Source: a bacterium (GTDB lineage: Bacteria > Hydrothermota > 32-111). Taken from it: a stretch of DNA of 40,895 bases. Numbering within the stretch: the first letter of the stretch is position 1; each line of letters starts with the position of its first letter. This document shows positions 1 through 40,895 of the stretch, piece by piece. The position numbers were made by a program, and so were the translations under genes. The stretch covers positions 1-40,895 of the forward strand of contig JAQVDU010000005.1 of assembly GCA_028698175.1 (NCBI GenBank), written 5' to 3'. The notes under the pieces were generated by a model that searched no databases, had not been told where the DNA came from, and saw nothing but the letters and a program-made list of their open reading frames with translations.

Positions 1-1181
1 TTGCCGTCCAAAGAATCGCAGAAGAATGCAGAATAGAGAATTCCGGCGAAGACCCTTCTGTGAAGTTTGTCAAGATTAGCCTCCGGCGGAGAGAATCCAG
101 TGTCAACTTCAAACGTGAATGGCAATGTGGTTATCCCTTTGACATATTTCGTATAACCGTATATCCAGTCGTCAGAGTCGCCTGTTGTAGGATAGAGAGC
201 ATCGGCCTTCTCCGGCGTATAGTATCCGGTGCCGTTCTGTTTGAGAATTTTTGATGCTATCCTTGTTCCGAGAGAGGAAATAAGCTCATTATCCAAAACT
301 GTATCAGCGCTGCTTCCGTATGGCCAAATTACAAGCTCCGAGTATGAGTGAAGAGAAATTGATATATCAAAATCATAATCCTTAATCAGCTGTTGGATGT
401 AACGGGTCTCTCTTTCACTGTTCGGATAGGGACCGCAGTAGATATCCGTGTTTGGATAATGTGACGTGCTTGAATTGTAAATGTTGCCCCACTCGCCGTC
501 TCTCTTTCCGTCGCATGAACCTCCGTAGTTTCTGTTGATATCGGCTCCGTAAAATCCGCCTCTTAGAGTTCTGTTTTTTCTCCACCACTCATCGGAAGTC
601 CTTGAATAATTGTAACCGTCCGGATTCACCGTAGGAATGACCACTATGAAAGTCGAATCCACGAGATTCTTTATTGCCGCATTTGAAGAATATGATTTAA
701 GAATGGAATCAACAAAGAAAAGCGAGGTCGTAACGGTCTGCCACTCTCTCGCATGATGGTTCGCCATCAATAGAAACTCGTCATTTACTTGATCGTATGA
801 CGGGTTCACGCCGTTTATCTTCAGCATTTTAATCGGATTCCCCAATACTGTGAATCCTAAAGTTTCAAGGTCCGTTAATGCAGGATACAGAGAATGAAGT
901 TTATCGATGGAATCGTTCACCTGAATAAGAGTTGGATAAGTCGCTTTAGAATCGATTCTATTAACTTTTGAATACTTCACCATCATAAGGTCAAGCAGTT
1001 GAATCTGGGAATCGTCGGCGACAATGTCTATATAATCATTTCCATACCTGCCTGCTACGTCCAGCTCCTTGAACTTGTCCTGAATTCTGTAAAAGTCTGC
1101 TTTTGAAATTCTCACAAGACTTTCAGACGAAGCAAGCAATGGGATCAAAACGAGCAATGCGAATAATGCTATTCTTCTCAT
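1..1181 (-). CDS. M14 zinc carboxypeptidase, secreted (C-terminus beyond window)
   Basis: The reading frame opens at ATG 1181 and stays open to the window edge, giving 393 residues without a stop. Residues 1-20 form a signal peptide (MRRIALFALLVLIPLLASSE), so the enzyme is exported. The M14 metallocarboxypeptidase signature is complete: zinc ligands H143 and E146 in HHAREW, H278 in SISLHSY, the substrate-binding DINRNY motif with R217, and the likely catalytic E358 in TFEVDT. Residues 21-110 look like an N-terminal propeptide. Enzymes of this family remove C-terminal residues from peptides outside the cell. The gene lies 1 base after the gamma-carbonic-anhydrase-like gene and is the last visible member of the long operon. 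A C-terminal sorting or adhesion domain could lie outside the window. Confidence 0.93.
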   Translation of the reverse strand, partial: MRRIALFALLVLIPLLASSESLVRISKADFYRIQDKFKELDVAGRYGNDYIDIVADDSQIQLLDLMMVKYSKVNRIDSKATYPTLIQVNDSIDKLHSLYPALTDLETLGFTVLGNPIKMLKINGVNPSYDQVNDEFLLMANHHAREWQTVTTSLFFVDSILKSYSSNAAIKNLVDSTFIVVIPTVNPDGYNYSRTSDEWWRKNRTLRGGFYGADINRNYGGSCDGKRDGEWGNIYNSSTSHYPNTDIYCGPYPNSERETRYIQQLIKDYDFDISISLHSYSELVIWPYGSSADTVLDNELISSLGTRIASKILKQNGTGYYTPEKADALYPTTGDSDDWIYGYTKYVKGITTLPFTFEVDTGFSPPEANLDKLHRRVFAGILYSAFFCDSLDG

Positions 1182-1182
1182 T

Positions 1183-1701
1183 TCATCTCCTTATGACAAC
1201 TGATTTTTCTTTCATAAAAGTCGCATATTCAACATAGGAAAGCGCGTGGCGCTTTAAATGGTCTGCCGATTCTCTTCCCAATACTTTCTTTATAGCTCCG
1301 GGCACTCCAGCGACAAGAGAATAAGGAGGAATTTTAACACCCTCCTTTATGATTGTTCCGGCCGCTATAATAGAGCCCTCTCCAATCACTGCTTTGTCCA
1401 AAACAGTGCTGCCCATTCCTATAAGGACGCAGTTTTCGACAGTGCAGCCGTGAAGTATCGCGCCGTGTCCCACAGTAACATAATCCCCTATGACGCATGG
1501 AAGTTCTTCTGTGACGTGGCAGGCGCATAAATCCTGTATGTTTGAATATTCTCCCAGCTCAATAAAGTTGATATCGGCTCTTAGAACCGATTTAAACCAC
1601 ACTGAAGACATTGTTTTGCACCTTACGTCACCTATAAGGGTCGCATCTTCAGAAAGGTAGAATGGCGACTGCGGTTCTTTATCAGAAATTCTTATCAGCA
1701 T
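1183..1701 (-). CDS. Gamma-carbonic-anhydrase-like hexapeptide protein
   Basis: A 172-residue left-handed beta-helix protein with repeated hexapeptides (for example GDYVTVGHGAIL and GEGSIIAAG). The three zinc histidines of the gamma class fall at H62, H79 and H84, with the 17- and 5-residue spacing typical of YrdA, PaaY and CamH. The family hallmark NIQD appears at 54-57. Enzymes of this class interconvert CO2 and bicarbonate, although many relatives have no measurable activity. ATG 1701 has a good ribosome site (AAGGAG) and lies inside the end of rex, a 20-base overlap, so the two are translationally linked. Position directly behind rex and the membrane complex recalls the gamma-carbonic-anhydrase subunits of plant complex I, but a physical link here is only an inference. 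Confidence 0.9.
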   Translation of the reverse strand: MLIRISDKEPQSPFYLSEDATLIGDVRCKTMSSVWFKSVLRADINFIELGEYSNIQDLCACHVTEELPCVIGDYVTVGHGAILHGCTVENCVLIGMGSTVLDKAVIGEGSIIAAGTIIKEGVKIPPYSLVAGVPGAIKKVLGRESADHLKRHALSYVEYATFMKEKSVVIRR

Positions 1702-2335
1702 TTGACTTCTCCTTTATTCTGTATGAAAGTATTTTGAAATCCGCAACGATATCAAGGTTTTTCGCAATCATTTCGTTGCTGTCGCTTATGATTGTAGGAC
1801 TGAGATTAAGAACCGATTTAACGGACGTTTTATTCAGAATCTTCATCACTCCTCCCACTTCATCCACAGGCACCGCGAGAACGGCTATGTCTATCATGTT
1901 TTGTGAGGCATAGTTCTCAAGGTCGTTTATGTGATGAACCATTATTCCGTTTACCTTCTTTCCTATTCTCTCTGTATCGACGTCAAAACCGGCGAGTATG
2001 ATGAATTTGGATTTGGCAAGCCTTTTGTAATGCATCAGGGCGGTGCCGAGCCTTCCGACGCCTATTATTATGACCGAACAGTTTCTGTTAAGTCCGAGAT
2101 TGTTCTCTATAATATCTATAAGAACCTCGGTCTGATATCCGACTCCCCTCTTTCCGATTGAATTGAAGCATGAGAGGTCCTTTCTGACCTGAGCGTCGGT
2201 AATGCCCATGAGCTGAGCTATTCCCACTGAAGATACCGACGTTACTCCCTTGTTTTTAAGCAGGTACAGGACGTTCAGGTAATCGGTTATTCTTCTTAAT
2301 GTATATTTCGGGATTGTTTTACAACCTTCTTTCAT
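1682..2335 (-). CDS. rex: Redox-sensing transcriptional repressor Rex
   Basis: A 217-residue protein with the two-domain Rex layout. Residues 10-80 are a winged helix with the characteristic VRKDLSCF stretch of the recognition region. Residues 85-200 form a Rossmann fold with GVGRLG at 92-97 for NAD(H). Length and motifs match the family throughout. Rex releases DNA when NADH is high and so derepresses fermentation and respiration genes. ATG 2335 follows a strong site (GGAGGAG) and overlaps the end of the ferredoxin gene by 17 bases. Its place at the end of the complex operon suggests that it senses the redox output of that complex. I found no clear Rex operator at the operon promoter, so self-regulation is not shown. 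Confidence 0.95.
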   Translation of the reverse strand: MKEGCKTIPKYTLRRITDYLNVLYLLKNKGVTSVSSVGIAQLMGITDAQVRKDLSCFNSIGKRGVGYQTEVLIDIIENNLGLNRNCSVIIIGVGRLGTALMHYKRLAKSKFIILAGFDVDTERIGKKVNGIMVHHINDLENYASQNMIDIAVLAVPVDEVGGVMKILNKTSVKSVLNLSPTIISDSNEMIAKNLDIVADFKILSYRIKEKSNADKNF

Positions 2336-2642
2336 CGACTCCTCCGTTTTCTAATCTTTTTAACAACACCGGATTTATTGCGTCTGACCTGCACACCGCT
2401 GAGCATAGCATGCATCTTATGCATTTATCATTTATCTTAAGTTTGTCTTGGTTTATTTCTATGGCATCGGCTATGCACACCTCAATACAATCCCTGCAGA
2501 GTGTGCACCTTGATAAATCTATAAAAACTCCTTCGGACTGTGTTTCAAGGCATTTATCTTTGCAGCGTACTTTAAATCCGACTGACCTTGCAAAATACTT
2601 GAGCTGAAGAAGAGATTCAAGAAGCTTCCCGAGTTTAATCAT
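2319..2642 (-). CDS. 2[4Fe-4S] ferredoxin-like subunit (NuoI/MbxN type)
   Basis: A 107-residue protein with two classical CxxCxxCxxxC motifs, C46/C49/C52/C56 and C74/C77/C80/C84, each completed to four cysteines and able to bind a [4Fe-4S] cluster. The N-terminal amphipathic start (MIKLGKLLESLLQLKY) and layout match the NuoI, HyfH and MbhN subunit of complex-I-related enzymes. This subunit carries electrons from a soluble donor, probably ferredoxin, to the cluster in the NuoB-like subunit. The gene overlaps the NuoD-like gene by 4 bases (ATGA). No NuoE, F or G genes are nearby, so an NADH-input module is missing from this locus. Confidence 0.9.
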   Translation of the reverse strand: MIKLGKLLESLLQLKYFARSVGFKVRCKDKCLETQSEGVFIDLSRCTLCRDCIEVCIADAIEINQDKLKINDKCIRCMLCSAVCRSDAINPVLLKRLENGGVDERRL

Positions 2643-3748
2643 GTGTACATCTCCATCGGCGACAGAAAAAGCGAAGCTAAAACAAGATCGATGTCGTCTA
2701 TTGACGATTGTTCAATAAGATTTTTCAAGAAATCTCCTGAAAGAGCATACATGGGGCTTCTGAATTTGACGTTAAGAGGTTTTGGCGATCCGTCTGATTC
2801 AAGCAGGCAGACAAACTCTCCGTTGACTCCCTCCACCCTTTTAAGAACGATTCCCGGTTTAACTGTGATCTTGCCTTTTTCATATGAATCTCTGTTTATA
2901 TAAACTGATTCGTTTGGTATTTCAGTTAATATTTTTCTTATCATCATTATGGAATCCGATACTTCATTTCTTCTGCAGAGGAGCCGGTTATAAACATCCG
3001 AATCTTCATAATAGCGATTGACAGCATACTCTTTTCTGTAAACTTCATACGGGAGTCTCCTTCTTAAGTCAAAAGATATATTTGCGGCTCTTGCAGTCGG
3101 ACCTGTTATACCGTATTCTTCAACCATTCGCCTTTGTGCTTTGCCGACTTTTGATGTACGCACTCTGAAAAATTCGTTCTGGAAAAGTATTTTATCAAAA
3201 TCATTAAGCTTATTCTCCAGAAGGTCAACATCCTTCTCTATCATTTTCATGTTTTTCGAGAGAATCGGACATCTCACGCCGCCGGGTATAATAAACGGTG
3301 CAAAGTATTCATTCTGCTTGAGCGCTTTGATTAATGTGCGAGTTCTTACAAGTTCCGAGAGCGACCAGTTTTTTGCTATTTCAAATTCAAGTGCGGAAGA
3401 AACATTGAAAACATTCAGGAAGAATGCGGATATTCTGGAGAGTTCAAGAGCAATGGTTCTGTAGTGTCTCGCCGTTTCAGGCACATCGGTTTTATTCAGT
3501 TCTTCAATGGCGGAAGCATACAACTCTTCACAGGATATGCTGTCAATGAAGCTTAGCCTGCTAACAAAAGGAATGTTTTTCAGATAATCTCTTTTTGTAA
3601 AGGTCTTTGATTCGTTGAATCGCTCCGAGTCAAAACAAAATTCAGGTTTGACTATGCTCGCATTGTCTATAAAATAGCTTATCTTCATTCTTCCGTTGAC
3701 AACGTCCCTGTCCGGCGAATATTCGAAGCGCGGGTACCTTTTATTCAT
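2639..3748 (-). CDS. NuoD/NiFe-large-subunit-like protein without NiFe ligands (MbxL type)
   Basis: This is the catalytic-arm large subunit of a complex-I-like enzyme. It aligns by eye with NuoD/Nqo4: VPETARHYR, ELSRISAFFL, the GGVR motif, GPTARAANISFDLRR and a C-terminal KFRSPMYAL. The two CxxC motifs that bind NiFe in hydrogenases are absent. At the first, serine and aspartate occupy the positions, and the C-terminus ends SPMEMYT instead of DPCxxC. The N-terminal GPxHPxxHG loop that shapes the quinone pocket in NuoD is also missing. The tyrosine equivalent to the quinone-binding Tyr of NuoD seems to be kept (EELYASAIEEL). I place the start at ATG 3748, preceded by AGGGGG. An in-frame start at 3769 would add seven residues. 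The electron acceptor cannot be read from the sequence. Confidence 0.85.
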   Translation of the reverse strand: MNKRYPRFEYSPDRDVVNGRMKISYFIDNASIVKPEFCFDSERFNESKTFTKRDYLKNIPFVSRLSFIDSISCEELYASAIEELNKTDVPETARHYRTIALELSRISAFFLNVFNVSSALEFEIAKNWSLSELVRTRTLIKALKQNEYFAPFIIPGGVRCPILSKNMKMIEKDVDLLENKLNDFDKILFQNEFFRVRTSKVGKAQRRMVEEYGITGPTARAANISFDLRRRLPYEVYRKEYAVNRYYEDSDVYNRLLCRRNEVSDSIMMIRKILTEIPNESVYINRDSYEKGKITVKPGIVLKRVEGVNGEFVCLLESDGSPKPLNVKFRSPMYALSGDFLKNLIEQSSIDDIDLVLASLFLSPMEMYT

Positions 3749-4175
3749 GCTCTTCCCCCTGTGCTTCAAGATTCTTTACATAGTAGGAAACGGTAGACGG
3801 ATTGCCCTCAAAGACAATGGACGTGTCATTATATATCATCTCTTCGTACTGAAATGCGTTTTTATAGATCATCCCGATAGTTGTATAAACCGGTGTATCG
3901 GCAGAAAGCGTAGTGCGCACAATAACCGGTATTAAAATTTTTCTTGAAGAAAGAACGTAAGTCAAAGTGAAACTCTCATTGATTTTTGTGCATGTCATCA
4001 AAAGAAGATAGCTGAATCCCCATTTGGTGAATAAAAAATCCAAAAGAAACGTTAAGGCATTTTTTGGCGTATATATGATTATATTATTTGTTTCCTCTCT
4101 GTATTCGGCCGTAGAGCCGGTAACCATTTTAATATCGTGCAGAAGGAATCCGGATTCATAGTATCTGCCGCTCAT
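3741..4175 (-). CDS. NuoC-like 30-kDa subunit (MbxK type)
   Basis: A 144-residue protein at the position of NuoC/MbhK, between the NuoB-like and NuoD-like genes. The C-terminal part keeps a weak form of the family signature: FTLTYVLSS, then the region normally reading ERExxDMFGIxFxGHP, here YEEMIYNDTSIVFEGNP. The FEGNP end is the clearest match. The subunit normally packs the NuoB and NuoD subunits together and has no cofactor. It overlaps the NuoB-like gene by 4 bases and the NuoD-like start by 8. The match is distant, and the call depends on gene order as much as on sequence. Confidence 0.7.
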   Translation of the reverse strand: MSGRYYESGFLLHDIKMVTGSTAEYREETNNIIIYTPKNALTFLLDFLFTKWGFSYLLLMTCTKINESFTLTYVLSSRKILIPVIVRTTLSADTPVYTTIGMIYKNAFQYEEMIYNDTSIVFEGNPSTVSYYVKNLEAQGEEHE

Positions 4176-4549
4176 CCATTATCTCCTTTAAGAACTTTTC
4201 TGCAGCGCAACAACTTTTCAAAAACCTCTTCCGGATGCGGGGGGCAAGATTTTATGTGAAGGCATAATCCCTTGTCAGGTTCGGAGGATATTTCGCAGTT
4301 TCCTTCCATAATGCATTCCCCTACTCTTACGACAGGTATATTTTTCTGAGCTGATTTTATGAGAAGCGACAGCTCTTCTGCAGATTCCCTGCTTATGAAC
4401 CCGTATACTATTATGAAATCGGCGGCTTTTATGGATTTTGTTTCACAGAAACCCATTGATTCGATGTCAATTGCAGGAGAAGAAAGGTCTGTGATTGTCG
4501 GAAGACAGCATCCGGATCCATATACAAAATAGAACATCGTAAGGTTCAA
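4172..4549 (-). CDS. NuoB/hydrogenase-small-subunit-like protein, N2-type cluster (MbxJ type)
   Basis: A 125-residue protein with the cysteine pattern of NuoB and of group 4 hydrogenase small subunits: tandem C14-C15, C79 in VGEC, and C102 in CPPHPE. These match the four ligands of the N2 [4Fe-4S] cluster. The DIESMGF and VVRVGEC segments also follow the family. Extra cysteines occur at C35, C85, C96 and C116. The cluster hands electrons to the site in the NuoD-like subunit. The start is a TTG at 4549 overlapping the upstream stop and preceded by GGGAGGA about nine bases away. An in-frame ATG at 4537 lacks such a site. So the electron wire is intact although the NuoD-like partner has lost its metal ligands. 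Confidence 0.88.
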   Translation of the reverse strand: MNLTMFYFVYGSGCCLPTITDLSSPAIDIESMGFCETKSIKAADFIIVYGFISRESAEELSLLIKSAQKNIPVVRVGECIMEGNCEISSEPDKGLCLHIKSCPPHPEEVFEKLLRCRKVLKGDNG

Positions 4550-5385
4550 TTGAATTTTCCTCCCTGAAGAACAACTACAACAGCTAGCAGAATCAGCATA
4601 AGTGAATTGAAAAGTGTGTTTTCTTTTGTGCCCATCTTTGGAAAGATAGTGGAAACAAGTGAAAACAGAGTGTGTATTGCTAGCAGTTTTAAAAGCATGA
4701 AGAGTATTGACGATGCGCCGCCGAAATACAAGTTAATGAAGAATGCGTAAAGCGAATATCTGAAGATTCTTGCGAGAATCCAAAGGATGCTTCTTGTGTT
4801 GTTCTTTTCATATGCCAAGTTAGCGTCATTCTGTTCGGATATACCCCCGAATGGAGGAAAACCGGCAAATGCGAAAAGTGACAAAAATGACAGTGAAAAA
4901 ATCGCCGGGTTTCTTATGACATTCCATGAATTCAATCCGTTCTGCTGAATAAAAACAACTCCGCTCATATACTCAAGTCCGTTTACGTGAAGCATAGACA
5001 GAATCGAAATTGAAAATACAAACCCGTTCATTATGAACAAAAGCATTGAAGTGTTGAACCTCCGCGCCTGTATAAGCTTTGCCCTTGAATAGACTATATA
5101 TCCGTAGAGGAAATTGAGAGCCAAGAGGTAAAACAAAACGTCCATGCACTTTAAGTCAATGATAAAAGAACCGGAAACCAGTACCGCTAAAGCAACGTAT
5201 GCAGTAAGTATAAGAATTTCTGATGCGTTTGATTTAAGAAAGAGTTCCGCAATGATTCTTGATGTTTTTGAAATTATTGATGAGGTAGACCTTCCGGACA
5301 TTCTGAGAGCAATAAAGTTTTCAAATAGTCCGGCAAAGAAAATAAACGCAAAAATCAGAAAAATACTTCTTAAAATATTTATCAT
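4546..5385 (-). CDS. NuoH-like membrane subunit (MbxM type)
   Basis: A 279-residue polytopic protein with about seven or eight hydrophobic helices. The loop GFPPFGGISEQNDANLAYEKN corresponds to the NuoH loop RAPFDLPEAE-x-ELxxGxxxEYSG, with the acidic residue after PF kept as Glu. The following helix has the NuoH-like run ending INLYFGG. In complex I this subunit joins the hydrophilic arm to the membrane arm and forms part of the quinone chamber. It is shorter than NuoH (about 320 residues). It overlaps both neighbours by 4 bases. Confidence 0.83.
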   Translation of the reverse strand: MINILRSIFLIFAFIFFAGLFENFIALRMSGRSTSSIISKTSRIIAELFLKSNASEILILTAYVALAVLVSGSFIIDLKCMDVLFYLLALNFLYGYIVYSRAKLIQARRFNTSMLLFIMNGFVFSISILSMLHVNGLEYMSGVVFIQQNGLNSWNVIRNPAIFSLSFLSLFAFAGFPPFGGISEQNDANLAYEKNNTRSILWILARIFRYSLYAFFINLYFGGASSILFMLLKLLAIHTLFSLVSTIFPKMGTKENTLFNSLMLILLAVVVVLQGGKFN

Positions 5386-7124
5386 GAAACTGCTCCGTAA
5401 AAAATCAGCATAACGGCGAAAAATAATATGAAAATAATAAACACGGCAGAGATGCTTCTCTGATAAAGTTTCGCTACAAAACTGCCTAGGTCAGTTAAAG
5501 TCTTCCCTATCAATCTGACAACATTGTCAAAATCAGCGTAGCTAAGAATGTTTCTGAGTTTTTTATCGCTGAAGCCGTAAAAATCAAGGCCGTTCAAATT
5601 GATATTTCTTTCAAAAGAGTGGTCAGAACTGCCGATACTGTAAGCAATTTCGGTATTGCTTCCGTTGCTGTTGTTGGTAAAACGCCTTCTCAGGAAGAAT
5701 ATCTCGGTTAAAACCGCGATTAGAATGAATGATGCAAGATTATACAATATTCCCTCTTCACGATATCCTCTTGAAGCAATGAGGTTTTCGGGTCTAATCA
5801 CTTCTTCGATGCACAAGCTGGCGGGTTTGACGTAAAATCCTATTGAAAAGAGAAGAAAAACAATAGAAACAAAGAGAAGGGATGAATCAAAATACGCATT
5901 TACCTTTGATCTGCGCTTGTTTTTATACGAAAGCGGCTTGTACGATGCGCTATTGAAAAACAAGAGAGCGATGCATTTAAACGCAACGACTGATATTGAA
6001 AATATATACACCAAAAACAGGATCTTTATGATGAGCGGATAATCAAAATAAAATGGATTTGAAATTGATGATGCGGAGAGGGGAAAGTACAAAAGCGAGA
6101 GCAAAGCGAATATGACAAGATATGGTGCAAAGGCTATCTGACTGTGGACTCCTTCAAGGACTCTGAATTCAGTCGTCAAATACTCTTCTTCTATTCTGTC
6201 GCATACTGCAAAGAGAATCGCGAAAGATATCGATGAAACTGCGGAAGCGTTAAGCAAAAAGGAGAAATCGGCGACGTGTGAAAATGCCAATAACAGATGA
6301 TATGAAATCGAAGCTACAAACATATAAAACAACATCTGTTTCAGATTTCCAGATGCTAAAGCTTTAAGCGAGGACAATACAAGGAATGGCATGAAAACAA
6401 GATATGAATGTTTCATGAAAACCGCATCCGCATCCGAATAAATCAACGTCTGGTTGATTGACAAAGAGAGCAGGAAGAGAACGAACATCATATAACCGAG
6501 CATTATAATGCCGGCCTTTTTCAATGCTTCGAAAAAACGCGCATTGAAAGGAATCATGAAAACACGGCCCAGAAGAGATACCATAAAGACATAGTACGAT
6601 ACGACCGGCAAGCTCTTTAAAAGAATCAAAGAGGTAACCGCAGCTCCAGACAGAATTGAATTTATGAAAACAAGATCATTCATCGTTTTTCTTTCGTTTA
6701 TGTTTGTCGCTATAATAGACAGCATGAAATATATCGATATTTCGAACATCATGACGGCTGATTCCATGTTTTTAGCGAAGAAAATAAGATTCGCTGAAAA
6801 GAATAAAAAAAGCATATTCATGTAATAACTGCTCTCGCTCTCATGCTTCTCTTTAATCATGCTCCGTAAAATGTAAATGGCAAAAACTGTATGGTTCAAA
6901 AATGAAAATATCAAGCCATGCATGTTCGGCGCGAAACCAATGTCAATAACTGCTGCCGGAATGACCGTAAACTCGAAATTTATTCCTCCAGTGTTCAGGA
7001 TAAATGAAATTGAATAGAAAAAAATAGTCATAGAAAGAATGTTTCTCAGCATTTTTGATACGTTTCCGACAGCGTAAACGGCAAAGATCGAGAAAAGAAC
7101 AGCGTAAATGAATATTTCGTTCAT
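5382..7124 (-). CDS. Antiporter-like membrane subunit with C-terminal extension (MbxH-prime/NuoL type)
   Basis: A 580-residue polytopic protein of the NuoL/M/N and MrpA/D family. Around residues 195-290 the family core is recognisable: IPFNARFFEALKKAG replaces the usual PFHxWLPDA segment, and GNLKQMLFYMFVASISYHLL matches the LKRLLAYSSISQLG helix with its conserved lysine. The helix that usually carries the channel lysine reads GIIMLGYMMFVLF and has none, so this half may be weakened as a pump. Residues 460-555 form a polar, partly amphipathic stretch followed by one last helix near 555-575, similar to the lateral helix and terminal anchor of NuoL. It starts 2 bases after the neighbouring antiporter gene. 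Confidence 0.8.
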   Translation of the reverse strand: MNEIFIYAVLFSIFAVYAVGNVSKMLRNILSMTIFFYSISFILNTGGINFEFTVIPAAVIDIGFAPNMHGLIFSFLNHTVFAIYILRSMIKEKHESESSYYMNMLFLFFSANLIFFAKNMESAVMMFEISIYFMLSIIATNINERKTMNDLVFINSILSGAAVTSLILLKSLPVVSYYVFMVSLLGRVFMIPFNARFFEALKKAGIIMLGYMMFVLFLLSLSINQTLIYSDADAVFMKHSYLVFMPFLVLSSLKALASGNLKQMLFYMFVASISYHLLLAFSHVADFSFLLNASAVSSISFAILFAVCDRIEEEYLTTEFRVLEGVHSQIAFAPYLVIFALLSLLYFPLSASSISNPFYFDYPLIIKILFLVYIFSISVVAFKCIALLFFNSASYKPLSYKNKRRSKVNAYFDSSLLFVSIVFLLFSIGFYVKPASLCIEEVIRPENLIASRGYREEGILYNLASFILIAVLTEIFFLRRRFTNNSNGSNTEIAYSIGSSDHSFERNINLNGLDFYGFSDKKLRNILSYADFDNVVRLIGKTLTDLGSFVAKLYQRSISAVFIIFILFFAVMLIFYGAVS

Positions 7125-7126
7125 CT

Positions 7127-8593
7127 CTATTCAATTAGAAATTGTTTGAATTTTCCGACTGATTCGCCTTCCTGCGATTTATGAAACTGAGCGTCAAGGA
7201 ATATTTTGGAAACTTCCTCATAATGCGAGGAAAACTTTTCAGTGATTTTTTCCTGATAAAAATAGAATACCACAGCTATTAAAAGAGTTGAAATCAAAAG
7301 TATGAATTTGTATGAGTTCAATTTCGAATCATGCGGTTCATTTTCATCGCTTAAAAGAAACATCGAAAATAGAATTCTTAAAAATACAAAAACTTCAATT
7401 GAAAATGCAATAATGAGAACTGAAGATATCAGATATCTTCTTTCAATAACAAGATCCTGAATCATATTGTATTTTATTGTAAATCCGAGAGAGGGCGGAA
7501 TGAAAGATATAAGAAAAGAAACCGCAAGAAAGGAGACAGCCGCAGCCGGATTCTTTCTGAATGACCCTCTCAGCTCTTCTATCCTCTTCTCACTTAATAA
7601 ACCGAGCGACATAAGAAGAAATGCGCCCAATACCGCGAAGTAAAAAGCAGATGAAAGATATATATATTCCGATTTCACTGATCCGTAAATAATCATGAGA
7701 AGAGATTCCATTGAAACAAGCGTCGTTAAAACGGCGGAAATATCAGAAATCTCCTTTTTCACAAAGACAAAGAGAGACGCTATCAGAATAGAAACTGCGG
7801 TGGCAGTAAAAAGCACGTTCATAGAAGACGACGCATGATTCATCAGATGAATATATTTGCCAATGAAGAAAACCGCGGGAAGCGATATGAAAATCACCCA
7901 CCACCCCCGCCTTTCGCCGCTCAGTTCTCTCATATAATCATATGAAAGGATGTTGAACGGAAATCCGCCTATCTGCAAAAATAATGAAAATGACAGTATA
8001 ATAAAGCAGATTTCTTGTCCGACGAGCGAGAACGAAGAGCCGGGAGTATTCTTGAGAGAATTCAAATCGAATAAAGCAATTGAGATCAAAACGACAATCA
8101 CAGAAATAAAGATTCCAATAAACAGGCGAACTCTTCCAAATCCTTTATTTTCAAAAACATCGTATTCAAACACAACAAAAGCCGCCATGGTTAAAAATGA
8201 GAATAATAAAAAAGAAATAATCGTCAAAGACTGCACAGACATAAGAGAAAATGCGGAGATAACGGAAAGAAGAAAGTATTTTATTAAATCAGTATCTCTT
8301 GCTGCAATCATCTTAACAGCAAAGAGCGCCGAAAACAGCGTTACTGCAAATGAGAGTATAAGAGTCGAAGTTGAATATTCAAAAAGAATGTCCTCTGCCG
8401 TAAATACTTCGCCTACCGGAAGAACCGGAATTTCAAAAGACTGTATTGACAATCTAAGAATGTAAACGACTGAGGCAAAAACAAAAGAAATAAGAAGCGC
8501 AAGCTCTGCGACTCTCTCTTTGTAATTGCCGATAAGCGCTATCCCGATTCCTACTATTAAAAGCAAGACCGGGGGGATGAAAAGATTAATCAT
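7127..8593 (-). CDS. Antiporter-like membrane subunit (MrpD/NuoM type, MbxH)
   Basis: A 488-residue protein with about 13-14 hydrophobic helices. LQIGGFPFNILSYDYMREL corresponds to the family segment GFPFHxWLPDAHxxAP, and FIGKYIHL to the helix with the conserved channel lysine. A second conserved lysine sits in FVKKEISDISAVLTT. Proteins of this family translocate Na+ or H+ in Mrp antiporters and complex I. Compared with the second antiporter-like gene it keeps more of the expected charged residues. It overlaps the MrpC-like gene by 8 bases, and no strong ribosome site precedes it, suggesting translational coupling. Confidence 0.82.
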   Translation of the reverse strand: MINLFIPPVLLLIVGIGIALIGNYKERVAELALLISFVFASVVYILRLSIQSFEIPVLPVGEVFTAEDILFEYSTSTLILSFAVTLFSALFAVKMIAARDTDLIKYFLLSVISAFSLMSVQSLTIISFLLFSFLTMAAFVVFEYDVFENKGFGRVRLFIGIFISVIVVLISIALFDLNSLKNTPGSSFSLVGQEICFIILSFSLFLQIGGFPFNILSYDYMRELSGERRGWWVIFISLPAVFFIGKYIHLMNHASSSMNVLFTATAVSILIASLFVFVKKEISDISAVLTTLVSMESLLMIIYGSVKSEYIYLSSAFYFAVLGAFLLMSLGLLSEKRIEELRGSFRKNPAAAVSFLAVSFLISFIPPSLGFTIKYNMIQDLVIERRYLISSVLIIAFSIEVFVFLRILFSMFLLSDENEPHDSKLNSYKFILLISTLLIAVVFYFYQEKITEKFSSHYEEVSKIFLDAQFHKSQEGESVGKFKQFLIE

Positions 8594-8918
8594 AGTGTTT
8601 AGGCCTGTAATCCTTGTCCAGTGGCGGATTCTCTTCCGAATGAGTCTTCATGGAGAGCATAATAAGCATCGATAATGCAAATTTAACCGCAATAAATGAA
8701 ATGACAAAGGGCTCAAGGGAGACTGGAATATTTTCTTGTAAATCAACATCTGCATTAACCTTCGCAATAAGCAGGAATATGAGTATGCAGTCCGACAAAA
8801 AAGAAAGAAAAACGGAAAGCTTCAGCATATGTCTGCACATAAGCGCACCTACGGTTGATACTGAAATAAGGAAGATGAGTAAAAAAACAACTGAAGATTG
8901 AATGTCAATCATATTCAT
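8586..8918 (-). CDS. MrpC/NuoK-like small membrane subunit (MbxG type)
   Basis: A 110-residue protein with three hydrophobic helices (about 9-27, 31-52 and 68-90) and a charged C-terminal tail, the layout of MrpC and NuoK. The third helix has SFIAVKFALSMLI, similar to the ALVLTAIVIGLA region of the family but with little identity. The middle helix has an Asp in SDCILIF where NuoK has a membrane glutamate. A better start may be the second ATG at 8912, which has GGAG seven bases upstream; the first ATG is only one base from it. The call is supported mainly by length, topology and position. Confidence 0.7.
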   Translation of the reverse strand: MNMIDIQSSVVFLLIFLISVSTVGALMCRHMLKLSVFLSFLSDCILIFLLIAKVNADVDLQENIPVSLEPFVISFIAVKFALSMLIMLSMKTHSEENPPLDKDYRPKHYD

Positions 8919-9555
8919 CTCCGGTAAAAAGCAAAAGAACGAGATACATTACGCAGAAAATGACCGACGCATTAGAAAATATCGAATACAACAAACCATA
9001 AAAATCCATACTTTTTACAAAAGATGCGCCTGAGAGAAAGTAAGGCTTTGTGAATGGGGAGTTGTCCGTTACAATTCCCGAAATCTGAAGAATCAGAAAT
9101 AAGATAAGAAATGCCATCGACGATTTTCGCATGATTTCAGGTCTGATCAAATTACCCAAAAACAACGAAGAAGATACAATTAAAACGCTTAAAAGAGCTC
9201 CAACTGACGTTGTCTGTATATGGAAAGGAAATGAAGGTTTCAAATATAGCAGAACAGAGGCTGAAGATAAAAGTGAGAATATAATGGCTGATTTATTGTC
9301 AGCGTTTACTTTCAGATAATTTCGGTCAAAAGACGCAGAGTCATACAAGGTTCCTATTAGGAGAACGGATAGCACTATGATAATAGTTGATAAAGCCGAA
9401 AGTGGTTTAGGTTCAAAAAGAGGAATTTCGCGCGAGTCTGCTGAAATAGCGGTCGTAAACATTTCTCCGGGATAAATGTCCTTTGCTCCAGAATAAAACA
9501 TGAATATTCCTACCGCGATAAACAGGGAAATGATTAAATGAACAAGGTACTTCAT
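8905..9555 (-). CDS. MrpB-like membrane subunit, probable MbhE/F-type fusion
   Basis: A 216-residue protein with about six hydrophobic helices. Residues 1-80 resemble the small MbhE-type segment (the MrpA C-terminal part), with PLSALSTIIIVLSVLLIGTLYDSASF comparable to the family stretch around LVDYRALDTLGE. Residues 90-215 have four helices in the manner of MrpB. The GGFxGG motif of MrpB is not clear. The gene sits where MbxF, or MbhE plus MbhF, is expected. ATG 9555 overlaps the preceding stop by one base (TGATG), with GAGG five bases upstream; a GTG at 9558 is an alternative. In Mrp-type modules this part helps form the ion path next to the antiporter subunits. Confidence 0.65.
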   Translation of the reverse strand: MKYLVHLIISLFIAVGIFMFYSGAKDIYPGEMFTTAISADSREIPLFEPKPLSALSTIIIVLSVLLIGTLYDSASFDRNYLKVNADNKSAIIFSLLSSASVLLYLKPSFPFHIQTTSVGALLSVLIVSSSLFLGNLIRPEIMRKSSMAFLILFLILQISGIVTDNSPFTKPYFLSGASFVKSMDFYGLLYSIFSNASVIFCVMYLVLLLFTGDEYD

Positions 9556-9797
9556 CACTTCCTCGGAGGGGTGAAAATCATTATCATGAACACATGGTAA
9601 ACCAATCCCGGCAAAACTAAATTGATAAGCGCTGCGTTTTCATAGCCTAGAATCATTAGAATGAAGCTCAACAGAAATATTCCAATAAATGACAGCAGAA
9701 TGGTTGACATCGTTCTTTTCACAAAATAGAGCATAAAGAGGACTGATGACAGCAGAAAGAGAATCATCGTCAAAACGATTTCAAATGTCTTCATCAT
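9555..9797 (-). CDS. DUF4040-like small membrane subunit (MbhD/MrpA-C type)
   Basis: An 80-residue protein with two or three helices. The run LSFILMILGYENAALINLVLPGLVYHVFMI matches the DUF4040 pattern (LxxLLGAPDVALTEAVVGAGLxTxLF) in shape, with E53 near the conserved acidic position and NAALINL in place of DVALTEA. DUF4040 is the MbhD part of membrane-bound hydrogenases and of the MrpA C-terminus. Start is ATG 9797 or the adjacent ATG 9794, which is better spaced from GGGAG. It overlaps the MrpG-like gene by 17 bases. Confidence 0.68.
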   Translation of the reverse strand: MMKTFEIVLTMILFLLSSVLFMLYFVKRTMSTILLSFIGIFLLSFILMILGYENAALINLVLPGLVYHVFMIMIFTPPRK

Positions 9798-10056
9798 CGT
9801 CTCCCTTTTCTCTTTGAAAAAGAAACGGAATTGTTTTATACAACAGAAACGCCCCTAAAAGAGTATTCTGAAAGAAAAAGTAGAACTTCGAGAAACTCAT
9901 TTGATAGGATATCAAGTCATGCAACAGAAATGAAACCACGGAAAGAGACATTAGTATGATACTGCATTTCTTGTTAAATCGAGTGGTCTTTTTAAAAAGA
10001 TAGGCGAATGACATCAAGGCGAATACAAAAAACAGCCCTAGAAAGAATTGTGACAT
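9781..10056 (-). CDS. MrpG-like small membrane subunit (MbxC type)
   Basis: A 91-residue protein with three hydrophobic helices (about 1-18, 30-47 and 58-80) and an acidic C-terminal tail ending DDDEDI. This is the size and topology of MrpG, the third small subunit of Mrp antiporters and of the Mbh/Mbx ion module. Sequence identity to the family is low, so position (third of four small genes in the order E-F-G-DUF4040) carries the assignment. It has a good ribosome site (GGAGAGAG). Confidence 0.6.
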   Translation of the reverse strand: MSQFFLGLFFVFALMSFAYLFKKTTRFNKKCSIILMSLSVVSFLLHDLISYQMSFSKFYFFFQNTLLGAFLLYKTIPFLFQREKGDDDEDI

Positions 10057-10302
10057 CTATCTCTCTCCTTCTACTAAGTACTTCAACGCGAATAAGAAAA
10101 AGAGCAGGTAGATTAAATCCGCAATATTCATAAAATTCAGAACAACGGTTTTTCCCGTTCTTTCATAGTACATCAACGAGAACAGGTTGAAATAAATATA
10201 AAAGTAGCACAAACCGAATATCTTTTCTTTGATTTTTCCTCTCTTTGAGATAAAGAGCACCAGAGCGAGAAGGAGTATTGTTAAGAATGACAATACAATC
10301 AT
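10057..10302 (-). CDS. MrpF-like small membrane subunit (MbxB type)
   Basis: An 81-residue protein with three helices, the layout of MrpF. MrpF normally has a conserved Asp in its second helix; here the nearest acidic residues are E48 and D62. LNFMNIADLIYLLFFLFALKYL matches the third-helix region of MrpF (DVALxxALLGFLxTVAxA) in character only. It overlaps the preceding small gene by 4 bases (ATGA). Assignment rests on size, topology and gene order. Confidence 0.6.
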   Translation of the reverse strand: MIVLSFLTILLLALVLFISKRGKIKEKIFGLCYFYIYFNLFSLMYYERTGKTVVLNFMNIADLIYLLFFLFALKYLVEGER

Positions 10303-10610
10303 ATCACAACCTTGTTGACAAAATATTCATACCTTTGCCTGAGAAACGTCTCGTTTTTGTAATTTACGTACGATATTCTGACATTGTCTTTTGTTATCAT
10401 AACGGAATTCACGTTAATGTCCATAGTAAACAACATTATAAGGGGTTTTCTGACGCTGTCAGCCAAATTCTCAAAAGAAAATTTAACAATTTTATCTGCA
10501 TCGGATTCGTCTTTAATGAAGAGCTGTTTTAAAATTATGTATATATCGTACAAAATAACTTCTGCAAGCAGACTGTAAAATGCTTTAAATCTGATTTTGT
10601 TTTTCTTCAT
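10299..10610 (-). CDS. MrpE-like small membrane subunit (MbxA type)
   Basis: A 103-residue protein with an N-terminal hydrophobic segment and a polar C-terminal half. The pattern resembles MrpE: a helix, then a stretch like SIxLTPGTVxxxVxxDxxxLxVHxL, here FTMDINVNSVMITKDNVRISYVN. The Mrp-type module normally begins with this subunit, and this is the first gene of the complex. It starts 3 bases after the M42 peptidase stop with a good site (AAAGG), so the complex has no promoter of its own at this point. Confidence 0.65.
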   Translation of the reverse strand: MKKNKIRFKAFYSLLAEVILYDIYIILKQLFIKDESDADKIVKFSFENLADSVRKPLIMLFTMDINVNSVMITKDNVRISYVNYKNETFLRQRYEYFVNKVVI

Positions 10611-10613
10611 TTG

Positions 10614-11618
10614 TTACCTTTTCATAATAAACTCAAGAACAAGCTCTTTAGTCGCCTTTAGTCCCTTTATATGAGTCCGTTCAACTCCATGGGACGCAGA
10701 AACGCCGGGTCCTATCAGAGCTACTCTGAGGTCGCAACCTGCAGAAAGCGCGGCAGACCCGTCAGAACCATAGTAAGGGAAAACATCAACCTTGTAACTG
10801 ATATGTTTGTTCTTTGCCAGACCGATAAGCTCACCTGTCAATTCATAGTCGTAAGGGCCTGTAGAATCCTTGGGACAAATGGATACAGAATATTCGTCTC
10901 CCTCCACTCCGTCACCGACCACTCCCATATCTGCAACCAAAAGCTCCTTGACGCCGGAAGGAATGCCGAATGCGGCTCCATGACCCACCTCCTCGTAATT
11001 TGAGAAGAAGAAACCCACGTTATGTTGATTCACAATATCCTGGTTGTTTAGAAGAATATCCATAAGAACTCCTACGCATGCCTTATCGTCAAGAAATCTT
11101 GACTTCACAAAACCTGTATCAGTGAACTGGAATCTGGGATCAAAGAAGACGTAATCTCCGATTTCAATGCCGAGATTTTCTGTCTCCTTCGGAGTTTTCA
11201 CCTCTGCATCAAGTCTCACATGCATATTATCTGTAGTCCTCTCCGTTTTGGAAACTTCCCTGTTCACATGAGTCGAAGGATTGTTTATAAGATAAGTTCC
11301 TGTTACCACATTTCCGCTTCTTGTTGCCACTCTTACATACTCGCCTTCAAAAGAATTATTCGGAAATCCACCCACCTGAGTTATAAGAAGAGAACCGTCA
11401 GGCTTAACCTTTCTAACAATCCCCCCCAACGTGTCGACATGAACCGATACTGCGCTTGAAACAGGTTTTCCGTTTGAGACAAAAAGCGCTTTTTTGTTTG
11501 TCAATGATACTGAATAGCCTCCATCTGAAAATCTCTTTTGTAGGTGAGCTATGGCTTTTTCGGTATAGCCGGAGGGCGAGTCTATTGATACTATTTCGCG
11601 GATAAATTCATTTATCAT
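10614..11618 (-). CDS. M42 family metallo-aminopeptidase
   Basis: A 334-residue M42 peptidase (glutamyl aminopeptidase, FrvX and TET-aminopeptidase group). The binuclear metal ligands are in place: H60 in HVDTLGG, D177 in FLDDKACVGVL, E210 next to catalytic E209 in NYEEVGHGAA, D230 in VADMGVVGDG and H316 in RTHIKG. The first motif is HVDTLGG instead of the common HMDEIG. These cytoplasmic enzymes remove N-terminal residues from short peptides, often as large shells. It sits between a putative secreted protein (9-base gap) and the membrane complex (3-base gap) and has a strong ribosome site. This supports a peptide-using lifestyle. Confidence 0.93.
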   Translation of the reverse strand: MINEFIREIVSIDSPSGYTEKAIAHLQKRFSDGGYSVSLTNKKALFVSNGKPVSSAVSVHVDTLGGIVRKVKPDGSLLITQVGGFPNNSFEGEYVRVATRSGNVVTGTYLINNPSTHVNREVSKTERTTDNMHVRLDAEVKTPKETENLGIEIGDYVFFDPRFQFTDTGFVKSRFLDDKACVGVLMDILLNNQDIVNQHNVGFFFSNYEEVGHGAAFGIPSGVKELLVADMGVVGDGVEGDEYSVSICPKDSTGPYDYELTGELIGLAKNKHISYKVDVFPYYGSDGSAALSAGCDLRVALIGPGVSASHGVERTHIKGLKATKELVLEFIMKR

Positions 11619-11627
11619 ATCATCTCC

Positions 11628-13442
11628 TTACTTTATTATCAGGTGTTTCTTTACTTTGCCTGCCTGATGGTCATAGATAAAATATATGCCGTTTTTCAAC
11701 CTCAATTTATCTGTGCCGACTTTTCTGCCGCTTAAATCCGTATAACCGTCCGGCTCAATCTTCTTATTAACTGCAATTATGCTCTTCTGCTCTTCCTCCC
11801 TCTTGAAAGTCAGCGTCTTTGACATAAGAACTGTTGCTCTGCCTTCAAGAAGAACAACGGCGGATGTATCAATAATTGATCCGTTGACTATTCCCGAGTA
11901 TTTTTTTTGCTGAGGCGCTATCCAATTCTGCGTTGAATCAATTTTCATAATTGAATCACCGCAAAAGAGGAGCAGATGTTTATCCTCATTTTTCAGAGTA
12001 ACAAAATCACCGCAGAAGAGGGTTTCGTCATTTTCTTTAACTGCGCATGTATTTCCTATGCCCAGATACAGTTTTTCGCCGAATGACTTTGATTCATTTA
12101 TGAATTCATTGATTTTATACCGCTGTGTTGAATTGAATGCAGAGTCATATTCATTAAAGCCGTAAAATCCGGATGCAGTGCCCATTTTATCGTTTACCAG
12201 ACATAGGTCGTATGCGGGATAGACTCCTTTGAAGTTTACTTTGAAATTCAATCCGCTTAAATCGCAGGAAGCGATTTCACCGTCTCTTGAAGAGATGAGA
12301 AAAGAATCTCCTGAAATTGCAGCAGCGGAGGGAATGAAGGAAGATTTTAAGAGCAAGAGGGAATCATTATCAAGAATCAAAATTGTCGAGTCTTCATATA
12401 CAGAATACAGATCCTTCTGAAAGAGAAACCCCTTTTTCTCAAAGGAGAGAGAAAGCGTACTGTCATAAAAGAAGACTGAGTCTGATGAAAACAGAAAGTA
12501 TTTAGAGTCTGACGAAAGAGATCCGAGAAATCCGTGGGAATAACCGCTCTCATTTGTTTGGGGCGAGTGAAATTTTTTTGAAATCACCTTGGATTCGCTC
12601 AAAACAAATAAGGAATCCCCCTTTACGACTATATCATTTGGCGTGTCTGTAAAACCCATGGAATCTATAAAGCTGAAATTGAAAGTGTCATTAAACTGAA
12701 CAATGAAAATTGAATCTGACGTGGCAAGTCCGAAAAGCGTGTCGATAGTGAATGCCTTTATGAATTTATGGTCTGTGATTTTTGAATTTGCTTTGATTAA
12801 AGAATCGTTTACGATGGTATAGAAGAGAAGCTCTTTGCGGTCAGAGTTTGAAACAAAAGCATTGAACTTGTTTTTAAATAGAATTGAAGCATCATCGGTC
12901 TCGAGAGAATTGCAGTGAATGTATCTTCCTCCGGCTATCAATCCTGCAGAAATAACTTCCCCTTGATTTTTAAGGATTACGACATTGCCTTCGGATGAAG
13001 CGATGGATAATATATTTGACTCATTGAAACCTGTTATCGCTCTTAATGATTCTGAATCCGCAGAGAATATTTTACAGTTATTTTCTGCTTGAACTAAAAT
13101 CAAAGAGTCATAAAGAGATGCTTTCTTGGCGCCGGAAATGGGGCCGAGAGAGTATAATAATTCAACAGTATCGTAAGAATGATAATAGATAGAAAGAATG
13201 TCGTCATGATCAAGAGTCAAAAATTTATTTGATGATGATGAAATGCTCTTCATATTTCCGTTGAAAGAAATCAATGAAGAATTCCCAGGACCATTCTCAA
13301 AAACACCTATCCCGGTTAGAATCGAATTTCCGGAAACAAATCTCTCTCCTATGCCGATATCCAGTATTTTTATGATCTGCCAGTCTTCTGCGTAAAACAC
13401 AACAGTTAACAGTAAAATAAAGATTAAAAACACTTTTTTCAT
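11628..13442 (-). CDS. Secreted protein with type IX-like C-terminal sorting tail, function unknown
   Basis: A 604-residue exported protein. Residues 1-18 are a signal peptide (MKKVFLIFILLLTVVFYA). The body repeats beta-rich segments with many S/D/F residues, such as LFSDSTIFV-like runs, in the style of a beta-propeller or hub of strands. I do not recognise an enzyme. The last 45 residues (about 560-604) follow the pattern of type A type IX sorting domains: YTDLSGRKV, then LKNGIYFIY, then a lysine-rich end KKHLIIK. That fits export by the SprA system encoded at 18426-23876. The gene has no ribosome site; its ATG lies 8 bases after a -10 element, so the mRNA is probably leaderless. It is the first gene of the run that ends at base 1. 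Confidence 0.8.
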   Translation of the reverse strand: MKKVFLIFILLLTVVFYAEDWQIIKILDIGIGERFVSGNSILTGIGVFENGPGNSSLISFNGNMKSISSSSNKFLTLDHDDILSIYYHSYDTVELLYSLGPISGAKKASLYDSLILVQAENNCKIFSADSESLRAITGFNESNILSIASSEGNVVILKNQGEVISAGLIAGGRYIHCNSLETDDASILFKNKFNAFVSNSDRKELLFYTIVNDSLIKANSKITDHKFIKAFTIDTLFGLATSDSIFIVQFNDTFNFSFIDSMGFTDTPNDIVVKGDSLFVLSESKVISKKFHSPQTNESGYSHGFLGSLSSDSKYFLFSSDSVFFYDSTLSLSFEKKGFLFQKDLYSVYEDSTILILDNDSLLLLKSSFIPSAAAISGDSFLISSRDGEIASCDLSGLNFKVNFKGVYPAYDLCLVNDKMGTASGFYGFNEYDSAFNSTQRYKINEFINESKSFGEKLYLGIGNTCAVKENDETLFCGDFVTLKNEDKHLLLFCGDSIMKIDSTQNWIAPQQKKYSGIVNGSIIDTSAVVLLEGRATVLMSKTLTFKREEEQKSIIAVNKKIEPDGYTDLSGRKVGTDKLRLKNGIYFIYDHQAGKVKKHLIIK

Positions 13443-13450
13443 AATCTTAT

Positions 13451-13478
13451 ATTATATAATTAAATGATTTATAGTCAA
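13451..13478 (-). promoter_or_regulatory. Sigma-70 type promoter of the peptidase/membrane-complex operon
   Basis: On the minus strand the -35 box TTGACT (13478-13473) is followed after 16 bases by TATAAT (13456-13451). The expected start of transcription falls within about two bases of ATG 13442, and no ribosome site precedes the ATG. It lies between the P5C dehydrogenase terminator and the first gene of the operon. Confidence 0.75.
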
Positions 13479-13482
13479 TAAC

Positions 13483-13513
13483 GCAAAGAGGGGGCTTTAA
13501 GCCCCCTCTTTGC
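13483..13513 (-). terminator. Strong hairpin after the P5C dehydrogenase gene
   Basis: Two perfectly complementary 15-base arms (GCAAAGAGGGGGCTT and its complement) are separated by one base. The hairpin lies 20 bases after the P5C dehydrogenase stop. In minus-strand direction the following bases are not a clean T tract, so termination may depend on the stem alone or work for RNA 3'-end protection. Confidence 0.65.
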
Positions 13514-13533
13514 AATGATTTTTATGATATCCG

Positions 13534-15105
13534 TCAGACTTTTTCGCTGACAAGCTTTGCCTGTAGGAATAGAAGGAGATAGTCTGTACCGCCCGCCTTT
13601 GAATCGGTACCTGACATATTGAATCCTCCGAACGGATGGACTCCGACAAGGGCTCCCGTGCATCCGCGGTTGAGATAGAGATTCCCGGTGAAGAGTTCTC
13701 TTTCTGCTTTACTGAGTTTCTCTCTTGAATTCGTATAGATTGCACCGGTAAGTCCGTAATTTGTGTCGTTTGCAATTTCAATTGAATTTTCAAATGACTC
13801 TGATTTAATTATCGATAAAACAGGACCGAATATCTCTTCCTGTTCAAGCTTTGACATAGGTTTTATGTCAGCAAAGACTGTCGGCTGAATGAAATATCCT
13901 CCGTTGATCTCCGGAGCTGAACCGCCTGTAACAAGTCTGGAGTTCTTTTTGCCGAACTCAATATATTCCATTATCTTTTCCTTGGAAGCAATATTTGCAA
14001 CAGGCCCCATGTTGTAGTAATGGACGTCTGGAATTGTGAATTCTCTCGTATCTCCCACTTTTATTTTTTCAGTTCTTTCCTTAACCATTCCGATCATCTT
14101 TTCATATATCTCTTTATTTATTATCGCCCTTGAACATGCAGAACATTTCTGGCCTTGGAATCCGAAGGCCCCCTGTACAATTCCGTTTGCGGCAGATTCA
14201 ATGTCTCCGTCGTTTTCAACTATGATGTAATCTTTCCCGCCCATCTCGGCAATCACTCTTTTAAGCCATTTCTGTCCGGAATTTACTTTTGAAGCTCTTT
14301 CATATATTCTTATTCCGATTTCCATTGATCCGGTGAATGTTATGAACCGGGTCAGAGGATGGTCGACAAGAGTATCCCCCACTTCTCCTCCACTGCCTGG
14401 AAGATACGTGAGCACTCCATCGGGGAGTCCTGCTTCTTTCAATATCTCGTAAAGTTTGTAAGCGATAACGGGGGTATCTGATGCAGGTTTAAGGATTACG
14501 GTGTTTCCTGTGACTATAGCGGCGGTTGTCATGCCTGTCGTTATTGCAAGAGGAAAATTCCATGGCGGTATTACTACGCCGACTCCGAGAGGAATATAAA
14601 ACTGGCGGTTGTCCTCACCGTTTATTTTTACAACCGGGGCGCCGGATGCGTAACGGAGACCTTCTCTTGCATAGAATTCCATGAAGTCAATCGCTTCTGC
14701 TGTGTCAGCGTCTGCCTCAACCCAGTTTTTTCCCACCTCTGTCACCATAACAGCATTGAGCTCCATCTTTCTCTGACGCATAATCTCAGCCGCTCGCAGA
14801 AGAATGGCAGAACGCTTTGCCTGGCTTTCCCTGCTCCACCACTGAAAATTCTTATGAGCCTTTTCGAGGGCTTCAATCGCCTGCTCTTTGGATGCTTTTG
14901 ACACAAGACCGACTATCTCCGATGGTTTTGACGGATTCACAGACTTTATTTTTCCGGAATTCATTATCTCTTTGCCGTCTATCACAATCGGATACTCTTT
15001 TGAAAAGCTCTTTTCGACTTTTTTGATGGCATCAGCCATCAGCTTCCTCTCTTCTTCGGTTTTGAAGAGATTCACTTTGTTGTTTTCGAACTGCTTCGTT
15101 ATCAT
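13534..15105 (-). CDS. pruA: L-glutamate gamma-semialdehyde (P5C) dehydrogenase
   Basis: A 523-residue aldehyde dehydrogenase of the P5C dehydrogenase group (RocA/PruA type), which oxidises glutamate semialdehyde to glutamate with NAD+. The catalytic cysteine is C321 in GQKCSACSR and the general base is E287 in AEMGGKD. The family-typical IPPWNFPLAI (179-188) and the C-terminal FGGFNMSGTDSKAGG are present, as is the GGTDYLLLFLQAK end used in substrate recognition and oligomerisation. The length fits the monofunctional bacterial enzyme. It starts 12 bases after an unknown secreted protein, with a strong ribosome site (AAAAAGGAG), so it belongs to that operon. No proline dehydrogenase gene is in the window. 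It fits degradation of proline, arginine or ornithine. Confidence 0.95.
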   Translation of the reverse strand: MITKQFENNKVNLFKTEEERKLMADAIKKVEKSFSKEYPIVIDGKEIMNSGKIKSVNPSKPSEIVGLVSKASKEQAIEALEKAHKNFQWWSRESQAKRSAILLRAAEIMRQRKMELNAVMVTEVGKNWVEADADTAEAIDFMEFYAREGLRYASGAPVVKINGEDNRQFYIPLGVGVVIPPWNFPLAITTGMTTAAIVTGNTVILKPASDTPVIAYKLYEILKEAGLPDGVLTYLPGSGGEVGDTLVDHPLTRFITFTGSMEIGIRIYERASKVNSGQKWLKRVIAEMGGKDYIIVENDGDIESAANGIVQGAFGFQGQKCSACSRAIINKEIYEKMIGMVKERTEKIKVGDTREFTIPDVHYYNMGPVANIASKEKIMEYIEFGKKNSRLVTGGSAPEINGGYFIQPTVFADIKPMSKLEQEEIFGPVLSIIKSESFENSIEIANDTNYGLTGAIYTNSREKLSKAERELFTGNLYLNRGCTGALVGVHPFGGFNMSGTDSKAGGTDYLLLFLQAKLVSEKV

Positions 15106-15117
15106 TAGCTCTCCTTT

Positions 15118-16461
15118 TTATTTTTTTATGAGGCCGTTTATAAAATCAAGCACCTTCTTGCTTATGAAAATGCTTTCTTCAAAAGACCACAGATCATATA
15201 TATTATACGAATTCAGACGTCTGTCAATATTTTTTATGTAATAGATAGTCCCTTTTATTTCAGATGCTTTGTCAAGCTCGCTTTGCGTCATTGCGGACTT
15301 GGAAAAGATGAATGAGGAATTTTCAAGCGAAGAGTAGAGTTCCGAGAGTTTCATTTCACTTGAGAATCTGTTTAACATTTCAAATTCCCTGAATTTTTCA
15401 TAATTTGAAAACAGGTACTTTTTCTTTGCAGAGTATTTGTTGAAGACCATTCTGCTCCACTCATCTATGTTCAAGAGAGGAGGATTGAATAGAATCTTTC
15501 TTGACTGCGCTTTGCTCTTTGCAAGGTCTACGCACAGATCATTGAATGCAATGAAAATAATTTTGCCGTAACTCTTCCCCAACTCCCGCTCCAACAACAA
15601 AATCTTTTCAGGAAGGTCTGTTCCGTCAGACAAACCAAAATCAATCTCAAGAGAGAGAACCGGATACGGGATATTCTCCGCAATCTGCTTCATCGTAAAG
15701 GGTTTTATAAAATTTCCTATGTTGCCGTCATAATCCGAAGAACATGTAAACGGAAGCACTACTACTATTGTGTCCTCAATTTCATCGAATGCAATCTCTC
15801 CCGAAAAACAATCGTAGGAAAATTGAATATGCCGTTTTTTCCTCTCAAAGTCGTCTTCAGTGTGAATTCCGGAGATATTAAATGTATACGGGTTTTTAAT
15901 ATTGAGCGCTTCCTTCTCTCTGACTATTTTGAATCCGTAGACATAAGCCGAGTCAAATCCTGCATTTTTACATCCGAATATAATTGCTTTTGCGTTACTT
16001 AGCATCAATTCTCTATTTTTTAAGAGAGCTTCACCGTAGGAATTTTTGTCACAATCAAAGTAATTGATTTTCTTAGATGATAATGCAGAAAGGACCACCA
16101 GCATATTTATATTTGTATTTCTGTGGACAAAATTTATATCAGATTTGATTTTAATCCTTGTCTCCCTTGCTGGCGTGTATTTCTTTATAAAAGTGCCATC
16201 TAAGGTATATGTTAAAGGCAGTTTATCGTTTTCATAGTAAGTTTTACTTGAATATTTAATCTCATTAAAGAGAGTGAAATCTGTTTCAGTATACTCCTTG
16301 GAGAAGCCGTCAACCCATAAAACTCTTTCTGAAATCGATCCCGTAGAGTATTCAATCGCTGACTTAGCGGCGAGATTGCCGTCCCTGTAAATTGAATAAT
16401 AGCTTAAGTCGCCTGTATGTATCAGTAATGATGACAGAAAGAGAAAGATGAAAAAAATCAT
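15118..16461 (-). CDS. Exported protein of unknown function
   Basis: A 447-residue protein with a short N-terminal hydrophobic segment (IFFIFLFLSSLLI), so it is probably exported. I do not recognise a family. Residues 20-220 are rich in beta-prone strands with many aromatic and charged residues, reminiscent of DUF3108-like outer-surface proteins. Residues 225-330 show alternating strands and helices (DTIVVVLPFTC, GKIIFIAFND). The C-terminal third is helical and lysine-rich and ends GLIKK. It overlaps the upstream lipoprotein gene by 4 bases and precedes P5C dehydrogenase by 12 bases, so the three are likely one transcript. A role in envelope assembly is possible but not shown. Confidence 0.6.
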   Translation of the reverse strand: MIFFIFLFLSSLLIHTGDLSYYSIYRDGNLAAKSAIEYSTGSISERVLWVDGFSKEYTETDFTLFNEIKYSSKTYYENDKLPLTYTLDGTFIKKYTPARETRIKIKSDINFVHRNTNINMLVVLSALSSKKINYFDCDKNSYGEALLKNRELMLSNAKAIIFGCKNAGFDSAYVYGFKIVREKEALNIKNPYTFNISGIHTEDDFERKKRHIQFSYDCFSGEIAFDEIEDTIVVVLPFTCSSDYDGNIGNFIKPFTMKQIAENIPYPVLSLEIDFGLSDGTDLPEKILLLERELGKSYGKIIFIAFNDLCVDLAKSKAQSRKILFNPPLLNIDEWSRMVFNKYSAKKKYLFSNYEKFREFEMLNRFSSEMKLSELYSSLENSSFIFSKSAMTQSELDKASEIKGTIYYIKNIDRRLNSYNIYDLWSFEESIFISKKVLDFINGLIKK

Positions 16462-16943
16462 TCGCCGAAGTATGTCCCGTTCTCTTTAAGGACTTCAATG
16501 TATATGACGATGCTGTCGGCAGAGTATGATTTTAGGAGGAACCGCGCATATACGCTGTCTTGGGTTTGCAGGTAGTACCAGTGGTTTTGATTCGGGTACT
16601 CCATGTCATAATAGCCTGTCGTGGGCGCATAAGGGTATTTATAGGGACCGTAATCTACAATCCCCGTCTTTTTGGCATTGCCTTTCGAGATAATTGTGTC
16701 TTTGGAAGGCGAAAGCATGCAGATTGATGAGGATTCGTATGAAGAGACTATCATGTCTGAGTCATCGCTTACAGAATCTGCCATGGCTTGTGTTCTGGAT
16801 ACAACAAGAGACGAGACGGAACTGTAACCCTTGTTATATATGACAAGATTGTCAATGCGAAGAAGATTTGGTTCAACGTCATTTATTGAGCAGGAGCTCA
16901 GTAAGAGGATAATCGAGATTAAAAAGAGATAGTTCTTTGTCAT
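16458..16943 (-). CDS. Putative lipoprotein of unknown function
   Basis: A 161-residue lipoprotein. The signal has a clear lipobox, LLSSC with C18 as the lipid-bearing residue after MTKNYLFLISIILLLSS. The mature part is rich in Ser, Asp and Tyr and contains no motif I know; two tyrosine-rich stretches (GPYKYPYAP, NHWYYLQTQ) stand out. The start is unusual: ATG 16943 follows the T tract of the upstream terminator directly, with no ribosome site and no room for a promoter. Expression may depend on readthrough of that terminator. It overlaps the next gene by 4 bases. Confidence 0.65.
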   Translation of the reverse strand: MTKNYLFLISIILLLSSCSINDVEPNLLRIDNLVIYNKGYSSVSSLVVSRTQAMADSVSDDSDMIVSSYESSSICMLSPSKDTIISKGNAKKTGIVDYGPYKYPYAPTTGYYDMEYPNQNHWYYLQTQDSVYARFLLKSYSADSIVIYIEVLKENGTYFGE

Positions 16944-16944
16944 G

Positions 16945-16977
16945 ATAAAAAAAGAGAGGGCAAGAGCCCTCTCTTTT
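16945..16977 (-). terminator. Rho-independent terminator (possible attenuator)
   Basis: A 12-bp perfect stem, AAAAGAGAGGGC at 16950-16961 (plus strand), pairs with its complement at 16966-16977 around a four-base loop. Read on the minus strand it is followed by a run of seven or more T. It ends the lipoprotein operon 17805-16996, but the T tract also runs into the ATG of the next lipoprotein gene. Confidence 0.9.
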
Positions 16978-16995
16978 ACAGGATATTTCTGTTTC

Positions 16996-17535
16996 TTATT
17001 CTTCTACGTCGAAATAGACTGTTCCGTCTGTCTGGTAATCGTATTCAAACTCAACCATGTCGTACGGTGAAGTGTAGCTTGTTATATGAAGCTTTGCATA
17101 GTCGCCATTGTCAAACTTTACCCAGTACCATGCGTCTGCCTCAACTTTTATTGAGATTGAAGTCATTGTCTCGGGCGCTGTCATGTCTGCGCTGTCTGCT
17201 GCCGCAAAGTACGTTGTCTTGGGATCATTGTCTCCCCAATAATAAACCTCTGAATCTCCGTCTGCTGAGACAAAGAATGCTCCCTCTGTGTAGTCCCTGT
17301 CATTGTACCAGAAATCAACCGTTCCGCCGTTTCCGGTTACTGAGATGGCTTCGCCTTCTCCCGTCGCTGCGTCTGAAATCCAGAATCCTGATGCTCCTGC
17401 CTGGTCAAAGTCCCACATCTGAATGTCAACGTATGACTCAACTGTCTCTGAGTGGTCTGTCACAGGGGGATTGATTATTGAGCAGCCCGCGAATACAAGG
17501 GCCAATACAGCTATAATACCTAAAAATTTCTTCAT
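16996..17535 (-). CDS. Acidic lipoprotein of unknown function
   Basis: A 179-residue lipoprotein with signal MKKFLGIIAVLALVFAGC and lipobox VFAGC (C18). The mature part is strongly acidic and rich in Tyr, Trp, Asp and Thr, with predicted beta strands, as in small all-beta domains facing outward. Repeated alternation such as YWVKFDNGDYAKLHITSY suggests a beta-sandwich. I do not recognise a family. It starts 15 bases after a coiled-coil lipoprotein with a strong ribosome site (AAAGGAGGAG) and is ended by the terminator at 16945-16977, so it is well expressed with its partner. Confidence 0.7.
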   Translation of the reverse strand: MKKFLGIIAVLALVFAGCSIINPPVTDHSETVESYVDIQMWDFDQAGASGFWISDAATGEGEAISVTGNGGTVDFWYNDRDYTEGAFFVSADGDSEVYYWGDNDPKTTYFAAADSADMTAPETMTSISIKVEADAWYWVKFDNGDYAKLHITSYTSPYDMVEFEYDYQTDGTVYFDVEE

Positions 17536-17550
17536 TTTTCTCCTCCTTTC

Positions 17551-17805
17551 TTACTTTGTTTTCGGTGGCGCTGACTTTACAGGCTCGTTTGTTGTGTTGA
17601 CTTTGTCTCCGCCGTCAACCTTTACGTCCACCTTAACCGGATTCTTAAGAGCTTCAACATCTGCCTGAAGAGTCTTTACAGTCTCTTCCATTTTGACTAT
17701 CTGGTCTTTGAGTGTCTGAATGTCTGTGGTCAACTTGGTGTCTGTGCATCCTGCAAAGACAAGAAGAAGGACTGCGACTGAAAGTACTACGATAAATCTT
17801 TTCAT
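17551..17805 (-). CDS. Small Lpp-like coiled-coil lipoprotein
   Basis: An 84-residue lipoprotein. Signal MKRFIVVLSVAVLLLVFAGC has lipobox VFAGC (C20). Residues 25-56 (LTTDIQTLKDQIVKMEETVK and following) have heptad spacing of hydrophobic residues, so they form a coiled coil like Lpp. The last 25 residues are polar, proline- and lysine-rich and end PPKTK. A peptidoglycan or surface anchor role is likely but not shown. It has a strong ribosome site (AGGAGG), its own promoter at 17830-17858 and is the first of two genes. Confidence 0.8.
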   Translation of the reverse strand: MKRFIVVLSVAVLLLVFAGCTDTKLTTDIQTLKDQIVKMEETVKTLQADVEALKNPVKVDVKVDGGDKVNTTNEPVKSAPPKTK

Positions 17806-17829
17806 CCAACCTCCTGGTAAATTTTAATA

Positions 17830-17858
17830 ATTATAATACATAATTCCTTAAAAGTCAA
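17830..17858 (-). promoter_or_regulatory. Sigma-70 promoter of the two-lipoprotein operon
   Basis: Minus strand: TTGACT (17858-17853), 17 bases, TATAAT (17835-17830). Start of transcription is expected near 17823, giving a short leader with AGGAGG before ATG 17805. Confidence 0.85.
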
Positions 17859-17868
17859 TAATTCAAAA

Positions 17869-17896
17869 TAAGTATTAGGCGACTCCAAAATACTTA
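17869..17896 (-). terminator. Weak terminator of the RRM gene
   Basis: TAAGTATT and its complement form an 8-bp stem with an inner GG/CC pair, and the upstream arm contains the TAA stop codon of the RRM gene. On the minus strand it is followed by ATTTTGAATT, so termination would be moderate. Confidence 0.45.
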
Positions 17897-18184
17897 TCTG
17901 CCTCTTCTGAAGTTATCTCTTCTCGGTCCGCCGTTTCCTCTGCTCTCTTTCGGCCTTGCTTCATTGACTACTAGGTTGCGTCCCATAACGTCTTTGCCGT
18001 TCATTGTCTCGATTGCCTTCTTTCCTTCTTCATCCGCCATCTCGACGAAACCGAAGCCACGGGGCTTGTTTGTTTCGCGATCTTTAATAAGTGTCACTGA
18101 TGTGACTTCGCCGAAAACCTCAAATTCTCTCTTGAGATCTTCTTCTGTGCATGTGTAAGACAGGTTGCCTACGTAAATCTTCAT
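17894..18184 (-). CDS. RRM RNA-binding protein (cold-shock/glycine-rich type)
   Basis: A 96-residue protein with a single RNA recognition motif. RNP2 is IYVGNLSY (3-10) and RNP1 is RGFGFVEM (about 42-49), with both aromatic positions kept for base stacking. The tail (about 80-96) is Arg/Gly-rich. Bacterial proteins of this type bind single-stranded RNA and are often abundant or cold-induced. It has a good ribosome site (AAAGGAG), a clear promoter and a leader of about 180 bases, fitting post-transcriptional control. Confidence 0.95.
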   Translation of the reverse strand: MKIYVGNLSYTCTEEDLKREFEVFGEVTSVTLIKDRETNKPRGFGFVEMADEEGKKAIETMNGKDVMGRNLVVNEARPKESRGNGGPRRDNFRRGR

Positions 18185-18425
18185 TTGTTCTCCTTTTTGT
18201 GTTTTGTGAATATATGGAAATCGCCTAATCTCATAAATAGACCGTTTATTAGTTCAAGGAAGAATTCGAGAGGATATTCCCCGCCAAATAGATAGAGGCT
18301 TCAAAAACCATCAAACCACTTCCGAAATTCGAAAACCGAAAAAGTTAAAATTAAAATTCATACAAGGGATATTATACACATTATACGCTTTTTTTCAAGG
18401 GGGTAGGTGCCGATTTTTTATTTTC
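18185..18425 (-). promoter_or_regulatory. Promoter and about 180-base leader of the RRM gene
   Basis: This gap lies between sprA and the RRM gene. On the minus strand TTGAAA (18398-18393), 16 bases and TATAAT (18376-18371) form a promoter; a second TATAAT at 18385-18380 lies too close to the same -35 box. Transcription from about 18364 gives a leader of about 180 bases before ATG 18184. The first part of the leader is AT-rich; its middle has GGCGGGG and GAATTC-like segments that could pair. No ORF of note is present, nor a clear terminator for sprA. Confidence 0.7.
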
Positions 18426-21400
18426 TCAGAATCTGAACAAAACATAGAAACCTGCGGAAAATGACTGTCTCTTGTCTCCCCTTTTGATGTCCTCGCTTCT
18501 TGTGAACCCCATGTTGAGTCCTCCTGTGACATTATTGGAGAAGTTATAGTCTGCCCGAGGTTTAATATCGTACAGAATTCTCTCTTCAAGCGCGTTCTCG
18601 TTTGTTATGTCGGTTTCAATGGATTTTGAAAAGCTGAAGTCGATTCCCGTATTGAGGTTGGACTTGAATTTTATCCTTTTATTCAAAAGAGGAATGTTCA
18701 TCCCTGTCGGAGATGAGAAAGAATAGCTTATCGAGAGGGAGTGAGAGAAATTTTCGCTCTTCCGCATCGTCTCTATTGTACCCAAATTCGACTGAAGGTT
18801 TGTCGTGTAATTGAAATTGTAATTCGCATTCATTCCGAATAAAAACACTCCGTTGAAACCTATTAGGGGAAGAAAGTCAATCGACTCTGTCTTCCTGTCC
18901 GGAAGAGAGTCAAGCTTTCCCGCCTCTGTTGATGATCTGTTGAAGGAGTTTCTCAAAGAGAGCGACCTGAATCCTTTATTCAGCAGGATTATGTCCTCGA
19001 GCCCGCTTATTTCAAATGACAGAGAAGGCCATCGTGTGTTGATATCCCTGTTTATATTGTCAGAAAGACCGGTTGTTGAGATTGATCTCGAGAATGATCC
19101 GCTCATTGAGACATTGCCAAGGTTGACCGATGAGGAAAATGAGTAGCTTTCAGAAGTGTTTTTCCTGAGGTCTGTTCTCTCGGAATACATCTCATAAGGT
19201 ATTGAATCAGTGAGGCCGAGCTGAAACAAAAGCGGAGCCCTTGAAGAGACGTATGAGTAGGAATTGGCATTCGTCTTCGAGTAACTGTAATTAAGCGGCG
19301 TGAATTTTTCAAAAAAGGTTTCAAGGTATTTTGCCATCCACGGCGGGCTCATCACGATGGCTGTTGAATCATTCGCTTCGTTTCTCAGCCTCATCAACCA
19401 TGAAAGTAAAAACGGATAGTCTAAAAAACCTCCTACAGAAAATCTTCCATTGTTTGTAAAATCAGTAATGTTGTAGGGGTCATCAGTAACAATCAGGTTC
19501 TGATTGTTCCTTTCGGTGTATGAAGTGTTGAGATTCAGATTATGGCTGATAAACCTGACAAAGACAGGATTGTACTGGAGTGAGATGGTGTGGTTCTTTC
19601 CGGTCTCAAGCCCGAAAGCGCTCAATCGTCCGTCTCCTTCATAATTAAGGTCATTGGTTCTCTGTTCCGAAAAAGACAGATTCAGGGAGCGGAATACTTT
19701 GTAGGTCGTTGAAAGCGACCTGCTTACAGTCTTGTTGTCTGACGATCCTATCTTCACAAATCCCGTGTCTCCGGATATATATGATGCTGAAGAGTTTCTA
19801 TTGAAACCCGCCGAGTATGAAAACTGCGAGGGCATAGGGTAGAAATCCATTCTTCCAAGGATTTTAACACTCTTTACGGGAGGAGCGAGAGAGTATGAGG
19901 CATTTACCGAATGTGCATTCGTTGTGTCTGTTCTGCTGTATGATCTTGAGTTACCGTTTGAATAACCGTAAGAAAAAGAGAGAAGGTCAAGCGTATAATG
20001 AAGGAAAGGGTTTAGAAATCTCTTTGACCTTCTCAGGCTTGCTGAGTAGCTTTCGCTGTTTGAGTATGAGCTGTTTTCGGCCGTCTCCTGTTCAGACATC
20101 CTGTAATCTGTTCCTATTCTGAAGTATGGCTTGAAAGTGGAGGGACTTTTGGAGTACGAGAGCGGAATCGAGATGCCTAAAAATTCAGGCAGAAGCTTTT
20201 CCCCGTTTAATGAAGCATTGACGCGATAGCCGCTGTTCGTGTTTCCGGAGCCGTTTGTTTCATTAATGGTGACAAAAAACGGATTTCTGTAGTTTCCGGA
20301 CAATGAGAGAGTCAGAAGTTCCGGTAGAGAAAACGTTAAAGACATGTCTCCAGCGGTTCCGAGGTTTCTTTTAGGTTCCAAAAGCATAATGTCATCGACC
20401 CAGACTTCGCTTGTTGCAGGAAAATTCGAGTTGTTCATCACCACAAATTCAATATAATTGATGTTCGTCAGTGACGGAGCCCCGTGATAGCCGAAAATAC
20501 CCTGCTCAAAAGAAAGAGATTCTGGGTGGCTTATCTTGATATTCACGAGAGTTTCAAGCGGTATCTCAACATGAGTCCATTCTTTAGTAGGTCTTAGTTT
20601 CAGATAATAGTAATTCATAGAATCGCCGCCGAACTTGAAGTAAAGGTCAAGGGAGTCGGAATCAGTCGATTTGAAGTACATTGACAATTTTTCATACCTC
20701 TCGTATGAGTCCTTCAAACTCAAAATTTTATATACCCTTCCGCCCTCCGAATGAAGAAGATTCTCAGCATAAAGCACCATTGACTGCTCTCTCTTCGCCT
20801 TGCCCGAGTAATCAAGCCCAGGATCATATGGAGGGTCATAATCAGGGTCAGTCTGGTTGTTCTTTGCTCCCACGTAGAATTTTTCCTCCGTTGTGTTTAT
20901 TGAAGAGTAATTCTTCCATTTGTTTGAAACGATTGAAATCTGATAGAGCGAGAGCCTGCCGCCCGAAGGAGCACCAGTCCAGTACATTCTCGCATATTTT
21001 ATGTATTTCAAATCAGGGTTTCCGACTATTTCAACATCATCGGAAGACAGAGGTATTCTGTAAAGCTTCCATCCTGTAGATGCATTCTCATAGACCATAT
21101 TGGCGCTTGAAGAAAGCGCCACCGTGAATCTGTAAACGTCAAGATTTGTATTGAGCGAACCGTCCCTGTCAAGGTCCTCCGTGTCAAGCGTATTGTTTCC
21201 TTCCGTTCCGTTTATCCGAGAATAATCGTTCGGGTTGGCAGTGCTGTAATTGTAATCATCGTTTCCGTCGTCTCCGGAGATGCTCTGAGAATCATCACCG
21301 TCGACATTGTCCAGTCCGGTGTCCTCGTCAGCGTCCAGTATTCCGTCATTGTTCGCGTCTTCAGTCTGAAGGATATTGTCCGGACTAAGCACGTTTCCGT

Positions 21401-23876
21401 CATCGTCCTTTCTAACCACGTCCTCTATTATGTTCTTTCCAATCTCCACAGTCAGCAGCCCTGAGTCTCCCTTTACCCATACTTCAAAGAACATCATGTC
21501 AGACATGTCTATTCCGGTGCGAGAGATGGAGTGGTTGAAAGAGACAAAAGTATTTTCAGGATACGCACCGTTAGGATTCATTGAAATGCTTAGTATAGAC
21601 ACGTCGTCATCCCTGTCAAGTTCCGGCAGAAGCTCGTTTATATTTCCTAGAATCTCCCTTTCATTAAACCAGTAATAATCATCCGCAAGGTCTGTCGGAG
21701 ACATAAGCGGAGGCAAAGAGCCGAGGGTCCAGGATTTTCTGTCTGTCGACAGGTCGTTTGAAGCGAGCACCGATTCCATATTGTCTATGAATGCTTTTCC
21801 GGTTGAATTGGGATTGGGATATGAGATAGCCGCTTTTGTGGATATTGAAAGCGCCGAGGGTGATGATGAGTAATAAAAAGGAAGAAGATTTGCAAAATCA
21901 GTGACTGAAAAATATCTGTCATCGTATGTTATGTCAAACTCTCCCACCAAAGCCTCCTGCGGCTCCTCTCCGAGCCTCGGATAATCTTCAAGCTCATAAG
22001 ATAGTGTGTTATAGAGCCAATTGGAGTTGGAAGTTATTTTATCAGAGAATGAATAATCAAGGTGAAGCCCCAAAAGATTCTTTGAAGCAAGGGAGAGAAA
22101 CGGTGCATACTGGTAGTCGATTGTGATTTCAGCGTTTGTAAAATTGGCTTCGTCCGAGAGGAAGTTGACTATTCCATATTCATAATCAATCGTATAGTCC
22201 TTGTCCTTTTCCATTGTCTTTCCGTTTATTTTTACAACTTCGCTTCCTTCAAGTATGTTGAAAACGCCGAGAGAATATATTGACTGGGATCCTCTGTAAG
22301 ATATGTCAATATAATACAGCCTTCCTATGTAAGTGCCAGTCTCCTGAGAGGTGTATATGATTGAATCCGGCTCCTCAAGGCTCTCTGACGCAAACGGAAG
22401 AAGCTGAGGGAAGAAAACGTATCCTCTGTCAAAATTCACGTAATTCAAATCCACCTTTCCGTCGTCATTATTGTCCAGCCCCAGTATTTTTATGTAGGTC
22501 TTTTCATTCTCCAGCTCATAATCCTCTCCCGAGCCATAATTGACCTTCTTTATCCTCAAATTGAAGGATTCGGGTATTATGTTTCTGGATGAGAAAGTAT
22601 AAATATTCTTCATCATATAGTTCCAGGTAAGAGAGGAGGGATAATCATCTTTCTGCTTTATAGCTTTGAGAGTTAGAGTGTCTCCCTCTTCGTAGATAAC
22701 GCTTCCGACAGTGTCGATTTGCCCGCCTTCTCTCTTTACAATGTATGAGATTCCGATAACCTCGTTTGATGATACTGTCGAGAGGAATTCAATAAAATGC
22801 CCGCCTCTGTTGTAATAGTAATCATTATTGTCTCCGCTCTTGAGAAGTATGAACATTCCCTCAAACATTGAAGAATCATAAGTCCCCGGAAGATAAACGA
22901 TTCTTCCGGCTACAGCGCCCTGCTCGTCATTGTTGGTTCCTATACCGTCGTCTTTGAACACATTAAGCTGAATAATGCTGTCAGAAGACAAGAGTCCGAG
23001 AAAATAGAATCTGTTCTTATTGTACTCCGAATCGTAGAGTTTCATAGAATCCAGTTTTGTATTTCCAACGAACTGCTTCTGCTCGCTCTCGCCTGTCTGT
23101 TTGCTTGCGATTGCAGTGAAATTGACTCCTCCCACCTGTCCTGATCCCTTTATTCCGAAAAGGCCTTTGTGCTGGGGGGTGCCACCTATTAGTTTTATGC
23201 CTGGAAGAGAGAGATCAACGTCGCCAGCCTCTATCCTCTGCAGAATATCATCGTCAATCCCCTGGTATGATACTTTTACTTTGTTGTCCGATTCGCGTTC
23301 TGACTCCGAGTCATGATTCAGATTGACTTTTATTCTGTCTCCGACGGAGCCGGTCACGTTGACTATCAGATGCTGATACAACAGAAATTCAGGGATGAGA
23401 GATGACGCAGTGACATTTGTGTCGACTCCGGAGAGGTCAAACGTCTTTGAGCCAGAGTATTCGACTCGTTCGGAGCCGTCCACAACGAGTTTTCCTCCTT
23501 CACCGAAAAGAGAAGACATTTTTCCGAACGTTATTGGAAGGTCTATGTCTCCTATAAGGCCGTATTCCTGAGCATTCGCTTCAAATGCCTTTACTGCGTT
23601 TTCACGGAACAGCTCATTTACATAGCTCTGATTCTTTCCTTCAAGATATTGATTGAGCATTAAAACCGAGTCGATACCTACCATATGGTCCTGAAAGTAT
23701 GTTTTGAAAAAGACGAGCTTATTCGCTTCGTCAATCTCGACTCTCTTTTCATATCCCTGCGACTTAAGTCTGTTCAACAGAAGTTTTTCCTCAAGATATT
23801 CATTCTGATAGTCCTGCGCGTGTGAATTAATGGCGAAAACAATCACCGACGCAAGAAAAATCAATTTTTTTATCAT
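18426..23876 (-). CDS. sprA: SprA-family type IX secretion outer-membrane translocon
   Basis: An 1816-residue SprA/Sov-like protein, the large outer-membrane barrel through which type IX cargo leaves the cell. Residues 1-20 are a signal peptide (cleavage after INSHA). The N-terminal hallmark segment runs from ITFGKMSSLFGEGG (116-129) into VDGSERVEYSGSKTFDLSG. Residues about 830-900 contain Asp-rich calcium-type repeats (NNDGILDADED and following). The rest alternates short polar loops and amphipathic strands, ending AGFYVLFRF, a terminal barrel strand with aromatic C-terminus. Bacteroidota SprA proteins are usually above 2300 residues, so this is a shorter form. It is the last gene of the lexA-led run and overlaps nfo by 4 bases. 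The other core components are not in the window. Confidence 0.9.
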   Translation of the reverse strand: MIKKLIFLASVIVFAINSHAQDYQNEYLEEKLLLNRLKSQGYEKRVEIDEANKLVFFKTYFQDHMVGIDSVLMLNQYLEGKNQSYVNELFRENAVKAFEANAQEYGLIGDIDLPITFGKMSSLFGEGGKLVVDGSERVEYSGSKTFDLSGVDTNVTASSLIPEFLLYQHLIVNVTGSVGDRIKVNLNHDSESERESDNKVKVSYQGIDDDILQRIEAGDVDLSLPGIKLIGGTPQHKGLFGIKGSGQVGGVNFTAIASKQTGESEQKQFVGNTKLDSMKLYDSEYNKNRFYFLGLLSSDSIIQLNVFKDDGIGTNNDEQGAVAGRIVYLPGTYDSSMFEGMFILLKSGDNNDYYYNRGGHFIEFLSTVSSNEVIGISYIVKREGGQIDTVGSVIYEEGDTLTLKAIKQKDDYPSSLTWNYMMKNIYTFSSRNIIPESFNLRIKKVNYGSGEDYELENEKTYIKILGLDNNDDGKVDLNYVNFDRGYVFFPQLLPFASESLEEPDSIIYTSQETGTYIGRLYYIDISYRGSQSIYSLGVFNILEGSEVVKINGKTMEKDKDYTIDYEYGIVNFLSDEANFTNAEITIDYQYAPFLSLASKNLLGLHLDYSFSDKITSNSNWLYNTLSYELEDYPRLGEEPQEALVGEFDITYDDRYFSVTDFANLLPFYYSSSPSALSISTKAAISYPNPNSTGKAFIDNMESVLASNDLSTDRKSWTLGSLPPLMSPTDLADDYYWFNEREILGNINELLPELDRDDDVSILSISMNPNGAYPENTFVSFNHSISRTGIDMSDMMFFEVWVKGDSGLLTVEIGKNIIEDVVRKDDDGNVLSPDNILQTEDANNDGILDADEDTGLDNVDGDDSQSISGDDGNDDYNYSTANPNDYSRINGTEGNNTLDTEDLDRDGSLNTNLDVYRFTVALSSSANMVYENASTGWKLYRIPLSSDDVEIVGNPDLKYIKYARMYWTGAPSGGRLSLYQISIVSNKWKNYSSINTTEEKFYVGAKNNQTDPDYDPPYDPGLDYSGKAKREQSMVLYAENLLHSEGGRVYKILSLKDSYERYEKLSMYFKSTDSDSLDLYFKFGGDSMNYYYLKLRPTKEWTHVEIPLETLVNIKISHPESLSFEQGIFGYHGAPSLTNINYIEFVVMNNSNFPATSEVWVDDIMLLEPKRNLGTAGDMSLTFSLPELLTLSLSGNYRNPFFVTINETNGSGNTNSGYRVNASLNGEKLLPEFLGISIPLSYSKSPSTFKPYFRIGTDYRMSEQETAENSSYSNSESYSASLRRSKRFLNPFLHYTLDLLSFSYGYSNGNSRSYSRTDTTNAHSVNASYSLAPPVKSVKILGRMDFYPMPSQFSYSAGFNRNSSASYISGDTGFVKIGSSDNKTVSRSLSTTYKVFRSLNLSFSEQRTNDLNYEGDGRLSAFGLETGKNHTISLQYNPVFVRFISHNLNLNTSYTERNNQNLIVTDDPYNITDFTNNGRFSVGGFLDYPFLLSWLMRLRNEANDSTAIVMSPPWMAKYLETFFEKFTPLNYSYSKTNANSYSYVSSRAPLLFQLGLTDSIPYEMYSERTDLRKNTSESYSFSSSVNLGNVSMSGSFSRSISTTGLSDNINRDINTRWPSLSFEISGLEDIILLNKGFRSLSLRNSFNRSSTEAGKLDSLPDRKTESIDFLPLIGFNGVFLFGMNANYNFNYTTNLQSNLGTIETMRKSENFSHSLSISYSFSSPTGMNIPLLNKRIKFKSNLNTGIDFSFSKSIETDITNENALEERILYDIKPRADYNFSNNVTGGLNMGFTRSEDIKRGDKRQSFSAGFYVLFRF

Positions 23877-24715
23877 CGTCTCTTGATAAAGGAATTCAGG
23901 GTTTTTATTTCTTTCTTGAAATCGTCATAATCTCCGGGAACTTCGAGAATCATGGGATGATCCTTAAATCTCGAATCATTGACAAGCATTCTGAAAGCGT
24001 CAATTCCTATAAAACCCTTTCCTAAAAATTCATGCCTGTCCTTCCTTGTTCCAAGCTCATTCTTCGAATCGTTTATATGGAATAGCCTTATCTTATCTAT
24101 TCCCACTATTCTGTCGAACAAATCGAATGTTTTTTCGTATTCTTCAGCTGTTCTTATATCATATCCGGCCGCGAAGGTGTGGCATGTATCATAGCATACG
24201 AAGACTCTTTTTGAGTCTTTGAGTTTTGACAGTATGTCCCTTATATGCTCGAATCGCCACCCTATTGACGTGCCCTGGCCGGAAGTTGTCTCAAGGAGAA
24301 GGTAGCAGAAACTATTCTCATTTAAAATGATTTCTATCGCACCGGCTATTCTTGCTATGCCGATTTTATCTCCGGAACCCATGTGAGATCCCGGATGCAC
24401 GACCGTGTCACTGATGCCAAGGAGCTCAGCCCTGTTCATGTCATCCAAAAGAGATGCTACCGATTTATTGAAAACTTTGTCGTCGGGTGTTACAAGATTG
24501 AGAAGGTAAGATGCGTGAACATTTGCATATTGCACATTAGATTTCGCTCTCTTTTCCCTGAAAGAAGAGGCGGATGAAGCTTCGATAGGCTTGTTCTCCC
24601 ACTGCCTCTGATTTTTCGCGAATATCTGGACAGCCTCGCAGCCGATTTTATCGGCTGCGAGGAAGAGTTCATCGTAACCTTGAGAGACGCTCAAATGAGC
24701 GCCCAGCATGGGCAT
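23873..24715 (-). CDS. nfo: Endonuclease IV (AP endonuclease)
   Basis: A 280-residue TIM-barrel AP endonuclease that cuts DNA 5' of abasic sites in base-excision repair. All metal motifs of the family are visible: GAHLSVSQG, VVHPGSH, LLETTSGQG with the metal Glu, VCYDTCHTFAAGYD, HINDSKNELGTRKDRHEFLGKG and ILEVPGD. Length is typical. ATG 24715 has AAGGAG upstream. It sits between a DUF2723 protein (11-base gap) and sprA (4-base overlap). Its presence downstream of lexA and dinB makes the transcript rich in DNA-repair functions. Confidence 0.97.
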   Translation of the reverse strand: MPMLGAHLSVSQGYDELFLAADKIGCEAVQIFAKNQRQWENKPIEASSASSFREKRAKSNVQYANVHASYLLNLVTPDDKVFNKSVASLLDDMNRAELLGISDTVVHPGSHMGSGDKIGIARIAGAIEIILNENSFCYLLLETTSGQGTSIGWRFEHIRDILSKLKDSKRVFVCYDTCHTFAAGYDIRTAEEYEKTFDLFDRIVGIDKIRLFHINDSKNELGTRKDRHEFLGKGFIGIDAFRMLVNDSRFKDHPMILEVPGDYDDFKKEIKTLNSFIKRR

Positions 24716-24726
24716 TCTTATTCTCC

Positions 24727-27468
24727 TTACTTCTTTTTAAGTGCTTCCAAGTACGAATCCCATGTGAATACCTCTCTCTTGATCTCTTCAACCTGGATAT
24801 CTCCGGGTCTTAAAGAGAGCCATGAGTTTAAAAGGTCCAAAAGAGTCATCGGATCGTTTTTCTGCATGTACATAAAACCTATCGTCGCTCCAAGCTTTTC
24901 CGGATCCGTCTTAAGAAGAGAGACAATGGAGTCATATCCAGCTTTGTCAGAGGTTTCCCTGTAGATTTTCAGAAGACCGGAGTATCCCATACCCTCCTTC
25001 GGGAATCTCTGCTTGATCTCAAAATAGAATCCCATAGCTTTCGCGTAATCTTTTCTCTCGAGACTGATCTCGGCTGTAAGGGCTTTGAGCATGATCTTTT
25101 TCTCCTCATCCTTCTCGTCGGTCAATGCCTTTTGAAGTTCAGCTTCGGCTTCCTCGTGTCTGCCCATGTCGAGAAGAAACCTTGCTATCTGCATGGTCAC
25201 AGAACTTCTGTCATAGACATAGAACCTTCTTCCCTGCCTCAGATAATCAACCGAAAGATCAAGCGACTCAAGCTGGGCATAATGAAGGCCGAGCTGAAGG
25301 AATCCTGCGGCATAGTTCGTCATTATCCTGTCAATGTTGTCGTCCTTCTTGATTTTTTCATTCAGAATGTAATCGTACTTGTAAACTTCGAGAATGTTGC
25401 GCTTTGTCGTCTCCACATCAATCATGTTTGGATACTTTGACGCTTCATCCGAACCGACTATTCTGTAAGCCAAACCTTCAAGAAGCGCATTCTTTCTGTA
25501 TGGAGCGCGCGCGTCCTCGGAAACCGTGACTGAAAAGTAGACATTTATCGAATCACCTCTGTAATTCTTCAAAACAAGATTTTTGAAATCCTCTGTCGTT
25601 GCATAGAGGTAGCGCCTGTCGCATTTTATTCCTGCTGAGGAGCATATGATGCTCCTTATTATCAGGTCCCTTATGTAGAGAACTTCATTGTTTTCAAGCC
25701 TTACCGGCACGAGATTGTCTATTTCTGCGTCAGTAAGACCTATGGGCACTCCGTAAGAGCGCATCTGTTTTATATACCACGGAGTGTTCAGAAGGGAGAG
25801 GTTGCACACCATAACTCCCTTTTTGTTTTTTCTGTCCAAAACCCTGTAATTTTTTACAACCTGCTCGAACCACAGAGGATACGTGTCATTGTCACCATTC
25901 GTGAATACGACTGCATTGTCTTTCGGGGTGTCAAGCATATTCTTTGCATACTCGTCAGCTATCCAGTTGTCTCTTCTGTTGACATTTGAGTTTATGTTGG
26001 CGAATATCGGAGAAACGGCAATGACCGCCAGAAGAATCAATGATATTGTCTGAGCGCCGGAGAGAATGAATCCTTCATTTTTCTTCTTTTTAAATGAAGC
26101 TATTAGTTCCCTTATTCCGAAGGCAAAGAAAAACATAAAGAGAAAATACGAGGGAGCGTAGAAATAGTCCCTCTCCCTGACCTCTCTTTCAATGTGCTTG
26201 GGATTGATGTCCGATGGAGAGTATTTGAGGTTCAGATAGGTCACCAAACCGGCCGATAAAAGAAGGAATATGATGAAAATCAACACAAAGGTCTTCTTCT
26301 CTCTTTTGAAATGCATATAGATTCCGTAAAGACCTGTGGCGGAAACGAGAGCCATGAAGATCGACGATACGATTTTCAGCAATTGGGTCGGTTCGTAGAC
26401 TTCAGCCCTGAAAAACGGAGAGAATTGCCACGAATAGTATCTGAAGTACATCTTGAACTGTTCCAGTAGAGCGCTTAAAGTGCCGATGCCGTAATCTGTC
26501 TTTCTCGGAAGAATATTCATTGGCCCGTACTGTTTTCTGTTGAATACGTCCCACAGCTCCTTCATGGTTACCGGAGCGGCAATGTTTATGTAAGGATTGT
26601 GCTTTGCCCTTATTATAAGAACAGCGTAAGTAGAGATTGAGACAAGTATTAAAAGTATGTAAACTCCGAGGTATGAAAATACTTTAACGTAATTGAGTTT
26701 TCTGTCCTTGTTCATAGAATCAATGACTACAACGGAAATGACTGATAAAAAGACACCCAGGATTAAAAGACCAAGCACCTCTTTTGTCATTGCGAGATAC
26801 ATGAAGGCAAAGAATATGGAAAATGCGATAAGTGAGACTGAAAGGTCATAGTATTTATTCCACGCAATTATTATGAAGAAGAGAAGCGCTCCGGGAAGGG
26901 CTAGAAGAGGAAGCATATGAATGCCTATTGAGAGAACTGCGATGTAAATAATAAGCATCACGAACTTGTCGTCATTGGATTCTTCAAGTTTATCCCACCA
27001 GATAAGGGAGAGGTATATGACTGTCAGAATCATGAGAAGAGCGGGATTGTAAACCTCTGCTTCAACGGCTGACTGCCAGAAGGAATAAAGAAAGGAAGCA
27101 AGAAAAGCGCTCAAAAATGCAACTGCATAATTGACTGCCTCATCCGATCTGTCAGGATTTGGATTAGCCCTTGCAAAAACCTTCAGAATTATCAAAAAGA
27201 GCATTACAGCGGCAAGCGCGCTGGCAATAGCGGAGAAAAGGTTGACTCTTAGAGCGACCTCTTCGATGAAAAAGAATAGTTTGACGAACATATTGCCGAG
27301 AAGAATCATAAGCGGGGTTCCGGGAGGATGAGGCACTCCGAGAGAGTATGAGCAAGATATAAATTCTCCGCAATCCCAAAACGGAAGCGTCGGAGTGATT
27401 GTGAACAGGTATACTCCAAGCACAAGACCAAAGAGCACAACTGAAAGAATCAAATCCTTCTTTTTCAT
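24727..27468 (-). CDS. DUF2723 polytopic membrane protein with C-terminal TPRs (possible glycosyltransferase)
   Basis: A 913-residue protein. The N-terminal signature DCGEFISCSYSLGVPHPPGTPL (residues about 32-53) is the hallmark of DUF2723, a family related in topology to protein O-mannosyltransferases and GT-C glycosyltransferases, with the acidic residues at the start of the first loop. About 12-13 hydrophobic helices follow up to residue 480. The C-terminal half is soluble, probably outside the membrane. From about 690 it has TPR-like repeats (NYAAGFLQLGLHYAQ, DRSSVTMQIARFLLDMGRHEEAEAEL, KIMLKALTAEISLERKDYAKAMG). Attachment of sugars to secreted proteins is plausible beside sprA, but the substrate is unknown. 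It has a strong ribosome site (AGGAGG). Confidence 0.9.
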   Translation of the reverse strand: MKKKDLILSVVLFGLVLGVYLFTITPTLPFWDCGEFISCSYSLGVPHPPGTPLMILLGNMFVKLFFFIEEVALRVNLFSAIASALAAVMLFLIILKVFARANPNPDRSDEAVNYAVAFLSAFLASFLYSFWQSAVEAEVYNPALLMILTVIYLSLIWWDKLEESNDDKFVMLIIYIAVLSIGIHMLPLLALPGALLFFIIIAWNKYYDLSVSLIAFSIFFAFMYLAMTKEVLGLLILGVFLSVISVVVIDSMNKDRKLNYVKVFSYLGVYILLILVSISTYAVLIIRAKHNPYINIAAPVTMKELWDVFNRKQYGPMNILPRKTDYGIGTLSALLEQFKMYFRYYSWQFSPFFRAEVYEPTQLLKIVSSIFMALVSATGLYGIYMHFKREKKTFVLIFIIFLLLSAGLVTYLNLKYSPSDINPKHIEREVRERDYFYAPSYFLFMFFFAFGIRELIASFKKKKNEGFILSGAQTISLILLAVIAVSPIFANINSNVNRRDNWIADEYAKNMLDTPKDNAVVFTNGDNDTYPLWFEQVVKNYRVLDRKNKKGVMVCNLSLLNTPWYIKQMRSYGVPIGLTDAEIDNLVPVRLENNEVLYIRDLIIRSIICSSAGIKCDRRYLYATTEDFKNLVLKNYRGDSINVYFSVTVSEDARAPYRKNALLEGLAYRIVGSDEASKYPNMIDVETTKRNILEVYKYDYILNEKIKKDDNIDRIMTNYAAGFLQLGLHYAQLESLDLSVDYLRQGRRFYVYDRSSVTMQIARFLLDMGRHEEAEAELQKALTDEKDEEKKIMLKALTAEISLERKDYAKAMGFYFEIKQRFPKEGMGYSGLLKIYRETSDKAGYDSIVSLLKTDPEKLGATIGFMYMQKNDPMTLLDLLNSWLSLRPGDIQVEEIKREVFTWDSYLEALKKK

Positions 27469-27476
27469 CAGACCTC

Positions 27477-28328
27477 CTAAATATTATTAAATTTTAATTT
27501 CCAAAAGCTGTTGAAGTCGGGCAGATAGCCGACAGTCTCGATAACTGACGTGAAAATTTGATTGTCTATTTTGCTCTTTCTTAGAATGGACATTACGTCA
27601 ATCTGCACGTAAAATTCATAACCTGCCATATAGATCCACCATGGCCATTTCTCTGAGTATGTCGATTCTCTGAACATATTTCTGTTGAATGACCAGTAAA
27701 AATATACATTCTCCATTATTCCGTAATGTTTCAGAAGAGAGAGGGTTACGCCGCTTGCGTTTGCGGCAAAATCAAACAAGTCGAATCCTTCTCCTATCTG
27801 ATGAGCATCCATATATTCTTCCATAAGACCGAAACCTATGACAATTGAACTCGCCGCCGCGACAGACCAGTCAGACAGACGGTTCTTGAATTTTCCAGAA
27901 GTCATAATGTAATACGTCCTGTCAAGAAGAGTAGCCACTGGCATAACGGGAAGATAGGAGAATATGAAATGAACTCCTTTATCGCATTGAGTCTCCTGTT
28001 CAACCTGCTCTGACCAGGGTTTTATGTAAAATTCCCTGTACTGGTCGGGATCGGCGTGGTTGGGGCTTGTGAATCTCGTCCATCTGTCCGCAAAGTACCA
28101 TCTGAAATCTTTATTTGAAGCGACGACAAGAACCGAGGCGAATACTGCCGCAGGCACTCCGATTTTGAAAGCGTCGGCAACGGCTTTATTGTCGTAAATA
28201 ATGACTTCATCATTCACGTCATGATTTTTCTCATTTTCATATGCCCCGATGTTCAAACACGCGGCGATTATGAGAATTATGCTAATAAAACCTGCTGATC
28301 TCTCTTTCAAGCGTATTTGCATCCACAT
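27477..28328 (-). CDS. DUF2279/YfiM-like putative lipoprotein
   Basis: A 283-residue protein. The signal-like start ends in LIIAAC, which matches a lipobox, so it may be lipid-anchored. The core DKGVHFIFSY, then FGLMEEYMDAHQIGEGFDLFDFAANASGV, follows the YfiM/DUF2279 pattern (DKxxHF, KExxD, SxxDLxAN), which has no proven function. It may have helices near 57-75 and 170-185. Start at ATG 28328 overlaps cdaA by 47 bases; ATG 28322 is an alternative. AAGGAAA lies about 14 bases upstream. Confidence 0.7.
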   Translation of the reverse strand: MWMQIRLKERSAGFISIILIIAACLNIGAYENEKNHDVNDEVIIYDNKAVADAFKIGVPAAVFASVLVVASNKDFRWYFADRWTRFTSPNHADPDQYREFYIKPWSEQVEQETQCDKGVHFIFSYLPVMPVATLLDRTYYIMTSGKFKNRLSDWSVAAASSIVIGFGLMEEYMDAHQIGEGFDLFDFAANASGVTLSLLKHYGIMENVYFYWSFNRNMFRESTYSEKWPWWIYMAGYEFYVQIDVMSILRKSKIDNQIFTSVIETVGYLPDFNSFWKLKFNNI

Positions 28329-29022
28329 TGATTTTAAGATTTCCTTTCTTTGCTATCGATATTGAGCGTCTTTCCTCAGAGATTACAATAATCATGGCAT
28401 CGGATTCTTCGGAAAGACCGAGGGCCGCTCTGTGCCTCGTTCCAAGATTTATTCCGGGAAGTGGATTCTCCGACAGCGGAAGAATGCATGATGCTGCCAC
28501 AATCTTTTCATCTTTTATTACCATCGCTCCGTCATGAAGGGGTGATTTTGGAGTGAATATAGTGACGATAAGCTCTGAATTCAAATTTGCATTCAGAGGT
28601 GTTCCGGAATCCATTATGTGTTTTAACCCCACCTGCCCCTCAAGAACTATCAATGCTCCTATTCCCCTGTCGGTGAGTTTTTGCACTGACTTTATAATCT
28701 CGTCGATGATTGTTTTTCTCTCCTCTTTGATAAAGTATCTCACTATTTTTGATTTGCCGATGTCGGTTAATGCCCTTCTTATCTCCTGCTGAAAAACTAC
28801 TATGAAGGCAAGGATCCAAATGGATTTTAATGAATTCAGTATCCAGCTTAATGCCCGGAACTGAATCAGATTTGAAAGAAAGGTAAGTATAAGGATGAAT
28901 GCTATCCCGATGAACATCTGCGTAGCCCTTGACCCTCTGATGAACCTCAGCATCTGATACACGGCAAATGATACAAGGATTATGTCCATCAGATCAATGA
29001 GATTTATTCTAATTCCCGGCAT
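28282..29022 (-). CDS. cdaA: Diadenylate cyclase CdaA
   Basis: A 246-residue membrane diadenylate cyclase. Three hydrophobic helices (about 12-28, 33-50 and 60-77) are followed by a DAC domain with DGA at 164-166 and RHR at 196-198, the two motifs needed to make c-di-AMP from two ATP. The layout matches CdaA (YbbP, TIGR00159) and not DisA. c-di-AMP controls potassium transport and cell-wall homeostasis. ATG 29022 lies inside the end of folP, a 14-base overlap. The usual partners CdaR and GlmM are not next to it here. Confidence 0.95.
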   Translation of the reverse strand: MPGIRINLIDLMDIILVSFAVYQMLRFIRGSRATQMFIGIAFILILTFLSNLIQFRALSWILNSLKSIWILAFIVVFQQEIRRALTDIGKSKIVRYFIKEERKTIIDEIIKSVQKLTDRGIGALIVLEGQVGLKHIMDSGTPLNANLNSELIVTIFTPKSPLHDGAMVIKDEKIVAASCILPLSENPLPGINLGTRHRAALGLSEESDAMIIVISEERRSISIAKKGNLKINVDANTLEREISRFY

Positions 29023-30199
29023 ACATTATCTCTTCAGCTATTTTTAACGCCTGCAAATTTTCCGCTACGTTGTGAACCCTGAATATTTTCGCATTTCCCA
29101 TTAATGCCGCGACATTCGCTCCAACTGTGCCGAGTATTCGATCGTTGGCGTTTGCGTTAAGAACGGCTCCGATGAACCTTTTGTTTGAAGCTCCTATGCA
29201 CACCGGCTTTCCCAATGAGCGAAGTATGTCAATGTTCTTCAAAATGGTCAGGTTGTGCTCTTTGGTCTTTCCGAAACCTATCCCCGGGTCAACAGATATT
29301 GAACAAGGGTCAATTCCTGCGCTATGGGCAATTTCGACGGATTCGCTTAAGCTGTCTGCAACTTCAAAGAGCAGGCTTTCATACTCTGGCGAGTCCTGCA
29401 TTGATTTGGGGGTTCCCTTTATGTGCATTAAAATGCATGATGCTTTATTCTTTGATATAACCTCTGCCATCATCGGGTCGAATTTAAGACCGCTGATGTC
29501 GTTTATAATTGAAGCGCCTTCGGCAATGGCGGCTTCTGCCACCTTTGATTTATATGTGTCGACTGAAAAGATGCACTCTTTGAATCTTGAACGCGCTAAC
29601 TTCATAAAGGGCATTACTCGTTCAAGCTCCTCGTCCGCGTTTACAGGGTCGCTTCCCGGCCTTGAAGATTCGCCGCCGATGTCTATTATGTGAGCCCCCT
29701 CTTCAACCATCTTCTCAGTCTGTTTAAGAGCCATGTCAATCGAATTGTATTTTCCTCCGTCATAGAATGAATCATTTGTCAGATTGAGTATGCCCATTAT
29801 AAGATATTTTTTGTCTTTAAGCAAATCTTCGGAGGAGACCACAAATGACTCTCTGTCATTCAGCTTCTCAATCATGGCATTTGCGACTTTTTCCAGTGAA
29901 AATGGCTGTCCCTTCAGTTTCTCCCTAATCTTAAATAGCTGAGAATCAGTACACATAACCATCATATCCGAAAGAGATTTTTCACCGGATATCACCTGCC
30001 TCCCTATGGAGCAGTCGCACCCCACTGAAAGGGCTGTTTGTTTAAGGATGTTAGCCGTCTCCGCTTTTACTTCTCTGAGAAAGAAGAGAGGCAGGGAGGT
30101 TTTCCTGTTGAGTATTTCGTAAGAGTATGAATCTGCTTTTGTGCGCTTTATCCAGTCAGTCATGCTCTTTGATTTGTCTCTCAACAGATAGATCTTCAC
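29009..30199 (-). CDS. folP: Dihydropteroate synthase with N-terminal extension
   Basis: A 396-residue enzyme joining p-aminobenzoate to the pterin in folate synthesis. The core starts near 130: MGILNLTNDSFYDGGKY, then IDIGGESSRPGSDPV (about 166-180), IINDISG, and FSVDTYKS. The C-terminal part has a GIGFGKT-type segment and KPVCIGASNKRFIG. About 125 residues precede the core; such an N-terminal extension is known in several DHPS proteins of anaerobes but has no known role. The start is GTG at 30199, overlapping the folE stop (GTGA). Confidence 0.95.
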   Translation of the reverse strand: MKIYLLRDKSKSMTDWIKRTKADSYSYEILNRKTSLPLFFLREVKAETANILKQTALSVGCDCSIGRQVISGEKSLSDMMVMCTDSQLFKIREKLKGQPFSLEKVANAMIEKLNDRESFVVSSEDLLKDKKYLIMGILNLTNDSFYDGGKYNSIDMALKQTEKMVEEGAHIIDIGGESSRPGSDPVNADEELERVMPFMKLARSRFKECIFSVDTYKSKVAEAAIAEGASIINDISGLKFDPMMAEVISKNKASCILMHIKGTPKSMQDSPEYESLLFEVADSLSESVEIAHSAGIDPCSISVDPGIGFGKTKEHNLTILKNIDILRSLGKPVCIGASNKRFIGAVLNANANDRILGTVGANVAALMGNAKIFRVHNVAENLQALKIAEEIMYAGN

Positions 30200-30792
30200 T
30201 TGTCTTTTCCCGCTCCTATGAGGTTCAAGGCCTCTTCTCTCGTTATAGGCTTTTTCATCACGCCTCTCACGGCGGAAGTGGTAGTGTGAACTCCGGGTTT
30301 CTTTATTCCCCTCATGTAAAGACAGAGTTGCTGCGATTCAACAATCACAAGAACTCCCATTGGCTTCAAGAGATCAACCAGTGTATCCGCTATGTCTGTT
30401 GTGAGGCGCTCCTGTATCTGAGGCCTCTTAGAGAGAGTGTCAACCACTTCAAGAAGATTTGAGAATCCGGTTATCTTGTCATTCGAAGGTATGTACGCGA
30501 TGTGAACGTAACCGAAAAACGGAAGAAGGTGGTGCTCGCACATTGAAAAGAATGGTATATACCTTAAAACTATCATTTCATCCTGATTCTTGGTGGTATA
30601 TAGAGTGATTTCTTTTTTTACGTCTTTATACAGTCCGGAGAATATTTCTCTGTACATCTCAGTTATTCTTCTCGGCGTCTCTTTCATACCTTCACTGTTC
30701 ACATTGTCGCCAAGGGCTTCGACTATGAGCTTGACCCCCTTTTCAATTTTGTTAAAATCAATCTGGTTGATTTTTCTCTTCTTTCTTTTCAT
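30196..30792 (-). CDS. folE: GTP cyclohydrolase I
   Basis: A 198-residue GTP cyclohydrolase I, first step of folate (or pterin) synthesis from GTP. Zinc ligands are C85 and H88 in SMCEHHLL and C157 in QQLCLYM. FSNLLEVVDTLSKRPQIQERLT (110-131) is the family signature. I place the start at ATG 30792, preceded by AAAGGAA. A TTG start at 30834 would add 14 residues and overlap the ftsH stop. The order folE-folP is a natural pair. Confidence 0.95.
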   Translation of the reverse strand: MKRKKRKINQIDFNKIEKGVKLIVEALGDNVNSEGMKETPRRITEMYREIFSGLYKDVKKEITLYTTKNQDEMIVLRYIPFFSMCEHHLLPFFGYVHIAYIPSNDKITGFSNLLEVVDTLSKRPQIQERLTTDIADTLVDLLKPMGVLVIVESQQLCLYMRGIKKPGVHTTTSAVRGVMKKPITREEALNLIGAGKDK

Positions 30793-30830
30793 GCACTTTT
30801 CCTTTATTGTTTCGACTTTTTCGAGGGTTG

Positions 30831-32705
30831 TCAAATCGGAGGCAAATCGGATGTTTTATGCTCTTCTTTAGGACCATCCGGGTTCTGTTTTATAAACACC
30901 TCCAGATCTTTTCCGGCAAGTATTGCGTCAATATCATCGCTGTCGAGGGTCTCTCTTTCAATAAGATAATCCGCCATCTTGACAAGCTTTTCCTGTTCTG
31001 CCTTTAGTATGTCTGCGGCTCTCTTCAAGGAATTGTCAATGATGTTTTTTACTTCTTTATCAATTAATGTGGCTGTCTGCTCGGAATAATCCTTCTTTTG
31101 CATTATCTCCCTTCCCAGAAAGACTGAATCATGCGGATTTGCGTACTGTATGGTTCCAATATTTTCGCTCATTCCCCATTCGCAGACCATTTTGTGGGCT
31201 ATCTCAGTCGCTCTCTCAATGTCATTTGAAGCTCCTGTGGTCACATCTTCAAGTATCAGCAGTTCGGCAGCCCTTCCGCCGAGAAGAGAAACTATATTGT
31301 CAAGAAGGTAATTTTTCGAGTACATATGCCTGTCGTCTATCGGAAGAAATTGAGTTAGCCCGAGAGCCATTCCTCTCGGAATGACGGTCACTTTATGCAC
31401 TGGGTCAACGTGTTTGAGCCTCTTGGATACAATGACATGGCCTGATTCATGATATGCGCTGATTTTTCTTTCCTCTGGTGAGATTACTGCCGACTTCCTC
31501 GCCAGACCCATAAGCACCTTATCCTTTGACTCTTCAAAGTCAGACATGTCGACGGAGTTTTTGTCTCTTCTCGCGGCAAGAAGAGCAGCCTCATTGACCA
31601 TGTTTGCAATGTCGGCTCCGGTGAATCCTGGGGTTGATTTCGCTAGCAGGTTGAAGTCAACGTCCGCCGAAAGGGGAACTTTTCTTGTGTGAATTCTGAA
31701 TATGTCCTCTCTTCCCTTTATGTCCGGTCTGTCAATCACGACCCGCCTGTCAAACCTTCCAGGCCTCAAAAGAGCAGGGTCAAGTATGTCCGGCCTGTTC
31801 GTCGCGGCCATTATTATCACTGCCTCATCAGTTTCAAATCCGTCCATCTCCACCAGGAGCTGATTCAAGGTTTGCTCTCTTTCGTCATGCCCTCCGCCTA
31901 TTCCGGCTCCGCGGTGTCTGCCCACTGCGTCTATTTCATCTATGAAAATTATGCACGGCGAATTTACCTTTGCCTTATCGAAAAGGTCGCGCACCCTTGA
32001 TGCGCCCACTCCAACGAACATCTCCACAAAATCAGACCCTGAAATTGAGAAGAAGGGCACCTTTGCCTCTCCTGCGACTGCTTTTGCCATAAGCGTCTTG
32101 CCTGTGCCGGGCGAACCGAGAAGAAGGACTCCGCGAGGTATCCTTCCCCCGAGGCGGATATACTTTCCCGGGTGCTTGAGAAAATCAATTATCTCCCTAA
32201 GCTCGTCTTTCGCCTCTTTGGCTCCGGCAACGTCCTGAAATGTCTGTTTTGGAGTAAGAACAAGAGTTGCTGTCGACTTTCCGAAAGTGAATGCCCGATT
32301 CTGGGAATTGGACATTGAACGTATGAAGAAATACCAGAAGAAAACAAACATGGCAAGCGGTATAAGATATGGAAGCACTTCGCTCCAGAAATTCGAAGGC
32401 TCCTTGACTTTGACTTCAACTCCGTAATAAACAAGGTCTTCGACCAGCCTGTTGTCCTCGTACGGTATTAGGGTGCGGAATTCTCGGCCGCTTTTGTATT
32501 TTCCGGTGATGTTCTTCTCTACAATCACGACGCTCTTTATGCTGTCAGACCTTAAGTCCTCGTAAAATTTTGTGTAATCAATCTCTTTCTTTGCATCTGT
32601 AAGTCCGCCGATGATCGCCGGCAGAAATAGAAATGCACAGATGAGAACCACCCACATTATTATTGAACGCACTCTTGCGTCGGAAAACAGCTTGTTTTTT
32701 TTCAT
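30831..32705 (-). CDS. ftsH: ATP-dependent zinc metalloprotease FtsH
   Basis: A 624-residue membrane AAA+ protease. Two N-terminal helices (about 12-34 and 108-130) flank a periplasmic domain. Walker A is GSPGTGKT (197-204), Walker B IIFIDEID (252-259), and [24 protein letters not shown] (301-321) is complete. The zinc site is HESGH at 419-423, where Ser replaces the more usual Ala. The third ligand lies in [16 protein letters not shown]. FtsH degrades misassembled membrane proteins and some regulators. It lies after hpt, a common pairing (tilS-hpt-ftsH) in bacteria. The start has GGAGG upstream and overlaps hpt by 4 bases. Confidence 0.97.
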
Positions 32706-33229
32706 TCGACCTCCGTTAATATTCCTATGTAAGGCAGATTTCTGTAAAACTGCCTGTAATCAAGACCGAAACCCACAACGAATTTATCCTCAATTTCAAA
32801 ACAGGAATAGTCTGGAACTATTTCCGTGACTCTTCTTGAAGGTTTATTGAGAAGAGTCGCGAGCTTGAGGGATTTCGGATTGTTGACAGAGAGCTTCTCT
32901 TTTATTTTGACTATGGTCTGCCCCGTGTCAACTATGTCTTCCACGATAATCACATCCCTGTTCTCGATGTTTATCCTGATGTCCTCCTCGATTCTCACGT
33001 TTCCGGAAGAACGGGTTGAATCGCCGTATGAAGATATGACCATAAAATCTACGTTTAGCGGAGTATTGATTCTCTTGATCAGCTCGGCGGCGAAGATGAA
33101 CGCTCCTTTTAGTATGATTACGAAAACAGGATTTCTGTCCTTGTAATCTTCATTAAGTTTTGCGGCAAGCTTCTCAATCTCCTTCATGAGATTTTCGTTG
33201 CTGATATACTCCTCAATCTTTTCGCGCAT
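32702..33229 (-). CDS. hpt: Hypoxanthine phosphoribosyltransferase
   Basis: A 175-residue purine-salvage enzyme. The PRPP-binding motif VIIVEDIVDTGQT is at 93-105, the LKGA loop at 40-43 and SSYGDSTRSSG (66-76) is the flexible catalytic loop. It converts hypoxanthine or guanine plus PRPP to the nucleotide. The order tilS-hpt-ftsH is conserved in many bacteria. The start, ATG 33229, lies 17 bases inside the natural end of the tilS frame, which supports that frame being coding. Confidence 0.96.
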   Translation of the reverse strand: MREKIEEYISNENLMKEIEKLAAKLNEDYKDRNPVFVIILKGAFIFAAELIKRINTPLNVDFMVISSYGDSTRSSGNVRIEEDIRINIENRDVIIVEDIVDTGQTIVKIKEKLSVNNPKSLKLATLLNKPSRRVTEIVPDYSCFEIEDKFVVGFGLDYRQFYRNLPYIGILTEVE

Positions 33230-33359
33230 AGTATCTGTAACACCTCTTTTGTTTGCCGATCCTGTACAAATCGGTTCTCCTTATGTTTCCCACTGCGAGT
33301 ATCTCTCCCCTTTCATTTACAAGCAGGGGGATTCTCTCTCTCTCTTCCGAAGATACCTT
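33213..33359 (-). other. C-terminal tail of TilS beyond an in-frame UGA
   Basis: Beyond the UGA at 33362-33360 the same frame stays open for 48 codons to a second UGA at 33215-33213. The translation begins KVSSEERERIPLLVNERG and continues as a typical TilS C-terminal domain (normally FxxxKVPxxxRxxIPLLxxxxGxIL). It overlaps hpt by 17 bases, as other genes in this operon overlap. Only the single stop codon separates it from the preceding frame, and an Arg (CGA) is the likely original codon. Confidence 0.85.
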
Positions 33360-34550
33360 TCAAGAAGACAGAAACTTTGAGATTCTCTTCGGAGAGTTCA
33401 TGCCGAACGGTATGAACGTGTCTCCGCACTTCATAATCCGCACCGAAAAGTTCTTTCCCGCTTCAAAAGGAAAGAGCATGCATGATTTAATCTTTTCTTC
33501 ACCCTTATTTACGACTGTCTTATCTATTCTGATTTTATATCCGTTGAACTCTCTCTCCTCTCCGAAAACAAGCTTTGCATCGAGCTCTGCATCTTCTCTG
33601 TCGGTTGTAGCAATTTTTATTTCATCATAGGATTTCACAATAATGAGATTCTTTTCAGCTACTCTCAAATTCGGTTTTTTTGACAACACCAAAGAGTCCA
33701 CCCTGTCTATAAGAGCTGAGTCAACGTAAAAATCTTTGGATATTATGTAATAGAGCAAATTTTTTCTTAATTTATTATTATAATATAAAATCTTTGAAAT
33801 ATCAAGAATAAAAGGATTTCTGCTTCTGACAACGGAAATTTCATGTTCAATTATGAAATCAAACAAATCCAAAACCGATGATGTGTTTTCGAGCATTCTC
33901 CCGAATCCCCGGATGCCGTTTTTCATTGTTGATTCAAGAGCAGGCATAAGCTTTCTGCGCACTCTGTTTCTTGTTATTCCCTCATCTGCATTTGTCTCGT
34001 CTTCAATGTATTTTATTCTGCGGTTATCAAGGTATTCCCGTATTTCGGATTTCTTCAGAAAGATGAGGGGTTTCATGAAAGAACGCGACAGCAGGCGGTT
34101 TGACTGAATGCCTCTTATTCCCGCTCCCCTCTCGACGTTTATAAAGAACGTCTCCACCGCATCGTCAAGATTATGTCCGGTCATTATGAAATCGGCTCTG
34201 TTTTCGCGGGCCTCATTCAAAAAGATTTTCCTTCGCGCCTCCCTCGCCGCCATCTCAAACCCTTTTTGCCTTCTTTGTTCTGAATTTACAGAGTCGTCAG
34301 AATAGAGAGCAATCTCCACTTTGCGCTTTTTGCACATGTTTTTTACAAACAATTCTTCACTCTGAGCGCCTTTCCTTTCATTGTGATTGACATGAATGAC
34401 CTTAAATCTGACACTATGGTTCTTTCTGCAATAAAGCAAAAAATAATAGAGGAGCGTAGAGTCAGGGCCGCCGGAGATTCCTGCGATTATTCTTTTCCCT
34501 CTTATATCTATGTTGTTTTTCAGCAGATTTTCAAAAACACGTTTATACAT
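33360..34550 (-). CDS. tilS: tRNA(Ile)-lysidine synthase (interrupted near C-terminus)
   Basis: The protein up to the UGA has 396 residues. It has the PP-loop motif SGGPDS (26-31), the HNxDD motif HNLDDAVETFFINVERGAGIRG, and the middle and C-terminal domains of TilS. The enzyme changes C34 of tRNA-Ile(CAU) to lysidine and is essential in most bacteria. The C-terminal domain seems to be cut 48 codons early by UGA; full length would be 445, close to the family norm. I place the start at ATG 34550. A TTG at 34598 would add 16 hydrophobic residues and lacks support. No ribosome site precedes 34550, but a promoter does (34557-34586), so the mRNA is likely leaderless. Causes may be a real nonsense change, readthrough or a sequence error. 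Confidence 0.9.
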   Translation of the reverse strand: MYKRVFENLLKNNIDIRGKRIIAGISGGPDSTLLYYFLLYCRKNHSVRFKVIHVNHNERKGAQSEELFVKNMCKKRKVEIALYSDDSVNSEQRRQKGFEMAAREARRKIFLNEARENRADFIMTGHNLDDAVETFFINVERGAGIRGIQSNRLLSRSFMKPLIFLKKSEIREYLDNRRIKYIEDETNADEGITRNRVRRKLMPALESTMKNGIRGFGRMLENTSSVLDLFDFIIEHEISVVRSRNPFILDISKILYYNNKLRKNLLYYIISKDFYVDSALIDRVDSLVLSKKPNLRVAEKNLIIVKSYDEIKIATTDREDAELDAKLVFGEEREFNGYKIRIDKTVVNKGEEKIKSCMLFPFEAGKNFSVRIMKCGDTFIPFGMNSPKRISKFLSS

Positions 34551-34556
34551 AACTAT

Positions 34557-34586
34557 ATAATATACAATAAAAAGATAAAATATCAA
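34557..34586 (-). promoter_or_regulatory. Possible leaderless promoter of tilS
   Basis: Minus strand: TTGATA (34586-34581), 18 bases, TATTAT (34562-34557), then six bases to ATG 34550. It lies in the 51-base gap after dinB. A TATATT one step upstream would give 16-base spacing. Confidence 0.55.
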
Positions 34587-34601
34587 GAAAAAAATCAAGG
34601 G

Positions 34602-35774
34602 TCACACGGTCATGCGGCGTCCTTTGACGTTTCTATCCTTTATTTCAAGCGACCTTGCCTTCATGATGGCCCACTCTCCGTATCTGCGGCGTATCTCGTC
34701 AACAGCTTCCGCTATGGGCGGTTTTTGCTGTGAATAAAAATCAAGCTTCATCTGTTCGCCTATTGAGCGCACGTTTGATACGGATATTCCCAAAAGCCTT
34801 ACCGGCATTGCTATTTCGATTGAATCAAAGATTATCTTTGAATATAGCTGAATGTCGTCCGGCGAACTTATGTGCCTCTGCACCTTCTTCTGCTTTGTAA
34901 ACGTGCGGAAATCAGAGTATCTGACTGTGAGAGTGACCGTGTTGCCCTCAACGTTGTGTTTTTTCATCCTGAATGAAACATGTTCGGAGAGAATGGAGAG
35001 CAGTGAAAGAAGAGTCTTCCTATCCATTGTGTCCTTTTCCATCGTATGAGTGTTTCCGACGGATTTTATCTCATCCTCGAGGTTCCACATCATGTTTACC
35101 GAGTCCCTTCCGTATGAGACCTCTCTGAGAATGAATGCGTAGCTGTTAAAATGTTTCCGCAGTATGTCCATAGGATAATCTCTTATCTGTTTTACGCTGT
35201 ATATTCCGAGTTTGTTCAGGTGCTTTGTCGTCTGACGCCCTATGCCCACGACATCCTCCACGCGCTTCTCTCCTATGTATGAAAAAGCATCCTCCACAAG
35301 AGTGAGTCCGTCCGGTTTATTCTCTCCTGATGCCATCTTTGCCACAAGCTTGTTCTTTGCTATGCCTGCAGAACATGTTATTTTGATATTATTTTTTATC
35401 TCTCTCTTTATTTCGACTGCCATCATTAATGCATCATCCATGGAATCCGCATGAAAGAACCCCTCGTCAACCGAATAAATATCAACATTTCCGGCGATTC
35501 TTTCAACAATCGAAAATATCTCCTTTGATATGCTCGCATACTTCTCCATGTCCGGTTCCACGGATATTAGGTTGGGACACTTTCTGAATGCTTCGAACAT
35601 GGACATGCCTGCGCGAATCCCGTACTCGCGCGCCTTGTATGAAGCGGCGGAGACGACTGTCCTGCTTTTTTCGCTTCCTCCTACGGCAAACGGGAACTTT
35701 GCAAAATAGGGCTTCGAGGCAAGCTCAACCGAGGCGAAAAAAGCGTCCATGTCTACGTGGCAGTACCATTTCAT
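34602..35774 (-). CDS. dinB: DNA polymerase IV (Y-family)
   Basis: A 390-residue translesion polymerase. Catalytic acids D8 (HVDMDAFF) and D103-E104 (YSVDEGFF) are in place; the usual DEA is DEG here. F13 serves as steric gate. GIGRQTTKHLNKLGI is the helix-hairpin-helix thumb and the C-terminal little-finger domain follows. QMKLDF near residue 358 resembles a beta-clamp binding motif. It overlaps the upstream small gene by 4 bases. Being third behind lexA, it is probably induced by DNA damage. Confidence 0.96.
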   Translation of the reverse strand: MKWYCHVDMDAFFASVELASKPYFAKFPFAVGGSEKSRTVVSAASYKAREYGIRAGMSMFEAFRKCPNLISVEPDMEKYASISKEIFSIVERIAGNVDIYSVDEGFFHADSMDDALMMAVEIKREIKNNIKITCSAGIAKNKLVAKMASGENKPDGLTLVEDAFSYIGEKRVEDVVGIGRQTTKHLNKLGIYSVKQIRDYPMDILRKHFNSYAFILREVSYGRDSVNMMWNLEDEIKSVGNTHTMEKDTMDRKTLLSLLSILSEHVSFRMKKHNVEGNTVTLTVRYSDFRTFTKQKKVQRHISSPDDIQLYSKIIFDSIEIAMPVRLLGISVSNVRSIGEQMKLDFYSQQKPPIAEAVDEIRRRYGEWAIMKARSLEIKDRNVKGRRMTV

Positions 35775-36010
35775 GCGAGAGTGCTCTCCACTTCAGTCAA
35801 ATACCATCTGCTCATTGAGGTTACAAACAAAAGATGATAGTAGAATGATCCTGAAATCACTGAAAAGTGCTGATTTATCCCATTCTCATCGACTGTGCGC
35901 CAATTGTAAGTTATGTTCTCTATTTTAAGGCGTCTGTTGTTCCATATGAAATATATCGGCTTTATTTTACCGTCTGAAAAGAGAGTTATAACATATAGAG
36001 GTTCTTTCAT
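35771..36010 (-). CDS. Small conserved protein of the lexA-dinB cluster (DUF6504-like)
   Basis: A 79-residue protein resembling small proteins found beside dinB and lexA in many bacteria (pattern: PIxVxxxxGxPxxFxWxGRxYxVxxVxxxW, then a Y-rich strand and WYLxxVxS). Here: PLYVITLFSDGKIKPIYFIW, a polar loop, then YYHLLF and RWYLTEVES. The domain family I have in mind is DUF6504, from memory. Function is unknown. No ribosome site is clear; the 33-base gap after lexA holds an AT-rich inverted repeat (AACTTA/TAAGTT). It overlaps dinB by 4 bases. Confidence 0.7.
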   Translation of the reverse strand: MKEPLYVITLFSDGKIKPIYFIWNNRRLKIENITYNWRTVDENGINQHFSVISGSFYYHLLFVTSMSRWYLTEVESTLA

Positions 36011-36043
36011 AATTTAGTTTAACTTATAATCATTAAGTTATTA

Positions 36044-36628
36044 TTAAACGGACTTTATAAATCCAATCACCTTGCCGACAATTGAAAAATCATCTGTCTT
36101 TTTAATTTCTATTTCAGAGTACTTTTCATTCTCCGGCAAAAGAAATATTTCATTCTCTTTTTCAAAATACCTTTTAATGGTAAGTTCTCCGTTGAGGAGA
36201 GCCACGACAATGTCCCCGCTTTTTGTCTGGAGGGACCTGTCTACAAGGACCATGGAATTATGTTCAAGACCCGCGCCTGTCATACTCTCTCCGTTTATTC
36301 TGAGAAAGAACCTCTCCTTGTGCGAACCTTCCATTATGAATGAATCCTCTATGTCTGACTCGGATGAGAGCGGAAGTCCGGCGGATATCCGTCCGAGAAG
36401 CGGGACTATTGAAAAGTCGTCTCTAGAGGATATTCCCCTTGATATTCCGCTCTTTCTCTCTATAAGCCCCATATCATGAAGATTCTTCATATGGACAAAG
36501 ACCGCCTTTGTGCTTTTAAAGCCGAGGTCTGAAGCCACTTCCCTTACCGTGGGAGAATAGCCGCTTCTCTTTCTGAGCTTCTCTATTGATTCAAGAACTT
36601 TTTTCCGGGAACCGCTCACCTCTTTCAT
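36044..36628 (-). CDS. lexA: LexA repressor
   Basis: A 194-residue repressor and self-cleaving protease. The N-terminal winged helix (residues 1-70) has KSTKAVFVHMKNLHDMGLIER as its recognition region. The C-terminal S24 domain has the cleavage pair A83-G84 (GRISAGLP), nucleophile S115 in NGESM and K152 in LTIKRY. On RecA activation it cleaves itself and releases SOS genes. It heads the run of repair genes dinB and nfo. A palindromic operator lies directly upstream. Start ATG 36628 has AGGAGAA. Confidence 0.96.
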   Translation of the reverse strand: MKEVSGSRKKVLESIEKLRKRSGYSPTVREVASDLGFKSTKAVFVHMKNLHDMGLIERKSGISRGISSRDDFSIVPLLGRISAGLPLSSESDIEDSFIMEGSHKERFFLRINGESMTGAGLEHNSMVLVDRSLQTKSGDIVVALLNGELTIKRYFEKENEIFLLPENEKYSEIEIKKTDDFSIVGKVIGFIKSV

Positions 36629-36639
36629 AATTCTCCTTT

Positions 36640-36657
36640 TGTAAACATTTGTTTACA
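36640..36657 (-). promoter_or_regulatory. Palindromic operator upstream of lexA
   Basis: TGTAAACATTTGTTTACA is a perfect 18-bp palindrome starting 12 bases before ATG 36628, between the -10 box and the ribosome site. Its centre AAAC-N4-GTTT resembles the Gram-positive LexA box GAAC-N4-GTTC with the outer G/C pairs replaced by A/T. A bound LexA would block transcription, so it is probably the self-repression site. Confidence 0.75.
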
Positions 36658-36684
36658 TTATACTCAAATAAATCAAAAAGTCAA
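36657..36684 (-). promoter_or_regulatory. Sigma-70 promoter of the lexA operon
   Basis: Minus strand: TTGACT (36684-36679), 16 bases, TATAAT (36662-36657). The last base of the -10 box is the first base of the operator palindrome. Start of transcription is expected around 36650. Confidence 0.85.
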
Positions 36685-36832
36685 GTGGGTCCAACCCTGT
36701 GTCTCCGCACTGCAGGATCAAATACAAATACAACTGGCTGTTGGCGGGTTTAGCGCCGGCTCACACACTCCGCTTCGCCTCTGTATCAAGATGGAATAGC
36801 CAAGCAAGCGGCCAACCACTTGATGGGCAACT

Positions 36833-36854
36833 AGCCGGAGCGTCCTCGCCGGCT
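36833..36854. repeat. Short inverted repeat AGCCGG/CCGGCT
   Basis: AGCCGG at 36833-36838 and CCGGCT at 36849-36854 enclose a ten-base loop. It is one of several hairpins in the noncoding block. Confidence 0.55.
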
Positions 36855-36874
36855 TATAGCTTTCACTGACCTGT

Positions 36875-36905
36875 TGTGGGGACACACCGAAGAAATGTCC
36901 CCACA
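36875..36905. repeat. Strong hairpin with 10-bp perfect stem
   Basis: TGTGGGGACA (36875-36884) pairs with TGTCCCCACA (36896-36905) around an 11-base loop. No T tract follows on either strand, so a simple terminator is unlikely. Confidence 0.7.
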
Positions 36906-37062
36906 GACTCAAAAACATTGGAGGGCGGTGCTTAAGCTGCACTGAAATTTTTAAGTATGCCTGTAAAGATAAAATCTTACTCAACTGTGAATTGCCTTTT
37001 TAACTTTTAACTTGTAACCTTTAACCGAATAGTTTAGCGTTCATTCGGACATCATCACCGGC
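36904..37062. repeat. Direct repeat, copy 1 (159 bases)
   Basis: Aligns to copy 2 at a constant offset of 297 bases, running from CAGACTC to CATCACCGGC. The first 24 bases differ at several positions; the next 135 differ at only two. Each copy contains a CCGAAT/ATTCGG hairpin (37025-37048 here) and TAAC-rich segments. Confidence 0.9.
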
Positions 37063-37140
37063 AGCATATCATGATGGGTTAGAGTTGGAATGCTGAAAAC
37101 AGCAGTCCAACAACTACAGCCGGCCCACATGATGACCTGC
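37061..37140. repeat. Imperfect long palindrome between repeat copies
   Basis: The core is GTTGGA-A-TGCTG (37084-37095), loop AAAA, CAGCA-G-TCCAAC (37100-37111), an 11-bp stem with one A-G mismatch. Outside it, ATCATGATGGG (37068-37078) and CCCACATGATGA (37124-37135) can also pair imperfectly. Confidence 0.6.
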
Positions 37141-37200
37141 CTTGTGATAATGTTCTCATTCACTTTGGGCTTACACTATCTATAAGATAATTGTTTAGCG

Positions 37201-37359
37201 CAGACTCCTAAACATTGAATCCCAGTGCTTAAGCCGCACTGAAATTTTTGAGTATGCCTGTAAAGATAAAATCTTACTCAACTGTGAATTGCCTTTTTAA
37301 CTTTTAACTTGTAACCTTTAACCGAATAGTTTAGCGTTCATTCGGACATCATCACCGGC
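37201..37359. repeat. Direct repeat, copy 2 (159 bases)
   Basis: Second copy, ending about 40 bases before amrS, just upstream of its -35 box. It carries the same CCGAAT/ATTCGG hairpin (37322-37345). Confidence 0.9.
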
Positions 37360-37366
37360 TTACCCA

Positions 37367-37395
37367 TTGTCTCCTCTCTTTTTCTAATGTATAAT
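37367..37395 (+). promoter_or_regulatory. Sigma-70 promoter of amrS, leaderless arrangement
   Basis: TTGTCT (37367-37372), 17 bases, TATAAT (37390-37395), then six bases to ATG 37402. Transcription should start at or next to the A of the ATG. No ribosome site is present. Confidence 0.8.
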
Positions 37396-37401
37396 ATATG
37401 A

Positions 37402-38382
37402 ATGAGAAGATGCGAGTTTTACGAAAAAATTGATTTGAATAGAGTAAGATGCACTCTCTGCCCCCATTACTGCACTCTCTCTGAAAATCAATCCGGACTC
37501 TGCTTCGGCAGAAAGAATATAAACGGAGAGCTGATGCCAGTAAATTATGAAAAGGCGCTCACAATTGCTGATGACCCTATTGAAAAGAAGCCTCTGTACC
37601 ACTTTCATCCCGGTTCAATGATAGTATCGGTTGCGCAGCACGGCTGTAATCTCAGATGCCCCTTCTGCCAGAATTACGACATCTCTCAGACATACAGGGA
37701 TACGCCATCTCTTCCTGTTGACGGTCTCTACAACATCATCAGAAAGAAGAAAAGAGACTCTGTCGCATTCACTTACACTGAGCCTTTAATGTGGTATGAG
37801 TATATACTTGATTTCGGAGTAAAGTACTCACATGAAATTCAAATAGTCCTTGTAACCAACGGCACAATAAACGAGGAGCCTTTAAGGAAGATTGTTCCTT
37901 ATATAAAGGCGGTAAATGTGGATTTAAAGTCATTCAATAAAGATTTTTACAGAGACGAACTCAAGGGAGACCTCGAAACTGTGAAGAGAAGCATAAGGAT
38001 ATTCAGCGAAGAGAAGGTTCACATTGAAGTGACCCATCTTCTCCTGCCCGGAAAGACTGATGATGAAAGAGAGTTTCATGACATGATTGAATTCATCGCA
38101 TCAGTCTCGCCAAAGATTCCGTTTCATATCTCAAGGTACTTCCCAAATTACAAATACTCTCTCTCTCCCACCCCCCTTGATAGGATGACAAAACTCTATA
38201 AAATCGCCGGAAAGAAGCTTGAATACGTATACCTCGGAAACGTTGCCGGAGAATGGTTTTCAGACACCCTCTGTCCTAAATGCAAGACCCTTCTTGTTTC
38301 AAGAGACGGATACAATACTCTTAACAGCCTTAAAGAGCCTGAATGCTTCAACTGCAAAGAGAAAATAAATATAATACTGTGA
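37402..38382 (+). CDS. amrS: AmmeMemoRadiSam system radical SAM enzyme
   Basis: A 326-residue radical SAM protein of the AmrS group, related to pyruvate formate-lyase activating enzymes. The cluster motif is C82-x3-C86-x2-C89 in HGCNLRCPFCQNYD. N-terminal cysteines C17, C20, C24 and C34 precede it, and a C-terminal CPKC...CFNC zinc-ribbon-like pair (about 295-320) follows. These two additional cysteine sets are typical of the AmrS form. The substrate is unknown; relatives occur with AmrA (AMMECR1) and AmrB (Memo), neither of which is in the window. It is the first plus-strand gene and probably has a leaderless mRNA. Confidence 0.93.
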   Translation: MRRCEFYEKIDLNRVRCTLCPHYCTLSENQSGLCFGRKNINGELMPVNYEKALTIADDPIEKKPLYHFHPGSMIVSVAQHGCNLRCPFCQNYDISQTYRDTPSLPVDGLYNIIRKKKRDSVAFTYTEPLMWYEYILDFGVKYSHEIQIVLVTNGTINEEPLRKIVPYIKAVNVDLKSFNKDFYRDELKGDLETVKRSIRIFSEEKVHIEVTHLLLPGKTDDEREFHDMIEFIASVSPKIPFHISRYFPNYKYSLSPTPLDRMTKLYKIAGKKLEYVYLGNVAGEWFSDTLCPKCKTLLVSRDGYNTLNSLKEPECFNCKEKINIIL

Positions 38383-38474
38383 AAAATTATTCACACATTT
38401 GCGCTTTTCTTTGAATTTGCACCATTTAGCATTTGATAAATATTACAATAGCTTGACTTAAGATTGTTGGAGCA

Positions 38475-38490
38475 TGGCACATTTATTGCT
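38475..38490 (+). promoter_or_regulatory. Sigma-54 (RpoN) promoter of the pilin genes
   Basis: TGGCAC-ATTTA-TTGCT matches the -24/-12 consensus TGGCAC-N5-TTGCW exactly, with GG at 38476-38477 and GC at 38488-38489. Transcription should start near 38501, and AAAGGAG before ATG 38518 serves the first pilin gene. Pilin genes in many bacteria are controlled by sigma-54 with PilR. Confidence 0.85.
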
Positions 38491-38517
38491 TTATTTTAGC
38501 TAAACAAAGGAGTTCTT

Positions 38518-38946
38518 ATGGCAAAAAGAAGCGGTTTCACTCTCATCGAAGTAATGATCGCGATTGTAATCGTCGGGATTATAGTAGGCATGGCAGTGCC
38601 GTATGTGAATTCAACACAGGCAAAGTACAACAATACAATAAATAATCTTATAGACAAGCTCAATATGGCTCGCCAGGAGGCTATAACAAGGAATCTTACG
38701 ACAACTTTCTATATTGACGCGGATTCTTTCTTTTACGGCAGCGACAAATTCGTTTATGATACGCGAATTGAAGCGGTTGTTTACAATGCAGACGGAGAGG
38801 AAATATCATTTGAAAATCCGATTCTTTTTAATGCAGGAGGAACGACTCCCAAGCTTGTGGTTTTCGAAATAAGCGGATTTGACAAACTTACAAGGATATA
38901 CCTTATGCCGTCCGGATACATTTTAAAAAGCAATGAAACAGAGTAG
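38518..38946 (+). CDS. Type IV prepilin-like minor pilin (GspH/FimT type)
   Basis: A 142-residue protein with a type III signal: MAKRSG before FTLIEVMIAIVIVGIIVGM, with cleavage between G6 and F7 and the conserved E11. The rest has the GspH/FimT layout (ARQEAITRNLTTTFYID and following beta strands). It is likely a minor pilin or pseudopilin at the fibre tip. Start ATG 38518 has AAAGGAG. First of three pilin genes behind the sigma-54 promoter. Confidence 0.9.
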   Translation: MAKRSGFTLIEVMIAIVIVGIIVGMAVPYVNSTQAKYNNTINNLIDKLNMARQEAITRNLTTTFYIDADSFFYGSDKFVYDTRIEAVVYNADGEEISFENPILFNAGGTTPKLVVFEISGFDKLTRIYLMPSGYILKSNETE

Positions 38947-38954
38947 GAGGATAT

Positions 38955-39332
38955 ATGAAAAAGGGATTTACTCTGCTTGAACTCCTTGTTTCGACAATTA
39001 TTCTTTCAGTGGGAATCATGGGAATCGGTGCGCTCTTCCCTGCCGCTTTGCGAAGCTCTCTACTGACACGCCAGAATTCGCAGGCAATAGAGTACTGCCA
39101 ACAGGAGATAGAATTTTTAAGGACATTGAATTATGAAGATACCGCTCTCGAAGCAGGAACGCACGGTCCGGACTCTCTCGATGATAAATTTGAAAGGAAT
39201 TATGAAATTTTCCCTGATTATCCTGCAGTCGACATGAAAAAGATAGTGGTCACTGTCTCATGGAAACAGAGAGGCGGAGGAGGAGGACTTGACCATGAAC
39301 AATCCATTACAACCTATATTTCGAAAAATTAG
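38955..39332 (+). CDS. Type IV prepilin-like minor pilin (PilV type)
   Basis: A 125-residue protein with prepilin signal MKKG before FTLLELLVSTIILSVGIMGI (cleavage after G4, E9 kept). The body is short and like PilV: QNSQAIEYCQQEIEFLRTLNYED. It has a polyglycine stretch (GGGGG) near 106 before a final strand. It starts 8 bases after the preceding gene with AGGAGG. Confidence 0.88.
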   Translation: MKKGFTLLELLVSTIILSVGIMGIGALFPAALRSSLLTRQNSQAIEYCQQEIEFLRTLNYEDTALEAGTHGPDSLDDKFERNYEIFPDYPAVDMKKIVVTVSWKQRGGGGGLDHEQSITTYISKN

Positions 39333-39345
39333 CAAGGAGAATACA

Positions 39346-40895
39346 ATGAAAAAAAGAGGATTCACACTACTTGAACTTCTTTTGTCTTTAACCATATTTT
39401 CAGTTATAATCGGAGCAGTCACCGGAGTGTTTTTAAGCAGCCAGAGAACCAAACAGAGGGTCGACCAGCTTGTGCAGGCGCAGCAGTCCGCGAGAACGGC
39501 GATCGATTATATGATAAAGGACTTAAGAGCCGCAGGCTACAACATTGACATTGACGAATCAATGACATCTACGCCCCAGCGGAGAATCGTTTACGCATCT
39601 GCATACGAGGTTGTCTTCAATGCCAACATTCTTCCATCAGAGGCCTCCCCTGCTTCCCCCCTTGAGCCGAGCGCAATGAAAGTGACTCCGACGGAGCGAC
39701 CGGCCCATTATTATCCAGTGACCAAGTACAACACAGGAGCGGAGACAGTCGTCTTCACTCTTGATTGGGATAATGACGGACTTATCAATGCCAATGACAG
39801 GGACGGGTCACCCGCAATATTTACAGACAATCCGAATGACTACTGTCTTATCAAAAGGGTTTATGGAGAGTGGGATGACGGTTCAAACATCAAGACCCTT
39901 GTAGAGGGAATTGAAGGATGGACAAACCAGGAGGTGGTCTCAATTGTCGCAGGACCGGACAGGTATCCTTCGCAGTCAGAAGGAACTCCGATATTCGGTT
40001 ATTGGATTGACAATGACGGAGACCCTGTTACTCCTCCGGAGCTTTTTGGAGACACTGACGGTGACGGTGAGCTGAGTGAAGCTGAAGGGAACTCCCTTTC
40101 TCCTATAACCAATTACGAAATTCTTGATAAAATCGAGCTTATAACGGTCAACGTTACGGGTGTATCTCAGTCGCCTTTTCAGGGAGAATATACTGAGACA
40201 TCAATCAAAACCGACGTTTCTGTAACGAGAAACGTCTCAATAAAAGTCTTTCTTGCAAAGGGACATGTCTATCTTGACGAAAATACAGACGGAATATATG
40301 ACACGGGAGAACCGGGTCTTGAGAATATGAAAGTGCGCCTCTCGACTGGAGAGACGTCAATAACAGACGAGAATGGCATTTGGACTTTCGCGATTATACC
40401 AGGCACATACGGAGTCTCTGTCTCTCCGGACATACTCTACAGAGGCACAACCGCTCTTAATTTTGATTTTACAGTCAAGAATGAATCCGCTGATTTTACC
40501 CTTGATAGTGTGTATAAAAACTTTTTCGGGATGGATTCAACACCATCTGCAAATATCAAGGGAGTTATCTTTCATGATTTGAATTCGGACGGTTTATGGC
40601 AGACGGAGGATGAACCGGGACTTTCAGATATTCAGGTCTCGGTTTGGAACAATAACACTTCTTCAGTCTCCTCGCCTGCCGATTCCGTAGGAACATACGA
40701 CCTTCTCGCGAATGCTGAGGAGACGCTCTATGTTTGGGTTATTCCGCCAGACTCATTCGCATCAAGCGGAGTAGACATTATTGACCAGCTTGGTTATACA
40801 ACTGGCTCTCCCGTGGTATCGGCTCTGTCAACCTCTGCCGCTATGGTCTATATGCAGGAGGCAGAGGTCTCTTACGTTGCATTCGGCCTTTTAGC
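39346..40895 (+). CDS. Large PilW-like minor pilin with SdrD B-like repeats (C-terminus beyond window)
   Basis: The frame starts at ATG 39346 (AAGGAGA upstream) and is open to the window edge, giving 516 residues. Residues 1-5 (MKKRG) and FTLLELLLSLTIFSVIIGAV form the prepilin signal with E10. Residues 30-300 are PilW-like (SARTAIDYMIKDLRAAGYNI). Two Asp-rich calcium-type loops occur at 140-153 (DWDNDGLINANDRD) and 236-247 (DTDGDGELSEAE). Residues 304-360 (GHVYLDENTDGIYDTGEPGL) and 404-470 (GVIFHDLNSDGLWQTEDEPGL) are two tandem SdrD B-like or prealbumin-like domains. Common PilW proteins are about 200-350 residues, so this one is extended and may act as an adhesin at the fibre tip. Confidence 0.88.
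   Translation, partial: MKKRGFTLLELLLSLTIFSVIIGAVTGVFLSSQRTKQRVDQLVQAQQSARTAIDYMIKDLRAAGYNIDIDESMTSTPQRRIVYASAYEVVFNANILPSEASPASPLEPSAMKVTPTERPAHYYPVTKYNTGAETVVFTLDWDNDGLINANDRDGSPAIFTDNPNDYCLIKRVYGEWDDGSNIKTLVEGIEGWTNQEVVSIVAGPDRYPSQSEGTPIFGYWIDNDGDPVTPPELFGDTDGDGELSEAEGNSLSPITNYEILDKIELITVNVTGVSQSPFQGEYTETSIKTDVSVTRNVSIKVFLAKGHVYLDENTDGIYDTGEPGLENMKVRLSTGETSITDENGIWTFAIIPGTYGVSVSPDILYRGTTALNFDFTVKNESADFTLDSVYKNFFGMDSTPSANIKGVIFHDLNSDGLWQTEDEPGLSDIQVSVWNNNTSSVSSPADSVGTYDLLANAEETLYVWVIPPDSFASSGVDIIDQLGYTTGSPVVSALSTSAAMVYMQEAEVSYVAFGLL

Follow-up and report, generated by a model that had tools for sequence, protein, structure and literature searches.

The analysed stretch of bacterial DNA (the window, 40,895 nt) contains a 159-nt repeat in two copies, situated in an insert between the divergent genes lexA and amrS. 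We consider it likely that this repeat belongs to the interior of a mobile element that is composite, non-autonomous and of the TIRYT/TIRtron kind, and that at this locus is degraded and internally duplicated. An earlier note, made from the sequence alone, had offered three possible natures for the repeat: a dispersed mobile repeat, a pair of small RNAs, or a degraded insertion. The first of these is supported by several observations: copies are dispersed over the genome and lie mostly between genes, the corresponding site is empty in relatives, the repeat folds as a palindrome, copies carry terminal inverted repeats (TIRs), and the ends of some copies are identical to those of a resident transposase gene.

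An insert between two divergent promoters

The product of lexA (36044-36628, minus strand) has LexA and S24 domains according to Pfam, and amrS, as the earlier note called it, is a radical-SAM gene (37402-38382, plus strand) matching PF04055; the two are divergent, with promoters back to back. The gap between them is 773 bp here, compared with 103 bp and 120 bp in G004 and G003, two genomes of the same family that have no insert at this place. In both relatives 6 bp separate the -35 boxes AGTCAA and TTGAC, against 682 bp here, which places the insert between them (Table 1); this empty-site comparison covers one locus, lexA-amrS. The LexA-box-like sequence TGTAAACATTTGTTTACA is kept in all three genomes, and promoter-like boxes are found at 36684-36657 (minus strand) and 37367-37395 (plus strand). 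As judged from these boxes, the insert left both the lexA and the amrS promoters in place. In G001, which belongs to the same genus, the contig breaks off inside 7-mer repeats, some 110 bp upstream of the amrS counterpart.

The earlier note had placed the end of the second copy about eight bases before the amrS -35 box and suggested an effect on that promoter. The distance is as described (the copy ends at 37359 and the -35-like TTGTCT begins at 37367), and the insert does move the two promoters apart; the -35 and -10 boxes of amrS, however, lie outside the repeat, and the data hint only faintly at an effect on amrS.

The window copy has a degenerate T1-type left end (this module reads TAGGGGCGGACCC..GTGTCCGCCCTGCAGG in relatives) and two cores, of which one is full and the other stops after CACCGGC. 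We found no recognisable right end in it, and "degraded insertion" is therefore a fitting description of this particular copy, which is probably immobile.

Table 1. Features of the insert and of the repeat within it (window coordinates)
Feature	Position	Strand	Remarks
Whole insert, 682 bp at most	36685-37366		between the -35 boxes of lexA (minus) and amrS (plus)
Degenerate left terminal module, T1 type	36686-36716	+	by eye against copies on contigs C38, C72, C94 and C106; also from the places where the hairpin form occurs
Module starting CTGGCTGTTGGCGGGTTTAGCGCCGGC and ending GCCGGCTTATAGCTTTCAC	36734-36868	+	also present, in inverted orientation, at the far end of the copies on C38 and C63
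TGTGGGGACA..TGTCCCCACA hairpin	36875-36905		resembles the dispersed GGGGACAG..CTGTCCCC palindrome
Copy 1 of the repeat	36904-37062	+	spans the junction from the upstream module chain to the core
Run of a 7-base unit (TTTTAACTTTTAACTTGTAACCTTTAAC)	37000-37027	+	repeated at 37297-37324; same kind of run in C76, C94 and C109
Core palindrome, 126 nt	37040-37165	+	one long imperfect hairpin; the window's only full core
Copy 2 of the repeat	37201-37359	+	core cut off after CACCGGC

The two-copy repeat in the window

A repeat search of the window and a base-by-base comparison agree with the earlier description of two copies at an offset of 297, with 135 almost identical bases. The two 159-nt copies are 94% identical, with 9 differences (unit positions 8, 9, 18, 20, 21, 22, 24, 35 and 50), and the last 135 bases of the unit hold just two of them. 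The repeat is far beyond chance, the region containing 90 repeated 20-mers where 200 shuffles gave at most 0. No gene-like open reading frame explains it, as had been stated: only one frame of at least 60 aa overlaps it, and this lies on the minus strand and is 88 aa long.

The CCGAAT...ATTCGG hairpin that had been pointed out is indeed present in both copies. Most other copies in the genome are without its left arm, because the flank there is GGCAGGRAG.TTAGCG. The hairpin is a by-product of a junction, at which the module end CCGAATAGTTTAGCG meets the start of the next module, TTCATTCGG. The first 24 bases of copy 1 resemble the C110 type and those of copy 2 match copy C13, which suggests that the 297-bp duplication was preceded or followed by exchange with other copies.

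Dispersal within the genus

A purely local duplication, with no other copies in the genome, had been named as the alternative to a repeat family. The local duplication is there, but the genome search returned 20 matches to the 159-nt unit, and the core 23-mer TTCATTCGGACATCATCACCGGC is found in 13 copies when up to 3 mismatches are allowed (control, 0). The copies lie between predicted genes, with only two blocks overlapping a small ORF; they adjoin unrelated genes, in either orientation. In lying between genes, occurring many times and containing no coding gene, they resemble miniature non-autonomous inverted-repeat elements (MITEs). Copy numbers are lower bounds because contigs break in these repeats, where intact two-ended copies may be hidden.

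The one other genome of the genus in the set searched, G001, has at least 7 diverged matches, most of them at contig ends. When 120 genomes were searched with a covariance model of the core, we obtained 10 matches in G000, 6 in G001 and none in the other 118 relatives. A core 20-mer gave 11 scattered single matches to unrelated organisms in a named genome collection, which we take as chance, and a 21-base pattern gave none in viral contigs. Among the genomes searched, the core is restricted to the genus.

Copies are chains of palindromic modules

Read by eye, the copies are chains of modules in which a left terminal part is followed by a stretch of the form CAAATACAAATACAA..TGGCGGCAGG..TTAGCG and then by the core; behind this come at least one additional hairpin (GGGGACAG..CTGTCCCC, GAGAAAC..GTTTCTC, CTTCTAAAAC..GTTTTAGAAG or GACTCAAAAA..TTTTTGAGTC), a TGTAAAGA.. 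stretch, and runs of 7-mers. Modules are seen in either orientation and truncated. The GGGGACAG..CTGTCCCC palindrome occupies 10 places in the genome, and its hairpins are nested at differing points of the core; a short CTCATTCG/TTCATTCGG stretch with no core behind it occurs on C19 of G001 and at one place on C109 of G000. Arrays of 7-mers (such as GGTACTA / GGTACGA) stand beside several copies (L080:5600-6100, L081:2950-3200, L079:880-1700 and L077:7400-7530), and in G001 such arrays read CACACGG / CATACGG. An integron attC site, prompted by GTTTAGCG junctions, was dropped by eye, as the copies do not keep the GTTRRRY core-site form and are dispersed.

There are two alternative terminal types, and most copies, including that of the window, are of type T1, with a GTAG-like hairpin. 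In C38, C109 and other copies, GTAG stands before the hairpin of GGGCGGAC type; the window copy has lost it. In C38, C63 and C99 the far end is an inverted version of the copy's own left end; terminal inverted repeats were seen by eye in these three and in C109, and not in the window copy, where the right end is missing. Copy ends are degenerate. Those of C109 read TAGGGGC..GCCCCTA, compatible with a TA target, and a TA target-site duplication is possible there, although Y1 elements need no such duplication. These ends would suit mobilisation by another transposase family, such as a TA-targeting DDE enzyme with TAGGG..CCCTA as its inverted repeats. The longer end, however, matches the Y1 gene's own flanks in both species (see below), and on this comparison, made with Y1 genes, we regard mobilisation by another family as rather improbable.

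The palindromic nature of the element is evident from its folding. The C63 copy folds as DNA at -163 kcal/mol, against a shuffle mean of -87, and the z of the core is near -4.8 to -4.9, whether it is folded as RNA or as DNA, and -4.3 on the other strand. Pairing holds in 87.8% of cells across 8 core copies from two species, compared with 29-48% with partners slid, while covariation in these copies was not beyond shuffles. Such a combination of kept pairing with covariation at shuffle level points to a kept palindrome rather than to an RNA gene. A structured regulatory RNA, or the proposed pair of small RNAs, acting on amrS or lexA would agree with a core that folds far better than shuffles as RNA (z -4.9) and with terminator-like hairpins at 36926 and 37223. 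Yet DNA, and the opposite strand, fold about equally strongly, Rfam searches at E limits of 1 and 10 returned nothing credible, modules are found truncated and in either orientation, and copies of either orientation adjoin unrelated genes, making an RNA function highly improbable.

Some copies share their ends with Y1 transposase genes

The genome carries eight Y1_Tnp genes, none with internal stops; five were checked against Pfam, with the Y1 domain (PF01797) above cut-off. In the L054 protein we could read HYH and YIHGNP (Y-x3-NP), and this protein alone has a weak HTH_23 match (21.5 bits, below the cut-off of 24.6). Terminal inverted repeats flank the Y1 genes L052, L054, L055, L056 and L057. 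Around L052 and L054 these are inverted TAGGGACGGTGGTT, a 14-mer with 18 exact occurrences in the genome, and four inverted pairs of it, 147-213 bp apart, enclose no transposase gene and represent MITEs (short elements of ~160-230 bp). The GGGGWSAS motif is matched by TAGGGACGG at 6 of 8 positions.

Composite copies that start with the transposase-type end are found at C120 (the exact 14-mer) and C99 (CAGGGACGATGGTT). In G001, a Y1 gene that shares its upstream neighbour with L054 carries, on its 3' side, the end CAGGGACGGTGGTTCCAAAAAGCACCATTTTT. The C96 and C15 copies of G001 begin with the same 32 bases as this transposase gene, starting CAGGGACGGTGGTT (the C15 contig ends at the shared bases, the body of that copy lying outside it), and the C62 copy begins with 31 of the 32. 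The 32-base end starts with C in G001, and the end in the window's genome with T. In these comparisons, gene and repeat ends thus agree within each species and differ between species. Ends common with the autonomous element are limited to C120, C99 and the G001 copies, and do not extend to T1-ended copies such as that of the window. We found no transposase gene flanked by T1 ends in the window's genome, and no copy bore intact transposase-type ends on both sides, in part because contigs break in these repeats.

The dispersed palindromic repeat could instead have spread solely by recombination or gene conversion, its transposase-type ends being captured by chance nesting when a TIR element inserted beside it. 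The mosaic module order, the nested GGGGACAG hairpins, the two terminal types and a duplication whose left part is of another type would all agree with this. However, in several copies of both species the transposase-type end continues as a similar flank on its inner side (AAAATACA..TGGYGGC.), with the core following directly, so that chance capture would need to be repeated, and we consider spread by recombination alone unlikely.

Other elements in the genome are also associated with Y1 genes or have TIRs. Three TIR-bounded elements begin ~5-15 bases from the 3' end of the genes for tRNA-Ala (L054:1347-1427), tmRNA (L110:1159-1501) and tRNA-Ser (L055:1880-1996), which hints at a preferred place of insertion. 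A further family, TGGGGACGGTGCTT, occurs at ~20 places (e.g. L135, L137 and L053), one of them beside the Y1 gene L053. Two further Y1 genes adjoin GTAGAGAC..GTCTCTAC-type palindromes (L058:1124-1160 and L059:957-991), forming with them a second REP-like system in this genome.

A possible route of spread

We infer movement, a transposase as the mover, a single-strand route and a cause of the duplication, as follows. A MITE-like chain of palindromic modules would have spread between genes within the genus, some copies ending in the TIR of a resident Y1 (IS200-type) transposase gene; this match makes the Y1 transposase, acting in trans, the likely mechanism. The enzyme would recognise those ends in single-stranded DNA, and the element would be excised as single-strand DNA and then re-inserted, with recombination between modules giving rise to mosaic copies. 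One element may have landed between the lexA and amrS promoters and then lost its right end; the repeat first seen here would be its 297-bp internal tandem duplication. A more ambitious proposal, that of a genus-level Y1-driven system in which a conserved core is re-assembled with alternative hairpins and two terminal types, and in which the ends evolve in step with those of the transposase gene in each species, is possible but doubtful.

Under the mobile-element reading, this would be a known kind of mobile element in a variant confined to this genus. The case shows such repeats pulling apart tightly packed divergent promoters. Two sister species whose gene and repeat ends match within and differ between them would further allow a direct test of binding and cleavage.

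Comparison with known systems

TIRYT genes and TIRtron units were named by Di Nocera et al. 2013, where the action of TIRYTs on repeats was left open (PMC3733652); most TIRYTs belong to TnpA-Y1 subclass 2.1, with HTH-type tails (Quentin et al. 2018, PMC6006769). Mobilisation of end-sharing repeats by TIRYTs, to which our case relates, is a question that these defining papers leave open (PMC3733652, PMC6006769). As in those systems, we find a Y1 transposase that shows HUH and Y-x3-NP and has a possible HTH-like tail (a match below cut-off here), flanking TIRs that are also found elsewhere in the genome, and a dispersed palindrome, GGGGACAG, that fits their GGGGWSAS motif. This motif is a feature of most published TIRs and not a defining one (PMC3733652, PMC6006769), and our main end, TAGGGACGGTGGTT, differs in matching it at 6 of 8 positions. 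Unlike the short TIR dimer of those systems, the non-autonomous partner here runs to several hundred bases, as a chain that contains a conserved 126-nt core.

REPINs and BIMEs with their RAYTs (Bertels and Rainey 2011, PMC3116915) are likewise non-autonomous palindromes that lie between genes and are linked to a Y1 transposase; they too form mosaic arrays, and our T1 hairpin has a GTAG-like foot. In contrast to them, the present elements are far longer, are low in copy number and contain several unrelated modules, and no transposase gene was found here flanked by the GTAG-type end.

The BrickBuilt MITE of Porphyromonas gingivalis (PMC4596501) resembles our element in its intergenic location, its internal tandem-repeat minisatellite, its ~20 copies, its narrow host range, and ends common with a resident insertion sequence. 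The ends there are of IS5 type (DDE) while those here are of Y1 type, and our copies consist mostly of hairpins and 7-mers. BOX elements are modular as well; compared with them, the module composition here seems more variable, and the likeness drawn here is one of description. Like the present element, those of Streptococcus pneumoniae are dispersed structured repeats near genes, almost limited to close relatives and held to be parasitic (PMC3049150).
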